A stretch of DNA of 64,000 nucleotides from Paucilactobacillus hokkaidonensis JCM 18461 (GTDB lineage: Bacteria > Bacillota > Bacilli > Lactobacillales > Lactobacillaceae), in the NCBI RefSeq assembly GCF_000829395.1, contig NZ_AP014681.1, positions 1 through 64,000 of the forward strand, given 5' to 3'. A model generated the notes under the pieces. The model had not been told where the DNA came from, ran no database searches, and was given only the letters and a program-made list of their open reading frames with translations. This document shows, piece after piece, positions 1-64,000 of the stretch. Both the position numbers and the translations under genes were made by a program. How positions within the stretch are numbered: position 1 is the stretch's first letter; every line of letters begins with the position of its first letter.

Positions 1-1314
1 ATGTATGATTTTAAGACAATTCAAGACGCGCAAAGACTGGTATTACACGATTCATTACATACATATAAAGTTAAAAATAGTAGTTCTAATATTGCCGGAC
101 AAGTGATGGAAACCCCTACAAAGAAGGGGGCCATTGCGCTCTTCAGCAGTAAGGATTCGATGCAAAAAGCCCATGGTGTTGTGGTCACCTCTTTTGAAGC
201 ACTGGACGCCATTGCTGATCGGATGACTCACTGGACGCCCAATACATTCAACTGGCTGGGCTACACGCAGAACAGGGGGAGCGTTCGTGGTCACCGAGAA
301 GCTAACTTAGCTCAGATTAATACCTTGGTCGTTGATATTGATTTTTCTGACGCGCAAGAACGCGATGCTCGGGAGCGGGAAGTTTTGGGTGCGGTCACGG
401 TTGCCGACTTATTCATTCCCACGATGATTTTGCGGACTGCGAAGGGGTTCCATATCTACTACGTTTTTGATCAACCCATGTTTTTGCGGAAGAAACGCGG
501 CCAGTTTCCAGTCTTAAAAGCAGCCCAGAAAATGTCTAATTTTGTGCGGCAATGGATTCAGCAGCGAGTGGCTGGAGTCGATGTAGGTTGTAATAATTTT
601 GGGATTTTTCGAATACCACGTCAGGATAATCTGATTTTTTTTGATGCTAATATGTTGATCCAAGTGAGCGCTTTGATGAAGTGGTCACAGTATTATGCTG
701 CTCAAGTTCCCGTCACGGACCAAACGGGAGATAAGGTGATTTCATTGTCTCCTGATGAGGGTCGTCAGGTTGACCAGGCCTGGTTTAAAGCGTTATTGAA
801 AGTGACAACAGTTAAGTCAGGGCATGGTTTAGCCCGTCATAACACCGTTATGACACTAGCTTTAGCGATGTACCAATCTAAAGTTTCTCAGCAGCGTGCG
901 AGAGACGTCCTTGACGTGTTTAATTCAAATTTACATGAGCCATTGGTCGACCGTGAAGTTGTACAGTGCGTCAGAGACGCTTATTCAGGTGACTATCGAG
1001 GGGCCGCACTGAGTTATGTTCAAGGACTATTGGATCAATGGGTGCCTAATTTTTCAGGTAAAGTCGTTGCGGGGATTGGCTGGCATAAATTTGCTAAGCC
1101 ACGTGCCGAACGGCAATACAGTCATGCCCATGAATGGCGTCAAGACGTGCTTGCGTTGATTAATCGAATGGGTGGTTCTGCTGCTTCGGTTGCCATGTCA
1201 ACGCGTCAAATTCAGGCTGAGTTAGGGATTTCTCCGGCGAGTTTGAATCGGGTTATGAAGCAATTACAAGCAACTTCGCAATTGAGGCGGGTGCAGCGTG
1301 GTAACGGGTTCTGA
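1..1314 (+). CDS. Primase-like plasmid replication protein (AEP fold with HTH tail)
   Basis: This 437-residue protein looks like an archaeo-eukaryotic-type primase/replication protein of lactobacillal plasmids and phages. The hydrophobic-D-hydrophobic-D motif VVDIDF at residues 110-115 and the later KGFHIYYVF stretch (about 149-157) fit the metal-binding and sHx motifs of that fold. The C-terminal 60 residues (TRQIQAELGISPASLNRVMK) resemble a winged helix-turn-helix. Such proteins lay down primers at the plasmid origin. The frame is open at base 1, so the true start may lie upstream. The end runs straight into the oppositely oriented truncated repB, so a few C-terminal residues may have been lost. 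The product class is fairly clear; the exact replicon family is not. Confidence 0.6.
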   Translation: MYDFKTIQDAQRLVLHDSLHTYKVKNSSSNIAGQVMETPTKKGAIALFSSKDSMQKAHGVVVTSFEALDAIADRMTHWTPNTFNWLGYTQNRGSVRGHREANLAQINTLVVDIDFSDAQERDAREREVLGAVTVADLFIPTMILRTAKGFHIYYVFDQPMFLRKKRGQFPVLKAAQKMSNFVRQWIQQRVAGVDVGCNNFGIFRIPRQDNLIFFDANMLIQVSALMKWSQYYAAQVPVTDQTGDKVISLSPDEGRQVDQAWFKALLKVTTVKSGHGLARHNTVMTLALAMYQSKVSQQRARDVLDVFNSNLHEPLVDREVVQCVRDAYSGDYRGAALSYVQGLLDQWVPNFSGKVVAGIGWHKFAKPRAERQYSHAHEWRQDVLALINRMGGSAASVAMSTRQIQAELGISPASLNRVMKQLQATSQLRRVQRGNGF

Positions 1315-1774
1315 ACTGTTTTAGTAACCGAAACATTGTTTTTGCGTAACTACTTTTTAAATCTCTAAACTCTGCCAACGCATAACGGACCCAACTTTCA
1401 AGCTTGTTTAAAAGGGGTAAAGCACGTTCATAAACTTTTACGTCTACATAAGGTTCTTCTGCATCTCCATCAATTTTAAATTCTGTAAACAAAACAAAAA
1501 ACTCTCGAGTTAATCCACTTTTACTTCGTCTACCAAAATGTAATCCCATCATTTTTTCATAAGTTCTCTGAATGTCATCTTCAAAACGGTTATTTGCAGT
1601 AGGTTTATAAGCACTTAACTCTTTTAATTGATCAAAAGTAAAACGAATGGTCTGATTACTCTTATCACGCATACGAGAAATAATCGAAAAAAATAAATTC
1701 ATTTCAACTGGAGTAAATTTTCGAAGTGGAATGGTATTTAACTCTGGATCATATTTAATAATTTCATTTCCCAT
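1253..1774 (-). pseudogene. repB: RepB/Rep_3 replication initiator, N-terminal half only
   Basis: The first ~155 residues match the N-terminal winged-helix domain of Rep_3 (Initiator_Rep_3) proteins: a short leader, then RKFTPVEMNLFFSIISRMRD and YAKTMFRLLKQFRT. Full-length members are roughly 300 or more residues, so the second DNA-binding domain is missing. After KQFRT (near base 1316) the frame simply reads the antisense of the neighbouring primase gene for about 20 codons. The start at 1774 follows an AGGAGG-like site and lies just downstream of 22-bp iterons, the usual arrangement in theta-replicating lactobacillal plasmids. The missing half closely resembles the fragment at 11299-11762. 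Confidence 0.8.
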
Positions 1775-1840
1775 GCTGTACCTCCTAATGATTACAAATT
1801 AATTTTAGATTATGTTTATCAAGTAGTCAACTTTATAGTT

Positions 1841-1920
1841 CTACTTGATAAACAGACAAAACCTACTTGATAAACAGACAAAACCTACTTGATAAACAGA
1901 CAAAACCTACTTGATAAACT
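1841..1920. repeat. Iterons: three 22-bp direct repeats plus a partial fourth
   Basis: Three perfect tandem 22-bp units (1841-1862, 1863-1884, 1885-1906), each beginning CTACTTGATAAACAGAC, are followed by a 14-bp partial copy (1907-1920). A diverged inverted copy sits at about 1811-1830. They end about 65 bp upstream of the repB start. Iterons of this size in this position are the known Rep_3 initiator-binding sites of theta origins, so this is very probably an origin of replication, now next to a broken initiator. Confidence 0.9.
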
Positions 1921-2463
1921 TCTGTAAGCCTTGGGAGAGTAAGCCTCAAAAGGGGTTTAAAAGAGGTTTATAAAAGAGGTATATAAGAGGCACCGCTGTA
2001 CGAGGTCAAAAGCTAGAAACAAAAAACACAAAGGAGTGAGCCAAAAACCGGCTCACATTAAACTCCACTCGCTACGCTTCTTGCGCCTCACTTCGTTCGT
2101 TGCCAGATAAGGTGTGGCAAGCCACATTTAATCGGGCGCTAACGCCCCGAACCCCGTCCAAGCTGAGCCAGCTTGACTGCTTTTTCACTCGCCGTTAGGC
2201 AGGAAAGCAAAGTTTTGTAGAAACTTTGGCTTTCGCCATTTCAGTGTAAAGACTGGTTAAGAGCTGTCAATTCCTTATGCTCCCACGCTGCTCTCGTCCG
2301 CTACCATTGACAGCGAATAATCAAATTTTCTAAATCTTAACAAGACTTTAACTGCTATATTCGTTTTTAAGGGCCTTATTTCTCGTTTCTAGCGGTTTTA
2401 AGACTGTTTATATATATTTATACCAAAGGAAAAATAAAAAGCCCTCAGCAGGCTCTTAGAGGG
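1921..2463. other. Non-coding, hairpin-rich plasmid region
   Basis: No credible gene is seen. There are several short inverted repeats: GTGAGCC/GGCTCAC near 2037-2056, GTGGC/GCCAC near 2113-2124, GGGCG/CGCCC near 2133-2148, AAGCTG/CAGCTT near 2160-2175, and GCTGTCAAT/ATTGACAGC about 30 bp apart (2263-2315). The last 100 bp are AT-rich. Its place beside the iterons suggests origin-associated DNA, but no element can be named. Confidence 0.4.
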
Positions 2464-2658
2464 TTAAATGACGAAACCTGGACGACTAATAATATCTTCT
2501 TGCCTTTTTTGCAAAACATAAGTGTATAAGGACTCATAAAAATTCCTCTTGATCTCATCAGGTTCATTGACAGAAACTTCAAACAATTCTTGAATATCAA
2601 TTTGCCAAGGATCAGCAAGCATTTCATCAATTGTTTTTAATATTTTCTTTTCGTCCAT
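2464..2658 (-). CDS. Small hypothetical plasmid protein
   Basis: A 64-residue acidic protein beginning MDEKKILKTIDEML. I chose this start because AGGAG lies 8 nt upstream; an in-frame ATG six codons earlier has no such site. No domain is recognised, and there is no signal peptide or membrane segment. It lies alone between the replication region and the oriT-like site, a place where lactobacillal plasmids often carry short unassigned genes. Confidence 0.5.
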   Translation of the reverse strand: MDEKKILKTIDEMLADPWQIDIQELFEVSVNEPDEIKRNFYESLYTYVLQKRQEDIISRPGFVI

Positions 2659-2910
2659 TTTAATGACTCCTGACATTAAAATAGTGCTTTCAGTTTAGAT
2701 TCACAGATCTTACAGTACTTTTATTCAAAATTTGTTACCAAGCTTATAAAGATTATCTGCACAAAGCAATTAAAAAATTTCGGCTTAAAACAGCGCAATC
2801 TTCAGCACTTTTTAAGTGTTTAAAGCATGACAATCTTAGTTTAGGTGCAAACATAAATTGGATTAAAAATACAGTCAATTCAACAACAGCAGAAATTGAT
2901 TTTATGGTTA

Positions 2911-3029
2911 TCAGCAGACCGAGTGAAACGAGGTCAATGAGCACTTACACTCCACTAAAAATTAGTGGAGGTTTTGTGCTTAAAATCTGTCTCAGAAGTT
3001 GCCTTCGGCAACAACTAAAAATCCAAATA
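2911..3029. other. oriT: Orphan oriT-like site (MOBQ type)
   Basis: This stretch repeats the layout of the oriT upstream of mobA at 36768-36880: a shared block AGACCGAGTGAAACGAGG, then a nic-like core (reverse strand GTGTAAGTGCTCAT, 2937-2950), then a perfect short hairpin CTCCACTAA/TTAGTGGAG (2950-2969), then a GTTGCCTTCGGCAAC-type hairpin. The core resembles the RSF1010/pIP501 nic family (TAAGTGCGC). No relaxase gene sits next to it. Upstream, 2740-2910 is an open frame of about 55 codons without a start that I cannot identify. Confidence 0.6.
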
Positions 3030-3032
3030 AAA

Positions 3033-3620
3033 CTAACCAAAATCAATTTGATCTAACATAGTTTCGGTACTGGCTTGGTCTAAGCCTAAATAAGCTAAAG
3101 TCATAGCTTCACTTGAATGATTTAATAAGTGCATGACTAGGCCAACATTGTAATTTGATTGCGTGTAAACACGATAAGCCCCAGTTTTGCGCATCGTATG
3201 AGTACCTAGATAATTAATGCTTAAAAGATCGCCGACTTTGCTCATGATTTTATAGAACTGTTTTTCCGTAATATGCCGTTCTGGGTGTTGAATGGAAGGA
3301 AAGAGCCATTCAGAATCCAGCTTATGATCAAGCAGCCATTGACGGTACAATAAGAGCTCTGTTTGAACAGGCTTAAGGTACAAGGTATTAGGTTTACCAG
3401 TTTTTCGGTCATGAATAAACGCATTTTGTTTAATAGAACCGTCCGGATTAAAAATATCGGCCTGTTTTAAGCCCATAACGTCACTCACTCGCAGTAGCGT
3501 CGCTTTACCAACTTGAAAAATCGTATAGTTACGTCGGCCAGCTTTAAAGTTATTGAGTAACGTATCTTGAACCTCTTTAAGAACGTTTGAATCTTTGATG
3601 GGTAAGACAACTTGTTGCAT
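3033..3620 (-). CDS. Tyrosine recombinase, catalytic domain only
   Basis: The 195-residue protein is a site-specific tyrosine recombinase (phage integrase family) without an arm-binding domain. Visible catalytic elements are the first Arg in LLRVSDVMGL (about residue 44), the HTMRKTGAYR motif (HxxR, about 140-149), the His in LLNHSSEA and the Tyr nucleophile in LAYLGL. Single-domain enzymes of this size are common on lactobacillal plasmids, where they probably resolve multimers. The gene follows the orphan oriT and is divergent from the toxin-antitoxin pair. Confidence 0.85.
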   Translation of the reverse strand: MQQVVLPIKDSNVLKEVQDTLLNNFKAGRRNYTIFQVGKATLLRVSDVMGLKQADIFNPDGSIKQNAFIHDRKTGKPNTLYLKPVQTELLLYRQWLLDHKLDSEWLFPSIQHPERHITEKQFYKIMSKVGDLLSINYLGTHTMRKTGAYRVYTQSNYNVGLVMHLLNHSSEAMTLAYLGLDQASTETMLDQIDFG

Positions 3621-3723
3621 AAGCTGTTAGTTCCTTTACTTTAAAATTAATTTAGTTGCAGAAAACCTAAAAATCGAATATTATAATGTAGTACGATGGT
3701 AAACTTAAAGGAGGCGGATTAGA

Positions 3724-4002
3724 ATGAGTAATACTATTATTAAAAACAAGACAATTTCAACTCGTGTAACACCTGACATTAGTGAACGGGCTAAAGCTAA
3801 TCTAGCAAAACAAGGGCTAACCGTTTCTGAGTATATACGCTTATCGTTAGTTAAAGCGGCCAATAATGAAGTTCGATTAGTCAGCTTTTTAGATTCTCCG
3901 GAAGCCTTAGCCGCTAAAAAAGAAGCAGAAACAGGGCAGGTCAAAAACATTGGTTCATTGACTGACTTTGAAGATTGGATCGATAAGTTAGATGCAAATT
4001 AA
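3724..4002 (+). CDS. RelB/DinJ-family antitoxin
   Basis: A 92-residue antitoxin with an N-terminal ribbon-helix-helix-like segment (ISTRVTPDISERAKANL) and an acidic C-terminal tail that would wrap the toxin. AAAGGAGG precedes the ATG, and a TATAAT -10 is at 3682-3687. The stop overlaps the toxin start by 11 nt, showing translational coupling. It should neutralise the downstream YafQ-like RNase and repress the pair. Confidence 0.88.
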   Translation: MSNTIIKNKTISTRVTPDISERAKANLAKQGLTVSEYIRLSLVKAANNEVRLVSFLDSPEALAAKKEAETGQVKNIGSLTDFEDWIDKLDAN

Positions 4003-4294
4003 ACAGACTAAATCTTTTGAACGTGAATTAAAAAAACTAGTCAAAAAACATTTCCCAATAACTGTCTTGAAGCCTTGTTTAGAAGCAATTGTTGAACAAG
4101 ATGTACTTGTTTTGAAACAGATTAAAGATCATGCATTAAAAGGAAATTGGCGTGGCTATCGTGAATTTCACCCTGCCAGATATGGAAACTATGGTAAAAA
4201 TTATGACAACTGGATTGTTATTTATCAGCTAGATCATGATGAATTGATTTTGTTATTGGTTGCAACTGGCTCCCATGAAATCTTGAATCAATAG
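3992..4294 (+). CDS. YafQ-family mRNA interferase toxin
   Basis: A 100-residue RelE/YafQ-type ribosome-dependent endoribonuclease. The YafQ hallmarks are present: KDHALKGNWRGYREFH (His residues about 48 and 62), a WIVIYQLDHD strand and the terminal TGSHEIL with the catalytic His. It starts inside the antitoxin gene. With the DinJ-like partner it forms a type II toxin-antitoxin module, probably a plasmid-stabilisation system here. A strong terminator follows. Confidence 0.88.
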   Translation: MQIKQTKSFERELKKLVKKHFPITVLKPCLEAIVEQDVLVLKQIKDHALKGNWRGYREFHPARYGNYGKNYDNWIVIYQLDHDELILLLVATGSHEILNQ

Positions 4295-4330
4295 CTATAG
4301 GTTAGGGGCACTTATAAAAAAATAAATTAA

Positions 4331-4372
4331 AATAGCCCCCAATATCTACATTATAGATATTGGGGGCTATTC
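4331..4372 (+). terminator. Rho-independent terminator of the TA operon
   Basis: An 18-bp near-perfect inverted repeat, AATAGCCCCCAATATCTA with its complement around a short loop, sits 37 bp after the toxin stop. It could serve both strands. Confidence 0.85.
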
Positions 4373-4552
4373 TTTCAACGTTTTCGAGGGGTTATTTGTT
4401 AATTATAGACCCTATACAAACATATTTTGTAAAAAGCCTTTTTTCTGTTCTTTCAACAAATCTAACTTACGTTGATGAAGAGTGATAGTGTTGTCTAACT
4501 GTTTGAAAAATAACCCAATTTTTTGTTGACGACTTTTGTCTCGCGCTCTTCA

Positions 4553-5785
4553 TTATTTATCACGATGATAAAAATCTTTTGTATTAAAGAAGTCATTTAG
4601 AACCGTGTTCTCACCAGTCATTGTTTCATGTAAACGAATACCATCGACATTTATCCGCGCATTACGATAATAATCATTTGTTAATTGACCCCATGATGTC
4701 TGTGACGCATCAACATTATCGAAAATACTGAAACCGCTACTCTTAAGATAAGTGTACTTTGCATTATCATTTGTATAATTTGTAAATGAGCCAATATCTG
4801 CTCCAAATGGGAAAATCAATACTGGTGTTTTACCAACAATTGGTTGTACTTCCTTTTGCCAAAGTGCAGTGTCCTTTTTGATATCATCAACACTGGCCGT
4901 AGTCATATTTATATGACCCCAGGAATGCGATGCAAACTGCCAACCTTCCTTTTTCATAGCGTTAGCAACCTTTGTCGCTTTCTTAACTTCGCGATGTGTC
5001 TTTTTTGTATCACCATATTGACTCTTTGATGAACGATAACCTAGCGCCCCATTATAACCCGTTTCAGCAATCACACCCTTTGAGCCACCGTATGAGAAAT
5101 CTGGATGCTTTTTGATGAAGGTATCAATAATCGGTACCATGTCATAATCACCAATTTTCTTCTGACCATTATTGGTATATTGATTTTTAACATCACCTTG
5201 CTTATTGACGACTAATTTATCTGCAAATCCAGAATTCTTCATATACTCATAATAGTTAACATCATCCTGTGATATAATTAAAGGCTTCTTGCCTTCAGGT
5301 AATTTGACTGGTTTGAAAGTCACCTTCCCTTGTTTATCAATCGAAATGATATCTTTAAAGTTAATTAATACATAGCCATTATCATATAACTGATTCAGCA
5401 TCGGCATAAATTCGTCGATGGTCACCATATAATCTTTGTATCCCTGTGCCTGCTTAGATGAGAAAGCTTTACCAGGATCAACAATTAGTGAATGATAAAA
5501 AAGATGTGAAATTTTTGTCGGATCATCCCACGTGACCAACTTTGACTGTTGCTTATTAATACTCTTTTTTAGATGATCAACTGTTGTTCCTTTGTGCCCC
5601 GATAACACTGATTTTGCTTCTTTATATTGGTACTGTTGACTTAATGATTTTGCCTGCTTTACTGTCTTAGTTGTTTGACTATCAGTTTTTGCAGCCATAA
5701 CATCATCATCAATATTGCCATATAACCCTAAGCCTGCCCCCAAAATCAACCCAATGACAAGACTAGTTATCTTGGTTTTTATCAC
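4553..5785 (-). CDS. Secreted/anchored polysaccharide deacetylase-like protein
   Basis: A CE4-like protein of about 410 residues. The N-terminus is a hydrophobic signal/anchor (TSLVIGLILGAGLGLYG). The carbohydrate-esterase NodB motifs can be followed: SQDDVNYYEYM (paired Asp), FASHSWGHINM (SHxxxH metal site) and LIFPFGADI (R/KPPYG-like loop, without the usual Arg). It probably acts outside the membrane on N-acetylated cell-wall or exopolysaccharide glycans. I chose the GTG at 5785 because GGGGGAG lies 5 nt upstream; the longer frame to 5824 has no ribosome site. It stands alone and its end lies close to an AT-rich gap. Substrate unknown. Confidence 0.75.
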   Translation of the reverse strand: MIKTKITSLVIGLILGAGLGLYGNIDDDVMAAKTDSQTTKTVKQAKSLSQQYQYKEAKSVLSGHKGTTVDHLKKSINKQQSKLVTWDDPTKISHLFYHSLIVDPGKAFSSKQAQGYKDYMVTIDEFMPMLNQLYDNGYVLINFKDIISIDKQGKVTFKPVKLPEGKKPLIISQDDVNYYEYMKNSGFADKLVVNKQGDVKNQYTNNGQKKIGDYDMVPIIDTFIKKHPDFSYGGSKGVIAETGYNGALGYRSSKSQYGDTKKTHREVKKATKVANAMKKEGWQFASHSWGHINMTTASVDDIKKDTALWQKEVQPIVGKTPVLIFPFGADIGSFTNYTNDNAKYTYLKSSGFSIFDNVDASQTSWGQLTNDYYRNARINVDGIRLHETMTGENTVLNDFFNTKDFYHRDK

Positions 5786-5883
5786 AGCTACTCCCCCATA
5801 ATTTTTATGAATATTAAACGACAAGTTAGTGCCATTCTATATCTTATTACCTCAAAAATAAAATTATTCGTATTGTTTTATAA

Positions 5884-6921
5884 GGTAGATTGTAAAATTA
5901 ATCCGAACGCTGTTCGGACAAAAAAGATCAGCTTCCTTTAAAATGGTGTTTACCACAAACCCATCTTTTAGGAGCTGATCTTTTGTCTAGTATAACCTAT
6001 TCCGAACGAATTAAAATCGAAACCTTTTGTGAACTAGGGCTGTCCAATATCCAAATGGGCGTTCGGCTGAACCGATCACCGTCAACAATTTCTTATGAAT
6101 TATCTCGATGTCAACCTTATCAGGCTGAATTAGCACAAGCAGATGCCGAATACAAGCGATCACGATGTGGTCGGAAAACTAAGCTGAGCGATGAGTTAAA
6201 GCAAAAAATTCTCAACCATTTACGTCTAAGCTGGTCACCAGGAATGATTGCTCACGAATTTAAACTAGCTACTAAATCTATTTATAATTGGCTAAATCAG
6301 GGGAGAATTGGTTTCTCCTTGAATGATCTACCTGAACATGGCGTACGCCAACGGCGTAACGTTGACCAACGATCCAAATATAATCAATCTTTGGGGCGAT
6401 CAATTGAACAGCGTCCCATGATGATTAATCAACGTAATCGCATCGGCGATTTTGAACTAGATACAGTCGTTGGTCCTCGTGGGCATAGTAAGGCAGTTTT
6501 ATTAACTTTAATCGATCGAAAATCACGGTTCCTTTGGGCATACCGGTTATCGGACGACAGCGACTGTTAATGAAGCACTAACTAAGTTCCTAACCACTTT
6601 TAACGGTCCGGTGCACAGCTTTACTGTGGACCGTGGCACTGAGTTTAGTGGGCTAGTATCACTTGAATCACAATATGGTATTAAGACCTATTACTGCCAT
6701 GCTTATACTCCAGCTGAACGTGGTAGTAATGAACGCTTTAATCGGAATTTACGTTATTTTTATCCTAAAGGGACTCGTTTTGAGCACATTAGTGCTCAAG
6801 ATTTAACGACGACGTTACTCCAAATTAACCAGCGACCGCTTAAAATACTCGACTGGCAAACACCGTATCAGGTTATGCTGACAAATTTGTCCAAAAATTC
6901 GGATTAAATTTGCAATCTACC
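5884..6921 (+). mobile_element. IS30-family element, transposase frameshifted
   Basis: Inverted repeats bound the element: GGTAGATTGTAAAATTAATC at 5884 and its close complement (GGTAGATTGCAAATTTAATC read inward) ending at 6921. It is about 1.04 kb, the usual size. No clear short target duplication is seen. The same end motif recurs at 28692, 41446 and 54234 in other IS30 copies or remnants. Confidence 0.88.
5983..6907 (+). pseudogene. IS30 transposase, frameshifted
   Basis: The first frame (5983-6570, TTG start after AGGAG) carries the helix-turn-helix and the first half of the DDE domain (IGDFELDTVVG). Reading then leaves the frame near 6550; the conserved sequence resumes one frame over as TTATVNEAL and continues to VDRGTEFSG, the ERGSNERFNR motif and the end at 6907. 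IS30 transposases are normally one frame, so this is most simply an inactivating 1-2 bp indel. I see no slippery heptamer that would make it programmed. Confidence 0.85.
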
Positions 6922-7108
6922 ATATACTAATTAACGGCAATTTATCCTGAAAGGGTTTGTTGTAATGGTATTTCAAAGTATCTCGTTTAATACACCGATA
7001 AGCACTTTACTTAATGATACATAAAAATCGTGATACAATTAGCTGAAGTTTGAAAGGATATTATGGTCACTAAGTTACACGTGTAAATTTTTATGGAGGT
7101 GTTGTACT

Positions 7109-9223
7109 ATGGCGAATTTCTACGAAAATGATCCTTTTTTCAACAATGATATGGATGATGTTTTCAATCAATTATTTCGGGGCATGGATAATCAAAATTC
7201 GGAGCGTGCACGGTACTTAGTTAATGGAAAATCGTTGACACCAGATGAGTTTGCTCAATACCGAGCAACTGGTAAGCTACCCCAAAATAATAAAACAATA
7301 GAAGTATCTAAAGATGGTAAACAGGCTTTTAAAAAAGGAGGGATTTTAGAAAAGTTAGGGACTAATTTGACGGAACAGGCTCGTGATGGATTACTAGATC
7401 CAGTGATTGGACGTGAGAATGAGATTCAAGAAACTGCAGAAATTTTGAGTCGTAGAACGAAAAATAATCCAATCTTAGTTGGTGATGCCGGTGTAGGTAA
7501 AACTGCAGTCGTCGAAGGTCTGGCACAAGCAATTGTGGCTGGTAAAGTTCCAGAAACGATTCAAGATAAAGAAATCTATTCGATTGATTTATCGTCTTTG
7601 GAAGCAGGAACTCAATATCGCGGTTCTTTTGAAGAGAATATTAAACAGCTGGTAAAGGAAGTTAAAGCAGCTGGTAATATTATTCTATTCTTCGATGAAA
7701 TTCATCAGATTATCGGCACGGGTGCCACTGGTGGTGAAGACGGTGGCAAGGGATTGGCTGATATCATTAAACCTGCTTTGTCACGTGGCGAGCTGACTGT
7801 AATCGGGGCTACGACTCAAGATGAATATCGCAATACTATTTTGAAAAATGCGGCTTTGGCACGGCGATTCAATGATGTTGTGATTAATGAACCGACGGCC
7901 GCTGACACTTTACGTATATTACAAGGTGTTAAAAAGCTGTACGAAAAACATCATCATGTTGTATTACCAGATGATGTTTTGAAGGCGGCTGTGGATTATT
8001 CAATCCAATATATACCACAACGCACTTTGCCAGATAAAGCTATCGATTTGATCGACATGACTGCGGCTCATTTAGCGGCTAAAAATTCTCAAACTGATGT
8101 TGAGACATTGGATCAACGCGTTAAAAAATTAGAGGCAGCTAAGGAGGCCGCCGTTAAATCGGAGGACTTTAAAAAAGCCGATGATATCAAGAAGTCGATC
8201 GAGGAAACCAAGCAAAAAATTAAAGAAACGGATCAAAAAGAAAAAATCACTGCCACGATTGATGATGTGGCACAATCGGTTGAACGTTTAACTGGTATAC
8301 CAGTTTCTGATATGGGCGCTAATGATATTGAGCATTTGAAAAATCTTGATAAGCGTCTGAAAAGTAAGGTAATCGGTCAAGATGAAGCGGTTGAAATGGT
8401 AGCAAAAGCAATTCGGCGTAACCGTGCGGGCTTTTCAGAGGGTGATCAGCCGATTGGAAGTTTTCTGTTTGTGGGCCCAACTGGCGTAGGAAAGACTGAA
8501 TTAGCTAAGCAATTAGCCTTAGATATGTTTGGAAATGAAAATGCGATTATTCGGCTAGATATGAGTGAATATGCTGATCGTACAGCTGTGTCGAAATTAA
8601 TTGGTACCTCGGCTGGATACGTAGGCTATGAAGATAATGCTAATACTCTAACTGAACGGGTTCGGCGTAATCCATATTCCATTGTATTATTAGATGAAAT
8701 TGAAAAGGCTGATCCACAAGTATTAACGTTACTATTACAAGTGATGGATGATGGGCGCTTAACGGATGGACAAGGCAATGTCATTAATTTCAAAAATACG
8801 ATTATTATTGCTACTTCTAATGCTGGCTTTGGTAATGAAGCATTAAGTGGTGACAAGCAACGAGATCAGTCATTAATGGATAAGTTAGCACCATTTTTCC
8901 GCCCAGAATTTCTGAACCGTTTTAATGGAATCGTGGAATTTTCACATCTGACTAAGCAAGACTTAAGTCAAATTGTCGATTTGATGTTGGCGGATGTACA
9001 AAAAACGTTAGCCAAAAAATCCATCAAACTTGAGGTAACTAAAGCGGCCAAAGATTGGCTGATGGAACAAGGCTATGATGAAGCAATGGGTGCGCGGCCA
9101 TTACGGCGAGTAATTGAACAACAAATTCGTGATAAGGTAACGGATTTCTACCTTGACCACTTAGATGTCAAAAACTTGAAGGCTGATTTAGTGGATGGTG
9201 AGATTGTGATATCGGCAGCTTAG
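7109..9223 (+). CDS. clpL: ClpL, AAA+ disaggregase/chaperone
   Basis: A 704-residue Clp/Hsp100 ATPase. It lacks the N-terminal Clp_N repeats and has the short Asn/Asp-rich leader typical of ClpL ([14 protein letters not shown]). Domain 1 has Walker A GDAGVGKT (about 125-132) and Walker [11 protein letters not shown] (191-200); a charged coiled-coil middle region follows (about 330-385); domain 2 has GPTGVGKT (about 456-463) and [10 protein letters not shown] (about 524). ClpL refolds and protects proteins in heat, acid and other stresses in Lactobacillaceae and is often plasmid-borne. The ATG has GGAGGTG upstream. It is monocistronic with its own terminator. No clear CtsR operator was found in the 180-bp upstream gap. 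Confidence 0.97.
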
Positions 9224-9271
9224 CTTAAATCAGTGTTCATAAATAACTTTATGTAAGAGGAGATTTATTGG

Positions 9272-9304
9272 GAAGGAGATCGCTTGATAGATCTCCTTTT
9301 TTCG
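9272..9304 (+). terminator. clpL terminator
   Basis: AAGGAGATC / GATCTCCTT stem with an 8-nt loop and a following run of T residues, 49 bp after the clpL stop. Confidence 0.9.
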
Positions 9305-9360
9305 TTGATTTTCACCATTTGATATTAATCTATTGAGTAAATATGGATATCGTCAAGAAT

Positions 9361-10183
9361 CTTGTGTAAATTAAATACCTACGTACATATAATATGTAGT
9401 TAATTTAAGTAAAGGATGATTCCAGGGTGTCCTGAAGTCCGTTGAATCCGCGATGGATTCGCTTCATGGACTTCTCGTTGTAGACATTAAACTGAGAAAC
9501 CAGGAATCGATTCAGTGAATCTTCCGTTGGAAATTGTTCTTTGTGGTTGGGGTTGCGTTTGAGATGCTTGTTAAAGTTCGCAATCAAGTTGGTTGAATAC
9601 AATGAACCGCTTCTTTTTGGACGGTGTCCCGCTTTAAGGCAGGTAATTGGCATCTAAGAAGGTGGCCGCATATTGCGAAGGCAGTCGCCGTTGCTGGAAA
9701 GCTTGAACTTGTTCATCAACGACTTTGGTCATGTTGGAAACCGTGGCTTTGGAGTAATGAGCACCGTACATTTTCTCAATGAGTTAGGCGATTTCGGTGG
9801 TGGTAATTCCCTTGGTGTATAGCTGAATAACCGTTGTTTCCAAGCTGTCACTGTGCCGACCGTAGGCTGGCAAGATGTGGTTGTGGAAAATACCATTGCG
9901 ATCCCGCAGAATGGTTAAGTTGAGTTGACCATACTTCGTATCAAACGAGCGTTCATAACTGCCATTGCGGTTATTTCTAGTGTTAATTCCAGCATACGAG
10001 TGGCGCTCATAGCCTAAAAAAGCTGCCAGTTCGGTTTGAAGCAGCTGGTTAATCGCAATTTCGAGGTGGTGCCGAAAAACTTCGTCTAAATCTTGTTTTT
10101 GGACTAGCGTAGCGATAATTTCTGTGGTAAGTTCATTCCCTAGTTCTATACAATTTAGAAATCTTTTTATGCGTTTACACAAG
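9361..10183 (-). mobile_element. IS256-family element, internally deleted
   Basis: Short inverted ends CTTGTGTAAA (9361-9370) and TTTACACAAG (10174-10183) flank transposase remnants in the minus orientation. At about 0.82 kb it is far shorter than the 1.3-1.5 kb usual for the family. Its right end cuts into the endonuclease gene. No 8-9 bp target duplication is visible, so flanking DNA has also been rearranged. Confidence 0.75.
9405..10182 (-). pseudogene. IS256-family (Mutator) transposase remnant
   Basis: The N-terminal part (10182 down to 9784) matches Mutator-type transposases: LLQTELAAFLGYERHSYAG, NRNGSYERSF and YTKGITTTEIA. A TAA stop interrupts just before LIEKMYGAHYSKATVSNMTK, which continues in frame; one base change (G to T) would explain it. 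The catalytic middle is then missing, and the C-terminal STNLIANFNKHLKRN to the end at 9405 follows. It is dead by both nonsense mutation and deletion. Confidence 0.85.
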
Positions 10184-10671
10184 TTATTTTACGCTCTCCT
10201 TGTTTTCTGTTAGGGTAAAAAAACATAACCCTAATAGGTTTGTATCCTGCCTCACTTACTACCTGTAATCGAGTATGTTCTTTAGTTACATGATCTCCAT
10301 CAGTGGTAGCGTCACGCCATTTTATTTCACGAGCATCATTATTAACCAAACAATCTATTTCAAAAGTTTTAGGACTATCGCCAAGTGTATTAGGTATACG
10401 TATTTTTACAGCATTATCTTCACCATATTTCTCTATAAAACACAGGCGAGCTGCGTCTTCTAAGAAAGAACCGGCATATTTATATAAAAAACGTCCCTTA
10501 TTTTGGTAAAGATCTACCAAGTCTCCCTCTTTTGTAGTTACTCCAAGTACTTTATACACTAAATAGTGGTATTTGCTATCTATCTGCATTTCTTTTATTC
10601 GAATATCAACTTTTTTACTTAATTGTTCAGAATATTTAGAAGCTAATGTCCTTATTTTTTTCAATGTTCAT
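10167..10671 (-). pseudogene. ApaLI-like type II restriction endonuclease, truncated
   Basis: About 160 residues resemble the ApaLI family of PD-(D/E)xK endonucleases: FEIDCLVNND followed by REIKWRDATTDGDHVTKEH (metal and catalytic D...ExK spacing) and KPIRVMFFYPNRKQ. The family is normally longer; the last codons (TCVNA) and the stop come from the IS256 end. The frame opens at a TTG (10664), but an ATG at 10671 in another frame encodes MNIE before an A7 tract, so the original N-terminus was probably lost to a one-base slip. No cognate methyltransferase is nearby. Family assignment is from memory of motifs and moderately sure. Confidence 0.6.
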
Positions 10672-10751
10672 AAAGTAATTACCCCATTCTAATAATTTTT
10701 CACAAATTTACCATTTATCCTATTATTATGAAGACAAACGAACGAATATTC

Positions 10752-11306
10752 TTACCAAAAATGCAGCCAATTGATCTTGGCTTTTTTAAATATTTTCTTT
10801 TTATCCCTGATATAATTAGGATTATTGTTGATGGATAAGTTAGCTTCTTTGCCATCTTCTTGTTGTTGAACTGGCTTAGAAATTTCAATCAAGCTGCTTA
10901 ATTTTCTCACGTGTTCTTTTAAATCATTATTTTCTGCAACAGTAGCTAACTGTAATTGTTGTTGCTGATCTACCAATTTTGTTAGATGATCTATTTGTTG
11001 GTCTTTGGTAGCAAGCTGTTTATCACGTTGAGACTTTAAATCTTCTACCTCTCTTCTTAGAGTAGCAACCAGCTCATTATTTTCTTTGCTAGTCTTTGTC
11101 GTTTTTTTGCTATCTGTTTGTTGGTTCTTTGCTATGAAAGGCTTTGCTACCTTATCTCTGATAATCCTTTCAGCTGTAGGACTAATAATGTTTGCACCCC
11201 GACTATCTTTTTGCCGGTTCTTTGCTGGTAGTCTTTGGTAGTGATATTGAATAGTTTGTTTGGAGACATTCAATTCATCAGCAAGTTCTCTAATAGATTT
11301 AGGCAT
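10752..11306 (-). CDS. DUF536-type plasmid replication-associated protein (HTH plus coiled coil)
   Basis: A 184-residue protein with an N-terminal MerR-like helix-turn-helix (SIRELADELNVSKQTIQYHY) and a long Gln/Lys/Asp-rich coiled coil (about 70-140). Proteins of this build (DUF536) commonly follow repB on lactococcal and lactobacillal theta plasmids; their role in replication or copy control is unclear. I used the ATG at 11306, which overlaps the upstream repB stop by 8 nt and has AAAGGGG before it, indicating translational coupling. It has been left behind with only the C-terminal part of its repB. Confidence 0.7.
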   Translation of the reverse strand: MPKSIRELADELNVSKQTIQYHYQRLPAKNRQKDSRGANIISPTAERIIRDKVAKPFIAKNQQTDSKKTTKTSKENNELVATLRREVEDLKSQRDKQLATKDQQIDHLTKLVDQQQQLQLATVAENNDLKEHVRKLSSLIEISKPVQQQEDGKEANLSINNNPNYIRDKKKIFKKAKINWLHFW

Positions 11307-11762
11307 GATTTCCAAACCCCTTTCGGAGTTCAGCAAGTGCTTCTTGTCTTGCTTGATCTCTTATTTTTTTATCGTGCTCGGCCTGTTTATCAGCCAATGC
11401 TTGTTTCTCAGTAGAGCCTAAAGTTAACCCCTTAACCTTGTCAATGGCGCGCCATTTTTCCTGCTCTGTTAATTCACCATTATGCTGAATATTAAAAAGC
11501 TTTTGACGCTCATCTTGTAATTGGCCTTGTGAGAAATCATTGGCATCTTTCTTTTCGGGTTTCCAGGTAAACGAATAGCCAATAACTGGTTTACCACGCC
11601 CTTTACCATATTTTTTTCTAACCGTTAATCCTCTAAACAAAGGAGTTAATTCTTCTTTAATGGGTTTTATAACAAATTTATCGACGTTAGAGGGACTATT
11701 CCAGTAACTTTTGGGCATATCTAGTAATTCAAAAAAGTCTTCTTTAGAAAAATAAGCATATC
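11299..11762 (-). pseudogene. repB: RepB/Rep_3 replication initiator, C-terminal half only
   Basis: The frame is open from the transposon edge (AYFSKEDFFELLDMPKSYWN) and matches the second winged-helix domain of Rep_3 initiators: KFVIKPIKEELTPLFRGL, then KKYGKGRGKPVIGYSFTW. The N-terminal half is missing, cut by the Tn3-type inverted repeat at 11763. A charged tail leads to the stop that overlaps the DUF536 gene. The N-terminal fragment at 1316-1774 ends at nearly the residue where this one begins, so the two may be halves of one gene. Confidence 0.82.
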
Positions 11763-11800
11763 GGGGTCAATGGAACATCCATACGAAAAGTAGCGGTAGG
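11763..11800 (+). repeat. Tn3 left terminal inverted repeat
   Basis: 38 bp beginning GGGGTCAATGGAACATCC and ending in AAAGTAGCGGTAGG. It is the mirror of 20162-20199, with one mismatch. Confidence 0.92.
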
Positions 11801-11874
11801 ATCCCGAACAAAAAATCAGAAACGTTGATTTAACAGCGTTTATGATTTTTTATATTGGCTTTATTTAAAAAGAG

Positions 11875-11906
11875 CTCTGGAACATTCGTACGAAAAGTAG
11901 CGGTAG
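11875..11906 (+). repeat. Internal degenerate copy of the Tn3 inverted repeat
   Basis: CTCTGGAACATTCGTACGAA followed by AAGTAGCGGTAG repeats the outer end about 112 bp inside the element, between it and the tnpA stop. It may be the end of an older, shorter form of the transposon. Confidence 0.75.
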
Positions 11907-11926
11907 ACTTTAAAAACCGAACAATC

Positions 11927-14920
11927 TTATTTTTCGTCTGCTTCATCCAATGGTCTTAAATGACCATTTTCTAACGCTTCATTATATTGGAACGTGTACT
12001 TACCGACAAAGTTAATGTGTTCAAACATCAGTGGCGATAATTTGCCGATCATGTCGTCAGAACAATCAAACCCTTCTGATTGCATCTGCGTCACAATCTT
12101 TTCCAGGTAAACGGTATTCCAATAAATAATGGCATTCGTGACTAAACTGAGAGCGTTTAGTTGTTCTTCCATACCATCAAAATACGTTTGATAAAGCTTC
12201 CCTTTCCGACCATAAAAGATGTTTCGACAAAGCGCGTGCCGAGCTTCACCTTTATTTAGCTGTTCCAAAATTTGACGCGCATAAATCTCATCTGAAAGAT
12301 AGCGTAATTGATGTTTCGTTTTATAGACTTTGCCGTATTCAGTAATCGCTTTACCCAAAGCGGTTGGGTGGCCTTCACGTTGCAAGGCCTGAGTTAATTC
12401 TGTCGCATTGACCTTACCAGACTTTAACGAACCGGCCACGCGTAAAATATCCTCCCAATGTTCTTCAATCAACCTTAAATTAATGCGGTTTTGAGACACC
12501 CCATTTAAGACTTGATAATCAGCGGTCGAATCAATCCGCCATAGCTTGGTTCCCTGACTATTAGCAATTCGGGGACTGAACTGAAAACCTAATAGGCCAA
12601 ATAAGCCAAAGACTAAATCGCTATAACCGGCGGTGTCGGTCATAATCTGAGTGGGTTCCAAACTGCTGCCTTGATTTAAAAAGCCTTCTAATAGGTAGAG
12701 AGAATCTCGTAAGGTCCCTGCAACCACCATGCCATGAAAGCCGATATATTGATCAGAAACAAAATTGTAAAAAGTAACCCCGCGACCGCGGCCAAAGTAT
12801 TTTGGATTGCTACGAGAATATAAAGACCTTTGGGGGGTAACGTAACGAATGCCATCGGCCGAAGCCATTTGACCGTCGCCCCAGATGAGCGCACTTTTTA
12901 ATTTTTTATGCGCGTTAATAATGCGGCGATTGGCGGCGGCAAGGGTATCAATTCGCAAGTATTGATGGTCCACGTACATTAACCGATCGTATTTTAGACT
13001 ATTTGAACTGTTTTTAGCCACTGGCGAAAGGCCAATGTTACAAGCCTCAGCTAATAAAACCGCTAAAATACTAATATCAACGTGTTTCATCTTCGTCCCA
13101 CTTTCACTAACGTGACTAAAACATTGTGTTAACTGTAACTGTTGGTTAACCTCCAAGAGAATATCCGATAAATCAATTTTGGGAATTAAATGCCGAACCC
13201 GACTTTTAAAGGCCGCTTCGTCCTTTTGTTCACGGACTTTGCGTAATTTGGCCACAATAATTTTTTCTTGGCCGTCAACCTCTTTGACCTGGGCCATTTC
13301 TGAATCAGCCCAATTTTTTAGGGCCTCGGCATAGGATAAAGCTAAATCCTGTTTCACCGCTTCAACGGCTGCTTGACCAGTCTGCGGTAAATCAAGTTGT
13401 TGAATCAAAACGGCCTTTTGTTGACGCCAAGTAGACTTATCAATTAAGCAGGCCATGGGATCAAGATAGCGATTACTTTGCCGGACGTAAATATCATGAC
13501 GCTTAAGACCATGAACCAGAAGCTCGATGCCGGCAATCAACACACACTGATTGGTTACTTGGGGGTTCTCACGAATATAATAACGCCATTTTTTCGGTAG
13601 TTTTTCGACGATCTGTTCAAACATCCGATAGGTAACCGGGCGCGGAAACCGTTGGCGAATAAACTCCCAAACCATCAGACAATCTTGGCCATTGGTAGTC
13701 CCTTCAAAAACAATAGTGGCTAAAATATCCGGAATGAATTTCCGGAATTTTCGATAAGCATTTAACAGTTCTTCAATGGCAATTGGTTCTCGCTCATTAC
13801 GCACTAACTGATTAACCTGGGTAACGGCTGACTCAATTATTTCAGGTGGATAAGTTGCTAAAACTTTGTTTCTGAGATCTTGACTGCTGATCGTTTCGTC
13901 CATCAATAACCTGACAATCTGGGAGAGCGTTAAAGCTGCATGATCAAAATCTTTAATGGTTCGCAGCCGTTCCTTGGCTTCTTTATTTTTGGCCCGTTTA
14001 AAAAGCGTCTCGTAGAAGCGTGAAAGAGCTAGTAATTGTTCATCCATCGCTCGTTTGCGATACTCGGAAACAAAAGCGACCAATAACGCCGTTTGTCTTT
14101 TGACGGACATCCGTTTAATCAGACTGGCCTTGGCTTTAAAAGCATAGTTGGCCAGATTCTTTAACTTTCCTGCTGGAATTGCGCCTAATTGCCAATCCTC
14201 AGTTTTAAATTGTTGAAACTGTTTTAATCGAGTAAAGCCACGGTTAATTTCTTTGCGGCTTTCATCCATCAAAGGATTTCTTAAGAGATCCATTTTAATG
14301 GTGGCCCCATAGATGGGTTCCCCAACGGCAGTTAACAGATTTAAAAGTCGGTCCGTTTCTTCCGCTGAAGGGACGGCCACTAATTGACTATCCAAAAGGT
14401 CGGCGGCAACCTCCGTGACCCCATTAACAAAGCGTTCAAAGGTGGTCACCCCTGGTAAGAGAATTTTTTCATCCAAACATTTTTTTAGCAGCATATCAAA
14501 AAGTAGTTTTTCGGTTTCGTTTGTAAAACGCGCTCGCTCAAGCAGCCAGTCGTTCAGGCTCGCTTTGACCGCGGGATCAGTAAAGGCTTGATAATGATAT
14601 TTTCGCTTAATCAGCGCCATATGTTGGCTAATGGTCATTTTTCGCGTGTAGCCTGCTAATGCCCGACCATCAATAGTTAACTGTTTAGCTAAATAATCAA
14701 TTACCTCAGCTGGGACTTGTTGTAGATTAGTTGGAAAAGTTCCTAAAAATCTAACTGAGCTCAATTGAACGGCAAAGCCTAATTTAGTCGTTGCGGAACG
14801 CATTTCATCAATTAACGCGCGATCAAAATCAGTTAATTGAAAATACAGCCGCAGTTGATCGGCAGAAGAGATGCCCTCAAAAGTTCCGAAGCTTTGTTGG
14901 TGATGCGGGTTAGTCGGCAT
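11927..14920 (-). CDS. tnpA: Tn3-family transposase TnpA
   Basis: A 997-residue DDE transposase of the Tn3 family; full length for the family (about 960-1020). Recognisable are the N-terminal DUF4158-type region and the C-terminal DDE domain with WGDGQMASADGIRY (first Asp), MTDTAGYSDLVFGLFGLLG (second Asp) and the final Glu in ARQILEQLNKGEARHALCR. It catalyses replicative transposition giving a cointegrate. The start at 14920 (MPTNPHHQQSF) has GGAG 6 nt upstream; the longer TTG frame at 14932 would contain that site. It is divergent from tnpR. Confidence 0.97.
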   Translation of the reverse strand: MPTNPHHQQSFGTFEGISSADQLRLYFQLTDFDRALIDEMRSATTKLGFAVQLSSVRFLGTFPTNLQQVPAEVIDYLAKQLTIDGRALAGYTRKMTISQHMALIKRKYHYQAFTDPAVKASLNDWLLERARFTNETEKLLFDMLLKKCLDEKILLPGVTTFERFVNGVTEVAADLLDSQLVAVPSAEETDRLLNLLTAVGEPIYGATIKMDLLRNPLMDESRKEINRGFTRLKQFQQFKTEDWQLGAIPAGKLKNLANYAFKAKASLIKRMSVKRQTALLVAFVSEYRKRAMDEQLLALSRFYETLFKRAKNKEAKERLRTIKDFDHAALTLSQIVRLLMDETISSQDLRNKVLATYPPEIIESAVTQVNQLVRNEREPIAIEELLNAYRKFRKFIPDILATIVFEGTTNGQDCLMVWEFIRQRFPRPVTYRMFEQIVEKLPKKWRYYIRENPQVTNQCVLIAGIELLVHGLKRHDIYVRQSNRYLDPMACLIDKSTWRQQKAVLIQQLDLPQTGQAAVEAVKQDLALSYAEALKNWADSEMAQVKEVDGQEKIIVAKLRKVREQKDEAAFKSRVRHLIPKIDLSDILLEVNQQLQLTQCFSHVSESGTKMKHVDISILAVLLAEACNIGLSPVAKNSSNSLKYDRLMYVDHQYLRIDTLAAANRRIINAHKKLKSALIWGDGQMASADGIRYVTPQRSLYSRSNPKYFGRGRGVTFYNFVSDQYIGFHGMVVAGTLRDSLYLLEGFLNQGSSLEPTQIMTDTAGYSDLVFGLFGLLGFQFSPRIANSQGTKLWRIDSTADYQVLNGVSQNRINLRLIEEHWEDILRVAGSLKSGKVNATELTQALQREGHPTALGKAITEYGKVYKTKHQLRYLSDEIYARQILEQLNKGEARHALCRNIFYGRKGKLYQTYFDGMEEQLNALSLVTNAIIYWNTVYLEKIVTQMQSEGFDCSDDMIGKLSPLMFEHINFVGKYTFQYNEALENGHLRPLDEADEK

Positions 14921-14939
14921 ATTATTCTCCAATGTTTTT

Positions 14940-15098
14940 AAAAAACTATAGTTTTTGGAAAGGTTTCGCTATACTTTGATTAGGTTGATTTAACCGGGTT
15001 TTGAGTTTTCAAAAACTCATTATCAAAAAGTTTATAATAAACCATTGCCAAAAGATAGCTAAATTTACCCTGGCTATCAAAAAACTAAGGAGTCACTC
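14940..15098. promoter_or_regulatory. res: tnpA/tnpR intergenic region, putative res site
   Basis: The 159 bp between the divergent transposase and resolvase is where Tn3 elements keep their resolution site and both promoters. It contains an inverted repeat TTTTGAGTTTT/CAAAAACTCA near 14998-15022 and further AT-rich half-sites. Individual res subsites cannot be assigned by eye. Confidence 0.55.
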
Positions 15099-15695
15099 AT
15101 GATTATTGGATATGCACGGGTTTCAAAAGATGATCAGAATCTCAATCGCCAAATTGATCAATTAATGGCTTATGGTGCCGAAAAAATCATTCAAGAAAAG
15201 TTTACCGGGACCCGGCAAAGAAGACCGGGAATTACCCAGCTTCTCCAAACCATTCGGGCTCATGATGTCGTGGTCGTTGAAAGTATTTCCCGCTTGGGCC
15301 GCAATACGTTGGACATTTTAAATCTGATTCAATTACTGCACCAAAAACAAATTAAGTTTGTTTCTTTAAAGGAGCAGATGGACACCGAGACCCCAACTGG
15401 TCGAGCCATGCTGCAAATGATGAGTGTGATTGCGGAACTGGAGCGGAATTTATTAGCTGATCGGGTTAAAGAAGGGATTGCGGCCAGTCGTCGGCGTGGC
15501 GTGACAGTTGGCCGACCACGAATCGCCCAAGAAAAGTTGGATATTGCCATTCGGATGTATCAAAGTGGTGACTATTCAGTTAAAGAAATTTTGGCCACCA
15601 ACCAAATTTCCTCAGGAACTTTTTACCGCGAAGTGAATCGGTTAAAACTAAAAAAGCTTAAAAGAAAAGATGACCCATCTGCTTCTCACAACTGA
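15099..15695 (+). CDS. tnpR: Serine resolvase TnpR
   Basis: A 198-residue serine recombinase: YARVSKDDQN with the catalytic Ser at residue 9, the SISRLGRN loop, the EkE-helix MMSVIAELERNLLADRV, and a C-terminal helix-turn-helix (YSVKEILATNQISSGTFYREV). It resolves cointegrates at the adjacent res site. AAGGAG lies before the ATG. Confidence 0.95.
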   Translation: MIIGYARVSKDDQNLNRQIDQLMAYGAEKIIQEKFTGTRQRRPGITQLLQTIRAHDVVVVESISRLGRNTLDILNLIQLLHQKQIKFVSLKEQMDTETPTGRAMLQMMSVIAELERNLLADRVKEGIAASRRRGVTVGRPRIAQEKLDIAIRMYQSGDYSVKEILATNQISSGTFYREVNRLKLKKLKRKDDPSASHN

Positions 15696-15749
15696 CTTCT
15701 AAATATTATGGATTCCAAAAAAGATTTACGACCTTTAGTTTTAACAAAG

Positions 15750-15801
15750 TTGACAAGCCATTGGAGTAGCTCTTATACTATACATAGATGATCGTCTATG
15801 T
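15750..15801 (+). promoter_or_regulatory. ars promoter with ArsR operator
   Basis: TTGACA (15750-15755) and TATACT (15774-15779) are 18 bp apart. The 20-bp palindrome ACATAG-N8-CTATGT (15782-15801) starts right after the -10, where a bound ArsR/SmtB repressor would block initiation. Confidence 0.85.
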
Positions 15802-15817
15802 AATGGAAGGAGAAAAA

Positions 15818-16141
15818 ATGGATTATCAAAATTACGTTCAAATGCTAAAAGCAATGGCTGACCCGAACCGCCTAAAAATCATTGATCTGCTTTCATGTGG
15901 ATCACTTTGTGCTTGTGATATCCTCCAGCATTTTGATTTTTCTCAACCCACTTTGTCTCATCATATGAAGGTTTTGCAAAATGCAGGTATTGTGTTTGCG
16001 GTAAAGGATGGGAAATGGCAACACTATTCCCTACAAAAAAGGTTTGTCCAAGAGTTTAAACAGAATACCGACCAACTGTTAGCCGCTGATGAGCACTGCC
16101 TTTGCCAACGGTCTGATTGTGAAAAAGATGTTGCCAATTAA
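15818..16141 (+). CDS. arsR: ArsR, arsenite-responsive repressor
   Basis: A 107-residue ArsR/SmtB winged-helix repressor. The As(III)-sensing Cys pair is visible in GSLCACDIL (about residues 26-30), next to the recognition helix FSQPTLSHHMKVLQNAG. The C-terminus holds three more Cys (HCLCQRSDC). It binds the palindromes at 15782 and 16157 and releases them when arsenite or antimonite binds. I used the ATG at 15818, with GGAAGGAG 5 nt upstream, rather than an ATG inside the operator. Confidence 0.95.
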   Translation: MDYQNYVQMLKAMADPNRLKIIDLLSCGSLCACDILQHFDFSQPTLSHHMKVLQNAGIVFAVKDGKWQHYSLQKRFVQEFKQNTDQLLAADEHCLCQRSDCEKDVAN

Positions 16142-16156
16142 GTTTTTTTAAGCAAT

Positions 16157-16176
16157 ACATAGGCGCGTGTCTATGT
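16157..16176 (+). promoter_or_regulatory. Second ArsR-type operator, between arsR and arsA
   Basis: ACATAG-N8-CTATGT, the same half-sites and spacing as the promoter operator, lies in the 48-bp gap upstream of arsA and just before its AAGGAG. Confidence 0.75.
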
Positions 16177-16189
16177 AAGGAGCTGAAAA

Positions 16190-17923
16190 ATGATGGAAAA
16201 GTATTCGCCACAAGAGATTAATTTAACCAAGTACCTATTTTTTACCGGCAAGGGTGGGGTTGGCAAAACCACGGTTGCCAGTGCCACTGCAATTAGCTTA
16301 GCTGATGCTGGTCACCGAGTTATGATCGTTTCCACTGATCCAGCTAGTAACTTGCAGGACGTTTTTAAAGTTAGTTTAACCAATCAGCCAAAGCCGATTC
16401 CAAACATTTCCGGTTTGTTTGCTGCCAACTTTGATCCGGTCATTGCTGCGAACGAGTATCGCGAGCAGGTTATTCAACCTTATCGAGGCGTGTTGCCCAA
16501 AGAAGCCATTCAGAATATGGCTGAACAATTATCAGGCTCGTGTACGGTTGAAATTGCTGCATTTAATGAATTTGCCAACTTTCTAACTAGTTCCAAGATT
16601 AATCAGCAATTTGACTATATTATTTTTGATACCGCGCCGACCGGCCATACCTTAAGAATGCTGCAATTGCCTTCTGCTTGGAGTAATTACCTGGATAAGA
16701 ATGATCGTGGTGCATCCTGTCTCGGCCAACTAGCTGGCTTAAATGATAAGAAAGCTATGTATCAAAAAGCGGTTGAAACTTTAGGCAATCCTCAAGCGAC
16801 GACTTTGTTTTTAGTTACCCGACCACAAAAAGGCGCCCTTCTGGAGGCACAACGCGCTTCACATGAGTTGGCAGCCTTAAACATTAAGAACCAGCAACTA
16901 ATCATTAACGGTATCTTAAATCAGCCAACCGACGCAGTTTCTCAGACTATTTTTAAACAACAGCAAGCTGATTTGCAGAATATGCCAGTCACTTTAGACC
17001 AGCTACCCAAGTTAGCAATCCCATTGCGAGCATACAACGTATTGGGATTAGCTAATTTACGACTACTATTGAAAGACCAGCAGCCGCAAATCACTGAGGA
17101 ACCGGTTACTGCTAGTCACTTTCCTGATCTGGATGTTGTCGTGAAGAATTTAGTGCAGTCAAATAAAAAAATTATCTTCACCATGGGAAAAGGTGGCGTT
17201 GGTAAAACAACCGTTGCCGTTCAAATTGCCCAAAAGATAGCTGCTCAACACAAAACCGTGCACTTGGCTACCACTGACCCAGCTGATCATTTGAAATACT
17301 TCAAAATCACAAGTCCGCTGATCAAGGTGAGCCATATTGATGAGAAAAAGTCTTTAAAAGAATATCAAAACGAAGTTCTCACTACTGCTAAAAAGACCAT
17401 GAAGTCTAATGATGTTGATTATGTCGCTGAAGATTTGCGTTCACCATGTACTCAAGAAATTGCTGTCTTCCGAGCTTTTGCTGAGTTAGTCGCCCAAAAT
17501 GATAGTGACGTCGTTGTGGTTGATACGGCTCCGACTGGTCATACACTCTTACTGTTAAACTCGACCCAAAGCTATGCTCAAGAAGTTGCCCATACCTCCG
17601 GCAGCGTCCCACAAGCAGTCGTTAATCTGTTACCAAGACTACAAGATCCTAAGCAAACTGAAATTGTTATGGTAACGCTACCAGAAGCCACGCCGGTTTA
17701 TGAATCAATGCGGTTAGATGACGATTTGAAGCGAGCCAGTCTAGCTCATACTTGGTGGGTGGTCAACCAAAGTATGTTGGCAACTCAAACCACTGATCCA
17801 TGTTTGCTGGCTCGAGTGCAAAGCGAAGTTAAATGGATTGATCAGGTAAAAGAGCTTTCGAATAATCATTTTGCTGTTATGCAATGGCAACCAAATTACG
17901 AAAAAACGCTTTTAACGGTTTAA
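16190..17923 (+). CDS. arsA: ArsA, arsenite-pump ATPase
   Basis: A 577-residue duplicated ATPase. Each half has a GKGGVGKTT P-loop (about 20-28 and 332-340) and the DTAPTGHTL signature. The three metalloid-binding Cys of the family are at about 118 (SGSCTVEIA), 177 (GASCLGQ) and 420 (RSPCTQEIA), matching the known spacing. It binds ArsB at the membrane and uses ATP to drive As(III)/Sb(III) efflux. AAGGAG precedes the start. It lies between arsR and arsB in one operon. Confidence 0.97.
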   Translation: MMEKYSPQEINLTKYLFFTGKGGVGKTTVASATAISLADAGHRVMIVSTDPASNLQDVFKVSLTNQPKPIPNISGLFAANFDPVIAANEYREQVIQPYRGVLPKEAIQNMAEQLSGSCTVEIAAFNEFANFLTSSKINQQFDYIIFDTAPTGHTLRMLQLPSAWSNYLDKNDRGASCLGQLAGLNDKKAMYQKAVETLGNPQATTLFLVTRPQKGALLEAQRASHELAALNIKNQQLIINGILNQPTDAVSQTIFKQQQADLQNMPVTLDQLPKLAIPLRAYNVLGLANLRLLLKDQQPQITEEPVTASHFPDLDVVVKNLVQSNKKIIFTMGKGGVGKTTVAVQIAQKIAAQHKTVHLATTDPADHLKYFKITSPLIKVSHIDEKKSLKEYQNEVLTTAKKTMKSNDVDYVAEDLRSPCTQEIAVFRAFAELVAQNDSDVVVVDTAPTGHTLLLLNSTQSYAQEVAHTSGSVPQAVVNLLPRLQDPKQTEIVMVTLPEATPVYESMRLDDDLKRASLAHTWWVVNQSMLATQTTDPCLLARVQSEVKWIDQVKELSNNHFAVMQWQPNYEKTLLTV

Positions 17924-17965
17924 TTAATTAAAGGAAAAAAATAATTAATCAGTTTAGGAGGTATC

Positions 17966-19261
17966 ATGCAAGTCTTTTTTGCCGTTGGAATTTTCTTACT
18001 CACATTATTATTCGTTATCTGGCAACCTAGAGGATTATCAATTGGATGGACAGCCGTTGGTGGTGCAATTTTAGCATTATTGTTTGGCGTGGTGAGTTTT
18101 AAAGATGTTGGAACAGTTACCGGAATTGTCTGGAATGCCACCTTATCTTTCGTGGCTATTATTCTGATTTCACTCATTTTAGATCAAATCGGATTTTTTG
18201 AATGGGCCGCCTTACACATGGCTCGCTGGGCAAACGGTCACGGTATTCGCATGTTTATTTTGGTGACCACCTTAGGCGCCGTCGTTGCTGCCCTTTTTGC
18301 TAATGATGGGGCTGCTCTGATTCTTACCCCCATTGTTTTAGCAATGGTTCGTGCCTTACACTTTGATGAAAAGCAAGTTTTCCCTTTTATTATTGCCAGT
18401 GGCTTTATTGCCGATACCACTTCTTTACCAATGATTGTTAGTAACTTGGTAAATATTGTCTCTGCAGACTTTTTTGGAATTTCCTTTTCAGCGTATGCGT
18501 TAAGAATGTGGATTCCTGATCTATTTTCGCTGTTAGGTAGTATTGGTATCCTGTATCTTTACTTTCGAAAAGCATTGCCACGAAAATTTGATGCCACTCA
18601 GGTTGCGGAACCCAGTTCTGCACTAAAAGATCAGCGACTTTTCAAGTTTTCATGGGTCGTCTTAATCCTCCTATTGATTGGTTACTTTAGTAGCGGTTTC
18701 TTAGGAATCCCCGTCTCCTTTATCGCACTGAGTATTGCGGCTATTTTTCTGATAGTTGGTCAAATAAGTTCCCATGTTAATGCGATGGCAGCGATTAAAG
18801 GAGCTCCTTGGAACATTGTCTTTTTCTCAATCGGTATGTATGTCGTAGTCTACGGCCTTCAGAACGTTGGTCTAACAACATTATTATCAGGTGTCATTAC
18901 CGAAATCGCAAAAGGTGGTCGGTTTGCTGCCACAATGGGCATGGGCTACTTAGCAGCACTTTTATCGTCATTAATGAATAACATGCCGACCGTCATGATT
19001 AATGCACTATCAATCAAAGGCGCTGACGTTTCAGGGCTCATCCATCATACGTTAGTGTACGCAAACATAATCGGCTCAGATTTGGGACCTAAGATTACCC
19101 CAATTGGCTCTTTGGCTACATTAGTCTGGCTACATGTGTTAGCTCAAAAGGGAGTTAAAATTAAATGGGGGACTTATTTTAAAATTGGAATTGTAACCAC
19201 GATCCCAGTGTTGTTTATTACCCTATGTGGCCTCTGGTTATCATTATCGATTTTTGGTTAG
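17966..19261 (+). CDS. arsB: ArsB, arsenite efflux permease
   Basis: A 431-residue integral membrane protein of the ArsB/NhaD superfamily, the normal length (about 429), with about 12 hydrophobic segments. [18 protein letters not shown] and [15 protein letters not shown] are the conserved ND/NNMP half-repeats of the transport core. It exports arsenite, alone with the proton gradient or with ArsA as an ATP-driven pump. AGGAGG precedes the ATG. Confidence 0.96.
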
Positions 19262-19297
19262 AAAATATAAATCACAATTACTTTGGAGATGAATAGA

Positions 19298-19633
19298 ATG
19301 AAAAAAATAGAGCTTTTTGAACCAGCAATGTGTTGTTCAACCGGTGTTTGTGGTCCCAGCGTTGATAAGGAATTGATTCAAACAACGGCCATTCAGCGGT
19401 ATGTCAGTGTGAATGCACAGGGGCAGGCCATGTTCATTCGTCGTAATTTAGCCCAGAACCCCGATGCCTTTGTTCGAAATCCGATTGTTGCCCAAGAACT
19501 AAAACGTCAGGGTATAAATGCTTTACCAATTACGTTAGTGGATGGTCAGTTGGTAAAAACCGGTGAATACCCAACCATTAACGAGTTTAGCAGTTACTTA
19601 GACATGGATTTAGTAGCTGCTTTGGTTCACTAA
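19298..19633 (+). CDS. arsD: ArsD, arsenite metallochaperone
   Basis: A 111-residue ArsD. The metalloid-binding triad is in MCCSTGVCG (adjacent Cys pair plus Cys five residues on). ArsD hands arsenite to ArsA, raising the pump's affinity. I chose the ATG at 19298, 9 nt after GGAG; two earlier in-frame starts overlap that site. Confidence 0.94.
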
Positions 19634-19655
19634 TAGTTTAGATGGAGGATTAATG

Positions 19656-20072
19656 ATGACACAAATTTATTTTCTATGTACTGGAAATGCTTGTCGAAGT
19701 CAAATGGCTGAAGGATTCGCTAAAAAAATTTTAGGCAATGATTGGCGCGTTGCCAGTGCGGGAGTCGAGGTGCATGGCTTGAATCCATTGGCTGTTAAAG
19801 TTATGGCTGAAAAAGGAATAGATATTTCCCAGCAAACATCAAAGTTAATTGATCCCGATTATTTGCTTCACAGTGACCTAGTTGTCACCTTATGTGGAGA
19901 CGCTCGTGATCGCTGTCCAGTCACCCCACCAACGGTCAAGAAAAAGCATTGGCCACTTCCAGACCCGGCTTTAGCAGCTGGATCCGAACAGGATAGAATA
20001 GTAGTTTTTCGGAAGGTCAGAGATCAAATTGAGCAGCAGATTATTGACTTAGCAAAAGTCGGTAACCTCTGA
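19656..20072 (+). CDS. arsC: ArsC, thioredoxin-coupled arsenate reductase
   Basis: A 138-residue low-molecular-weight-phosphatase-type arsenate reductase (pI258 class). The nucleophilic loop is CTGNACRS (Cys8), and the redox-relay pair is Cys80 and Cys87 ([10 protein letters not shown]). It reduces arsenate to arsenite, which ArsAB then expels, so the operon protects against both forms. GGAGG is 7 nt before this ATG; a second ATG is immediately upstream. It is the last gene before the right transposon end. Confidence 0.96.
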
Positions 20073-20161
20073 GGAATCAGTAGGTCCGTAACCAATACGA
20101 ATTTTAAAATAGCGGTAGAAAACCGTATATTCAGATAACAAACATTCTGAGTGTTCGGCTT

Positions 20162-20199
20162 CCTACCGCTACTTTTCGTATGGATGTTCCATTAACCCC
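20162..20199 (-). repeat. Tn3 right terminal inverted repeat
   Basis: 38 bp whose reverse complement begins GGGGTTAATGGAACATCC, differing by one base from the left end. A weak further copy of the inner part (TAGCGGTAGAAAACCG) lies near 20112-20128. Confidence 0.92.
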
Positions 20200-20201
20200 T
20201 G

Positions 20202-20834
20202 AATGAACTCAAACAGCAGTATATCGATGGCTATAATAATTCAAGCCCTAATAAACTATCAACAGTTCCAGATAAAGTAGCCAATCAAGCTGAGTATTCT
20301 CAACGAATTTGGGTGCATGGCGACGTCATGACGACACGAATGAAAGAAACCCTGAACAAGGGTTTGAGTCGCCGCATGAAAAAATCAGACATCAATAAAA
20401 TGACCCGCAGTATTCCTCAAAGCGGTGATCGAATTGATGACAATTTAGCAACGCCTATGAACCAAATGCTATCCAGAATTTATACGTTAACAACTAATGA
20501 AGCTATACGCAATAGCAACGGTGGTAAGAATAGAGCGTATGATCAACAGAATGTTCAGTATGTGATGTGGTTAACCGAGGAAGATGATCGTGTTTGTGAT
20601 ATTTGTGAACCACTTGATAGACAAACATTTGCCTATGGACAAGCACCGATTCCAGTCACGGATACTCATCCAAGGTGTCGTTGCCAGCTGGTAGCCTGTG
20701 ATGAAGATGGGAATCTGCTGTCTGGTGAACTGATAGGGTATTTAAGGAACAAAAAAAGCCCACTTAGTTTAAAACTAAGTGGGTCAGGAATATTATTAAT
20801 TGGCTTCGCTCACAACAAAGTCGAGGGGTGCTAA
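20202..20834 (+). pseudogene. Phage head morphogenesis protein (MuF/SPP1 gp7 family), 5' truncated
   Basis: The frame is open from the transposon edge, so the N-terminus was lost. The C-terminal MuF hallmark is clear: EEDDRVCDICEPLDRQTF and, after about 20 residues, DTHPRCRCQLV. In tailed phages this minor head protein lies between portal and scaffold. The last 25 codons read through a stem-loop that belongs to the opposite strand, so the C-terminus may be altered too. It keeps its normal order relative to the scaffold and capsid genes downstream. Confidence 0.82.
20751..20783 (-). terminator. Terminator for the minus-strand GlsB gene pair
   Basis: CCCACTTAGTTT / AAACTAAGTGGG stem followed, on the minus strand, by C and seven T residues; 100 bp after the glsB-like stop. 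Confidence 0.85.
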
Positions 20835-20884
20835 CTAAGTTAGCATCTATAATTAATATAAGAACCTTAAATGAAGCTTAAAAA

Positions 20885-21133
20885 CTAATTCTTTGATTTA
20901 CCGACAAAGAAAGAAACTACAGCAACAACAACTACTGCTCCAATAATTGAAGGAATAATTGCCATTCCGGCTAATTGAGGGCCCCAAGATCCGAGTATAG
21001 CTTCTCCAATAGAGGAACCAACTAATCCGGCAACAATATTAGCAATCCACCCCATTGATTTTCCTTTGCTAGTAATTGCTCCAGCAATAGCACCAATGAT
21101 GGCACCAATAATTAAAACCCATAACCAATGCAT
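20885..21133 (-). CDS. GlsB/YeaQ/YmgE-family stress membrane protein
   Basis: An 82-residue, very hydrophobic protein with three predicted helices rich in Gly-Ala-Ile (IIGAIIGAIAGAITSKG, WIANIVAGLVGSSIGEAILG, the C-terminal VVVVAVVSFFVG). It belongs to the transglycosylase-associated/GlsB family, often found with Gls24/Asp23 stress genes. A paralogue sits at 54474-54725. It is coupled to the small upstream gene, with GGATGATG overlapping that gene's stop, and is inserted between phage genes in the opposite direction. Confidence 0.88.
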   Translation of the reverse strand: MHWLWVLIIGAIIGAIAGAITSKGKSMGWIANIVAGLVGSSIGEAILGSWGPQLAGMAIIPSIIGAVVVVAVVSFFVGKSKN

Positions 21134-21139
21134 AAAACA

Positions 21140-21271
21140 TCATCCTCTCTTATTTTTCGAAGGATGTTTTTTAGATTTGTTATAATTTTGAATTTCTTTA
21201 AAAATGGCTAATAAAAGTTGAGATATAGAAATGATAATTGATATTTTTGACCAAAGTCCAAATCTTTTCAT
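21140..21271 (-). CDS. Small membrane protein preceding the GlsB gene
   Basis: A 43-residue peptide starting MKRFGLWSKISIIISISQ with one hydrophobic helix and a Lys-rich tail. GGAGGA lies 6 nt before the ATG. Its stop overlaps the ribosome-binding site of the GlsB gene, which argues that it is really translated. No family recognised. Confidence 0.55.
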   Translation of the reverse strand: MKRFGLWSKISIIISISQLLLAIFKEIQNYNKSKKHPSKNKRG

Positions 21272-21481
21272 ATGAAATCCTCCATTATCTAAATTGCATC
21301 CTTCTAAATCTAATTATAGGCAATTGAATATTTGCATACAAGTTATTCGATTGTGCCATTCTTTTTAAAATAGGAATTTTTGATTTGCCTTTTTTCTCAA
21401 TTACAGGCGTTAAAGAATAATCGATTTAATTATTGCACTTACAAACAATTTAGTCTGCGGACTTAAAAAGGAGTTTTGATG

Positions 21482-22127
21482 ATGAGAACAAATTTGCAAT
21501 TTTTTGCTGATCCTAACCCAGAACCTAAGCCAAACGATTCCAACCCAAATCCTGATGGTAAAAATCAAAAGCCAGCTGGCAAGACCTACACACAGGATGA
21601 TATTGGAAAGATGATGGCCTCTAAGGCTAAAGAAGTAGAAAGCAATCTGCGGGATGATTTTGAAAAGGGAGCTTAAGCAAAAGGAACAAGAATGGCTTGA
21701 AAAGGGTGAAAAACGAGCCAGCATGAATGCTAGTGAGAAGGTCCAAGCCGATTTAGAAGAGCAACGACAAGCCTTAAAAGAACAGCAAGACCGTCTTCAA
21801 GAAAAATTAGATGAAGCTGATCGTAAGGATGCTTTAGCTGCAACTAAAACTGTTCTAACTGACAAGCACATTCCAGCTGAATTTGCGGAGTTTATTAGTG
21901 ATGTTAAAGAAGATGTTCGTAACAATAACTTAGATAAGTTTACAAACTTATTTAACAAAGCAGTTCAGGAAGCTGTTGAAAAGAAAGTTACGGGTAATCA
22001 ATCACCACAGAATGGCGGTCAACAATTTAACGCTTCTATGACACGCGAAGATTTTGCGCAGATGAGCCTTGAAGAGCAGACTAACCTTTATCGTCAAAAC
22101 CCAGATTTGTACAACAAACTTAAATAG
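21482..22127 (+). pseudogene. Phage scaffold-like protein (DUF4355), frameshifted
   Basis: The first frame (MRTNLQFFADPNPEPKPND to RDDFEKGA) stops at 21676; the conserved sequence continues one frame over as RELKQKEQEWLEKGEKR and runs to NPDLYNKLK at 22127. The break is in an AAAAGGG tract at 21663-21669. The layout (acidic Pro/Asn leader, long coiled coil, TREDFAQMSLEEQTNLY tail) is typical of DUF4355 scaffolds, which guide capsid assembly and are then removed. AAAGGAG is 8 nt before the ATG. Confidence 0.82.
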
Positions 22128-22139
22128 GAGGTGTAGGTA

Positions 22140-23183
22140 ATGACCGTAATTAACGGAAACCCTACGAATTTTAGTAATTTAATTGAACCAACAGTCTTTC
22201 TAGACTGGATCTATCGTCAAAATACTCAAACTAATCGATTTGTTCAATCTGGTGTGCTAAAAAACGATCCAGTATTAGGTGGCCGATTGCTTCAACCAGG
22301 ACGATCAGTTGAGATCCCTGCAATGAATGATTTAAGCGGTGATGCAGATGAATGGAATGATACTAACGATATTCAAACTAATGGTGTTGATTCTGCTATG
22401 GAATACTGCATTAAGATGTATCAAAGCAAGTCATTCGGTAATACTGACTGGGGAGATTTAATTTCTGGTGCAAGTACCCAACAGCAGATTGCTAATCGCT
22501 TTGGCAACTGGTGGACTCGCCAAGATACAAAGATTCTTTTAGATACTGTTAAAGCCACTTTTAACAATACTGATATCGCGACTGCCAAGACTTATGGTGT
22601 GGGTTCTGAAAAAGAATTATCCGCCTCAGACTTTGTTAAAGCACTTGCCCGCATGGGTGATGTAATGGATAACACCTTATCGACATTAGTTGTTAACTCA
22701 GCAGCTTATTCAGAAATGCGTGAACAACAATTGATTGAATACCTGCAACCTGCTGGCGTAGCTACTCCAATTGCCACTTATCAAGGTATGAGCATCATTC
22801 AAGATGATAGCATTCCGGTTGCTTCTGATGGAACTAGTTATGCACTCATCTTCGGCCCTGGAGCCATTGATTATGCAACTGCTACTCCGACTAATGGCCT
22901 AGTTGTTCAACGTGACGAATTTCAAAAGGGCGGCATGGTAGCCATTATTCAGAAACGAGTAGTTACTTGCCACGTTGCCGGAACAGATGTTGACTTGACT
23001 CAAACTAAGCCCGACACTTATTTAGCTGACTTGGCAGCGGGAACTAAGCCGTTATTCCAAGTATCCTATGACCCACGTAACATTCAATTAGTTAAATATG
23101 GTTTTAAAGTAGGAACTGATTATGTTGTCCCAACTATCAATTCACCTAAAGCTAAAGCTTCAGAAGCTGTCCAAGATCTATGA
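22140..23183 (+). CDS. Phage major capsid protein, 3' end replaced by an IS
   Basis: A 347-residue HK97-like major capsid protein: N-terminal GNPTNFSNLIEPTVFLDWIY, the VEIPAMNDLSGDADEWND region, TLVVNSAAYSEMR and KGGMVAIIQKRVVT. AGGAGG lies before the ATG. The final residues, EAVQDL and the stop, lie within the left inverted repeat of the IS5 element (from 23163), so a short native C-terminus may have been lost. It is the third gene of the head relic; tail and lysis genes are absent. Confidence 0.85.
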   Translation: MTVINGNPTNFSNLIEPTVFLDWIYRQNTQTNRFVQSGVLKNDPVLGGRLLQPGRSVEIPAMNDLSGDADEWNDTNDIQTNGVDSAMEYCIKMYQSKSFGNTDWGDLISGASTQQQIANRFGNWWTRQDTKILLDTVKATFNNTDIATAKTYGVGSEKELSASDFVKALARMGDVMDNTLSTLVVNSAAYSEMREQQLIEYLQPAGVATPIATYQGMSIIQDDSIPVASDGTSYALIFGPGAIDYATATPTNGLVVQRDEFQKGGMVAIIQKRVVTCHVAGTDVDLTQTKPDTYLADLAAGTKPLFQVSYDPRNIQLVKYGFKVGTDYVVPTINSPKAKASEAVQDL

Positions 23184-24017
23184 TTTTTGATATACTTCTA
23201 TGTAAAAATCGAGTTTAAGCTATGAAAAATTATCCCAGCAATATTACTCGGCAACAATTTGAATTAATTCGACCAGTTTTAGAAAATTTTCGTAAGCGAA
23301 CCAAGCCTCGAAAATATTACCTCTACGAGGTCTTCTGCGCGGTTCTGTATGTCTTGAAAACCGGTTGCCAATGGCGTCAAGTTCCCGGTGATTTCCCAGA
23401 ATGGCGGTCAGTTTACAACTATTACAAAATTTGGTCAACTAAAGTTGAACCAACCGCTGATTCTTTATTGGAACAAGTTTTAAAAAAATTGTCATTGATC
23501 GGCGAACTTACCAAGGACGTTCAGCTTTAACTTCGTTTATTATCGTGGACGCTCAGAGCGTCAAAAACACTGCCACTGCTGAAAACAAAGGTTACGATGC
23601 CGGTAAGAAAATCTCGGGAATTAAGCGCCATCTGGCAGTTGATATCCATGGCTTTCCGCAGGCCATTCACATGACGCGAGCGAACGTCTCTGATCGAGAC
23701 GGGGCCAGTGCAATGATCACTTTACATGCCATGCATTTACGCCAGGTTCAAAATGTCTTAGTTGATGGTGGTTATTCAGGCGTTAATTTTCAGCTCGATG
23801 TGGCAAGTAATTTAAACGCAACCGTGCAGGTTGCGAAGCGTAATGAGTTGCATCGATTCAAAGTCATACCCCAACGTTGGGTAGTCGAACGCTCCTTTAG
23901 TTGGTTAGAGAATTGTCGGCGACTTTGGAAAAATTGTGAGCGTCAATTAACCACCAGTCTGCAAATGGTCGTTTTGGCGTTTTTAGCACTATTACTCAAG
24001 AGATTTTAGACAGCCTC
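23163..24017 (+). mobile_element. IS5-family element (IS427-like, two-frame)
   Basis: The left end GAAGCTGTCCAAGATCT (23163-23179) and right end, read inward GAGGCTGTCTAAAATCT (24001-24017), bound about 855 bp. It sits between the capsid gene and an ISL3 fragment. A close relative starts at 63431, also in plus orientation. Confidence 0.85.
23222..24009 (+). CDS. IS5-family transposase, probable programmed frameshift
   Basis: Frame A (23222-23530) carries the N-terminal domain ([33 protein letters not shown]). Frame B continues as [13 protein letters not shown] and then [20 protein letters not shown] (first catalytic Asp), [10 protein letters not shown] (second Asp) and [17 protein letters not shown] (Glu). 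The switch falls at a TTTTAAAAAAATTG tract near 23490. The copy at 63498 shifts at the equivalent A-run, which favours programmed frameshifting over damage. Confidence 0.85.
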
Positions 24018-24150
24018 TAAGCTCTGCCTGGATGACCAAATACTTTTTGCGACCCGAGCCCCGACCATGAAATTCCTCACGAGTACCGAACACCTGAATG
24101 TTTGTGTCTGTAATTCCCAGTAATTTAAGTGTATTATCTAGTTGAGACAT
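24018..24150 (-). pseudogene. ISL3-family transposase, N-terminal fragment
   Basis: The minus strand encodes 44 residues beginning [20 protein letters not shown], the typical start of IS1165/ISL3 transposases, and ends where the IS5 right repeat begins. Beyond the start, toward 24300, are the remains of its terminal region, including a TTTTGGAATGGAAA-type hairpin at about 24254-24284. The rest of the transposase is gone. Confidence 0.75.
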
Positions 24151-24339
24151 CTATTCCTACCCCGCTTATCTTGAGTTTCGTCGCTTAAAGCATAGCACTA
24201 GGGAGGCTTAGATGCCTTTTTTTGTTATCAAAAAGGGCCTAGTACTTTTGGAATGGAAATACTTTCCAACACCAAAAATTCTAGACCCTGTCGGAGTCTA
24301 AAACATGATAAGATTTAGTCAATTAGGAGAATAAAAATC

Positions 24340-25509
24340 GTGAAAATCAAATTTCTTACTAAAAAATTTTTTAGACCGAGACTATCTGAATTTATCTCTG
24401 TTCAAACTGATAACTTTTTGAGAAAATTAAAGCCGAGACCGTTTTTTACAAAATATATCGAGCAAGTTTTCAGAAAGAACGTTGAACCTAACGTTAGCCA
24501 AAATTGCTTGACTTTATCGGTTCTAACGGACACTCATGAAAAAGCTGTTGCCAGTTCATCGTACTATGGTCTCAACGGTGTAAGGCATATTATTGAAGCC
24601 AATAAGGCTTGCGATTCATTGCCAGTGGATTACAATATTCATTTAGGCGATTTGATCGACGGTAGTGATAAGCCAGAGATCAGTCGAGGATTGTTACAAT
24701 TCACGATGGAAAATTACCAAAATAGCCAGCGTCCTTTTTATGTGCTGGAAGGTAATCACGATGAAAATGATAAGTATGATGAACACAAATTTATTACTTC
24801 AGCCTCATTTAGACGTGACGACTACTATAATTTGGTAACGAAACATGATTTCGAACAACCTGAGATCAAACGCTTGAGTCTTGGTTCCAAAGTTGCTTGG
24901 ATCGATAAAGGGGATATTCGAGTAATTTTCTTGAATACGAGCGATATTCCCTATATCCTAAATGGCGGGACCAAGAAGTACGACTTCAAAAAAGTCCGTG
25001 GTATCCGCGAGCAACAGATCGAAGATTTAATATCTATTTTAGAAAAGACAATTGATAAGCATGTCGTAGTTTTTGGCCATGCTAATTTGATCAGTCAAAG
25101 TGGTCGTTCAGCTTTGAACTTCAACGGTGACTTAGTTCAGAAGATTTTTACTAGCTTTAATAATAAGGATTCTGGACAACTTAAAAATGAATTATCCGGT
25201 GATTTTGGAGTTAATGTTCGCTATAACTTTACTGATACCGGTATTTCGACCATATCGAATTATATTTGTGGACACATGCATTATGAAAAGCACTACAAAG
25301 TTAATGGGATTAATCATATAATATTAAATTGTTCGGCCTTAATGGGTAAAAAACATGGCGTAACGACTGATTATAATAAAAAATGGGATCGCCGATATAA
25401 TGAGATTTCCGAATTAGCTGGATATTTCATTAATATCAATCCCGACAAAATGTTGCTCCAAATATTTGGATATGGTGCAGCAACCAGATTCGTAAGTTTT
25501 GAAATTTAA
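24340..25509 (+). CDS. Metallophosphoesterase (calcineurin-like)
   Basis: A 389-residue phosphoesterase with the full set of metal-binding blocks: LTDTHEK (DxH, about 62-68), HLGDLIDG (GDxxD, about 101-108), LEGNHDEN (GNHD, about 130-137), VFGHAN (GH, about 246) and ICGHMHYE (GHxH, about 306-313). No signal peptide is evident. It has a GTG start with GGAGAA 8 nt upstream. It ends 11 bp before the truncated asnB, so the two form one unit. The substrate cannot be told from sequence; nucleotide or phosphodiester hydrolysis is the family norm. Confidence 0.85.
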   Translation: MKIKFLTKKFFRPRLSEFISVQTDNFLRKLKPRPFFTKYIEQVFRKNVEPNVSQNCLTLSVLTDTHEKAVASSSYYGLNGVRHIIEANKACDSLPVDYNIHLGDLIDGSDKPEISRGLLQFTMENYQNSQRPFYVLEGNHDENDKYDEHKFITSASFRRDDYYNLVTKHDFEQPEIKRLSLGSKVAWIDKGDIRVIFLNTSDIPYILNGGTKKYDFKKVRGIREQQIEDLISILEKTIDKHVVVFGHANLISQSGRSALNFNGDLVQKIFTSFNNKDSGQLKNELSGDFGVNVRYNFTDTGISTISNYICGHMHYEKHYKVNGINHIILNCSALMGKKHGVTTDYNKKWDRRYNEISELAGYFININPDKMLLQIFGYGAATRFVSFEI

Positions 25510-25520
25510 GGAGAATTAAT

Positions 25521-25979
25521 ATGTGCGGTATCGTCGGTTTCGTAGACAAGAAGATTGCTGACAAAAAGCCAGTTATAGAAGCTATGATGGATACGATCAA
25601 ACATCGTGGTCCAAATAGTTCGGGGGAATTAGTTAATGAGGATACGGCGCTAGGATTTCGTCGATTGAGTATCATTGATATCAACAGTGGTATGCAACCT
25701 ATTTACAATGAAGATAAATCAAAAGCAGTAATTTTTAACGGAGAAATTTATAACTACCAAGGTATTAGAGAAGAATTGATCAACAAGGGTCATACTTTTA
25801 CTACCGAAACAGATACAGAAGTATTGTTACATGGTTTTGAAGAGTGGGGAATGGAAGAATTACTTAAGAAAATTCGGAAGTTGGTCGTTGCGACCAATGG
25901 GATTCCTGAGGCAATTTTAGCCGCAGTGGTGGCACCACTGATCTGTACACCACTATTGCGGTTCCGCAAACAGCGCTAA
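25521..25979 (+). pseudogene. asnB: AsnB N-terminal domain fused to an unrelated C-terminal tail
   Basis: Residues 1-115 are the class II glutamine amidotransferase domain of asparagine synthase B: the N-terminal Cys2 (MCGIVGFV), TIKHRGPNSSGE, GFRRLSIIDI and FNGEIYNYQGIREEL are all intact. The ATP-dependent synthetase domain is absent. From about 25867 the frame passes into a 35-residue hydrophobic tail (EAILAAVVAPLICTPLLRFR) that looks like the end of a membrane protein gene, perhaps an ECF transporter subunit. This is a deletion junction. The product could at most be a glutaminase-like fragment. Confidence 0.82.
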
Positions 25980-25981
25980 AT

Positions 25982-26025
25982 AAAAGACGTAACATTGGAT
26001 GTAATTTCCAGTGTTGCGTCTTTTT
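25982..26025. terminator. Bidirectional terminator between asnB relic and degV
   Basis: AAGACGTAACATTGGA pairs with TCCAGTGTTGCGTCTT (one G-T pair) around an 8-nt loop. A-runs and T-runs on both sides suit both converging genes. Confidence 0.88.
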
Positions 26026-26027
26026 AG

Positions 26028-26888
26028 TTAGGCTAGAACCTGGACACCCAGTCCAATCAACCCGGGGCCAGTGTGCACACCAAGTGCCGGTGAAACATTA
26101 CCGGTAAAAATATGTTCAGCTTGCGGATAAAGCTCGTGTAATTCCGCGGTCAGTTGTGCGGCAATCTCGTGATTAGCACCATCGGCGACTGCCAAATTAA
26201 AGCGTTGCGCGTTGCCGATAGTTTCGGCTAGTAGCTTCTTCATTTTCAACAATGTTTTTTTCTCACCACGAACTTTGGCAACGGGGTAGTAAATGCCGTC
26301 ATCGTCGCAAGAAATAATTGGTTTGATGTTTAACAGCGTGCCGGCCATGCCAGCAACACGACCGATACGGCCACCTTTTTGTAAATAGGTTAGCGTTGGC
26401 ACGTAGAAGAAAACTTTGGTGTGTTTGGCAACTGTCCGGATTCGTGCCTCAATCTCGACCTTGTGCAGGCCTTCTTCGCTGAGTTGGGCTGCGAGGATCG
26501 CAGTTAAGCCGCTAGCGATACCGATGTTTTTTGTATCGATCACACTGACGTCTAGGCCGGAAACACGTGCAGCAATTTCAACTTGCTGAAATGTACCAGA
26601 TAAGCCGCTAGAAATACAAACAGCGATAACTTCCTTAAAGCCGTCCGCTTTGATGTCGGCAAAGGCTTTAGCAATCAGGTCACCAGTTGGTGAAGCAGTT
26701 TTCGGCACTTCTTTATCTAGATTAGCGTAAACCGTGTCCGGATCGATGGTGACTTTATCCAAAAAAATTTCATCGTGATAAGCAATCGTCATTGGGACCA
26801 TGTAAAGATGATGTTCAGCAATAAAGTCTGCTGGAACGTCAGAACAAGAATCAACAAGAATAGCAACGTGCGGGTTAATTTTAGTCAT
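26028..26888 (-). CDS. DegV-family fatty-acid-binding protein
   Basis: A 286-residue DegV protein. VDSCSDVPADF at the N-terminus, TASPTGDLIAKAF (acyl carboxylate Ser/Thr loop), SSGLSGTFQ and LQKGGRIGRVAG are the family motifs. DegV/FakB proteins bind a fatty acid and present it to the kinase FakA for phosphorylation and entry into phospholipid. I used the ATG at 26888, which overlaps the stop of the upstream DUF1836 gene; the longer start has no advantage. It may link exogenous lipid use to the fab cluster elsewhere in the window, but that is inference. Confidence 0.93.
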   Translation of the reverse strand: MTKINPHVAILVDSCSDVPADFIAEHHLYMVPMTIAYHDEIFLDKVTIDPDTVYANLDKEVPKTASPTGDLIAKAFADIKADGFKEVIAVCISSGLSGTFQQVEIAARVSGLDVSVIDTKNIGIASGLTAILAAQLSEEGLHKVEIEARIRTVAKHTKVFFYVPTLTYLQKGGRIGRVAGMAGTLLNIKPIISCDDDGIYYPVAKVRGEKKTLLKMKKLLAETIGNAQRFNLAVADGANHEIAAQLTAELHELYPQAEHIFTGNVSPALGVHTGPGLIGLGVQVLA

Positions 26889-27423
26889 GGGCAATAGCTC
26901 CTTTTTCAATTTGTGGTGCGTGCAGCATTAGCCGTTTGCTGATCAATTGGTAAATGATCGTGGTGGCGGCAGTCTGTTGAATGGCTTCATCCCATTCAAA
27001 ATTTTTGGTAAAAGGTAATGGCGTACTTTGCGCCAGATCAAGGGTCTGTAATTGGGTCGTAAAATTAGCGGCAAAGCAATCGTAGGCTGCTTGTGCCGAT
27101 AAGACGTTTAATTCACCATTAAAGCCGCTACGGATCATATCTAATGGAAATACGGTTTTGAGCAGGGTCAGCGTAATGACCGCAGCGAGATGTTCGCGCT
27201 GATAGCGTTTCTTAACGGGTTTAAACATGACCTTGTGTTTAACGTAATTATTGATCATTGCCGGAGTTACTGGATCAAGTTCTAATGGGGCTAGGTACTG
27301 GTTGACCAAATTGATCAGTTGTTCCATATAAATATCAAAATCAGGAAAATCGTCCCATTGCGGTAATTTTAGGGCCTGGATTTTTGTGAGCCATGCTTGA
27401 AAGTCATTTTCTTGGGTGGACAT
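26881..27423 (-). CDS. DUF1836 domain protein
   Basis: A 180-residue DUF1836 protein. The family core is visible: LDPVTPAMINNYVKHKVMFK, a MerR-like helix-turn-helix, and KKRYQREHLAAVITLTLLK. Members lie beside degV genes in many lactobacilli and are thought to be regulators. It overlaps degV by 8 nt and is first in that two-gene operon. GGAG lies upstream of the ATG. A long palindrome just upstream may be its operator. Confidence 0.88.
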   Translation of the reverse strand: MSTQENDFQAWLTKIQALKLPQWDDFPDFDIYMEQLINLVNQYLAPLELDPVTPAMINNYVKHKVMFKPVKKRYQREHLAAVITLTLLKTVFPLDMIRSGFNGELNVLSAQAAYDCFAANFTTQLQTLDLAQSTPLPFTKNFEWDEAIQQTAATTIIYQLISKRLMLHAPQIEKGAIAHD

Positions 27424-27465
27424 AAATTGACTCCTTTCACCAAGTAGGTTATTGATAGTATAAAC

Positions 27466-27496
27466 TTGTAATCTAGTTTTGTAAACTAGATTACAA
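27466..27496. promoter_or_regulatory. Perfect 14-bp palindrome upstream of DUF1836-degV
   Basis: TTGTAATCTAGTTT and its exact complement are separated by 3 bp, 43 bp upstream of the DUF1836 start. There is no T-run on either side, so it looks like an operator, perhaps autoregulatory, rather than a terminator. Confidence 0.65.
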
Positions 27497-27640
27497 AGTT
27501 GATTCGATCATTATATGTGAGAGCAGAGTCAATATTGAACAATGAATGCCGAAACTTGTATCTATCTAGTCAAGCTTTTAAAATAAAGTTAAGATTTGAA
27601 ATGAGCCATGTTTCAACATTGTGGAAGCGGAGGAAATAAC

Positions 27641-28696
27641 ATGACAGAAAAATTAACGATGGCGGTGATTGGCTTTGGTAAAAGTGCCACACGCTATCAT
27701 TTGCCGTATTTGATGTTACGCGACAATATTCAAGTAAAATGGGTTTATGCGCGCCATTTAAATAAACGGCCAGCGGAACAAGAATTTTACAAGCAGCATC
27801 ACGTTCAGTTCACTGATAACGTGACTGAAGTATTATCTGACCCAGCGGTTAAATTAGTGACGATCTGCTTGCCGCCAGCGTTGCATTTTGCCTTTGCCAA
27901 GCGCTGTTTAGAAGCTGGCAAAAATGTGCTGGTCGAGAAACCATTTACTAGCACGGTTGCGGAAGCTAAAGCCTTATTTGATCTAGCCGCTGAGCATAAC
28001 TTATTAGTGATGCCGTATCAAAATCGTCGCTTTGATGGTGAGTTTTTAGCTTTACAACAGGTTCTGCAAGTTGGGTACTTAGGTGAGCCGCTGGAACTAG
28101 AATCACATTTTGATCATTTTCGGCCTGATCCGGAAGTTAAACAAGGAGCACCGGAAGATGGCGCCTTTTATGGCTTAGGTAGCCATTTAGTTGATCAAGT
28201 AGTGGCATTATTTGGTCGGCCCCAACAGGTCAGTTACGATATTCGAGCGCAACAGAATCCGGCTAGTACGGTTGACGATTATTATGATGTCAGTTTGTTT
28301 TATCCTAATTTCAAAGCTACGGTCAAAAGTAGCTCGCTAGTGGCGCAACCCTATCCGCGCTTTATTTTGCATGGCACTCAAGGTAGTTTCATTAAATATG
28401 GTATTGACCAACAGGAGAATGACTTAAAAGCTGGATTAACACCGGCTGCGGCGGGGTTCGGGGAAGATAGTCCGAAATTCTTTGGTGAGCTAAATTATCA
28501 AAACGCTAATGGTGATTGGATCAATAAACAGCTTCCAACGCCGCGAGGGGACTACGGTCGGGTTTACGATGGTCTGTATGAAAGTATTATCCACGGTGCC
28601 GCACCACTGGTCAGTGCTGATGAAGCAATTACTGATTTGGCAATTTTAGCTGCTGGCTTTAGTCAATTGAGCCCAAGCATTTATCAACTATGGTAG
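27641..28696 (+). CDS. Gfo/Idh/MocA-family oxidoreductase
   Basis: A 351-residue NAD(P)-dependent dehydrogenase. The N-terminal Rossmann motif is AVIGFGKSATRYHLPYL, the diagnostic VLVEKPFTSTVAEA (EKP) sits at about residue 95, and GAFYGLGSHLVDQVVALFG matches the active-site helix of the C-terminal domain. These enzymes act on sugars, inositols or related polyols; the substrate is unknown. GGAGG lies 9 nt before the ATG at 27641. The stop codon TAG is the first part of the IS30 left repeat (28692), so the last residues may be IS-derived although length is normal. Confidence 0.88.
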   Translation: MTEKLTMAVIGFGKSATRYHLPYLMLRDNIQVKWVYARHLNKRPAEQEFYKQHHVQFTDNVTEVLSDPAVKLVTICLPPALHFAFAKRCLEAGKNVLVEKPFTSTVAEAKALFDLAAEHNLLVMPYQNRRFDGEFLALQQVLQVGYLGEPLELESHFDHFRPDPEVKQGAPEDGAFYGLGSHLVDQVVALFGRPQQVSYDIRAQQNPASTVDDYYDVSLFYPNFKATVKSSSLVAQPYPRFILHGTQGSFIKYGIDQQENDLKAGLTPAAAGFGEDSPKFFGELNYQNANGDWINKQLPTPRGDYGRVYDGLYESIIHGAAPLVSADEAITDLAILAAGFSQLSPSIYQLW

Positions 28697-29090
28697 ATTG
28701 TAAAATTTAAGTTGAACATATTAGTGGACAGAAAAACCCATAAAGGTCTTTAATGGTGTCACCACAACATTCCATTAGAAAGAAGGACCTTTATGGGCAC
28801 CACTATTTTATCATTTGAAGACCGCGTTGTCATCGAAACACTTCATCATGAAAAGCACTCACTTCAATATATTGCCGATTATTTAGGCTTTAGTAAAACC
28901 ACTATCTTTAATGAGGTTCATCGCTTAGCTGGTGAGTATCACGCAGTTAAGGCTCAAACTGACCATGAAGTTAAACTTAGTCATCGTGGTCGTAAAACCA
29001 TCTTAACGACTAACCTAAAGCGATTGATTGAAGAAAAAATCAAGATCCAAAAATGGTCAATTGAACAAGTGGCTCATGTAGTTAGAATTG

Positions 29091-30640
29091 GGTTCTACAA
29101 TATTTGGTACTGATAGAGATTCACTTTGTGAATTTCTACTGGTGCCATTTTCTATTATCAAGTAAAATTGTACAAAAATAGAAGATAGCCTGACCCCTAT
29201 CTAACGAAAGGAACTATCTCCCACGGATAATAATACCAGATTAGCTCTCAATATCACAGATACTCGTTTAGAATTTGATCCCGACCCTAAATATAAATAT
29301 CAACCTATGTCTCGAGAAATGACTGACAAAGGTGAGGCTAACGTGTGGCACTGCGTGCTCACATACGAAATGACTTGTCCTAAATGTTCAACCGTCATGA
29401 GTCGAAACGGGTACAAAAGTGTCATGTATCAATCTGCCCAAAATGGTACAAGTCTGATTTTCTTTAAAATTAAAAAGCAAAAATACATTTGTAAATGCTG
29501 TAAAAATACTGAGCTTGCTGAATTGAGTGATGTAAGAAAAGGAGACCATCTTTTTCGTGACGTAAAACAAATTATCGCTATGCAAATTGAAGAAAACATG
29601 AGTATGACTACAATTGCGAAAATCAATAACGTCTCCTCAAATACTGTTATCCGGTCAATTCTAGGATTAGCTTGTTATATCAAACCATCTTTTCATTATT
29701 TATCGCGAAACATTGCTTTCGATGATTTCAAATCGGGAAAGTTTGCTAAAAGCGGATACTTCCTTTTACTTATGAATATTGAAACACATCAACCAATAGA
29801 TGTAATTTCTGACAGAGGTGATCACTCCCTTGAAAAGTACTTTTTAAGATATTCTCCGGCGGCTCGTGCTGCTGTTCGAACGGTTACGGTCGACTTATTT
29901 TCCCCTTATCGAAGTACTATTCAAAAAGTTTTCCCGAATGCAATTATCATTGCTGACCATTTTCATGTGGTAGTCCAGGCCTTTAAAGGCCTCAATCAGC
30001 TTAGAATAAAAGTAATGAAATCATTTAAGTACGGGTCACCCGAATATCGCCAACTTAACAGATTTTGGAAACTAATTATGAAATCAGAAAGCGACTTAAA
30101 TCGCTCTGATCGATATAAACGTCGTAATTTCAAAAATTTACAATTGACTGACGACGAAGTCGTTAATCGTTTACTATCGCTTTCCGAAGAATTGCGTGCT
30201 GCTTATAACTTCTACCAAGATCTCATTTTCATAATTCATAATCAAAGTTCAGAACGGCTGAAAACCTTATTGTGGCCAGAAGATGATAAAAATTCGGCAA
30301 TTCTCCCACAGGAAATGGATGCTGCCATCAAGACTCTACGAAAACATTTCGAAGAGATTATAAACAGTTTTAAAACAAAATACTGTCATTTCTCAACAGG
30401 TCCTGTAGAAGGATGTAACAACAAAATTAAAGTAATAAAGCGTACTGCGTACGGGTTTAGAAACTTCTATCATTTCAAGATTCGAATTCTAATTGCATTT
30501 AAAAATAGTTTCTATTCTAAAAATTTCATATCTCTCACAAAACAACAAAAAACTGCTAATTCCCCGACAACGGAGAAACTAGCAGCTTGATGTTAAAGAT
30601 TGTGAAATTCTAGGTCATCAGTACTTCTTGACAAAGAACC
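29091..30640 (+). mobile_element. ISL3-family insertion sequence, 8-bp target duplication
   Basis: Ends begin GGTTCTACAATATTTGGTAC (left) and, read inward, GGTTCTTTGTCAAGAAGTAC (right). The 8-bp duplication TAGAATTG is present at 29083-29090 and 30641-30648, as expected for ISL3. Length is 1550 bp. Confidence 0.95.
29307..30590 (+). CDS. ISL3-family transposase
   Basis: A 427-residue transposase with an N-terminal zinc-binding region (CPKCSTVMSRNGYKS, CKCCKN), a helix-turn-helix and the DDE domain (VTVDLFSPYRSTIQKVFPNA, IADHFHVV, TGPVEGCNNKIKVIKRTAYGF). Upstream, 28 more conserved codons continue in frame to an ACG at 29223 preceded by GAAAGGA; family members start MDNN there. The native ATG thus seems changed to ACG, leaving the ATG at 29307, which lacks a good ribosome site. 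Activity may be reduced. Confidence 0.9.
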   Translation: MSREMTDKGEANVWHCVLTYEMTCPKCSTVMSRNGYKSVMYQSAQNGTSLIFFKIKKQKYICKCCKNTELAELSDVRKGDHLFRDVKQIIAMQIEENMSMTTIAKINNVSSNTVIRSILGLACYIKPSFHYLSRNIAFDDFKSGKFAKSGYFLLLMNIETHQPIDVISDRGDHSLEKYFLRYSPAARAAVRTVTVDLFSPYRSTIQKVFPNAIIIADHFHVVVQAFKGLNQLRIKVMKSFKYGSPEYRQLNRFWKLIMKSESDLNRSDRYKRRNFKNLQLTDDEVVNRLLSLSEELRAAYNFYQDLIFIIHNQSSERLKTLLWPEDDKNSAILPQEMDAAIKTLRKHFEEIINSFKTKYCHFSTGPVEGCNNKIKVIKRTAYGFRNFYHFKIRILIAFKNSFYSKNFISLTKQQKTANSPTTEKLAA

Positions 30641-31320
30641 TAGAATTGCCTACAAAACCATCTATAACTGGATTGATCAGGGACTACTGGATATTAATGT
30701 GACTGATTTACCTGACCATGGTATTCGTCGCAAACGATCTAAAGAAACCCGTGGTAGTTTTAGTCATGGACGTTCCATCGAAGATCGTCCAGCTGAAATT
30801 TCTGATCGTAATACTTCAGGTCACTTCGAAGCTGATACAGTTTTATCTGGAAAACGTAAAGGTCAAGCAGTAGCTACGTTTGTCGAGCGTAAGAGTCGGC
30901 TTACCATCGTTAAACGGCTTAATGGACGAGATAGTACTTCAATGACCAAGGCTATTTTAGAATTGGCTAACCAGTTAGGAGATAATCTCAAGACCCTTAC
31001 TGTTGACCATGGGAAAGAATTCGCCAACTACAATTTGATTGAAGAACAGACCGGTGTTCCGCTGTACTTTGCGCACGCTTATTCGCCACATGAACGAGGC
31101 AGTAATGAAAATCGCAACCGAGTACTACGCCGCTTCATTCCCAAAGGTCAACCGATTGATGAGATTACCGATGATGAATTGATTCAAATTAACTGGTATT
31201 TGAATTCCCGACCACTCAAATGTTTAAATTGGCGAACACCGATTGAGATCTTTTTGCGTGATCTGCGTTACTAAATTTGTTCAAGTTATTTCTTGCAATC
31301 TGCCTTATAATAAAGAGTGA

Positions 31321-31665
31321 TTATTTTTTGCTTTTCATTTTTACATCGCGTGATTCCAAAGTGGAAACTTGCAAATCAAATTCTTTTTGTTCGTTAATAG
31401 ATAACTGCTCGTAGAAAGAATGTATGGCCGTTTCGACAGACAAACGTTGATTTTCTGCATATCCAATCATTGACATTGCTTGAAGTTTATTTCTAGTATG
31501 GTTGCTAATTTTAAGATTGGTGTTGAACGTTACGGAACTAATTTCTTTATTAGTTGGGTTATCTTTTGCGGGATTCACGAAATCTGATGCTTTAGCTTGC
31601 TTTTCAGGCTTGGGAATACTACTTTCTGTATTATTTCTATTGGATCTAATTAATGAATTAGCCAT
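31321..31665 (-). CDS. Small plasmid partition partner of ParA (DUF5388-like)
   Basis: A 114-residue protein coded directly after parA and overlapping it by 8 nt; GAGGTG precedes the ATG at 31665. The N-terminal third is polar and disordered (SIPKPEKQAKASDF), followed by a compact domain NLKISNHTRNKLQAMSMIGY resembling a ribbon-helix-helix. This is the gene order of type Ib partition systems, where the small protein binds the centromere and stimulates the ParA ATPase. The DUF5388 assignment is from recognition of the C-terminal half. Confidence 0.75.
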   Translation of the reverse strand: MANSLIRSNRNNTESSIPKPEKQAKASDFVNPAKDNPTNKEISSVTFNTNLKISNHTRNKLQAMSMIGYAENQRLSVETAIHSFYEQLSINEQKEFDLQVSTLESRDVKMKSKK

Positions 31666-32467
31666 GCTCAATCACCTCAATTCTTGATAGCAATTCATCA
31701 GTTACGTTTTTGTATACATCAAAAACCCTCTTGTCGAATTTGGAACCGAATGTAATTCCAGTAATTCCATACCGTTTGAGCCTTTGCATTGAATGAATTT
31801 TATTTTTAAATATGTTATCTTCACCAAATTCTGAAATAGCATTAGAAACTGTAGCTTCATCAACAGGTGCGCCTGCTTGGAGTAATACGGCTAATATGCC
31901 CACCAACTCCAGCCTAGGTGCTTTGTATTCATTAACTATTTCATCTTGAATATATTTAATAAACGCTTCTGCACCCTCAAAACTATGTTCATGAGTTTGC
32001 ATAATAATTAAGCAATAATCAGATGCATACAGTGCACTATCAGTAATGAGACTTATTGTAGGTGGAATATCAATGATAATATAATCATATTTTTCCTTTA
32101 AAGGATTAAGCAATGTGTTAAAGGCTGTAACCCTATCTAAATATTCATGGTGTTTTTCCATATATCGCGGATATAATGCAAAATCAGGTGCAGACGCCAG
32201 CAAATCTAGATGCTCTTTAATATTAATTAATGAATTTGATAAGTCACCGTCTTCTATGCTGGCCATCAATGTTTTTTTAAAATACCCTACTTCATTGCTG
32301 ATATTTAGCTTAGTTTTTAGGTATAAGTTTGTGGCATTTCCTTGAGGGTCAAGGTCTACTAATAACGTTTGATAGCCGCGATTGCTTAATTCAAGGGCTA
32401 CCATAGTCGAATTACTAGTTTTACCTACGCCACCTTTGAAATTGCCAAAGGTTATTACTTGGGTCAT
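31658..32467 (-). CDS. parA: ParA plasmid-partition ATPase
   Basis: A 269-residue Walker-type ParA. The deviant Walker A GNFKGGVGKTSNS is at about 7-19, LLVDLDPQGNATN (Walker A') at about 36-48 and YIIIDIPPTISL (Walker B) near 130. There is no N-terminal DNA-binding domain, so autoregulation would rest on the small partner. It moves plasmid copies over the nucleoid. GGAGGTG lies 10 nt before the ATG. The repeat array upstream is the likely centromere. Confidence 0.95.
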   Translation of the reverse strand: MTQVITFGNFKGGVGKTSNSTMVALELSNRGYQTLLVDLDPQGNATNLYLKTKLNISNEVGYFKKTLMASIEDGDLSNSLINIKEHLDLLASAPDFALYPRYMEKHHEYLDRVTAFNTLLNPLKEKYDYIIIDIPPTISLITDSALYASDYCLIIMQTHEHSFEGAEAFIKYIQDEIVNEYKAPRLELVGILAVLLQAGAPVDEATVSNAISEFGEDNIFKNKIHSMQRLKRYGITGITFGSKFDKRVFDVYKNVTDELLSRIEVIEHG

Positions 32468-32493
32468 ATGTTATGCACCTCCGTTTTTTTAAT

Positions 32494-32785
32494 AGTAGCA
32501 CTATGTAGTTCCTACTGTCAATAAGTCTAGTGCAATAGTTCTGTAGTGCAATAGTGCTAGCACTATCTAGTTCTAGTACTACGGAACTAAGTAGTTCAAT
32601 AGTGCAATAGTTCTGTAGTTCTAGCAATTAGATAGTAAATTGGTTGGAAAAGCTGATATATCAACGCACTACAGAACTAGATAGTGCAGTAGTGCAATAG
32701 TGCTGTAGCCGTTGCGCTATTGCACTACGAAACTATTGCACTATCTAGTTCTAGCACTACAGGACTATGGCACTACGTAGTGCTA
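32494..32785. repeat. Repeat-rich putative partition centromere (parS)
   Basis: About 290 bp upstream of parA consist of many direct and inverted copies of short, nearly identical blocks, for example AGTGCAATAGTTCTGTAG, GCACTATCTAGTTCTAG and CACTACGTAGTGC. Blocks such as CTAGTTCTAG and TAGTGC occur in both orientations. Position and repetition fit a type Ib parS region that also carries the par promoter. Confidence 0.8.
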
Positions 32786-32797
32786 TTTAAAAAAATG

Positions 32798-32827
32798 TTG
32801 ACATTATAGCAATAAAACAATTATAAT
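32798..32827 (+). promoter_or_regulatory. Plus-strand promoter facing the antisense-RNA locus
   Basis: TTGACA (32798-32803) and TATAAT (32822-32827), both consensus hexamers, are 18 bp apart. Transcription would run toward the terminators at 32838-32911. No gene longer than 17 codons lies before them. Confidence 0.6.
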
Positions 32828-32837
32828 TACATTAAAC

Positions 32838-32971
32838 AAAAAAGCACCTCACAAATTGTGAGATGCAATCAAAATTGAATATAAAAAAAGCCACCCCCGA
32901 TTGCAGTCGGGCGTAACTAAACAGTTTATACGAATTAACTGTATTGTAGCATGTGTGGCGAATTTTGACAA
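32838..32971 (-). ncRNA. Putative antisense RNA resembling RNAII of Fst/par type I antitoxins
   Basis: On the minus strand TTGTCA (32966-32971) and TACAAT (32943-32948) are 17 bp apart. A transcript from about 32936 would form a hairpin ACAGTT...AACTGT and then a terminator CCCGACTGCAATCGGG with GGTGGC and seven T residues (ending about 32883), giving an RNA of some 55-65 nt. A second terminator stem, GCATCTCACAA/TTGTGAGGTGC plus six T, ends at 32838. Size, structure and the converging plus-strand promoter fit pAD1-like par loci. No Fst-like toxin frame is present. Confidence 0.5.
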
Positions 32972-32974
32972 TGT

Positions 32975-33397
32975 AGAAGCCAACCTGCATGGATAAAGTC
33001 CAAACTAAATAGACACGTTTGCCAGTGCGACCGCAATAACAACTGGCTATATCACATAAGCAACGGCCTCGTGTTGTGGGTGATGAATGGTGGTGACCAC
33101 CAATAAGGGTCAGGGCGGTTTACTGGTGCTTACGAGCACGGTAACTAATCACAACGCTATTAGGGCAGTAATTAATAGGGTGGTTAGTTTGTCGAAAGAC
33201 AACAGCTACGAGGTTAACTAAATACGTGAGACGGCCGATCGGTCAAGTAAGTAGTTGAGTTGTACTCTAGTGCGACGCTTATTTTTTTATTTAAAATTTG
33301 CTCGTGACTAGGGTCCAACTTTGCCATTCACCGCTCAACCAACCTCTCAATCAAGCATGGGTGAACCACTAAGTCAATAAAAAGGGAGTGCTTAGTT
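32975..33397. other. Non-coding stretch with dense predicted secondary structure
   Basis: No gene fits here. The DNA is more GC-rich than its surroundings and holds many compact hairpins: GCCAGT/ACTGGC (33021-33047), GGTGGTGACCACC (33089-33101), GTGCTTACGAGCAC (33126-33139), GTTTGTCGAAAGACAAC (33187-33203) and GGCCGATCGGTC (33233-33244), with a T-run at 33281-33287. This is the look of a structured RNA or an origin/transfer element. I cannot match it to a named family. Confidence 0.4.
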
Positions 33398-33601
33398 ATG
33401 GAAATTAGAGGATTAACTTACAATTATTTAAAGATGTTTTGCCAAGAATACTTCGGTGCTGAGTTTCCATGGGAAGTTGATTTAGGGTTGCTGGAAGAAG
33501 CCAAAGATCAATACATATTAATATTATTATGGTCAGAATTTACACATCATGTGTCAAGTTGTCCTAGAGTACCCGAAGAATTAATGGATATATTTCACTA
33601 A
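33398..33601 (+). CDS. Small hypothetical plasmid protein
   Basis: A 67-residue acidic protein (MEIRGLTYNYLKMFCQEYFG...) with AAAGGGAG 9 nt before the ATG. It contains a hydrophobic stretch DQYILILLWSEF but no clear membrane helix. No family is recognised. It follows the structured non-coding region. Confidence 0.45.
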   Translation: MEIRGLTYNYLKMFCQEYFGAEFPWEVDLGLLEEAKDQYILILLWSEFTHHVSSCPRVPEELMDIFH

Positions 33602-33851
33602 CTTTTGAGAAATAAGAATCCCGTTAAATCAATGTTTCGGAGTGTTACCTAAACTATACCAATTTAGGTTCACAAAGTTGGTAAATAAAAAGCCCATAAC
33701 CGAAAGGGGTAATGATCTTACTTGATATAATGTCAATTATGTTAACTAGTCTTATTAGGGGATATAAACTAGTCAACATCTTAAGCAAGTTATTGCGTAA
33801 TTCATGAAAATGTATGTTATTATGTATTCGGATATGAATCAAGTGTACCGA

Positions 33852-33889
33852 AATAGCAATGTGCCCGCTAACACATGTGCTATTTTTTT
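33852..33889 (+). terminator. Rho-independent terminator
   Basis: AATAGCA and TGTG pair with CACA and TGCTATT across a 10-nt loop, followed by seven T residues. The preceding 250 bp (33602-33851) hold no gene that I can support. Confidence 0.7.
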
Positions 33890-33902
33890 GTGCCTTGAAT
33901 TG

Positions 33903-34831
33903 TCAAGTTAAGTGCAATTTTTGATTATGATAGATCTCATATGGTGTTTTCCAGTTTAAACATTTTCGTGGCCTTTTATTCAGCCGATCAACGAATTCTA
34001 AAATGACGGTATCCGAAATTGGATCCATATCTTGATTTCTAGGCAGGTACTCGCGGATTAAGCCATTTGTATTTTCATTTGACCCACGTTGCCACGGTCG
34101 GGCGTAATCGTACCTAAGTGTTCTGGTGGCAGATCTTTTAGTAGTCTTCGAATAGTAGTGGTCACACTGGCTGAGCTTTTCTTAGCTGCTTTGTGCATTA
34201 TTAAGTATCTTGAACAACGGTCAACCATTGTGACCACACAAAATCTGCCAGTTTTGCCAGCTACAGTATCCAGCTCCCAGTGGCCAATCTGAGTCCGCTT
34301 ATTGGCAGACTCAGGTCGTTCTTGGAGTGTATGCGATATAGGAATCTTCCCGCGACGTTCCTCATAACCTTTTTTATGGCGCGATTTACCATGATGTCTA
34401 AGCTTTCTGATCACCCCTCTGGCACCTCGTGATGAAAGCTTCTGATCAAATAAACCGGAGTAGATGCCACGATAAATCGTGGTGTAGCTGATCTGAAATG
34501 ATGAGGTCTCTAATTTTAAGCGTGCGGCAATTTCTTCTGGTGACCATTGTAGATCCAAGAATAAATGCCGGATTAATTGAAGCAATTGGTGATCAGAAAG
34601 TAGCGACCGGCGTCCACAATGAGATTTTTGAGCTTCGTAGCGCTCTTGAGCAACAGAAGGTGAATATGCCGATCTATTTCGCGATAACTCACGGCTAACT
34701 GTCGACGTTGCTCGACCAATTGTTTGGGCAATTGAAGTCAGTGAAGCCTGATTATTATGCATCAGGAATATCGTTTCGCGTTCACTCATGGTAAGATGTT
34801 TGTATTGGATGTAAGCTGATTCCTGAGACAA
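33903..34831 (-). pseudogene. IS30-family transposase with internal deletion
   Basis: This IS30 type differs from the other two (MSQESAYIQYKHLTMSERE). The HTH (IAQTIGRATSTVSRELSRNR), RRSLLSDHQLLQLIRHLFLD and the first DDE block (IGHWELDTVAGKTGRF) are intact. At TITPDRG (near 34100) the frame is lost. The sequence resumes in another frame as WQRGSNENTNGLIREYLPRN, to the stop at 33903. The region expected between them is gone, apparently through a deletion between short similar sequences (GACCGTGG). Ends lie near 33896 and 34885. Confidence 0.85.
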
Positions 34832-34943
34832 CTTTTAAGAGAGGGTATGATGAATAAATCATCTCTCAAAAGGAAGGAATCAGCTTACATCCAGATGAGG
34901 AACTGAAACCTTTAATGACTAAAGCCTTGAGACGCTACTTTAA

Positions 34944-35105
34944 CGCCCTGAGAAGCACATCAAGAATGTTGAGAACTACTTATACGGCACCATGCAAAAC
35001 CTATTTGGCGTTTGGTGGAATAAACAAGCGGCTAGAGAATATTCGGCCAAACACCCCGAAGAAGAAAAATCGGCCGACAACGATAACAGTGGGTTGTACT
35101 ACTAG
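34944..35105 (+). pseudogene. C-terminal fragment of an unidentified plasmid protein
   Basis: Fifty-three codons without a start (EKHIKNVENYLYGTMQNLFG, then an acidic tail ending SGLYY) end at 35105. The composition is normal for coding DNA and other frames are interrupted. The upstream part was presumably lost when the neighbouring IS30 arrived. I do not recognise the family. The remaining 35106-35300 has no gene. Confidence 0.4.
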
Positions 35106-35302
35106 TCCTAAAAGGCTACAAAATCTTTTCTAAGCGATTTTAAGACTTACTAACCTATTTTACTTAAGTTAGATTTAAATGGCTTAAACATAAGAATAGG
35201 GGCTTTTAAATGAGTGTCAGAGCTAACCAGGCTAACCAGCTCAAAAGTTTAGCCTTTAGATCAACGCCAAGCTCAAGTGATTTGAGGCCAAGGCTTTATC
35301 TA

Positions 35303-35331
35303 TTGATAAGGTACTCAAAAGGTAGTATAAT
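35303..35331 (+). promoter_or_regulatory. Promoter of the RelB/PemK-like TA operon
   Basis: TTGATA and TATAAT are exactly 17 bp apart, 33 bp before the antitoxin start. GGTA(C/G)T repeats overlap it and may be the operator. Confidence 0.75.
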
Positions 35332-35363
35332 GGTAGTAGTAAAAGAAAGGAAATGAGACAATC

Positions 35364-35645
35364 ATGGCAGTTAAGGAAAAGAAACGGGTCCAAGTCAAGA
35401 TTGATAAAGATTTGGCCGATGATACCGAAGCAATTTTAAGCGAATTGGGCTTAAATCCAACCACGGCCATTAACATGTTTTACAAGCGGATTGTTGCTAA
35501 TGGTGCTTTACCTTTTAATGCGTCTTTAAGCGAAGAAGAAAGAGCTAATTTACGCTTTTTAAAGGCGACCGAAGGGACACCAGTCACCGAGTTCAAAGAC
35601 GCTAAAGAGGTCGCTGATTGGCTCAACGATCCAGATGAGGACTAA
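35364..35645 (+). CDS. RelB/DinJ-family antitoxin
   Basis: A 93-residue antitoxin with a DinJ-like N-terminus (KRVQVKIDKDLADDTEAIL, GLNPTTAINMFYKRIVANGALPF) and an acidic tail ending WLNDPDED. AAAGGAAATG lies before the ATG. It overlaps the toxin gene by 11 nt. The same two-gene module is familiar on lactobacillal plasmids near mob genes. Confidence 0.88.
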   Translation: MAVKEKKRVQVKIDKDLADDTEAILSELGLNPTTAINMFYKRIVANGALPFNASLSEEERANLRFLKATEGTPVTEFKDAKEVADWLNDPDED

Positions 35646-36141
35646 TGACTTAGTCAGCCTATACGTTAGTTTTGTAGAAACTAACGGTGGCAAGTCTCGG
35701 CCAGTTTTAATTCTTCGGGTATCAGAACAGAAGGTCGAGGCTTTTAAAATTACTAGTCAGTATGAAAAGAAGTCGGCTTATATCAAGCAACAATATTATC
35801 CGATTCAAGATTGGCAATCCGCTGGGTTGAAGAAACCTTCCTGGGTCGATCTTGGTAATATTTATCGCTTTCCCAAAGCCGGTTTAAACTTTAAAGAAAT
35901 CGGTCATTTAAGTAAGCTAGATCAAAATAAAATTTCAGACTTTACGCTTGACCTAAAATCAAAAATAAGAGGTAAGGGTCAAAAGATAATTCAACAGCGA
36001 TCAAGTAAAAGGAAGCACAAAGAAAGTAAAGCAGAGCTTACACAAAGAATTCAAAAACAGTTAAAAGACTTTGCTAAACACAATCCAGAAATTAAGCCAA
36101 AAAACAATCCTGAAAATAAAAACGATCGGCCTAGTTATTAG
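35635..36141 (+). CDS. PemK/MazF-like toxin with extended basic tail
   Basis: A 168-residue protein. The first 110 residues have the PemK/MazF-like SH3 barrel pattern: VSFVETNGGKSRPVLILRV, then FKITSQYEKKS, and KPSWVDLGNIYRFP. The last 55 residues are Lys/Gln/Asn-rich and probably disordered, longer than in typical MazF (about 110). It is likely an RNA-cleaving growth inhibitor neutralised by the upstream antitoxin. Pairing a MazF-fold toxin with a RelB/DinJ-type antitoxin is unusual compared with the classical partners. Confidence 0.72.
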   Translation: MRTNDLVSLYVSFVETNGGKSRPVLILRVSEQKVEAFKITSQYEKKSAYIKQQYYPIQDWQSAGLKKPSWVDLGNIYRFPKAGLNFKEIGHLSKLDQNKISDFTLDLKSKIRGKGQKIIQQRSSKRKHKESKAELTQRIQKQLKDFAKHNPEIKPKNNPENKNDRPSY

Positions 36142-36409
36142 GTTGATCGTTTTTTAATTTATCCGGTTTATGGGCGTTAACATAGTCAGCAAATGTTTTT
36201 AAAAGTTCTTCGGTTTGTTCGACCGAGAGGTTATTAGCTTGAAAGTACTTTTCTAATAAAGCCCCTTTTTGAATTAATCGGCGAGAACGGGCTTTGCGGG
36301 CTTGCCGATTTTCATAGTATTTAGATTGCCGTAATTTAAAATCTTCCCGATCAATTTTTTGTTTTAAACGCGCTTGCTGCTCGACTAGTTTTTCATATTG
36401 ATTAGACAT
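36131..36409 (-). CDS. Small mobilization-region coiled-coil protein
   Basis: A 92-residue, highly charged helical protein (YEKLVEQQARLKQKIDRED, RQARKARSRRLIQKGALLEK). It is coded after a similar short gene and divergent from mobA, the position of MobC-like accessory factors in lactobacillal plasmids. The ATG follows GGGGAAATT. It overlaps the toxin gene's 3' end by 11 nt on the opposite strand. The role in nicking or mobilization is inferred only from place and build. Confidence 0.55.
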   Translation of the reverse strand: MSNQYEKLVEQQARLKQKIDREDFKLRQSKYYENRQARKARSRRLIQKGALLEKYFQANNLSVEQTEELLKTFADYVNAHKPDKLKNDQPNN

Positions 36410-36431
36410 GGAATTTCCCCATCTCGTATGG

Positions 36432-36641
36432 CTAATGATCTACGGACTTTACCTTTAAAAATTCAGAAAATTGCTTAGCTAAAAGCTTAATCTGATCGTT
36501 AGACAAATTAGCATAATCTAAATTGGCTTGACTGATGATTTGTTTACCTAGACGTTGTTCAATCTTATTTTTTTCGTCCTTAATTTTTTGATTAAGGGCT
36601 TTTAATTTAGCTTCTTGTTTTTCTAAGTTACTTTGAGACAT
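36432..36641 (-). CDS. Small mobilization-region coiled-coil protein
   Basis: A 69-residue protein (MSQSNLEKQEAKLKALNQKI...) with a long N-terminal coiled coil and a DUF-like tail SNDQIKLLAKQFSEFLK similar in pattern to the next gene (SVEQTEELLKTFADYVN), so the two are probably diverged paralogues. I chose the ATG at 36641, 8 nt after TTGGAGAG. Function inferred from position beside oriT. Confidence 0.5.
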   Translation of the reverse strand: MSQSNLEKQEAKLKALNQKIKDEKNKIEQRLGKQIISQANLDYANLSNDQIKLLAKQFSEFLKVKSVDH

Positions 36642-36767
36642 AACGATCTCTCCAATCATATTAGAAATAATCACCGAAACTATATCATATAAGAAACGTT
36701 AAGTCAAAGTATAAAATTTGAAATAGCGAAGCGGAAGGCATACACTAAGTTAAAGTTAAGATAATCA

Positions 36768-36880
36768 GAAGACCGAGTGAAACGAGGTTAATGCGCACTT
36801 ACACACAACAACTAAAGTTGGTTGTGTTATTGTGCTAAACACTTGTATTAGAAGTCGCCGATGGCGACAACAAAATCAAA
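36768..36880. other. oriT: oriT of MOBQ type upstream of mobA
   Basis: AGACCGAGTGAAACGAGG is followed by a nic-like core (reverse strand GTGTAAGTGCGCAT, 36791-36804) that matches the RSF1010/pIP501 consensus TAAGTGCGC, then an imperfect hairpin ACACAACAACT/AGTTGGTTGTGT and a GTCGCCGATGGCGAC hairpin. It ends about 30 bp before mobA. A second site with the same design is at 2911-3029. Confidence 0.82.
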
Positions 36881-36911
36881 CCCATAAACCCAAAGAAAGG
36901 TGGTGACCGAC

Positions 36912-38975
36912 ATGGCAATTTTTCACATGAGCTTTAGTAATATTAGTGCTGGAAAAGGAAGAAGTGCAATTGCTGGAGCAAGTTATCGAAGTGGCGAAAA
37001 ATTATTCGATCAAAAAGAAGGTCGAAGTTATTTTTATGCTCGGTCGGTTATGCCAGAAAGCTTTATTTTAACACCAAAGAATGCGCCAGAATGGGCGAGT
37101 GATAGAGAGAAATTATGGAACGAAGTTGAAAGAAAAGACCGTCGAGCAAACTCACGGTACGCTAAAGAGTTTAACGTGGCTCTACCAGTTGAATTAAGTG
37201 AAGATGAACAGAAAGAATTATTGACAAAATATGTACAAGAAAATTTTGTTGATGAAGGTATGGTTGCCGATGTGGCAATTCATAGAGATCACCCAGATAA
37301 TCCGCACGCTCATGTGATGTTAACTAACCGTCCATTTAACCCAGACGGAACGTGGGGATTGAAAAGTAAACGAGAAAACATATTAGACGAAAATGGGAAC
37401 AAGACTTATACAGGAAATAGTCGTTTTCCAAGATCAAGAAAGGTGTGGTTAGTTGATTGGGATAAAAAAGAAAAAATCAATCAATGGCGGCACAATTGGG
37501 CGGTTAGTGTAAATCAAGTTTTAGAGCAAAAAAATATTCCCGATCGGATCAGCGAAAAATCATTTATCGAGGAGGGAATAGATGATACACCAACTCAACA
37601 TGAGGGAATTAATAGTAAGCGGCATGAAAGAAAAGAATTTAACCAACAAGTTAAGAACTATCGTAAGTCCAAAGCTGGCTATAAAAACAACCAAGAAAAA
37701 GTAATCAATAGAGGTCATTTAGATAGCCTAAGTAAACACTTCTCGTTTAATGAAAAACGGGTAGTTAAAGAGTTAAGCCATGAACTGAAAACTTATATCA
37801 GTTTGGAGAACTTAGATGATAAGCGGCGCATGCTATTTAATTGGAAAAACAGCACCTTAATTAAACATGCGGTTGGTGAAGATGTGACTAAACAATTATT
37901 GACAATTAACCAACAAGAAAGCTCACTCAAAAAAGCAGATGAACTCTTAAATAAAGTAGTTGATCGCACTACGAAAAAACTTTATCCAGAGCTTAATTTT
38001 GAACAGACCACGCAAGCTGAAAGACGAGAATTAATTAAGGAAACCGATAGCGAACAAACAGTTTTCAAGGGTAGTGAATTAAACGAACGTTTAATGAACA
38101 TTCGTGATGATTTGTTGACCCAACAATTATTGACCTTTACCAAACGGCCATACGTTGGTTTTAAGTTATTAATGCAACAAGAAAAAGAGGCCAAAATTGA
38201 TCTGAAATATACGCTAATGATCCACTCTGATAGCTTAGAAAGCCTGGAACACGTCGATAAAGGACTACTAGAAAAGTATTCACCAGCAGAACAGCAAAAG
38301 ATTACTCGAGCAGTCAAAGACCTACGGACAATCATGGCCGTTAAGCAAGTCATTCAAACGCAATACCATGAAGTATTGAAAAGAGCCTTTCCCAAAGGTG
38401 ATTTAGATGGATTGCCATTGATTAAACAGGAACAAGCCTATACAGCCGTGATGTACTATGATCCTGTTTTAAAGCCATGTCAGGCCGAAACGATTGAACA
38501 GTGGCAAGCAAATCCACCACAGGTTTTCAGTACCCAAGAACATCAATTAGGGTTAGCTTATTTGTCGGGGCAGCTTAGCTTAGATCAGTTAGAAAATCAT
38601 AACTTACAACGAGTTTTAAAGCATGACGGAACGAAACAAATTTTTCTTGGTGAGTGTAAAGCTGATCCAACTATTAAAACCAGCCAGATTGAAAAAATCC
38701 AAAAGCAGTTAAAAGAGCAACAAGCTAAGGACGATCAATATCGAAAATCCCAGCTGGCACATTATCAACCATTGAACTACAAGCCAGTTAGTCCAGAATA
38801 TTACCTAAAGACGGCCTTTAGTGACGCAATCATGGCCGCTCTATATGCCCGTGATGAAGATTACCAACGGCAAAGACAGGCGCAAGGTTTAAAAGAGGCC
38901 GAGTGGGAAATGACGAAAAAGCAACGGCAACACCAAACTCGAAACCGGCATGAAGATGGGGGCATGCACTTGTAA
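36912..38975 (+). CDS. mobA: MobA/MobL relaxase (MOBQ)
   Basis: A 687-residue relaxase. The N-terminal MobA/MobL domain has [20 protein letters not shown] with the substrate-binding Tyr in ASYRSGEKL, and the metal-binding [19 protein letters not shown] motif (about 124-142). Long helical C-terminal sequences follow. It nicks the adjacent oriT and leads the strand into a recipient through a helper conjugation system; no type IV secretion genes are in the window. I chose the ATG at 36912, with AAAGGTGG upstream; an in-frame GTG 12 nt earlier overlaps that site. Confidence 0.94.
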
Positions 38976-39071
38976 TCGGAATAAAAAATGCACCGTTAAA
39001 CCTGGTTAAAAGCGGCTGAACAAGGCAGAACAGAATTAGAACAGAAGCTCAATCATAAGGAGTGAACGAAC

Positions 39072-40476
39072 ATGACCACTGTTATCTTAGCTGAAAAGCC
39101 TAGTCAAGCCCGTTCATACGTCCAAGATTTTCAAAAGAGCACAAAAAGCAGGGTTACTATATGGTTAGTGACCCTATTTTGCCCGAAAAATACAAAGTTG
39201 AAGTGTCAACTAGTAAAAGAGCGCAATTCAAGATCGTTAAAGACCTGTTAACGAAAGCCGATACCATTATTGTGGCCACTGATAGTGGTCGAGAAGGGTC
39301 AAATATCGCGTGGTCGATCATGAATCAAGCGCATATTGATGTTAAGTCGAAAAAGATTAAGCGCCTTTGGTTGAATAGCCTAGAAAAAGATGCGATTATT
39401 ACCGGCTTTAAAAATCTTGGTGATTGGCACAAAGACTATTTGGCTTATAAAGAAGCCCAAACCCGTCAAATTAGCGATTGGTTGATCGGTATGAATGGTA
39501 GTCCCTTATATACTTTATTGTTGAGACAAAATGGGGTGCGCGGGGTGTATTCAATTGGTCGCGTGCAGACGCCAACCTTGTATATGGTCTATCAAAGAGA
39601 CCAGACAATCAAAAACTTTAAGCCGGAACCCTATTTTGAACTAAGTGCGGAAATTTTAGCTAATCAGCAAAAATTCGCCGCGAAATTAGACCCCTATCAG
39701 CGGTTTAAAGATGAAACAGGGATAATGGACATTCATGCAAGCTAAGCACGTTCAGAAAGGCTCACAGGGCGGTTTAATCAAGGACGTGCAAAAGCAGGCT
39801 AAAAAGAGTGCCAGTCCCCAACTATTCTCGCTATCCAGTCTGCAAAGCGCGATGAATAAACGGTATCATGCCAGTGCCAGCCAAACCTTAGCGGCTATTC
39901 AAAGTTTATATGAAGCCAAGTTGTTGAGTTATCCCCGAACGGATTGTGCTTATATCACTAATGAAGAATTTGAGTATTTAGTGGCTAATCTGACGAAGTA
40001 TCTGGGGTTAGTCTCTAAGCGAGTCGCTTTAACCAATACCACCCCGAATAAACGTTACGTCAATGGGAAAAAGGTTGAAGAACACTACGCTATTATCATG
40101 ACTAAAGTTGTGCCGACGAAAAATCAATTAGCGGCCTTACCTAAATTACAGCAACAGGTCTATGACTTGGTTTTAAGAACGACGTTAGCGATGTTTGCTG
40201 ATCCGTATGAGTACGAGGAAACCACCATTATCACCCAAGTTGGTGACGCCAATTTTAAAGCAACGGGTAAGGTCCCAACGAAGCAAGGTTGGCAAGCTTT
40301 ATTTGATGAAAACAAAGCCGACCAGCAAGCAGCAGCAACTTTACCGCTCGTTCACCAAGGCGATCAAGTCCAAGTAAATCTGCAAACACCGCAAAAAGAA
40401 ACGACACCACCGGTACCCTTTACCGAAGGTACCCTGATTACGGCCATGAAGACCGCCGGCAAAACGCTTGATGAGC
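39072..40476 (+). pseudogene. topB: DNA topoisomerase III, multiply disrupted
   Basis: The start MTTVILAEKPSQARSYV (toprim) is intact, but the frame is lost near 39145 and toprim sequence is missing before EKYKVEVSTSKRAQFKIVKD. The second stretch (39161-39745) has DSGREGSNIAW and the EAQTRQISDWLIGMNGSPL core. A further frameshift near 39740 leads to the third (39735 on), with the catalytic Tyr in LLSYPRTDCAYI. At GKTLD (40476) the gene is cut by a truncated IS3, so the zinc/C-terminal part is gone. TopB genes follow mobA on many lactobacillal plasmids. Confidence 0.88.
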
Positions 40477-41440
40477 GAATGAAAGCTCTCGATACGTGCG
40501 TTGTCGTAAGGATGCCCCTTACGCGAGTAAGAATGATCTATCCCAGCGTTTTGCAACGTTCCTTCGAACAGAGTTGAAGTGTACTGGCTTCCCATGTCGC
40601 TGTGAATCATCTTTGGTTTACCGTTGGCTCTTAGAGCTTTCACGACAACAGATGTTGCGAATTCTTTGGTCATCTCTGAACTCAGTCCATATGAGACAAC
40701 ACGGCGTTTTTCTGGGTCATAGACCGTCGCCAGGTAAACCCAGTTTCTATTCATCAGCTGGATGTACGTGATGTCAGTCGTTAGAACTCCACTCAAATCA
40801 TCCAAATTCTTCATGAGATTGGGCTTTTGTGGTGTGTCAGTGGTCGTCATCGGCTTCTTATATGACTTCCTGACCATGCGAGATTTAAGGCTCATCTCAT
40901 TCATGAGCTCCCAAACCAAACGATCACCAACTTCAGTGTTCAAAATGAACCGTAAAAATGCGGCGATGCGTCGGTAGCCATAGATCCCACGATTGGTGTT
41001 GTAGACGGCTTTGATTGCCGTTTTTAGAGCGTTGCGACGCGTCTCTTGTTGGCTGGGATGCCAATTTTTCCATTGATAATAAGTGCTTCGAGCTATATTC
41101 AAAGCTGATAAAACGCTTGTTATGCGGTGTCCCATTGCGAGCGAACGGTCAATGATTTCCAGTCCTAACTCGCGATTTTGCGTTAGTTGTACTTCGAAAG
41201 TAACACCGCGGCTCGTTTTAAAATCTCAAGTTCTTCGCGAAGTTTGTCGTTTTCCTTTTGTAATGCGTTTACATCAGCTTGCGTCCATTTTTCGCCGTCC
41301 ACTTCGTGGACCGCGTACAACTTGACCCAGTTACGGATTGAGTCGACCGAAGGTCCGTATTCAGCGGATAGATCAGTATATGAACGGCCTTGATTGTGCA
41401 TCTCAACAAGAGACTGCTTAAATTCTTTTTTGTATGGCAA
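40470..41440 (-). pseudogene. IS3-family (IS150-like) element, 3' truncated
   Basis: orfA (41440-41183) encodes an 85-residue HTH plus leucine-zipper protein (MPYKKEFKQSLVEMHNQGRS). orfB begins near 41190 by the usual -1 shift and shows TTDITYIQLMNRNWVYLATV, HSDMGSQYTS and NARIESFHSLIK, the DDE elements. At IESFHSLIKR (40470) the family sequence ends and the frame reads antisense topB for 43 codons. The short shared sequence ACGCTTGAT at the junction suggests a deletion that removed both the IS end and the end of topB. Confidence 0.85.
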
Positions 41441-41445
41441 ATTCT

Positions 41446-41752
41446 ATAATTAATCCGAACAGAAATTAAAAAGCCCAAAGCAATCACTTACAATGGTAGT
41501 AGCTAATTCCAACCAATATAGGGAGTGATTACTTTGGGTACATCTACTTTATCACGTTTTCAACGTGGCGCACTAGCACAACTGGTCAATGAGGGGAATA
41601 AATCTTACCAAGTAATGGCTGACGCCTTAGGCGTCGCCAAAGCTACGATTAGCTATGAGTTGGACCGGGTTAAACCTTATGATCCAGAATTAGCTCAGCA
41701 AGATGCAGATCGCAAAAGGCGGAATTGCGGTCGTCGTTCGATGCTGACGGCA
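41446..41752 (+). pseudogene. IS30-family 5' end fragment
   Basis: An IS30 end-like sequence (ATAATTAATCCGAAC) leads into a TTG start at 41534 after GGGAGTG. The next 73 residues (STLSRFQRGALAQLVNEGNK, ATISYELDRVKPYDPEL, RRNCGRRSMLTA) are the HTH part of an IS30 transposase. At about 41752 it runs into DNA downstream of bioY and the frame has no further homology. Confidence 0.8.
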
Positions 41753-41791
41753 GCATTTTGTGAAGCGTCGAATAAGCCCTTTTTGCTGGGG

Positions 41792-42319
41792 TTATTTAAA
41801 ACTAACGGCGCGATTGACCGCAGTGAGAACAACCGAACAAGCCACGATTTTGATCAGATCGCCCGGAATGTAAACGAGGTTGCTGAGTAACGCAACGGTG
41901 AATGGGGTGTGGTAAAAGATGGTTAACCAGATGGTGCCTGCCAGGTCAGTGACGAACATTCCACCTAGTAGTAGGGCCCACAAACTGGGCACCGTTTTAG
42001 TGGCTAGAAGGCGCTGGACCGCAGCGACGCTAATGGGGGTTAACAGCCAACCTAATAGGTAACCGCCGGTCGGGCCAATCATGACTGGCAGCCCACCACG
42101 CATCCCACTCAGTAGGGGCAGGCCTAACGCTGTTAACGTTAAAAAGGTGGCAATGACCAACGTCGCTGAGCGGGTATTAAGCAGGCCAGCAATCAGAAAA
42201 ATCCCAAAATTTTGCAGGACGATTGGAACGGGTAACCCAACAGCGATTGGCGGCGTCATACCAAGGATAATCAACAATGCCAGTAAGGTGGCATTCAGGC
42301 TCAATTGTTTAGCATTCAT
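41792..42319 (-). CDS. bioY: BioY, substrate-binding subunit of a biotin ECF transporter
   Basis: A 175-residue membrane protein with about six helices. The BioY signatures are VPIVLQNFGIFLIAGLL, MIGPTGGYLLGWLLTP and the C-terminal YIPGDLIKIVACSVVLTAV. It captures biotin; energising subunits (EcfA, EcfT) would come from the chromosome. AAGGAG lies before the ATG pair. It is divergent from fabZ and shares FabT-type operators with it, which fits the biotin need of the AccB and BirA proteins coded downstream. Confidence 0.92.
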   Translation of the reverse strand: MNAKQLSLNATLLALLIILGMTPPIAVGLPVPIVLQNFGIFLIAGLLNTRSATLVIATFLTLTALGLPLLSGMRGGLPVMIGPTGGYLLGWLLTPISVAAVQRLLATKTVPSLWALLLGGMFVTDLAGTIWLTIFYHTPFTVALLSNLVYIPGDLIKIVACSVVLTAVNRAVSFK

Positions 42320-42338
42320 CATAAAACTCCTTAAAAAG

Positions 42339-42403
42339 GTTTGACATTCAAACTAAATATGATTATATTAAGGACATTCGATAAATTGGTTTGATGTTCA
42401 AAC
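42339..42403. promoter_or_regulatory. Divergent bioY/fabZ control region with two FabT boxes
   Basis: Two 15-bp palindromes, GTTTGA-CAT-TCAAAC (42339-42353) and GTTTGA-TGT-TCAAAC (42389-42403), match the FabT operator type TTTGAnnnTCAAA. The first overlaps the -35 of a plus-strand promoter: TTGACA (42341-42346), 17 bp, TATATT (42364-42369). The second lies near the likely start. A TATAAT on the minus strand (42362-42367) could serve bioY. The FabT gene is second in the operon. Confidence 0.88.
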
Positions 42404-42462
42404 TAAATTACCACGTCGAATACTTAAAAACAAGTACTCAAGCAAAAGGGAGGTTAAAACAA

Positions 42463-42909
42463 TTGGCAATCTTATCTGCCCAAGAAATTATGGAATTGAT
42501 TCCTAACCGGTACCCAATCTTATTCATGGATTATGTGGATGAATTGGAACCTGGCGAATCAATTGTGGCAACCAAAAACGTCACCATCAACGAAGAATTC
42601 TTCCAGGGCCATTTTCCGGGCAATCCGGTGATGCCAGGGGTGCTCATTATTGAGTCACTGGCACAAGCCGCTTCAATTTTAATTTTAAAGTCCCCTGAAT
42701 TTGCTGGCAAAACAGCTTACCTGGGCGCTATTAAAGACGCCCGCTTCCATCAAATCGTTCGTCCTGGCGATGTTTTAAAGTTACACGTGGCCTTTACAAA
42801 ACGACGTAGTAATATGGGAGTGGTGCATACAGAAGCAACCGTTGGCGACAACGTTGCAGCTAAGGCAGACTTGACCTTTATTGTGGCACCAAATACGGCG
42901 TCAAATTAA
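42463..42909 (+). CDS. fabZ: FabZ, 3-hydroxyacyl-ACP dehydratase
   Basis: A 148-residue hot-dog-fold dehydratase. The catalytic His50 and Glu64 are seen in [20 protein letters not shown]. It removes water from 3-hydroxyacyl-ACP to give trans-2-enoyl-ACP. I chose the TTG at 42463 ([18 protein letters not shown]), with AAGGGAGG 9 nt upstream; an ATG at 42391 lies inside the second FabT box and would add residues foreign to the family. It is the first gene of the fab-acc operon. Confidence 0.94.
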
Positions 42910-42921
42910 GGAAAATGAACA

Positions 42922-43389
42922 ATGGCTGAAGAAAAAAACAATATTAGTAAAGCGGATTTTCGATTTATGAACGATGCATTGGTGGATGTTTACGACCATA
43001 TTATGCGAATCGAGGAAGAAACGTTGCGGAAAAGTACCTTTCGGGATATTTCGGTGAAAGAAATTCACCTGATTCATGCGATTACGCTGCATGATCACAA
43101 AACGAGTACCGAGGTTGCAAATGAATTACGGCTAACTAAGGGGACGTTGACAACGAACGTCAAAACCTTGGAGCGTAAAGGGTACGTCAAACGAATCAAC
43201 GACGAACAAGATCATCGGGTGGCCCGACTGACACTAACCAACAAAGGCAAGCTGTTATACCGGGCCCATGACGCCTTTCATCGCCAAATCGTTAAGAGCT
43301 TTATTAAGGGAATGGACGGCAATGAAGTAAAGGTCATCAAGCGTGCCTTGATTAACCTGGAAGACTTTTTGAGCGACATCACCCAGTAA
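42922..43389 (+). CDS. fabT: FabT, MarR-family repressor of fatty-acid synthesis
   Basis: A 155-residue MarR-type winged-helix protein: the recognition region LRLTKGTLTTNVKTLERKGY and the wing KRINDEQDHRVARLTLTNKG are clear. FabT of lactic bacteria binds TTTGAnnnTCAAA sites with acyl-ACP as co-repressor, shutting down synthesis when long acyl chains are plentiful. Two such sites lie ahead of this operon, so the cluster carries its own regulator. It lies 12 bp after fabZ. Confidence 0.93.
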   Translation: MAEEKNNISKADFRFMNDALVDVYDHIMRIEEETLRKSTFRDISVKEIHLIHAITLHDHKTSTEVANELRLTKGTLTTNVKTLERKGYVKRINDEQDHRVARLTLTNKGKLLYRAHDAFHRQIVKSFIKGMDGNEVKVIKRALINLEDFLSDITQ

Positions 43390-43399
43390 GGACAGCAAA

Positions 43400-44377
43400 A
43401 TGACATTTAACTTAATAACAACGGCTCGTGCAGTACCGGATCAAATCATCACGAACTCTGATCTAGCCAAAATAATGCCGACCAGTGACGAGTGGATCAA
43501 ACAGCGAACGGGGATTGAACGTCGCCACCTCGCCTCAACTGAAACAACGGAGAGCTTATGCATCGACGTTGCCCAGCAGTTGGTGCAGGCCAATAGTATA
43601 GGGCCCAAACAAATTGATCTCATTGTGGTTGCCACCATGTCACCAACCTACAGCATGCCCAGTGTGGCCGCAACGGTTCAAGGCGCGATTGGTGCTGAAA
43701 ACGCGGCGACGCTTGACGTCAATGCAGCGTGCACCGGGTTTGTCTACGCCATGGCTGTTGCTCATGATATGGCAGTCGCAAAGGGCTATCAAAACGTCAT
43801 CGTCATTGGCGGTGAGGTGATGAGTAAGTACGTTAACTGGCAGGATCGCAGTACGGCAGTGTTGTTCGGCGATGGCGCCGCAGGGGTGTTATTAGCGCTG
43901 AACGAGGATGGCCAAGACCATTACTTGGGTGACGCGTTTAAAACCTTTGGCGAAAAAGGGCGCAGTCTCATGGCTGATTTTCGGCCGAACAATAGCCCCT
44001 TCGCTAAACCGGTAGAAGCCGACTCATACTTGACGATGGACGGTCATCAAATCTACAACTTTGTGATTAAGAAGGCCCCGGTTGTCATTGAAGAGGTCCT
44101 TCAAAAGACCGGCCTGACGTTACCCGATATTGATTGGGTGGTTTTCCACCAAGCGAATGCCAGAATCATTCAACAACTCAGCAAAAAATTAGGGTTAACA
44201 GCCCAACAGTGCCCCATCAACATTGACGAATACGGAAATGTTGCAGCGGCGAGCGAACCATTGGTCTTAAACGACTTAGTGGCAAGCAATCAACTAAAAC
44301 CCGGCGACAAGGTGCTACTGTGTGGCTTTGGTGGCGGGTTGACAATTGGCGCTTCAATATTCGACTACTACAACTAA
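43400..44377 (+). CDS. fabH: FabH, 3-oxoacyl-ACP synthase III
   Basis: A 325-residue initiating condensing enzyme. The triad is visible: Cys111 (VNAACTGFVYA), His near 251 (VFHQANARI) and Asn near 281 (DEYGNVAAAS). It joins acetyl-CoA (or a branched primer) to malonyl-ACP. It lies 10 bp after fabT. Confidence 0.96.
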   Translation: MTFNLITTARAVPDQIITNSDLAKIMPTSDEWIKQRTGIERRHLASTETTESLCIDVAQQLVQANSIGPKQIDLIVVATMSPTYSMPSVAATVQGAIGAENAATLDVNAACTGFVYAMAVAHDMAVAKGYQNVIVIGGEVMSKYVNWQDRSTAVLFGDGAAGVLLALNEDGQDHYLGDAFKTFGEKGRSLMADFRPNNSPFAKPVEADSYLTMDGHQIYNFVIKKAPVVIEEVLQKTGLTLPDIDWVVFHQANARIIQQLSKKLGLTAQQCPINIDEYGNVAAASEPLVLNDLVASNQLKPGDKVLLCGFGGGLTIGASIFDYYN

Positions 44378-44402
44378 AACCATTTTGGAGGAATCAATTA
44401 TT

Positions 44403-44648
44403 ATGTCAAAAGAAGAAATCATCGCAAAAATCATGAACGTATTACAACAAGACGACAGCATGGAAGGTAAAGACATCACGCCTGATATGTCATTCAAGCA
44501 AGAAATGAACTTAGACAGTCTTGACGTTTTTGAACTCGTTAACGAAATCGAAGATGAATTTGAAATCGAAATTGCCCCGGATAAAAGCTTAGACACAGTT
44601 AACCAAGTGGCAGACTACGTCCAAAAGCAATTAGCAGCTAAGGAATAA
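44403..44648 (+). CDS. acpP: Acyl carrier protein
   Basis: An 81-residue acidic ACP. The phosphopantetheine Ser lies in NLDSLDVFELVNEIED. It carries the growing chain between the Fab enzymes. TTGGAGG lies 13 nt before the ATG used here; longer in-frame starts fall within fabH. No phosphopantetheinyl transferase gene is in the operon, so the host enzyme must activate it. Confidence 0.96.
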   Translation: MSKEEIIAKIMNVLQQDDSMEGKDITPDMSFKQEMNLDSLDVFELVNEIEDEFEIEIAPDKSLDTVNQVADYVQKQLAAKE

Positions 44649-44651
44649 TCA

Positions 44652-45554
44652 ATGGCAAAAACGGCTTATTTATTTGCGGGTCAGGGTGCCCAAACACTTG
44701 GAATGGGTCAAGACCTATACCGTGAAGAGCCCAGCTATCGCCAAACGGTCACGCAGGCTTCTGACATTCTTGGCATTAACCTCGCTGATCCGGAGGTTGC
44801 GGCTGCACCAGAAAACACGCAGGTTGCAATTTTGACGATGAGCTATGGCATCTGGCGGTTGATTGCGCCAACAGCGGCAACGCCTGTTGGACTGGTGGGA
44901 TTAAGTCTAGGTGAGTATAGTGCGCTGGTTGCTGCTGGCAGTTTGTCATTTGAAGACGGCTTACGGCTCGTGGCAGACCGGTCTCGCTATATGGCGGCGG
45001 CTGGTCATGAAACACCGGGGAAAATGGCCGCGGTGTTAACGGACCAGCAAACCATTGTCCAAGAACTGTGCGATAAGATCGATGGGGTCTACATTGCCAA
45101 CTACAATACGCTTAATCAGCTTGTGGTCGGTGGTACCCCTGAGGCGGTGAAACAGCTCAAACAGGCCTTGAAGGATCATAAAATTCGAGTGGTGCCGCTC
45201 AAGGTTGCTGTTAGTTCTCACACGCCATTAATGGCAAGTGCCTCAGAAAAATTGGGCCAACGATTGGAAACGGTGGCGTTTACCGCCCCTAAGTGGCCGG
45301 TTTGGAGTAATACAACTGGTCAGCCATTTGCTGTTGAACATTTAGCGGCGACCTTGGTTGACCAGCTAGTTGCGCCCACGCATTTTTATGATGATTTTCG
45401 AGGCCTGACGGCGGCAGGTGCGGACCAGTTTGTTGAAATTGGCCCCGGTCACGTTTTAAGTGGCTTTGCTAAGCAGATTGCACCAGCTGCCAAACGGTAC
45501 CAAATTAATGATATGACAACGTTAAACGCAGTGAGAAGCGAATTAGGATGGTGA
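44652..45554 (+). CDS. fabD: FabD, malonyl-CoA:ACP transacylase
   Basis: A 300-residue transacylase with GQGAQTLGMG at the N-terminus, the nucleophile Ser85 in GLSLGEYSAL, the paired His in AVSSHTPLM (about 193) and GPGHVLSGFAKQ near the end. It moves malonyl from CoA to ACP. It starts 3 bp after acpP. Confidence 0.96.
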   Translation: MAKTAYLFAGQGAQTLGMGQDLYREEPSYRQTVTQASDILGINLADPEVAAAPENTQVAILTMSYGIWRLIAPTAATPVGLVGLSLGEYSALVAAGSLSFEDGLRLVADRSRYMAAAGHETPGKMAAVLTDQQTIVQELCDKIDGVYIANYNTLNQLVVGGTPEAVKQLKQALKDHKIRVVPLKVAVSSHTPLMASASEKLGQRLETVAFTAPKWPVWSNTTGQPFAVEHLAATLVDQLVAPTHFYDDFRGLTAAGADQFVEIGPGHVLSGFAKQIAPAAKRYQINDMTTLNAVRSELGW

Positions 45555-45560
45555 GTAAAA

Positions 45561-46280
45561 ATGGCAGATGGAGTTGTGCTGATCACCGGCGGTAATCGCG
45601 GAATTGGTCTAGCAATAGCAGAACGGCTAGCGGGTGATGGCGAGAATGTTGTCATCACAACCCGTCACGAGTTACCAGAATCGCAGTTGGCTGCCCTTGA
45701 TGCGTTGGGCATCCACACGGTTGTGGGAGATGTGACGGATGAAGCTGAGGCCCAGCGGATGGTTAATGACGCAGTGAAACACGGCGAATGGTTAAGGGGA
45801 TTAATTAATAATGCCGGGATTAACCGGGATAAGTTAATGACTCGGATGAGCACTGAGGACTTTAATGCGGTACTCCAAACGAACCTAGTCGGTGCTTTTA
45901 ACATGTCAAAACCGGCGTTGAAGCTGATGCAAAAGCAACGCCAGGGTAGCATTATTCACATGGCCAGTGTGGTGGGATTGACTGGAAACGTCGGTCAAGC
46001 CAACTATGCGGCCAGCAAAGCCGGGTTGATTGGGCTAATGAAAACCATTGCCAAAGAAGGCGGCCTTCGTCAGGTTCGCAGCAATGCGATTGCTCCTGGG
46101 ATGGTCGAGACCGACATGACGGATGCACTCAGCGATAAGACGAAAGAAGCCATTCTGGCTGAAATTCCGGCTAAACGATTCGCGAAACCAGCCGAAATTG
46201 CCGATGTTTGTGCCTTTTTATTAAATAACGAATACGTCACTGGCCAGGTCATTACAATCGATGGTGGCTTGACCCTTTAG
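45561..46280 (+). CDS. fabG: FabG, 3-oxoacyl-ACP reductase
   Basis: A 239-residue short-chain dehydrogenase. The NADP-binding GGNRGIGLAIA, the NNAG motif (INNAGINRD), catalytic Ser (MASVVGLTGN) and the YAASK pair are all present. It reduces 3-oxoacyl-ACP. The start overlaps the region just after the fabD stop (6 bp gap). Confidence 0.95.
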   Translation: MADGVVLITGGNRGIGLAIAERLAGDGENVVITTRHELPESQLAALDALGIHTVVGDVTDEAEAQRMVNDAVKHGEWLRGLINNAGINRDKLMTRMSTEDFNAVLQTNLVGAFNMSKPALKLMQKQRQGSIIHMASVVGLTGNVGQANYAASKAGLIGLMKTIAKEGGLRQVRSNAIAPGMVETDMTDALSDKTKEAILAEIPAKRFAKPAEIADVCAFLLNNEYVTGQVITIDGGLTL

Positions 46281-46289
46281 GAGGTCCAC

Positions 46290-47510
46290 ATGGAACGAGT
46301 AGTTGTAACAGGAATGGGTGCAGTGACACCTCTAGGAAACGATGCCAAAACCTTTTTGAACGGTGTGGCAGATAGTCGGGTTGGCATTGCGCCAATCACC
46401 AAGTTCACTGCGGATACTGGCATTACCGTCGCTGGTGAAGTGAAGGATTTTGAGGCGACTAAGCGCTTGTCAGCCAAGACGGCGAAACGGATGGACCTGT
46501 TTTCTCAGTATGCTTTATACAGTGCGATTGAAGCGATGGAAAACGCGGGGCTAGAACCCGATAACGTTGTCTCAGAGGACTTTGGTGTCATATACGGTTC
46601 AGGAATTGGTGGCTTGACCACCATTCAAGAACAAGTCATCAAAATGCATGATAAGGGCCCAAAGCGGGTTTCACCGCTTTTTGTCTCCAATTCAATCATT
46701 AATATGGCTGCCGGTAATCTGTCGATTTATTTTAAGGCGGAAAACATTAGTGAAGCCGTTGTCACGGCTTGTGCCTCTGCAACGAACGCCATTGGCGACG
46801 CCTTTGAACAAATTAAATTGGGCCGTGCTCAGGTCATGATGACCGGGGGCTCAGAAGCGTCTGTCAACGAAATTGGGATTGCCGGCTTTGCTGCCTTGAC
46901 CGCGTTATCTAAGTCGACAGATCCATTAAAGGCCTCAATGCCGTTTGATGTGAACCGCAACGGTTTCGTCATGGGTGAAGGCGGCGCCACACTGATTCTT
47001 GAAAGTTTGACCCATGCCCGAGCTAGAAACGCGCCCATCCTAGCCGAGATTGTCGGTTACGGGCGAACCTCAGACGCCTATCACGTCACTGCCCCTGATC
47101 CTTCCGGCAAGGGTGCAAAACGCGCGATGAGTCAGGCGATTTCAGAAGCCGGTATCAAACCAAAAGACGTCGGGTACATCAACGCGCATGGTACGGCCAC
47201 CAAGGCGAACGATGCGGGTGAAGCGCGCGCTATCGCGGACTTGTTTGGTCAAGATGTCTTGGTCAGCAGCACCAAGGGAATGACCGGCCACTTATTAGGT
47301 GCGGCTGGCGCAATTGAAGCCGTTGCCACAATTGGCGCTTTAAATGGTCAGTTACCACAAAACGTGGGGGTCTACGATCAAGATCCAGAAACCCCCGTCA
47401 CATTGGTGAATGCGGACAATGCGCACCAACAAGTGAATTATGCGTTAAGTAACTCGTTTGGATTCGGCGGCCACAACGCCGTGATTGCCTTTAAACGCTG
47501 GGAGGGATAA
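46290..47510 (+). CDS. fabF: FabF, 3-oxoacyl-ACP synthase II
   Basis: A 406-residue elongating condensing enzyme. The Cys-His-His triad is Cys161 (VVTACASATNA), His near 300 (NAHGTATKAND) and His near 333 (MTGHLLGAAGA). AGGAGG precedes the ATG. It elongates acyl-ACP; FabF also sets chain length at low temperature in many bacteria. Confidence 0.96.
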   Translation: MERVVVTGMGAVTPLGNDAKTFLNGVADSRVGIAPITKFTADTGITVAGEVKDFEATKRLSAKTAKRMDLFSQYALYSAIEAMENAGLEPDNVVSEDFGVIYGSGIGGLTTIQEQVIKMHDKGPKRVSPLFVSNSIINMAAGNLSIYFKAENISEAVVTACASATNAIGDAFEQIKLGRAQVMMTGGSEASVNEIGIAGFAALTALSKSTDPLKASMPFDVNRNGFVMGEGGATLILESLTHARARNAPILAEIVGYGRTSDAYHVTAPDPSGKGAKRAMSQAISEAGIKPKDVGYINAHGTATKANDAGEARAIADLFGQDVLVSSTKGMTGHLLGAAGAIEAVATIGALNGQLPQNVGVYDQDPETPVTLVNADNAHQQVNYALSNSFGFGGHNAVIAFKRWEG

Positions 47511-47512
47511 GC

Positions 47513-47938
47513 GTGAACGAGCAAGAAATTGAACGTCTCGTTGATAAGTTCGAGCGGTCCTCATTAAACGAAATGCAAATTAGTGACAACAATTTCAAGT
47601 TGTTGTTAACCAAGCCTCATCACTCAAATGCAGCTAATTCGGCTGCACCAGTGGCAACTTCGGCACCCGTCCAAACTGCTGAAGCACCCACTGAGGATGA
47701 TGCCGTTGTGCCGGCGCCGCTGGTTGGCCTTGTTTACTTAGCGGCTCAACCGGGCAAGCCCGTGTTTAAAAGCGTGGGAGATCAGGTTAAAGCCGGCGAT
47801 GTTGTCTGCTTGATTGAGGCCATGAAAGTCGTGAACGAAGTGAAGAGCCCGTATGATGGCATTTTGCGTGAGGTTTTAGTTGAGGACGGCAGCCTCGTTG
47901 AATACGATCAACCGCTCTTTAGAATCGAGAAGAATTGA
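47513..47938 (+). CDS. accB: AccB, biotin carboxyl carrier protein
   Basis: A 141-residue BCCP with a charged N-terminal part, an Ala/Pro/Thr-rich hinge (about 40-65) and the biotinyl domain with Lys105 in LIEAMKVVNEV. GTG start 2 bp after fabF, with GGAGG inside the fabF end. Biotin is attached by the BirA coded at the end of the operon. Confidence 0.95.
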   Translation: MNEQEIERLVDKFERSSLNEMQISDNNFKLLLTKPHHSNAANSAAPVATSAPVQTAEAPTEDDAVVPAPLVGLVYLAAQPGKPVFKSVGDQVKAGDVVCLIEAMKVVNEVKSPYDGILREVLVEDGSLVEYDQPLFRIEKN

Positions 47939-47939
47939 T

Positions 47940-48356
47940 ATGGATATTAAAGACGTGATTCCGCAGCGCCCACCCTTTTTATTTATTGACGAGATTAAAG
48001 CCGTCGAACCAGGAGTGGGAGCAGATACAACGAAACTGGTCACCATTAACGAGTGGTATTTTCGGGGGCAACCCAACGACAAGGTCGCACCCATGTTTAT
48101 GCTACTAGAAATGATGGCTCAAACCGGCGCACTGGCAATTTTGAGCGACCAAGCCGCTGGCAAAAACGTCTTGTTTGGTGGGGTCAAAGCCGCCGAATAC
48201 ACTGTGGCGGTCCACCCTGGCGACCAGCTAGATTGTCATGTGGCCCTATTAAAACAACGCCACGGCATTGGAATCGGTAGTGGCGAAATTAAGGTCGATG
48301 GTCAAGTGGTGTTTTCTGCCACGCTAATTTTTGCCATTGTTGAAACAGAGGAGTGA
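47940..48356 (+). CDS. fabZ2: FabZ-like hot-dog protein lacking the catalytic His
   Basis: A 138-residue FabZ/FabA-like protein (MDIKDVIPQRPPFLFIDEIK). Aligned with the FabZ at 42463, the [11 protein letters not shown] block is replaced by QPNDKVAPMFM, one residue shorter, so His50 becomes Gln44 while the Glu (Glu57, FMLLEMMAQ) is kept. Similar second FabZ copies sit between accB and accC in L. plantarum-type operons as I recall. It may be a poor dehydratase, a structural partner of FabZ, or act on another substrate. The start is 1 bp after the accB stop. Confidence 0.8.
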   Translation: MDIKDVIPQRPPFLFIDEIKAVEPGVGADTTKLVTINEWYFRGQPNDKVAPMFMLLEMMAQTGALAILSDQAAGKNVLFGGVKAAEYTVAVHPGDQLDCHVALLKQRHGIGIGSGEIKVDGQVVFSATLIFAIVETEE

Positions 48357-48361
48357 AACCC

Positions 48362-49735
48362 ATGTTTAAAAAAGTCCTGGTTGCTAACCGTGGTGAAATT
48401 GCCGTTCAGGTGATCCGTAACTTACACGAGATGGCGATTGAAGCCGTGGCTGTGTATTCGACCGCTGACCGGGATGCCTACTTCGTAGAACTTGCAGATG
48501 AGGCCGTTTGTATCGGGGCGCCTTTGCCGGAACAATCATACCTAGATATGAAAAGCATCGTGACCGTTGCGTGTCTGCTCGGCTGTGATGCTGTCCATCC
48601 CGGGTATGGTTTTTTGTCCGAAAATGCTGAATTTGTAGTGTTGTGCCAAGAAGTGGGGCTAACCTTTATTGGTCCTCAATCGGAAACTGTCGCCCTAATG
48701 GGTGATAAGGCTAGCGCCCGTGAAGTCATGCAAGCTGCGGGGGTTCCGGTTATTCCTGGCAGCGATGGGACAATTTCAGATCTGAACGCGGCCTTAACCC
48801 TTGCCGAAAAAATTGGGTATCCAGTGATGCTGAAATCCGCTGCTGGCGGTGGCGGCAAAGGTATGCGACGCGTCGACGACAAAGCTGCATTAACTGTCGC
48901 TTTTGAAGACGTTAAACGTGAATCTCAGCTATCGTTTGGTGAAACTGGCATCTATTTGGAAAAGGTCATCGAACATGCAAAGCACATTGAGATGCAAGTG
49001 ATTGCCGATGACTTTGGTCACGTGGTGTACTTTCCGGAACGGGACTGTTCACCGCAACGCCACCACCAAAAGTTAGTCGAAGAAAGTCCTAGTTCCTTGA
49101 TTTCGGCCGAGCGTCGTGCTGAGTTAGGCGCCATTGTGGTAAAGGCCTGCCAAAGCGTGAACTACCGGAATACAGGTACTTTTGAGTTCTTAATGGATCC
49201 TGATCAACGGTTTTATTTCATGGAAATGAACACCCGGTTGCAAGTTGAACACACTGTGTCTGAGGAAGTGACTGGCGTTGAGATGATTAAAGCCCAGGTT
49301 CTGGTAGCAGCTCACCAACCGCTACCGTTTGACCAAGCAGATGTTCAGGTGACCCAGTTTGCAGTTGAATGCCGGATTAATGCTGAAAACCCAGCGGCCC
49401 AGTTCATGCCAGCTGCTGGGGACGTCACTGGCCTGTTCCTACCGGTTGGGACCCACGGCGTTAGAATTGACACTGGCCTGCGTGAAGTGGACACCATTTC
49501 ACCCTACTATGACTCGATGATTGCTAAGTTGGTCACCAGCGGGTCAAATCGGGCGGCGGCGTTGAAGAAGATGCAACGGTTGCTGACGGAGCTCAAAGTC
49601 ACCGGATTGACAACTAATCAGGCATTTCTAGTGGATTTGGTTGCCAGTCCTGAATTTGTCGCGGACGAAGTGACCATTGAGTCCGTTGAACAGACGATAT
49701 TACCGAGGTGGTTAGATGATGCCAGCAAAGTTTAA
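48362..49735 (+). CDS. accC: AccC, biotin carboxylase
   Basis: A 457-residue ATP-grasp biotin carboxylase: KVLVANRGEIAVQVIRNL at the N-terminus, the Gly-rich loop SAAGGGGKGMRRV (about 159-171), the EMNTRLQVEHTVSEEVTG catalytic segment and the final lid domain. It carboxylates biotin on AccB with bicarbonate and ATP. I used the ATG at 48362, 9 nt after GAGGAG, rather than a GTG nine bases upstream. It overlaps accD by 20 nt. Confidence 0.97.
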   Translation: MFKKVLVANRGEIAVQVIRNLHEMAIEAVAVYSTADRDAYFVELADEAVCIGAPLPEQSYLDMKSIVTVACLLGCDAVHPGYGFLSENAEFVVLCQEVGLTFIGPQSETVALMGDKASAREVMQAAGVPVIPGSDGTISDLNAALTLAEKIGYPVMLKSAAGGGGKGMRRVDDKAALTVAFEDVKRESQLSFGETGIYLEKVIEHAKHIEMQVIADDFGHVVYFPERDCSPQRHHQKLVEESPSSLISAERRAELGAIVVKACQSVNYRNTGTFEFLMDPDQRFYFMEMNTRLQVEHTVSEEVTGVEMIKAQVLVAAHQPLPFDQADVQVTQFAVECRINAENPAAQFMPAAGDVTGLFLPVGTHGVRIDTGLREVDTISPYYDSMIAKLVTSGSNRAAALKKMQRLLTELKVTGLTTNQAFLVDLVASPEFVADEVTIESVEQTILPRWLDDASKV

Positions 49736-50549
49736 TGGGTTAGATAAATCGACTCTGGCAAAACGGATGGATAAGATTCCGTCAGATTTATACGTGACGT
49801 GTCCGTACTGTAAGCAAAGTGTCTACCACCAGAAGTTGGGCCCCTTTCAAGAGTGCCCCCATTGTGGGTATGGCTTTCGGCTGGGAGCGGCCGCACGCTT
49901 AAAAATAGTCACTGACAAATTTGAAGCATTCGATGCGGAGCTAGCGGTTGACCCAGCTCTTGTTGATGATCAATACGCTGAAAAATTAACGAAAGCTAAG
50001 CAGCATTCTGGCCTGCCAGAAAGCGTTGTAACGGGGATGGCGACCATCGACAGTTTGCAGGTGGCGATTGGAGTGATGGATTCCAACTTCATGATGGGTT
50101 CGTTGGGATCGGCGACGGGTGAGAAGTTGACCCGGCTGTTCGAAGAAGCTACAAGGCGACGTTTACCAGTTGTGCTGTATACCGCATCTGGCGGTGCTCG
50201 GATGCAAGAGGGCCTGCATTCTTTGATGCAAATGGCCAAAGTCACTCAAGCAGTCACGGCCCATGGTGAAGCAGGGCTGTGTTACTTGGTGGTGTTAACT
50301 GATCCCACAACGGGCGGCGTGACCGCCAGTTTTGCGATGGAAGCTGACATTACGCTGGCTGAACCCCATGCGCTCATTGGGTTTACGGGGCGCCGGGTGA
50401 TTGAATCAACCTTGCATATTAAGCCACCGGCTGATTTTCAACGAGCTGAAACGTTACTGGCTAATGGTTTTGTGGACGATATCGTGGCTCGGTCGGCACA
50501 AAAGGCCACCATTGTGTCGTTACTAAAACTGTCCCAAGGAGGCGCCTAG
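49716..50549 (+). CDS. accD: AccD, carboxyltransferase beta subunit
   Basis: A 277-residue subunit with the N-terminal four-Cys zinc ribbon (CPYCKQSVYH, CPHCGYGFRLG, about residues 29-52) and the crotonase-fold core (ASGGARMQEGLHSLMQMAK, GGVTASFAMEADI, FTGRRVIEST). With AccA it moves the carboxyl group from biotin to acetyl-CoA, making malonyl-CoA. Starts inside accC with AGGTGG upstream; a second ATG follows at once. Confidence 0.96.
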   Translation: MMPAKFNGLDKSTLAKRMDKIPSDLYVTCPYCKQSVYHQKLGPFQECPHCGYGFRLGAAARLKIVTDKFEAFDAELAVDPALVDDQYAEKLTKAKQHSGLPESVVTGMATIDSLQVAIGVMDSNFMMGSLGSATGEKLTRLFEEATRRRLPVVLYTASGGARMQEGLHSLMQMAKVTQAVTAHGEAGLCYLVVLTDPTTGGVTASFAMEADITLAEPHALIGFTGRRVIESTLHIKPPADFQRAETLLANGFVDDIVARSAQKATIVSLLKLSQGGA

Positions 50550-51320
50550 ATGAGTGAAAATGCAGCATACGATATCGTTCAGGCGGCACGGAGTCAGTCA
50601 AAAATTGATAGTTACACGTTGATTAATGGGGTATTTAGTGATTTTCATGAGTTGCACGGGGATCGGTTACACGGCGATGATTCGGCCTTGATTGGTGGTG
50701 TCGGCCGCTTGAACGGTCGGCCAGTGACCATTTTGGCGACTAATAAGGGCCGTGACATGGCGGAAGGTCAGGCGACTCACTTTGGCGGTGTTAGTCCAGA
50801 TGGCTACCGTAAGGCGATTCGATTAATGAAACAGTCGACTAAGTTTAACCGCCCCATCGTTGCGTTAATTAACACACCAGGCGCATATCCTGGCGTGGAA
50901 GCCGAGTACGGCGGGCAGGGGGAAGCAATTGCTCGAAGCATTCAAACCGGCCTTGGCCAACCAGTACCATATCTGAGCCTCATTTTTGGTGAAGCGGGTA
51001 GTGGCGGCGCCTTGGCACTTGCAACGGGTGATGAAGTTTGGATGCTTGAAAAAAGTACTTACTCGGTGGTGTCACCGGAAGGGTACGCGTCGATTTTATG
51101 GCGGGATGGGAAACTGGCCGACCAAGCTGCGGCGAAGATGAAGCTCACGCCTAGCGAGCTACTAGCCGCTGGGTTTGTTGACCGGGTCTTGCCCGAGGTG
51201 ACGACACCCGAGACGTTATCCGCCTTAACGACTCAATTAGATCTTAAAATCACGGCGCTGGCAAAACTGCCTGTCGCCGAGCTGATGGCAGCAAGGCGTC
51301 AGCGTTATCGTCAATTTTAA
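50550..51320 (+). CDS. accA: AccA, carboxyltransferase alpha subunit
   Basis: A 256-residue subunit: GDDSALIGGVGRLNGRPVTI, NRPIVALINTPGAYPGVEAE, the oxyanion-hole GEAGSGGALALATGDEVWML and SVVSPEGYASILWRD. The ATG follows the accD stop directly and GGAGG lies in the accD end, so AccA and AccD are made in equal amounts. Confidence 0.96.
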   Translation: MSENAAYDIVQAARSQSKIDSYTLINGVFSDFHELHGDRLHGDDSALIGGVGRLNGRPVTILATNKGRDMAEGQATHFGGVSPDGYRKAIRLMKQSTKFNRPIVALINTPGAYPGVEAEYGGQGEAIARSIQTGLGQPVPYLSLIFGEAGSGGALALATGDEVWMLEKSTYSVVSPEGYASILWRDGKLADQAAAKMKLTPSELLAAGFVDRVLPEVTTPETLSALTTQLDLKITALAKLPVAELMAARRQRYRQF

Positions 51321-51344
51321 CCACTATTAGGAAGGGATGAAGAA

Positions 51345-52100
51345 ATGGACGTTGTGACGGGAAAAACCATCGTCATTATGGGAGTTGCGAATAAGAGTAG
51401 TATTGCATGGGGGTGCGCGCAGGCCATCCAGGAAAATGGCGGTCAAGTTATTTTGACCTATCAAAATGAGCGAATTAAGCGCAGTCTTGAACGGTTTGTA
51501 CCGGAAGAGATGCCAATGATTCAGTGTGATGTGTCTGACGAGGAAACGGTGGTTCAAGCCTTTACAACGATTAAGGACCAATACGGCCACGTCGATGGTT
51601 TAATTCACGCGATTGCATATGCCGATAAGGAGAGTTTGGAGAACCCAGTTCTTCAGATTTCTAAAGAAGGGTATAACCTGGCCCAAGACGTCAGCGCATA
51701 CTCGTTTATTTTAGTATCACGGTTGGCAACCGAAATTTTCCCTGATTTAACAAGCCTTGTCACGTTGACTTACTTTGGCTCAACGCACGTGATTCCCAAC
51801 TATAACATTATGGGGGTCGCTAAGGCGGCGCTTGAAGCCAACGTCCGTTATCTCGCCAAAGAACTTGGTGATCGTCACGTTCGCGTAAATGCTATCTCGG
51901 CTGGGGCCGTGAAAACATTAGCTGTGACAGGGGTTAAAAACTCCAGCACCCTGCTGAAAATGTCGCAGGAACGAACGGTTGATGGGGTGTCCGTGACCAA
52001 GTCAGAAATCGGCAACGTGGCCACGTTCTTGTTGAGCGATTTATCAACGGCCATTACCGGCGACGTCATTTATGCGGATAAAGGGGTTCACCTCATTTAG
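51345..52100 (+). CDS. fabI: FabI, enoyl-ACP reductase
   Basis: A 251-residue NADH-dependent reductase of the FabI type: MGVANKSSIAWGCAQAIQEN near the N-terminus and the catalytic Tyr-x6-Lys in IPNYNIMGVAKAALEANVRY. It makes the final saturated acyl-ACP and is the triclosan target class. The gene lies 24 bp after accA with GGAAGGGATG upstream. Confidence 0.96.
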   Translation: MDVVTGKTIVIMGVANKSSIAWGCAQAIQENGGQVILTYQNERIKRSLERFVPEEMPMIQCDVSDEETVVQAFTTIKDQYGHVDGLIHAIAYADKESLENPVLQISKEGYNLAQDVSAYSFILVSRLATEIFPDLTSLVTLTYFGSTHVIPNYNIMGVAKAALEANVRYLAKELGDRHVRVNAISAGAVKTLAVTGVKNSSTLLKMSQERTVDGVSVTKSEIGNVATFLLSDLSTAITGDVIYADKGVHLI

Positions 52101-52109
52101 GAGGCGTTA

Positions 52110-52919
52110 ATGCGCGATGATTTAAAAGCAACGGTGATTCGAGAAAACCTGCCATCCCAATGGCTGGTTGATCCTCGGGTGACGGTGTTGCCAAGCGTTG
52201 ATTCCACCAATACTTATGCTAAGCAACGGCTCAATCACCGACCTGAAATCGTAGTGGCAGAGCGTCAAACGGCGGGAAAGGGCCGGTTTCATCACCGGTT
52301 CGTGTCCCCCGCTCAGTCTGGCATTTATCTCACGATTGTTTGGCCCCTCAACGACCAAGCAGACGGGGGACTTGAGGCCGCGCGAGCAGCGGTGGCGGTT
52401 GTCCAGGCGGTAGCGGCGGTCACGGGTCTTGAGCTCGCTATAAAATGGCCGAATGACTTGGTGTTTCGGCATCAAAAACGCGGTGGTCTCTTAATTGAAC
52501 AAGTTCAAACCTCAGCTGGTTGGCAGTTGTTAATTGGGATTGGGTTAAATCTTGCAGCGACTGATGTTCCAGCATTACCGGTCAGCTTAACGCTGGCTGA
52601 TACCCCCAATCAACAATGGACGCGAAACCAGGTGATTGCGGCCATCTACGGTCAGTTGACGGCGTTGTTCCAACAACCGGCCGCGACGTGGTTGGCGGTT
52701 TACCGGCAATCTGTCTTATGGGTTGGCGAACGCGTTCAATTTAATGTTAGTGGGCAAGCGATGATCGGAATATTACAGGGGTTTGATCCCCATAACCGGC
52801 TCCAAGTTCAACCCCAAACGGGTCCGCTGTTAGTGCTTGAGGCTGAACGAGTGAGTGAATTGATGCCTCTCGACCAGGATTATCAAAAGCCAAATGAACC
52901 TAGTAACGACTTCACTTGA
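52110..52919 (+). CDS. birA: BirA, biotin-protein ligase (no DNA-binding domain)
   Basis: A 269-residue ligase. PSVDSTNTYAKQ, the adenylate-binding QTAGKGRFHHRFVSP, KWPNDLVF and GGLLIEQV are the family motifs. There is no N-terminal helix-turn-helix, so this is a ligase-only form that does not repress biotin genes; bioY control would rest on FabT here. It should biotinylate Lys105 of AccB. AGGAGG lies in the fabI end. Last gene of the operon; its stop lies in the terminator stem. Confidence 0.94.
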   Translation: MRDDLKATVIRENLPSQWLVDPRVTVLPSVDSTNTYAKQRLNHRPEIVVAERQTAGKGRFHHRFVSPAQSGIYLTIVWPLNDQADGGLEAARAAVAVVQAVAAVTGLELAIKWPNDLVFRHQKRGGLLIEQVQTSAGWQLLIGIGLNLAATDVPALPVSLTLADTPNQQWTRNQVIAAIYGQLTALFQQPAATWLAVYRQSVLWVGERVQFNVSGQAMIGILQGFDPHNRLQVQPQTGPLLVLEAERVSELMPLDQDYQKPNEPSNDFT

Positions 52920-52939
52920 GTTAGAGTGAAGTCGTTTTT
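52905..52939 (+). terminator. Terminator of the fab-acc-birA operon
   Basis: AACGACTTCACT and AGTGAAGTCGTT pair perfectly around TGAGTTAG and are followed by five T residues. The left arm overlaps the last birA codons. Confidence 0.92.
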
Positions 52940-53077
52940 GTGTTTGATAAGGATTAATTAAAGTCGGACACTTATGGGACACCGTCGCCAACCCGATCAA
53001 ATCAGAATAAATACTTTCATCATATTCTAATTTGATGTAAAGTAATTCTAATCAAAACCACATGAGGAGGGATTGGG

Positions 53078-53446
53078 ATGTTTGATGAAATTGGTCAGAT
53101 TATTTTTAATCATGAAATTGTTGCCAACGCGAGTGATTTCAACATGGGGATTGAAGTTGAAACGATTCGGGTTGATGCCGCATCGAAGCTGACAACTGAG
53201 CCATATCCCAAACTTTTGGGAGATCAACGGCAAAACCACTTTATTAAGACTGAATATCCACTAATAGTGTATATCTATAGTTACATTATTCCACTGCTCA
53301 ATGGCCTGTATGAAAGTGAAGAGCCAGATTTCACAGAACAATTAAATTCCTATAGTAAAGACTTAGCAAAGGAGATTATTCTTGATTTAATTGGAGCAAC
53401 GGGTATTGATATACAAGAATTTGATAAATTAGCTATGAAGCTTTAG
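53078..53446 (+). pseudogene. Glutamate-cysteine ligase N-terminal fragment in a chimeric frame
   Basis: The first ~58 residues (FDEIGQIIFNHEIVANASDF, then MGIEVETIRVDA and LTTEPYPKLLGDQ) resemble the start of lactobacillal GshA/GshAB. The homology then ends and about 60 residues of unrelated sequence follow (LIVYIYSYIIPLLNGLYESE). AGGAGGG lies before the ATG. This is a fragment joined to foreign DNA and cannot be a working ligase. The C-terminal part is not recognised. Confidence 0.55.
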
Positions 53447-53867
53447 TTGTACTAATTGCAAATGGGACTACGGAAACTTTTAATAGATTTATCGAAAAGT
53501 TCAGCTAATCACTGTTTTTTTTTGCATATGGTCAGGAGGTGGCGATATCATGATTAATTCATAGTAAATACGGGTATGAGTTTCCGGAGTGGGCACAGGC
53601 GGGTGCTCGGCTCGATAAGATGGTGTAAGGATAATAGACGTCGTGCTAAATAGCGTGGCGTTTTTATTTTGCCCAAAATTTGGAGGTGGCCGGCATGGAC
53701 CAGATGGTAAATAGCAGATTTGGCCTTGTCAGTCGCACAGAGACACGTTGCTTGGGTGACTTAGAACATCAGCTTAAAGATGGACGGTGGTAACGTAAAA
53801 AGCCGCAGCGACCACATAAGCCGCGTATTACAGTGTGGAGAAAAAACAAGGTAACAAGCGTGAAAAA
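53447..53867. other. Intergenic debris, possibly phage-derived
   Basis: The stretch has several GGAGGTGG-type ribosome sites followed by very short frames, such as 53695-53793 (32 codons, starting MDQMVNSRFGLVSRTETR), and a weak terminator-like stem at 53638-53668. Closely packed tiny frames with strong ribosome sites recall prophage DNA. Nothing can be named. Confidence 0.35.
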
Positions 53868-53896
53868 ATAAAAGAAGACCAGATTTTGGTCTTCTT
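53868..53896 (-). terminator. Terminator of the csbD end of the stress operon
   Basis: AAGAAGACCA / TGGTCTTCTT stem; on the minus strand it is followed by TTATTTTTT. It lies 12 bp after the csbD stop. Confidence 0.88.
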
Positions 53897-53908
53897 AAAA
53901 ATGATAAT

Positions 53909-54124
53909 TTATTTATCGTCTTTATCTAACTTTTCCTTTACGTTATCAACCGTATCTTTAACAGCATCTTTGGCATCTGACAGTTTATCTTTAGCCTTAC
54001 CTAGAATACCTTGACCCTTACCTTCAGCTTCGCGGGCCTTGTCGTTCGTAACCTTGCCTTCAACTTCTTTAGCTTTTCCACTTACCTTATCTTTGGTGCT
54101 ATCAATTTTGTCATCTAGACTCAT
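53909..54124 (-). CDS. CsbD-family stress protein
   Basis: A 71-residue, highly charged helical protein (SLDDKIDSTKDKVSGKAKEV, then repeated KAREAEGKGQGILGKAKDK). CsbD proteins are general-stress products of unknown biochemical role. GGGAGG lies 7 nt before the ATG at 54124. It follows the Asp23 operon in the same direction, but an IS30 end remnant lies between, so it may have its own promoter. Confidence 0.9.
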   Translation of the reverse strand: MSLDDKIDSTKDKVSGKAKEVEGKVTNDKAREAEGKGQGILGKAKDKLSDAKDAVKDTVDNVKEKLDKDDK

Positions 54125-54233
54125 AATATAACCTCCCATAATGTATTTGTTACAACAGTATTATTCCACATTTTAATTTGCTTGTCTAATAAGGAGATCC
54201 TACAAGAGATAGTGTGAATGACACTTATAAGGT

Positions 54234-54255
54234 AGATTGCAAATTTAAATATTGA
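54234..54255 (+). repeat. Solitary IS30 end remnant
   Basis: GGTAGATTGCAAATTTAAAT matches the outer ends of the IS30 copies at 5884-6921. No transposase or partner end is found, so only the tip remains. Confidence 0.65.
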
Positions 54256-54321
54256 TTAACTGATCTTCAATTGCTCAATCATTTACGTTCTAAGAAGCCT
54301 AATACAGATAAATTTGGCTAA

Positions 54322-54462
54322 TTATCCATGTAATTTTTGTTGCAATGTATCACCAATGCCATCTACTTTCTTAGCAGCCAAGACGGTGCCACCGATGAGG
54401 ACACCACCTACAATGAGCGTAGAAGCAATCATAAACTTAAATACACTTTTCAAGACGTCCAT
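54322..54462 (-). CDS. Small membrane protein in the Asp23 stress operon
   Basis: A 46-residue protein (MDVLKSVFKFMIASTLIVGG...) with one helix rich in Gly/Val/Ile and a basic tail. GGGGGAA lies 5 nt before the ATG, and the gap to the glsB-like gene is 11 bp. The pairing of a short membrane peptide with a GlsB-type gene repeats the arrangement at 20885-21271, though the order differs. Confidence 0.6.
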   Translation of the reverse strand: MDVLKSVFKFMIASTLIVGGVLIGGTVLAAKKVDGIGDTLQQKLHG

Positions 54463-54473
54463 AAAATTCCCCC

Positions 54474-54725
54474 TTACTTTTTACTGGTTCGACCAACAAC
54501 TAATGAAACAATCAGAACTAAAATAATTGCCCCGATGATCGATGGTATCAATGCCATGCCAGCTAACGAAGGGCCCCAAGTGCCAAGGAGCCCTTGGCCA
54601 ATCCACGCACCGATTAAACCAGCTACGATATTTGCAATCCAGCCCATAGCAGCACCACGGTTAGTGATTGCGCCAGCAATGGCACCAATGATTGCCCCGA
54701 CGATTAATGACCAAATAAGTCCCAT
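54474..54725 (-). CDS. GlsB/YeaQ/YmgE-family stress membrane protein
   Basis: An 83-residue three-helix membrane protein (LIVGAIIGAIAGAITNRG, WIANIVAGLIGAWIGQGLLG, SIIGAIILVLIVSLVVGRT). It is clearly a paralogue of the protein at 20885-21133. In enterococci GlsB is coded with the stress protein Gls24, as here. GGGGGTGAG precedes the ATG; it lies 14 bp after asp23. Confidence 0.9.
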   Translation of the reverse strand: MGLIWSLIVGAIIGAIAGAITNRGAAMGWIANIVAGLIGAWIGQGLLGTWGPSLAGMALIPSIIGAIILVLIVSLVVGRTSKK

Positions 54726-54739
54726 ATTTACTCACCCCC

Positions 54740-55282
54740 TTAGTTAACACGACTAGATTTATTGTCAGACGTTACTTTATCAACGCTGTCACTTAATGTT
54801 TCCTTCGATTTATTTGCGCCCTTACTGACGGCTTCCTTCGTTTTGTCTGTAGCATCGCTCACGCGATCTTGCAGAGAAGTCGAATCTTTTTCATGTTGCT
54901 CCTTTGTCTTGACATCAACAACATTCACATTTACCTCAATTACTTCTAAGTCGGTCATATTCTTTACTTCCCGAACGATAACATTTTTGATCTTGTCATA
55001 CAGTTTAGAAATATCAATGCCGTATTCAGCAACAATGTCGAGATCCACTGCAACCTGCTTTTTTCCAACCTCTACATCAATTCCTGATGTGACATCGGAA
55101 GTATTAACTAGTTTTTCAGCAACATTTGCGAAAAAACCGCCATCTACGGTTAATAAGCCATCTACTTCAGAAAGTGCAATACCAATTATTTTTTGAATAA
55201 CCTTATCATCAAATGTTAAATTGCCTTTAATACCAGACTTTTCGTTAGTTGTTGTTTTTTCACTTGGCGTTCCGTTCTGCAT
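54740..55282 (-). CDS. Asp23/Gls24-family envelope stress protein
   Basis: A 180-residue protein. The Asp23 domain (about 20-125) shows GNLTFDDKVIQKIIGIALSE, VDGLLTVDGGF and the repeated VNVNVVDVKT end. A charged tail follows (about 130-180), related in style to CsbD repeats. Asp23 coats the inner membrane face through AmaP and responds to alkaline and cell-wall stress. AGGAGG precedes the ATG. It is the third gene of the operon. Confidence 0.93.
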   Translation of the reverse strand: MQNGTPSEKTTTNEKSGIKGNLTFDDKVIQKIIGIALSEVDGLLTVDGGFFANVAEKLVNTSDVTSGIDVEVGKKQVAVDLDIVAEYGIDISKLYDKIKNVIVREVKNMTDLEVIEVNVNVVDVKTKEQHEKDSTSLQDRVSDATDKTKEAVSKGANKSKETLSDSVDKVTSDNKSSRVN

Positions 55283-55309
55283 AATTTTTCCTCCTTATAA
55301 TTCAAACAG

Positions 55310-55495
55310 TTATTTAAAAACATTTGTTAAGATACCAGTTTTTTGAATATAATAACCCGCGGTAATCCCGATTACCATAAAAATCAAAACAAAAAGCGTC
55401 TTTAAAAATCCAAAAGTGATGATAAGGACCGCTAAGAGCAATCCTATAATTCCACCAATTAGTGGCCAAAAATAGGCTTTAATGAGTTCGGTCAC
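55310..55495 (-). CDS. DUF2273 small membrane protein
   Basis: A 61-residue protein with two helices (FWPLIGGIIGLLLAVLIITF, VLIFMVIGITAGYYI). DUF2273 proteins are constant members of Asp23/AmaP operons. AGGAGGTG lies before the ATG. It sits 11 bp after amaP. Confidence 0.9.
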   Translation of the reverse strand: MTELIKAYFWPLIGGIIGLLLAVLIITFGFLKTLFVLIFMVIGITAGYYIQKTGILTNVFK

Positions 55496-55506
55496 GTTAT
55501 CACCTC

Positions 55507-56067
55507 CTAGACAACTCGAGATTGATGCACATTAGCGTCCGACTCATTGAAATCAACGAGTCGGATTTTTATTTTTTTCTGTTCAGAAATTCCAAGACAA
55601 ATACGCAAATCTTTTTTTAATTGATTGAGAAAATTTGCAGTCTGTTTCTTGGCATTGACTGAATTTAGTAGATCACCCGATATTTTAAGTGTGATCCTTT
55701 TTCGTGATAACTTAGCTGATACCTTGGGGTTACCAATAAAGGGTTCATGTTGAAGTGCTGAAAGAGCAAAATGCTCAATAGCTTTCTTACTGATGGTAAC
55801 TTGACCATCAGACTTTTGGTGAAGATATAATGACTGTGACCGTGGCCAAAAAAGTGTGATAATCAATAAAACAATTAACACCGCCGCCAGAATTATCCCA
55901 CTCCAAAAAAGGTATATCGGTTCGTACTGATCCAACCAATCAAACTTTAATTGCATGGGTGTGCTAGTGCCAATGGCCGTTGACCAATTTTTAAAGACAA
56001 GAACTATGGACAAAGGAAATGCAAGGATAATAACAACTACTATTAAAGCCTTAAATATAAATCGCAA
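55507..56067 (-). CDS. amaP: AmaP, membrane anchor of Asp23
   Basis: A 186-residue protein with two N-terminal membrane helices (ALIVVVIILAFPLSIVLVF and FWSGIILAAVLIVLLIITLFW) and a soluble domain, DGQVTISKKAIEHFALSAL onward, that fits the alkaline-shock anchor family. It recruits Asp23 to the membrane. I used the TTG at 56067, 6 nt after AAAGGTGG; the longer ATG frame to 56127 lacks a ribosome site and adds polar residues. First gene of the operon. Confidence 0.85.
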   Translation of the reverse strand: MRFIFKALIVVVIILAFPLSIVLVFKNWSTAIGTSTPMQLKFDWLDQYEPIYLFWSGIILAAVLIVLLIITLFWPRSQSLYLHQKSDGQVTISKKAIEHFALSALQHEPFIGNPKVSAKLSRKRITLKISGDLLNSVNAKKQTANFLNQLKKDLRICLGISEQKKIKIRLVDFNESDANVHQSRVV

Positions 56068-56170
56068 ATCATCACCACCTTTACCATCATTATAGCAGAC
56101 AGGTAGTGATGATGAAATTATATGCACTTATAAGAAACCAATTAAAATTTTTATTTGACTAAACCAACCT

Positions 56171-56200
56171 GGCCACTAGGGTATACCCTAGTGGCCTTTT
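56171..56200 (+). terminator. Strong terminator-like hairpin
   Basis: GGCCACTAGGG / CCCTAGTGGCC, 11 perfect pairs around TATA, followed by TTTT. It lies in the divergent gap between amaP and the recombinase, so it more likely ends a transcript from a lost upstream gene. Confidence 0.8.
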
Positions 56201-56264
56201 CTATTTCTGTGCTATACTAGGAATTACAAGTGTTCATTAGAACTGTCCAAAAGGAGAATTGGAA

Positions 56265-56849
56265 ATGGCTAAAATCGGTTATGCGCGTGTGAGTTCCAAG
56301 GAGCAACATTTAGATCGACAGTTAGCGGCTTTAAAAGACGTTGATAAATTATTTACGGATAAATTAAGTGGGGCTAACACTAATCGGCCAGAACTGCAAA
56401 AAATGCTGGCCTATATTCGTGAGGGTGATATTGTAATGGTCACTGAATTAGATCGCTTAGGCAGAAACAATCAGGATTTAACTAAAATCATGAACTCCAT
56501 TCAAAATAAGGGTGCCACCCTAGATGTGTTAAATTTGCCGTCCATGACCGGGATTGCTGACCCAAATTTACGTCAACTGATGACCAACTTGATTATTGAA
56601 CTCTATAAGTATCAGGCCGAAAGTGAACGTAAGCGAATCATTGAGCGCCAGCAACAAGGGATTGCCTTAGCTAAGCAGCAGGGTAAATATCATGGGCGCA
56701 AACCCCAATATGCCAAAGATGATCCCCGTTTGCAACACGCTTTTAAGCTTTATCAAACGGGTATGAGTGATGTAGATGTTGCCCGTAATATAGGGATTAA
56801 ACGGACGACCTTTATCAGATATCGAAAGAAATTCAATATACAAAGATGA
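56265..56849 (+). CDS. Serine recombinase (resolvase/invertase)
   Basis: A 194-residue small serine recombinase: IGYARVSSKEQH with catalytic Ser10, ELDRLGRNNQDL, the helix LMTNLIIELYKYQAESERKR and a C-terminal HTH (MSDVDVARNIGIKRTTFIRY). AAGGAG lies 8 nt before the ATG at 56265. It is a plasmid resolvase or invertase type. A related gene is at 60962. No paired recombination site is obvious next to it. Confidence 0.92.
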   Translation: MAKIGYARVSSKEQHLDRQLAALKDVDKLFTDKLSGANTNRPELQKMLAYIREGDIVMVTELDRLGRNNQDLTKIMNSIQNKGATLDVLNLPSMTGIADPNLRQLMTNLIIELYKYQAESERKRIIERQQQGIALAKQQGKYHGRKPQYAKDDPRLQHAFKLYQTGMSDVDVARNIGIKRTTFIRYRKKFNIQR

Positions 56850-57208
56850 TGTTTACATGAGAGAATCATAGCAGAGCGGACCACTTGAAACTTCTAACTC
56901 CACTAAAATCCGAGAAATGACCAAGAAAAATGACAACTCTTCGAATATTGTTACTTCAAATTAAAATCAAAAATGATTACCTTAAAAATTGAGGTTTTTT
57001 AATTAAAATAATATTATTTTATGCTGTGTTATCCGCAATTCTAAATCTGGATCATAGTGATATTTGATAGCTTTGTAGCAGTATGTAAATAAAATTATTA
57101 TTCTGATAAAAGCAAGCAACGATTGACAATTCTGAGCGTTATTTTTCGAATCATGGCGTTTTTATATTACAATGATCCTAGAAAAAGTAAAGTTATGGAG
57201 GCGATTAG
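56850..57208. other. AT-rich intergenic region
   Basis: No gene is seen in these 359 bp. AAAAATTGAGGTTTTTT near 56980-56998 could be a weak terminator. TACAAT near 57168 is a possible -10 for the next gene, whose ATG has GGAGG. Confidence 0.4.
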
Positions 57209-58414
57209 ATGAGTGATTTGGATCAGACAAACAGCTATCGATACGTCATTGTTGGTGGCGGAGTGGTTGCTGGCTATGCCATCAAGGGAATTCGACAGGA
57301 AGATTCAGAGGGTGAGATCTTAATTATTTCGCAAGAGGCGGATGTCCCATATGAACGACCGGCACTGAGTAAAAAACTATGGCTAGATGATGAATTTACT
57401 GAAGAGAACATTCAGATTGGTGCTGAAAATTATCCCAATGTGACTTTTAAGTTCAAGACAACGGTTACGGCTATTAATCGGCAAGATAAGGTCATTACAT
57501 TGGCCGATAGTGAGCAAATCAAGTATGAACAGCTATTGCTAGCAACTGGCGGAGAACCTAGACAAATCCAGGGACCTTCTGATCCACATGTGCTAGTCTT
57601 TAGACAGTGGTCAGATTATCGCAAGTTACGTAAATTTAGTGGTCCGAACAAGCGAGTTGTGATCATTGGTGGTGGATATGTTGGTACAGAGCTCGCATCG
57701 TCACTGACCCAAAATGAGACTGAAGTTACGATGATTTTTCCAGAAAAAGCGCTGGGTGAGGGTAAATTTCCTGAGTCTATTCGGACTGAGTATGAAGCCA
57801 CGTTCAAACGCAATGGTGTCACACTGATGAGTGGTCAGTTTGTCCAATCATATCAACGCCAAGGTGACCACTTGACTCTATTGACAAAGGATGGTACGGT
57901 GATCGCAGCCGATACGATCATTGTTGGGTTAGGCGTTACGCCGCGGATTAGTTTAGCTGAAGACAGTTGTTTGGATTTAGCTGATGGTGGTGTGAAAGTT
58001 AATGAGTATCTCAATACTAGTGACCCAGCCATCTGGTCTGCTGGAGATATTGCCTCTTATCCAGATCACATCTTGGGTCGGCAACGGATTGAGCACGTGG
58101 ACCATGCCCGACTTTCTGGTGAATTAGTTGGCCGTAATATGGCAGGTGCTCACATGAGCTATCAGCATACCCCATACTTCTATTCCATGATTTTTGATAT
58201 TTCCTGGCAAGCAATCGGTAATATTGATCCTAAATTGCAATTGATTTTTGATCGGCGAACGCATGGATCGCTTGTCTATTTCATAGATACCGATAAGTTA
58301 GTTGGTGTTTTAGTTTGGAATGTTAAGGTGAATCTTGATGATGTTCGCGCATTGCTTGCGAACGCTCCAGCTACAGATGATCTGGTGGGCTCCATTCGAG
58401 AGAAGAAGGCTTAG
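57209..58414 (+). CDS. FAD-dependent NAD(P)H oxidoreductase (ferredoxin-reductase-like)
   Basis: A 401-residue two-dinucleotide-fold flavoprotein. The FAD motif is VIVGGGVVAGYAIKG (about 13-27), followed by PYERPALSKKLW; the NAD(P) motif is VVIIGGGYVGTELASSL (about 149-165); the second FAD segment is IWSAGDIASYP. It groups with rubredoxin/putidaredoxin-reductase or AIF-like enzymes. The electron acceptor is unknown; there is no redox Cys pair. It lies ahead of the NADH oxidase gene in the same direction, with a 115-bp gap. Confidence 0.87.
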   Translation: MSDLDQTNSYRYVIVGGGVVAGYAIKGIRQEDSEGEILIISQEADVPYERPALSKKLWLDDEFTEENIQIGAENYPNVTFKFKTTVTAINRQDKVITLADSEQIKYEQLLLATGGEPRQIQGPSDPHVLVFRQWSDYRKLRKFSGPNKRVVIIGGGYVGTELASSLTQNETEVTMIFPEKALGEGKFPESIRTEYEATFKRNGVTLMSGQFVQSYQRQGDHLTLLTKDGTVIAADTIIVGLGVTPRISLAEDSCLDLADGGVKVNEYLNTSDPAIWSAGDIASYPDHILGRQRIEHVDHARLSGELVGRNMAGAHMSYQHTPYFYSMIFDISWQAIGNIDPKLQLIFDRRTHGSLVYFIDTDKLVGVLVWNVKVNLDDVRALLANAPATDDLVGSIREKKA

Positions 58415-58529
58415 TATCTGGATGAGATATCGGTGAATCATTGCGTCATCACGAATGTACTTTAGAACAAAATGGCCATCATTAACGATTTATTATTTGT
58501 CACCCATCTATTAGGAGGCTATATTTTTT

Positions 58530-59906
58530 ATGTCGAAGACAAAAGTTATTGTTGTTGGTGCCTCGCACGGCGGCCATCAGTCGGTTTTGGAACTTACTCA
58601 CAAATACTCAAACCTAGATATTAAACTATTCGAAGCGGGAGATTTTATTTCTTTTATGTCCTGTGGTATGGAATTATATTTAGAAAACAGTGTAACGAGT
58701 ATTAATGATGTCCGTAATTTTAAACCTGCAGATCTCGAAAAATTTGGGACAGAAGTATATGCCAATCATGAAGTGACCAAAATAAATCCAGAAAATAAGC
58801 AAGTTACCGTGAAAGATTTAAGATCCGGTAAGATACAGAGCTATGATTACGATAAATTAATCTTAAGCTCAGGCGTAACTCCAAACGATTTACCCGTTCC
58901 TGGTCATGAGCTAAAAAACGTTTATTCAATGCGCGGCAAGGATTGGGCAGAAAAGATCAAAGCAAAATTATCTGACCCAGATGTTAAAAATATTACTGTT
59001 ATTGGTGCTGGTTACATTGGTGTTGAAGCTGCTGAAGCCAGCATCAAAGCTGGAAAGAATGTTACATTAATCGACATGATTAATCGGCCTCTGGGCAACT
59101 ACCTAGATACCGAATTAACAGATATTTTATCAAAAGAATTGACTAGCAAAGGCGTTCAAGTTGTCACTGGCGCTAAGATTGAATGCTATGAAGGGACTGA
59201 ATCGGTTTCTGCTGTTAAGACCAACGATGCAGAATATCCTAGTGACTTGATCATTCAAGCTGTTGGAGTTAAACCTAATACTGATTGGTTAAAGGGAACG
59301 GTTGAACTAGATAAGCGCGGGTGGATTAAAACTGACAAATATTTGAGAACTAATCTGCCTGATGTCTATGCCATAGGTGATGCGGTGTTGGCCTATTCAA
59401 TTCCTGCTCAGAGGAACATGCCGATAGCTTTAGCCACGGTTGCCCGACGTGAAGCCCGTTATGTAGTGGAACACATCTTTGAGAACACACCGTCTATGCC
59501 ATTTTCAGGAGTGGTCGGCTCATCAGCATTAAGTGTTTTCGACTATCACTTTGCCACATCAGGTCTGAATATGACCACAGCCCAAAAGGCCGATATTAAG
59601 ATTAACACATCTTTTTACAAAGACACTTTACGTCCAGCTTATGTCCCTATGGAGAAGGGAAATACAGAGGTCTACGTAGAGCTGGATTACAATCCAAACA
59701 CTCATCAACTATTAGGTGGTGCTGTATTGTCAACTTATGATATCACTGCCCAAGGTAATGTTATTTCATTAGCCATCCAACAAGGATTAAAACTGGAAGA
59801 TTTAGCCGAAGCTGACTTTTTCTTCCAGCCAGGCTTTGACCGACAGTGGAGCCTATTGAACTTAGCAGCCCAACGTGCTCTTGGTGAACTTGAGTTTACA
59901 AAATAG
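58530..59906 (+). CDS. nox: NADH oxidase / NADH peroxidase family flavoprotein
   Basis: A 458-residue flavoprotein of the Nox/Npr/CoA-disulfide-reductase family. VVGASHGGHQSVLEL binds FAD; the redox-active Cys45 is in ISFMSCGMELYLE; VIGAGYIGVEAAEAS binds NADH; VYAIGDAVLAYS is the second FAD motif, and a dimerisation domain follows. It probably reduces O2 to water with NADH, helping redox balance and oxygen tolerance in a fermenter. The N-terminal GASHGGHQ differs from the usual GxNHAG/T motif. AGGAGG precedes the ATG. Confidence 0.9.
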   Translation: MSKTKVIVVGASHGGHQSVLELTHKYSNLDIKLFEAGDFISFMSCGMELYLENSVTSINDVRNFKPADLEKFGTEVYANHEVTKINPENKQVTVKDLRSGKIQSYDYDKLILSSGVTPNDLPVPGHELKNVYSMRGKDWAEKIKAKLSDPDVKNITVIGAGYIGVEAAEASIKAGKNVTLIDMINRPLGNYLDTELTDILSKELTSKGVQVVTGAKIECYEGTESVSAVKTNDAEYPSDLIIQAVGVKPNTDWLKGTVELDKRGWIKTDKYLRTNLPDVYAIGDAVLAYSIPAQRNMPIALATVARREARYVVEHIFENTPSMPFSGVVGSSALSVFDYHFATSGLNMTTAQKADIKINTSFYKDTLRPAYVPMEKGNTEVYVELDYNPNTHQLLGGAVLSTYDITAQGNVISLAIQQGLKLEDLAEADFFFQPGFDRQWSLLNLAAQRALGELEFTK

Positions 59907-59992
59907 AAATTGTAACGACCACTTATAACTTGCTGTTTAGGATCACGAATAAATCAAAAAGAGGCTGTGACATAAGTCTCCACAAATAAGAC

Positions 59993-60033
59993 GGTCTAGT
60001 GAGAATCTTCGGATTCTCACTAGACCGCCTTTT
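59993..60033 (+). terminator. 15-bp perfect hairpin with TTCG loop
   Basis: GGTCTAGTGAGAATC and its exact complement flank TTCG and are followed by GCCTTTTGA. It is either the terminator of the nox gene or part of an IS end; the preceding GAGGCTGTGACATAAGTC looks like an insertion-sequence terminus. Confidence 0.65.
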
Positions 60034-60073
60034 GATATAATGGAAAATAAAAAAGGCATCGGTCACACCGAGT

Positions 60074-60898
60074 TGTACTAGTCCCTGTCAAGTTGTCATT
60101 TGAAATAATATAAGTTTTGCTTTGCTTAAACGGCCTCATTCCAGTGTTCCGCTGGGGTGAGGTCGTTTCTTGCTGGTGAACGATCTAGTTGATTAAAATA
60201 GTTGATGCCTTCTTCGACCAAGGCCACTAATTCTTTATAGGTAACTGGTTTAGCGTGTCGATCAATCCAGCGCAATTTGAACTCGTTCCACCAACGTTCC
60301 ATTGGTGCGTTATCATACGGCGTCCCTGGTCGTGACATACTACGGGTGACTTCATGTTGCGCCAAAAAGTTATTGAATGTTCCTGATGTGCATGCCGAAC
60401 CTCGGTCAGTATGCACTACAGGGTGGACGTCACCCGCAAAATTAAAGGCCCGTTGAAAAACCTGAACTTTTGCCTTCGAAGTTTCAGTTTCACTTAATTT
60501 ATGGGCAATTAGATGGCGACCGTAAAGATCCAGCGCGCCACTCAAACGCACTTTATACTGACCGTTAACACCATAGGTCAATTCCGTTGAATCAGCTAAC
60601 CAAACCTGGTTTGGTTGGTTAACGCCAAAACGCTGATTTAAAACATTATCTTGTAAGTATTGCTCCTGTTGTTTGATTCGTGAATGCTTTTTCTGATGAA
60701 CCTGGCAACGAATGCCTAGCTTGCTCATAATCCGCTTAACTTGCTTTAACGTCACCTGTTCGGTGACGGCCGGGTCTTTTCTGAGATTAGATAATATTTT
60801 GGTACTACCAATACTTTGATGATGCTGGTTATACCAATATTGAACCCGTCCAGTTAAGAAGTTATCTCGAATCCCCCAATCCGTTACGTTACGATCTA
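60074..60898 (-). pseudogene. IS3-family element, 5' truncated (orfB remnant)
   Basis: The IS end TGTACTAGTCCCTGTCAAG lies at 60074. On the minus strand orfB can be read from about 60898 to the stop at 60126: VQYWYNQHHQSIGSTKILSN, KQVKRIMSKLGIRCQVHQKK, WLADSTELTYGVNGQYKV, HTDRGSACTSGTF and NAPMERWWNEFKLRW. The N-terminal part of orfB and all of orfA are missing, cut near 60900 where DNA upstream of the next recombinase begins. Confidence 0.85.
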
Positions 60899-60961
60899 CC
60901 CTATTGTATTCAATCGAAAGTTGGATTATTATTAGTTACGTATAAGTGTTCCGGAGGCGTT

Positions 60962-61591
60962 CTGAAAACGACAAAAATTGGTTACGCACGTGTTAGTACT
61001 CGTGAGCAAAATCTAGCCCGGCAAATTGAACAACTACAAGCAGCTGGAGTAACAAAAATTTTTCAAGAGAAACTTTCTGGAAAAAATGCTGCCCGCCCAC
61101 AACTTCAAGCCATGCTGAATTATCTTCGTGACGATGATGAGGTAATTGTCTTAAGTTTAGATCGGTTAGGTAGAAATTCAGCCGATTTAACAGAAATTAT
61201 GGAAGCCATTCGCCATAAGGGGGCCACCTTAAACATTTTAAATTTACCGAGCTTTAATAGTATTGAAAACCCTAACTTACGTAACTTGATTACCAATATC
61301 ATTATTAAGCTTTATAAATATATGACCCAAGAAGAACGTGAGACAATCAAGGTAAGACAGCGACAAGGGATTGAAATTGCTAAACGGCAGGGAAAATATC
61401 ATGGTAAAGTTCGTGAATATGGACCACATTCACCGAATCGTCAGAAACGCTTTATTTATAAAGAAGCCTGTCGTTTGCTAACGCGACGGGAACAGGGAGA
61501 GGAATTAACCAAACGGCAGATTGCGCGGATGTTGGGAATTGCACCGGTAACTTTATATCGGATTGAAAAGTATCGTGCCGAAGAAAGCTAA
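60962..61591 (+). CDS. Serine recombinase (resolvase/invertase) with a CTG start
   Basis: A 209-residue serine recombinase: KIGYARVSTREQNLARQ (catalytic Ser about residue 11), SLDRLGRNSADL, IIIKLYKYMTQEERETIKVR and a C-terminal HTH (EELTKRQIARMLGIAPVTLY). The conserved N-terminus continues upstream of the first ATG (61112) to a CTG at 60962 that lies 6 nt after GGAGG; no ATG, GTG or TTG is in frame at that point. Either CTG is used or the native ATG has mutated, leaving a non-catalytic 61112 start. Confidence 0.82.
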   Translation: MKTTKIGYARVSTREQNLARQIEQLQAAGVTKIFQEKLSGKNAARPQLQAMLNYLRDDDEVIVLSLDRLGRNSADLTEIMEAIRHKGATLNILNLPSFNSIENPNLRNLITNIIIKLYKYMTQEERETIKVRQRQGIEIAKRQGKYHGKVREYGPHSPNRQKRFIYKEACRLLTRREQGEELTKRQIARMLGIAPVTLYRIEKYRAEES

Positions 61592-61720
61592 GAACTCATT
61601 TATGTTGTTAGTGTGAAAAGAGTTTGGCTTTTTAATGTAATAACAACTAAATTGATAACGAGGCGCAATGTTTTTGTGTTAAATTAGGCTTATTATGTAA
61701 CAATACAGGAGTTGATTTAC

Positions 61721-61823
61721 ATGGAATCTGAAAAACAAGATAAACAAAAAACACTATAAGTGAAAAAGTAAAGCAAGCTTTGCTTGACAATAGTAATGCC
61801 ATTAGTAATCTTGAAAACGACTA
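61721..61823 (+). pseudogene. Small charged protein gene with a one-base frameshift
   Basis: AGGAG and an ATG open MESEKQDKQ; the first frame stops after 12 codons, but one frame over KNTISEKVKQALLDNSNAIS and a terminal LEND follow to a TAA at 61821. A lost A in the CAAAAAAC tract explains it. Restored, it would be a 34-residue peptide of unknown role. Confidence 0.4.
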
Positions 61824-61866
61824 AGATCTCCTTTGACAGGGCACACTTCTATGTAAAAAAGCGAAT

Positions 61867-62013
61867 TTGAGTCATAAAAAATTAATGGGATCACTGATTT
61901 ATGGATTCATTCTGCTCATTTGCGGAGTTGTCGTCAATCTCATTTTTAATTATTTCGACTTTTATCATAACGATCGAGGTTGCCCGGATAATTCAAGTCC
62001 CGTCATCGAATAA
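61867..62013 (+). CDS. Small membrane protein, hypothetical
   Basis: A 48-residue frame from a TTG (or 42 from an inner ATG) with one helix IYGFILLICGVVVNLIFNYF and a polar tail. It has no strong ribosome site, so expression is uncertain. No family recognised. Confidence 0.35.
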   Translation: MSHKKLMGSLIYGFILLICGVVVNLIFNYFDFYHNDRGCPDNSSPVIE

Positions 62014-62084
62014 TATGGCTAAACCCAAATAATTGTATCTTATAACACATTTTATTATGTGATTTATTGCACCCAAAAATCCTA

Positions 62085-62122
62085 TTGAACCAGTCTTAAA
62101 GATTAGTTTAATAGGATTTTAT
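62085..62122 (-). terminator. Terminator downstream of rpiA
   Basis: AAAATCCTATTGAAC pairs with GTTTAATAGGATTTT around a 12-nt loop; T-run on the minus strand. It is 78 bp past the rpiA stop. Confidence 0.75.
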
Positions 62123-62199
62123 GATTGAACGGTCAAGAACCACAGTTATATGGCTCCTCTAACCGACTAATTTAATATGAGTAATCAAGACGTGACATT

Positions 62200-62922
62200 T
62201 TATTGATAAGATGGATGGACTTTAGAATTAATCAGAATTTGAGGCGCTCCTTCTTTGCCTACAACAACTTCATTAACCGCATTTAAAAACAAGCCATGTT
62301 CAACCACGCCAACGGTATTAATTAATGTATCGGCCAGTTTATCGGGATTGTTAATTTCATGCAGGTGAAGATCCAAAATGATGTTATTTGAATCCGTTTT
62401 AAAGACCTTGCCGTCCTTATCAGTCCTGACAACCGGATTGAACCCGGCATCGGAAAATTTTTTCAAAACATGATGACTGCCGAAAGGCTCTACGTCAACA
62501 GCTAGTGGAAAGGCACCAATTCGGTCAACAACTTTGGATTTGTCTACGATCCAAACAAGCTTTTTAGAATTGGCAGCCACAATTTTTTCCCAAAGCAGGT
62601 TTCCACCACCGCCTTTAATACCGTTGAAATCACTGTCAACCTGGTCGGCACCATCAATGGTTAAATCAATTGTGTCAATCGAATCCAAATCAACAATTTT
62701 TATTCCCAATGATTTAGCCTGCTTCGCTGTTGAAATTGACGTGGAAACGCCCGTAAATTTCAAGCCTTCTTCCTGAACCTGTCGTCCCAACTCATCGACC
62801 AGCATTGTAACCGTTGAGCCACTTCCAAGGCCAACAATCATATCGTCTTTAACATAATCTGCAGCTTTAACCGCCGCGGTCTTTTTTAACTTGTTCTGAA
62901 GCTCTGTATTGATCGTACTCAT
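62200..62922 (-). CDS. rpiA: Ribose-5-phosphate isomerase A
   Basis: A 240-residue RpiA of normal length (about 220-230 elsewhere). VGLGSGSTVTMLV, TIDGADQVDSDF (catalytic Asp pair), KGGGGNLLWEKIVA (catalytic Glu/Lys loop) and VGVVEHGLFLN are intact. It interconverts ribose-5-phosphate and ribulose-5-phosphate in the pentose phosphate and phosphoketolase routes. AAGGAGATGGGAG precedes the ATG. It stands alone with its own terminator; a housekeeping sugar gene among mobile DNA is likely an extra copy. Confidence 0.96.
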   Translation of the reverse strand: MSTINTELQNKLKKTAAVKAADYVKDDMIVGLGSGSTVTMLVDELGRQVQEEGLKFTGVSTSISTAKQAKSLGIKIVDLDSIDTIDLTIDGADQVDSDFNGIKGGGGNLLWEKIVAANSKKLVWIVDKSKVVDRIGAFPLAVDVEPFGSHHVLKKFSDAGFNPVVRTDKDGKVFKTDSNNIILDLHLHEINNPDKLADTLINTVGVVEHGLFLNAVNEVVVGKEGAPQILINSKVHPSYQ

Positions 62923-63086
62923 GAATCTCCCATCTCCTTAATTTTAAAGCCAACTTAGCGTTTCTCTACTTAGCAACTGTCTAAAAAGTCACGCAATTCC
63001 TTGTATTACTTAATTAATGAGCTAACAGTAAAATAAGTTTATTTTCTGTTTATGGACAGGTTCAACCGATGAACTGATGATTTTTT

Positions 63087-63255
63087 ATGAATAAGCATGA
63101 ACCAATTCCTGATTGGCAAGACAGTATCAAACTCATTCTAATCTTGTTGATTTTTATGTGGCCTACCGTTCTACCTATACCTAATAGGAATTTATATTAT
63201 TTTGATTGTCTACATGATATACAAAGTTCTCAAAGTAAAAGATATCGATCCATAA
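63087..63255 (+). pseudogene. Small membrane protein gene with a frameshift
   Basis: The first frame reads MNKHEPIPDWQDSIKLILIL and LIFMWPTVLP, a likely first helix. In this frame the sequence then turns polar, while one frame over LIGIYIILIVYMIYKVLKVK and DIDP follow to a TAA at 63253, a second helix with basic residues. A two-helix protein of about 55 residues split near 63180 is the simplest reading. No family recognised. Confidence 0.45.
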
Positions 63256-63430
63256 CAATTAACTCCATCAGTATTATATCTTGCATTTTGTGATCAAGAT
63301 AATTGTTCTGATATATTCAATCTTCTCCCAAGATTACATAATTTCAAATCCAATCAATCATTAATTTATTACTTTTTAATTTTACCTCAATTGTCAAATC
63401 AAGTGCAACACTATGAATATATTCTTAGAA

Positions 63431-64000
63431 GCTGTTTAGTATCTTTGATTTTGACCAAATAATTTGATAAACTACTGTCAAAAAAGTTGGTGATCATATG
63501 CAACATTTTAGTCATCATTACCAAAGCGATATTTCTCGGCAACAATTCGATTTGATCCGCCAGGATCTGGAAGCTTCAAGAAAACGAACTCATCCAAAAC
63601 ACATTGATCCTTATGATATCTTCTGTGCCATGCTCTATGTCCTTAAAAATGGTTGTACTTGGCGTGATTTGCCGGCTGATTTTCCAAAGTGGTCCACTGT
63701 TTACTACTATTGGATGAATTGGTCGAAAGCCCCCACCCCTGATAAACCAGCTTTATTAACTCAGGTTTTAAAAAATTGTCGCTGATCGAAGATTAAGGCA
63801 AGGGCGATCAGCACGAACTTCGTTCGTCATTTTAGATGCCCAAAGTATCAAGAACACCGCTACCGCTGAAAATAAGGGTTACGATGGTGGTAAGAAGATC
63901 TCGGGGATTAAACGGCACTTAGCCGTCGACGTCAATGGATTCCCGCAAGCGATCCATATTACCCGGACTAACATCACTGATCGTGACGGGGCGATTGCAC
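63431..64000 (+). mobile_element. IS5-family element, second copy, runs off the window
   Basis: The left end GAAGCTGTTTAGTATCTTTG lies at 63431 and matches the 23163 element's end. The right end is outside. Just upstream, near 63388, AATTGTCAAATCAAGTGCAA resembles the end of the 33903 IS30, hinting at another lost element. Confidence 0.8.
63498..64000 (+). CDS. IS5-family transposase (partial; probable programmed frameshift)
   Basis: Frame A (MQHFSHHYQSDISRQQFDLI, NGCTWRDLPADFPKW) runs to 63785. Frame B continues KIVADRRLRQGRSARTSF and [20 protein letters not shown] to the window end. The switch is at TTTTAAAAAATTG, the place where the copy at 23222 also shifts. The two copies are similar but not identical. 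Confidence 0.8.

Follow-up and report, generated by a model that had tools for sequence, protein, structure and literature searches.

A plasmid-borne structured RNA as a candidate Rep-independent, antisense-controlled replication origin in Lactobacillaceae

The DNA analyzed here (the window) is a 64,000-nt stretch of the Paucilactobacillus hokkaidonensis JCM 18461 contig NZ_AP014681.1, and its positions 32,971–33,377 (plus strand) constitute a conserved structured RNA. The element is restricted to plasmids, occurs once per plasmid, and tends to replace Rep genes. We favor, with good confidence, a Rep-independent, RNA-primed, ColE1-like theta origin under antisense RNA control as the best explanation. 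With somewhat more reserve, we consider it probable that a family of Rep-free, RNA-primed replicons, evolved apart from ColE1, drives hundreds of Lactobacillaceae plasmids and phage-plasmids, including pWCFS103 and those of Leuconostoc and bee-gut Lactobacillus; that p256 represents a second branch of the mechanism; and that, judged against Rfam 15 and the open-access literature searched, the RNA body constitutes a novel class of large structured RNA.

Results

Covariation defines a structured RNA with a fixed 3′ end

The element region is richer in GC than its flanks and no convincing gene was found within it, in agreement with a first-pass annotation made from the sequence alone, which had proposed a large structured non-coding RNA or an uncharacterized plasmid element. 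Folding was more stable than that of shuffled sequences, but modestly so (z = −2.05); because the energy was only mildly unusual, relatives were compared. The resulting alignment (A3) contains 20 diverged relatives and 54 proposed pairs in ten helices. Pairing was kept in 90.6% of cells compared with 80.7% after shuffling, and changes on both sides of a pair were found in 110 cells compared with 38 in shuffled controls and no more than 22 in slid ones, with 23 of the 54 pairs affected. Because this alignment also served in part to derive the structure, the slide control is biased in its favor, but an excess of this size is unlikely to stem from that bias alone. Across the relatives, the RNA strand also folds better than its complement (−103.5 versus −81.5). 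The main features of the RNA body are as follows.

33,009–33,146, plus strand: conserved 5′ domain, matched by covariance model R1 at 136.8 bits
33,094–33,097 with 33,109–33,112, plus strand: covarying hairpin-loop pseudoknot, TGAC with GTCA (helix 6)
33,258–33,270 with 33,308–33,320, plus strand: long 3′ helix, AGTTGTACTCTAG with CTAGGGTCCAACT, T-run in the loop (helix 10)
33,373–33,377, plus strand: invariant 3′ GTCAA, directly after which conservation collapses

Helix 6 is paired in 20 of 20 sequences and three of its four pairs have changed on both sides, giving GGGC/GCCC, GCGC/GCGC, and GAGC/GCTC in relatives. Helix 10 has both-side changes in seven pairs. The T-run near which the element had been thought to end (33,282–33,288) sits in the loop of this covarying helix and was rejected as a terminator; the element instead ends with the GTCAA at 33,377. 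GTCAA is the 3′ end of every type compared, and its GTC is able to close onto a GAC at 33,012–33,014. A collapse of conservation at this point is what would be expected of a switch from RNA to DNA. Among 65 close copies of the pWCFS103 type, the conserved block begins upstream at about −130 relative to GGACACG; per-site variability stays close to zero between about −60 and +418, with an abrupt rise directly after GTCAAGTCAAA, and the variable sites within the block lie chiefly in two hairpin loops.

No Rfam 15 family matched the element at the gathering score, and matches at relaxed thresholds were at chance level; scans of the relatives, including with the RNA I models, were likewise without a match. 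Two of the checks proposed by the first-pass annotation, an Rfam scan and a covariation analysis of homologs, therefore gave no family and strong covariation, respectively, which bears out its large structured RNA. It had also counted agreement with a known replication origin as a refutation. The element matches no described origin, but an origin is its best-supported function.

The element is spread across plasmids and viral contigs

Blastn with the element retrieved 449 plasmid records at a permissive E of up to 10 and 85 at 1e-5, and a query of the pWCFS103 type retrieved 367 at E 1e-5. The plasmid pHY011 carries an element 99.6% identical to that of the window. R1, built on 137 positions of the 5′ domain, matched 63 of the 398 Lactobacillaceae genomes scanned, which fall into 14 of 40 genera; hosts in a pattern scan were Levilactobacillus, Secundilactobacillus, Lentilactobacillus, Furfurilactobacillus, Loigolactobacillus, Companilactobacillus, Liquorilactobacillus, Lacticaseibacillus, and others. 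One divergent branch is found on 75 Leuconostoc plasmids (R1, 47–54 bits) and another on small plasmids of bee-associated Lactobacillus, where R1 scores 27 bits in L. helsingborgensis (E = 2e-5) and just 14.8 bits for ESL0731 (E = 0.03). In IMG/VR, 17 contigs matched (L196–L212), and those read contain phage genes and ParA. Most are of 42–46 kb, a size that suggests lactobacillar phage-plasmids replicating from the element.

Each plasmid has one copy, and up to six such plasmids share a cell; strain G390, with ten plasmids, carries the element on six of them. Among the 13 complete or near-complete genomes under comparison, none gave a chromosomal hit. The other description in the first-pass annotation, an uncharacterized plasmid element, thus fits an RNA that is without an Rfam match and plasmid-borne wherever complete genomes allowed checking.

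The window element lies beside a partition module

The contig that carries the element is 81,630 bp long, one of three in the genome, and most likely a plasmid; the element is flanked by plasmid mobilization genes and by a divergent ParA–DUF5388 pair.

31,321–31,671, minus strand: DUF5388 protein (PF17363), putative ParB-like partner of ParA
31,658–32,467, minus strand: ParA-type partition ATPase, the divergent neighbor in most relatives
32,490–32,790, no strand assigned: short repeats TAGTGCAATAGT and GCACTATCTAGTTC lying between parA and the RNA, a candidate centromere (parS)

In related plasmids this position is occupied by repeats of another sequence, as expected of plasmid-specific centromeres. 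On the other side, 20 bp past the RNA, is a small open reading frame (33,398–33,601, plus strand; 67 aa) with a ribosome-binding site and no Pfam match; in L005 the element is likewise followed by a near copy, but in the other types it is not. A gene for a small BRCT-domain protein follows the element in several plasmids (L024, 3,969–4,247; L026, 3,471–3,749).

The contig also encodes a Rep_3 N-terminal open reading frame (1,256–1,774), a further Rep_3 match at 65,114, and a PriCT_1 primase-type open reading frame (1–1,311); the window plasmid may therefore be a cointegrate. Upstream of the Rep_3 reading frame, which overlaps that of PriCT_1, is a 61-nt Bacillus-plasmid RNA (RF01691; 2,254–2,314, minus strand), and this region is a second, possibly broken replicon. 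RF01691 is also a plasmid RNA, but it is unrelated to the element.

The element tends to replace Rep genes

The 13 genomes comprise 51 plasmid contigs, of which 27 carry the element, and these were searched for the Rep-related families Rep_3, RepA_N, Rep_OBD, Rep_1, PriCT_1, and Rep_trans. Counted by hand and with some of the Rep matches being fragments, a Rep-family match was present on 9 of 27 element plasmids versus 21 of 24 element-free plasmids (Fisher P = 1.5e-4, a guide only because plasmids of the same genome are not fully independent). Forty-eight of the 51 have the element or a Rep match and 18 have the element alone, so that 18 of the 27 carriers are without a Rep-family match and about one in three has both. 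All ten G390 plasmids are accounted for by one or the other. An annotated Rep is absent from pWCFS103 (36 kb), pHY011 (42.8 kb), pKPP02 (13.2 kb), and the 6.1–6.4-kb bee plasmids, which encode an Rgg regulator, an MFS transporter, a DUF536 protein, and two tiny open reading frames.

Two of these carriers have further features. The 13-kb Pediococcus plasmid pKPP02 (L034, NZ_CP015920.1) combines terminase, portal, and capsid genes with the element, has no ParA, Rep, or relaxase, and looks like a plasmid-form phage satellite. In bee plasmids L292 and L293 the DUF536 gene is near the RNA, and a DUF536 protein likewise adjoins a p256-type origin in the annotation of NZ_CP024062.1; it is possible that this protein is an accessory of Rep-less replicons.

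In 24 of 29 plasmids (P = 8e-5), GC skew over the 10 kb downstream of the element exceeded that over the 10 kb upstream, an asymmetry that could reflect shared gene order. The minimum of cumulative GC skew does not fall systematically at the element and was uninformative as an origin marker.

An unrecognized Rep elsewhere on the plasmid could instead start replication, with the RNA acting in trans in copy control or maintenance. Many element plasmids do encode hypothetical proteins, and in L. salivarius deletion of a large plasmid-linked RNA lowers megaplasmid copy number (PMC5643018), but the 6.1–6.4-kb bee plasmids have nearly no room for a Rep, the element plasmids have little in common besides the RNA, and the p256 miniori, a short fragment, has no recognized rep gene. 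We consider this explanation unlikely.

Opposed promoters and a variable antisense region are predicted upstream of the RNA body

The leader of the RNA contains predicted transcription signals on both strands.

32,798–32,827, plus strand: predicted sense promoter, TTGACA-N18-TATAAT (12/12 to the sigma-70 consensus), with transcription expected to start near 32,834
32,834–33,377, plus strand: predicted sense (preprimer) RNA of ~540 nt; conserved body in the 3′ ~410 nt, antisense target in the 5′ leader
32,943–32,971, minus strand: predicted antisense promoter, TTGTCA-N17-TACAAT (10/12, extended TG), reading leftward across the leader
32,889–32,936, minus strand: predicted antisense RNA, short form of ~50 nt, ending at a hairpin (32,911–32,896) and T-run
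32,838–32,888, minus strand: predicted antisense extension to ~99 nt in total, with a second terminator hairpin (32,866–32,844) and T-run

The sense RNA probably spans from the promoter at 32,798 to the GTCAA at 33,377; its start would be ~140 nt upstream of 32,975, where the first-pass annotation had placed the beginning of the element. Promoter-like sequences were read by eye just 5′ of the conserved block in all six G390 element plasmids, the B-type counterpart of the antisense promoter reads TTTAAA-N17-TATAAT, and the predicted antisense RNA of pWCFS103 is ~60 nt. Promoter-like matches in the stretch were not in excess (3 versus 3.8 in shuffles), and the assignments therefore rest on promoter quality, position, and conservation. 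Terminators, at 3 versus 0.7 expected by chance, were in excess. A plasmid reported as bearing non-coding RNA in an RNA-seq study of Pediococcus claussenii, pPECL-8, was considered as a source of transcript evidence and set aside, as it is without the element.

The hypervariable loops fall within the predicted antisense region, whereas the 3′ body is nearly invariant in relatives; each of the six G390 plasmids has an antisense sequence of its own, with a body that is nearly the same in all. Identical antisense sequences were found in 0 of 31 pairs of coexisting plasmids, which is only consistent with incompatibility and not significant because just 0.8 would be expected by chance (P = 0.43). 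Read from the DNA, the opposed promoters, the antisense terminators, and the hypervariability of the loops are each strongly implied, as is antisense control of the sense RNA. With respect to the hallmarks of a ColE1-type system, the short hairpin antisense RNA over the preprimer 5′ end is a sequence prediction, and the ~500–600-nt structured preprimer is seen by covariation, with its promoter-to-3′-end length predicted.

Discussion

A proposed model for RNA-primed replication

In the proposed mechanism, host RNA polymerase would make the ~540-nt RNA from 32,834, and its body would adopt an elaborate pseudoknotted fold ending at GTCAA. The 3′ end would remain on, or invade, the template and prime leading-strand synthesis just downstream, in the direction of transcription. 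The short RNA from the opposite strand would use exposed hairpin loops to pair with the 5′ leader and would block folding of the long RNA into its primer form, setting copy number and incompatibility, while the adjacent divergent parA–DUF5388 module would partition the plasmid. Priming by the RNA 3′ end and the use of RNase H and Pol I are inferred from the ColE1 paradigm, and copy control is likewise inferred.

Alternative functions

The element lies ~500 bp upstream of the divergent parA in most loci, as a partition site (parS) or a regulatory leader of the parA–DUF5388 operon might. Such a role is very unlikely: pKPP02 and the bee plasmids have the element without ParA, and the RNA is thus separable from partition; covarying pairs and a pseudoknot would be unexpected in a DNA centromere; and the repeats at 32,490–32,790 are a better parS candidate.

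An ornate RNA of the GOLLD or ROOL kind, with a non-replicative function, appears improbable to a similar degree. The element resembles those RNAs in its size, its ornate structure, and its occurrence in lactobacillar mobile elements, among them phage-like contigs of ~44 kb. The comparison had been suggested by the first-pass annotation, but the Rfam scans lend it no support, and the antisense layout with its variable loops and the replacement of Rep point to replication.

Sense and antisense RNAs on a plasmid are also the layout of a type I toxin–antitoxin system, in which the long RNA would be the message for a toxic peptide, with the short RNA as its antitoxin. This is scarcely credible: across types, no open reading frame of at least 15 codons keeps both its position and its frame, none comes with a ribosome-binding site, and what is conserved is the pairs.

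We give almost no credence to an origin of transfer (oriT) for a MobQ-type relaxase: 354 of 449 carriers were typed as mobilizable and the window has a relaxase-like gene downstream of the element, but oriT and parS were both rejected because there are carriers without relaxase and without ParA, the former including non-mobilizable plasmids, and an oriT needs neither a ~400-nt covarying RNA nor an antisense RNA.

Implications

For many plasmids sequenced from food and gut lactobacilli no replication gene is recognized, and an RNA-primed origin, if correct, would explain how they replicate. In one Levilactobacillus brevis strain, replication of all plasmids has been ascribed to repABC-type genes (PMC3609814). 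The element would also be a countable replicon and incompatibility marker that is missing from typing tools, and, for vectors in probiotic bacteria, would offer a protein-free origin whose antisense control can be tuned. ColE1-style RNA-primed replication would extend beyond Gram-negatives, on an unrelated RNA, and the widely used p256 vectors would gain a candidate mechanism.

Comparison with known systems

Predicted features of the element that parallel ColE1 of E. coli (RNA II/RNA I; class B theta) are a ~540-nt sense RNA, a short antisense RNA over the 5′ leader, and 3′-end priming, and the loops of the antisense region are variable in both; replication without a Rep protein would be a further parallel. 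In contrast to ColE1, the element has no sequence relation to it and no Rfam RNA I match, its body is pseudoknotted and closed by GAC/GTC, and it is found in Gram-positive hosts on large, low-GC mobilizable plasmids and on phage-plasmids with parA.

The other parallel is p256 of Lactiplantibacillus plantarum (NC_006278). One report describes it as theta-type, with the replication gene not found (PMC8346141), and another describes a replicating 1.7-kb plasmid consisting of only the p256 minimal origin and a resistance gene (PMC3526553), a vector without another lactic acid bacterial replication function. The published forward primer for this origin maps to 6,247–6,229 on the minus strand of NC_006278, and the origin therefore runs leftward over a non-coding region of ~5,590–6,247, the ~5,590 end being estimated from plasmid size. 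This region folds as a structured RNA (z = −3.6), with a predicted antisense promoter (11/12) and a predicted antisense RNA of ~105 nt with three hairpins and a U8 tail. In an alignment of four diverged p256 relatives, almost all changes in the antisense region are in the three loops and the stems hold, although overall variability there is not above that of the body. Neither blastn nor the covariance model, with filters off, detected similarity between p256 and the window element, and the parallel is therefore architectural. The p256 plasmids are small and without a parA–DUF5388 neighbor, but the predicted arrangement of an antisense promoter, an antisense RNA of three hairpins, and a structured body is shared with the element, and a rep-less minimal origin in lactobacilli, as known for p256, would be common to both.

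Follow-up and report, generated by a model that had tools for sequence, protein, structure and literature searches.

The window analysed here, a 64-kb stretch of DNA from Paucilactobacillus hokkaidonensis, is the first part of an 81,630-base contig in a genome of 2,400,586 bases and three contigs. The contig is probably a plasmid, and the sizes fit pLOOC260-1 of this species. It carries a complete fab/acc operon for fatty acid synthesis with two genes of the FabA family (PF07977), denoted FabZ1 and FabZ2, and these are the only PF07977 genes in the genome. The TTG start of FabZ1 was taken from the annotation of a near-identical plasmid (NZ_CP043940.1). FabZ2 was described from its open reading frame (ORF), alignment, Pfam and a structure model, and the remaining genes from their ORFs and the annotation of a near-identical copy. 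The operon reads as follows:

42463-42909, + strand: FabZ1, canonical FabZ (HFPxxPxxPG loop and Glu), the proposed His-giving partner
42922-43389, + strand: MarR-family regulator of the operon
43400-44377, + strand: FabH
44403-44648, + strand: acyl carrier protein
44652-45554, + strand: FabD
45561-46280, + strand: FabG
46290-47510, + strand: FabF
47513-47938, + strand: AccB, biotin carboxyl carrier
47940-48356, + strand: FabZ2, FabZ-family protein without the His, 138 aa, Glu57 kept, hot-dog fold predicted
48362-49735, + strand: AccC
49716-50549, + strand: AccD
50550-51320, + strand: AccA
51345-52100, + strand: FabI
52110-52919, + strand: biotin ligase (BirA)

FabZ2 and its mobile operon

The ORF of FabZ2 opens with an ATG at 47940 and its stop codon ends at 48356, so that the gene lies between accB and accC, as the sequence-only reading had placed it. 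That reading had also described a second FabZ in which QPNDKVAPM stands in place of the catalytic His loop and the Glu is kept, and alignment to FabZ1 bears out both points. Where FabZ1 has a loop of the HFPxxPxxPG type, FabZ2 has GQ-PNDKVAPMFMLLE, in which the catalytic His has become Gln and the loop is one residue shorter (-QPNDKVAPM-). Thus, of the two features by which FabZ is recognised, FabZ2 lacks the catalytic His within HFPxxPxxPG, with no conserved His nearby in its relatives, and has the catalytic Glu (E57) of the central helix. FabZ2 scores 63.2 bits against the Pfam FabA family, where the cut-off is 23, and falls below the NCBIfam FabZ equivalog cut-offs (TIGR01750/NF000582; 98.6 against 113 bits and 90.7 against 155.15 bits). 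In the structure model (pLDDT 83.3) the protein folds as a hot-dog domain whose central helix spans residues 52-67 and has Glu57 close to its beginning. All 138 residues belong to the predicted hot-dog domain, with no DNA-binding part, and the closest PDB structures are FabZ enzymes (Z about 19-23).

Sequencing error or chance was considered as the cause of the His loss and ruled out, since an identical protein is found in several independent records and a large set of orthologues, many of them diverged, is likewise without the His. The 100% identical proteins come from records of Secundilactobacillus kimchicus, Lacticaseibacillus porcinae and Levilactobacillus senmaizukei, and from a plasmid of Paucilactobacillus nenjiangensis. 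About 11.3 kb including the operon (41940-53253 of the window) is 99.6-99.7% identical to the first three records and 99.9% identical to the P. nenjiangensis plasmid. These copies (L007, L008, L009 and L045) belong to four species of four genera, and one of them sits on a mobilizable plasmid. This stretch is a recently spread mobile fatty acid synthesis operon, and the His-less FabZ2 therefore travels with it. Pieces of window positions 5884-6271 also adjoin the operon in L008. Judged by eye, a topoisomerase-like gene at 39161-40577 seems to be broken into two reading frames that overlap, the second of which is overlapped at its end by a frame on the reverse strand that resembles an IS transposase (40341-41135, - strand).

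A PF07977 gene is absent from four of the seven genomes of the same genus as the window, and the operon may be able to convert fatty acid auxotrophs to prototrophs. Plasmid-borne fatty acid clusters in brewery lactobacilli have been published, and such a cluster is tied to the growth of Pediococcus damnosus in beer (PMC5000825). The His-less FabZ2 of Loigolactobacillus backii is the same protein record as one on a P. damnosus plasmid (WP_056973850.1). Given the growth of P. damnosus in beer, an operon of this kind appears to be functional (PMC5000825).

His and Glu in FabZ pairs of Lactobacillaceae

A profile made from five His-less FabZ2 proteins found matches in 256 of 397 Lactobacillaceae genomes, and a PF07977 search of one genus found them in 27 of 61. 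From the approximately 273 genomes with a match, 194 fab operons in 193 genomes were read; the roughly 80 matching genomes outside this reading include three (G142, G164 and G186) with high-scoring matches for the accB-accC slot. Full FabZ1 and FabZ2 pairs came from 179 of the 194 operons. The other 15 are ten single-copy genomes, G382 (contig end), G307 and G317 (broken FabZ2 reading frames), G367 (no slot copy) and G435 (FabZ1 cut by a contig end).

With H and E for a retained His and Glu, lower case for a lost residue and FabZ1 given before FabZ2, the 179 pairs divide into HE/hE (96, the class of the window pair), HE/HE (47), hE/HE (31) and He/hE (5); sampling was non-random, leaning to His-less cases and with many near-copy rows, and these counts are not natural frequencies. 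His is present in only one of the two copies in 132 pairs, and none of the 179 fully read pairs lacks it in both chains. Genomes with a single PF07977 gene keep both residues (10/10). One genome, G378, has two complete fab operons of opposite type, one resembling that of the window with a His-less FabZ2 (L078 and L148 are the two loci), and the other with a His-less FabZ1.

What replaces the His is not fixed. The sequence-only reading had suggested a survey of the Gln in orthologues, and the Gln turns out not to be conserved: 11 different residues (Q, G, K, S, P, N, A, Y, R, D or E) occur at the His column of His-less slot copies, and loop length varies among them. The loop as a whole is highly variable in His-less chains, and with columns ordered by conservation, the His column of His-less FabZ2 comes 118th of 143 (from an entropy count that left out FabZ fragments with over 25 gaps). 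The Glu, in contrast to this column, is invariant in His-less chains (87/87 distinct FabZ2 and 29/29 distinct FabZ1). The search for a shifted His that could substitute for the lost one covered residues 10-18 before the Glu in 126 rows of His-less slot copies, with near copies and repeats counted, and the idea was rejected; 29 of the rows have such a His, at varying places. At exactly the canonical distance of 14 residues a His was found in three of the 126 rows, namely G004, which is listed twice, and G383, counted by hand from the printed sequence.

His-less FabZ2 is under purifying selection (dN/dS about 0.06). Its median dN/dS of 0.058 (40 pairs) is similar to that of His-bearing FabZ1 (0.046, 107 pairs), with pairs kept at 80-97% DNA identity and dS 0.1-1.5 and not independent of one another. 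The fetched His-less slot copies have an open frame and a fixed place beside accB and/or accC. The retention of this place, noted in the sequence-only reading, holds, but it carries no special meaning, as the slot contains a canonical FabZ in other lactobacilli and in outgroup families. A link to Acc drawn from the slot was therefore rejected; this is the usual place of FabZ.

With the loop and Glu columns left out, the tree requires eight His-state changes, three for His-less FabZ2 and five for His-less FabZ1, although it is poorly resolved (103 columns, with 78 of 170 inner branches open); the starred branches force three changes for each. Rows with over 20 gaps and rows over 85% alike were dropped, and one stray row remains (L144 of G367, a dehydratase outside the operon). 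The figures for Glu and His conservation, the tree and dN/dS describe the census before its last 19 loci (L290-L308) were added. The His is present in 19 of the 20 FabZ sequences read from outgroups, from which we infer that the direction of change is loss, and with losses in both paralogues the pattern is reciprocal. In genus g12 (L138-L142) FabZ1 is very diverged on a long branch, with HFP..P..PG and the Glu present, and FabZ2, with Tyr for His, branches from within a canonical FabZ2 clade; in this genus the two chains may have exchanged the role of giving the His.

A putative FabZ1:FabZ2 heteromer

In FabZ the active-site residues belong to both monomers, for example His54 and Glu68' in the E. 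coli enzyme (PMC10054515, a review), so that a His-less chain which keeps its Glu could complete the site of a His-bearing partner. We propose, with a probability of roughly 0.7, that FabZ2 joins FabZ1, encoded in the same operon, in a heteromeric 3-hydroxyacyl-ACP dehydratase to which it contributes a chain without the His. An active site of FabZ spans a dimer, with the His and the Glu supplied by different chains. A FabZ1:FabZ2 dimer would then have one complete site, made of the FabZ1 His and FabZ2 Glu57, and another without a His. In the lineage of the window FabZ2 would have been freed from keeping its own His loop, and not from keeping its Glu, which would be retained because it serves the FabZ1 site. 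Other lactobacilli have the mirror arrangement, with a His-less FabZ1 and a canonical FabZ2. The sequence permits one His-Glu site per FabZ1:FabZ2 dimer, and the two genes share one operon; the complex, its activity and which site works are inferred.

The strongest sequence case for a divided dyad comes from genus g37. In G241, G298 and G420 FabZ1 keeps the His loop but has Gln for Glu, while FabZ2 keeps the Glu but has Ser for His, and neither chain has both. The G298 assembly consists of one contig, is 99% complete and has no PF07977 gene besides these two. All five split-dyad cases (these three, G310 and G383) are from this one genus. G310 and G383 are weaker, as a Glu follows four positions later in FabZ1 of both and the G383 FabZ2 has a His at the canonical distance, and the G420 genome is 59% complete; the clean case is therefore carried by G241 and G298, whose split dyads possibly arose in one event.

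Several observations weigh against this reading. FabZ1 of the window has the full dyad and could act alone as a homodimer, and the 47 of 179 pairs with two complete copies mean that a split is not required in the family. A simple need for one active enzyme would also explain why the His is never lost in both chains, and the Glu could be kept for structure instead.

The sequence-only reading had left FabZ2 as a non-catalytic partner, a regulator or an enzyme with new chemistry. The comparative data favour a partner, but "non-catalytic" needs correcting: since the Glu is invariant and the FabZ Glu acts in the site of the neighbouring chain, the His-less chain itself is probably not non-catalytic.

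A regulatory or scaffolding role without enzyme activity, as a subunit of FabZ1 or the Acc complex and with a structural Glu, is unlikely for FabZ2. Some hot-dog proteins are indeed regulators, the FabZ2 model is matched by FapR chains (Z about 17), and the gene lies between two acc genes. However, the model contains no part for binding DNA, the same slot holds a canonical FabZ in the outgroup, and the Glu has been lost only in intact His-bearing chains (five FabZ1) and in no His-less chain. An enzyme with new chemistry, such as an isomerase or hydratase acting through the Glu alone or with Gln or another residue for the His, is also quite unlikely. The invariant Glu and purifying selection would suit it, and catalysis by one carboxylate is described for some hot-dog enzymes (PMC2698920), but neither the residue at the His column nor the loop length is conserved, and FabZ1 is the His-less copy in other genera, which argues against a fixed new function for either paralogue. 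Very unlikely is a decaying relic of a redundant duplicate, with all dehydration done by FabZ1, for although the window FabZ1 has a complete dyad and FabZ2 frames are broken in G307 and G317, the His-less FabZ2 copies are under purifying selection, with an invariant Glu, and those fetched are open and fixed in place, and FabZ1 of G241, G298 and G420, without its Glu, could hardly act alone.

Extending the proposed heteromer to the family is more tentative. We give about an even chance to the proposal that the housekeeping type II dehydratase of Lactobacillaceae is an obligate FabZ1:FabZ2 heteromer with a divided dyad. On this view the His may come from either paralogue, so that the two chains would have exchanged roles several times, and at least one genus has no complete site in either chain. 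If true, what has been taken for two separate isozymes in this large group of food and gut bacteria is one core enzyme of membrane lipid synthesis, and the annotation "FabZ" would be wrong for the His-less copy as a stand-alone enzyme. FabZ1 and FabZ2 would then need to be assayed and inhibited jointly, and the repeated natural switches of the His would allow the turn from a homomeric to a heteromeric active site to be tested directly.

Comparison with known dehydratases

No description of a His-less or heteromeric FabZ in lactobacilli was found in the literature searched, where coverage of subscription journals was thin. FabZ itself, a homodimer or trimer of dimers, shares with FabZ2 the fold, the PF07977 family, the Glu of the dyad and the accB-accC slot. 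Unlike FabZ, FabZ2 has neither the His nor the HFPxxPxxPG loop and lies under the NCBIfam equivalog cut-offs.

As in the enterococcal FabN/FabZ pair, two copies occur in outgroup family f3, and its fabI-linked second copy groups with FabZ1 in the tree. The enterococcal second copy is named FabN, a dehydratase/isomerase, and if the heteromer is real its grouping with FabZ1 would bear on how lactobacilli balance saturated against unsaturated chains. In contrast to the proposed pair, both copies have His and Glu in five of the six f3 genomes with two copies read. In the sixth (G603, locus L280) the fabI-linked second copy has Asn for His (GNFLENPVMPG), and His loss thus also occurs outside Lactobacillaceae.

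Two-chain dehydratases with a single active site are known. ApeI:ApeP of aryl polyene synthesis is a FabZ-like example (PMC8041823), and its structure from Xenorhabdus doucetiae (PDB 6qsr) resembles the proposed pair in having two chains and a single site, with chain 6qsr_B matching the FabZ2 model at Z 17.5; it differs in belonging to secondary metabolism and in being a far relative (22% identity). The HadAB and HadBC enzymes of mycobacterial FAS-II, in which HadB is described as carrying the His and Asp and HadA as binding substrate (PMC4491049), are like the proposed pair in having two hot-dog chains, one catalytic site and a role in fatty acid elongation. In these enzymes the dyad is on HadB alone, whereas in the proposed FabZ pair it would be split between the chains, and the His may be missing from either paralogue. 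A whole dyad on one chain, as in HadAB, is present in FabZ1 of the window and in no chain of G241, G298 or G420. What seems new is a FabZ pair of primary metabolism with His and Glu divided between its chains and with either paralogue able to be the His-less partner.
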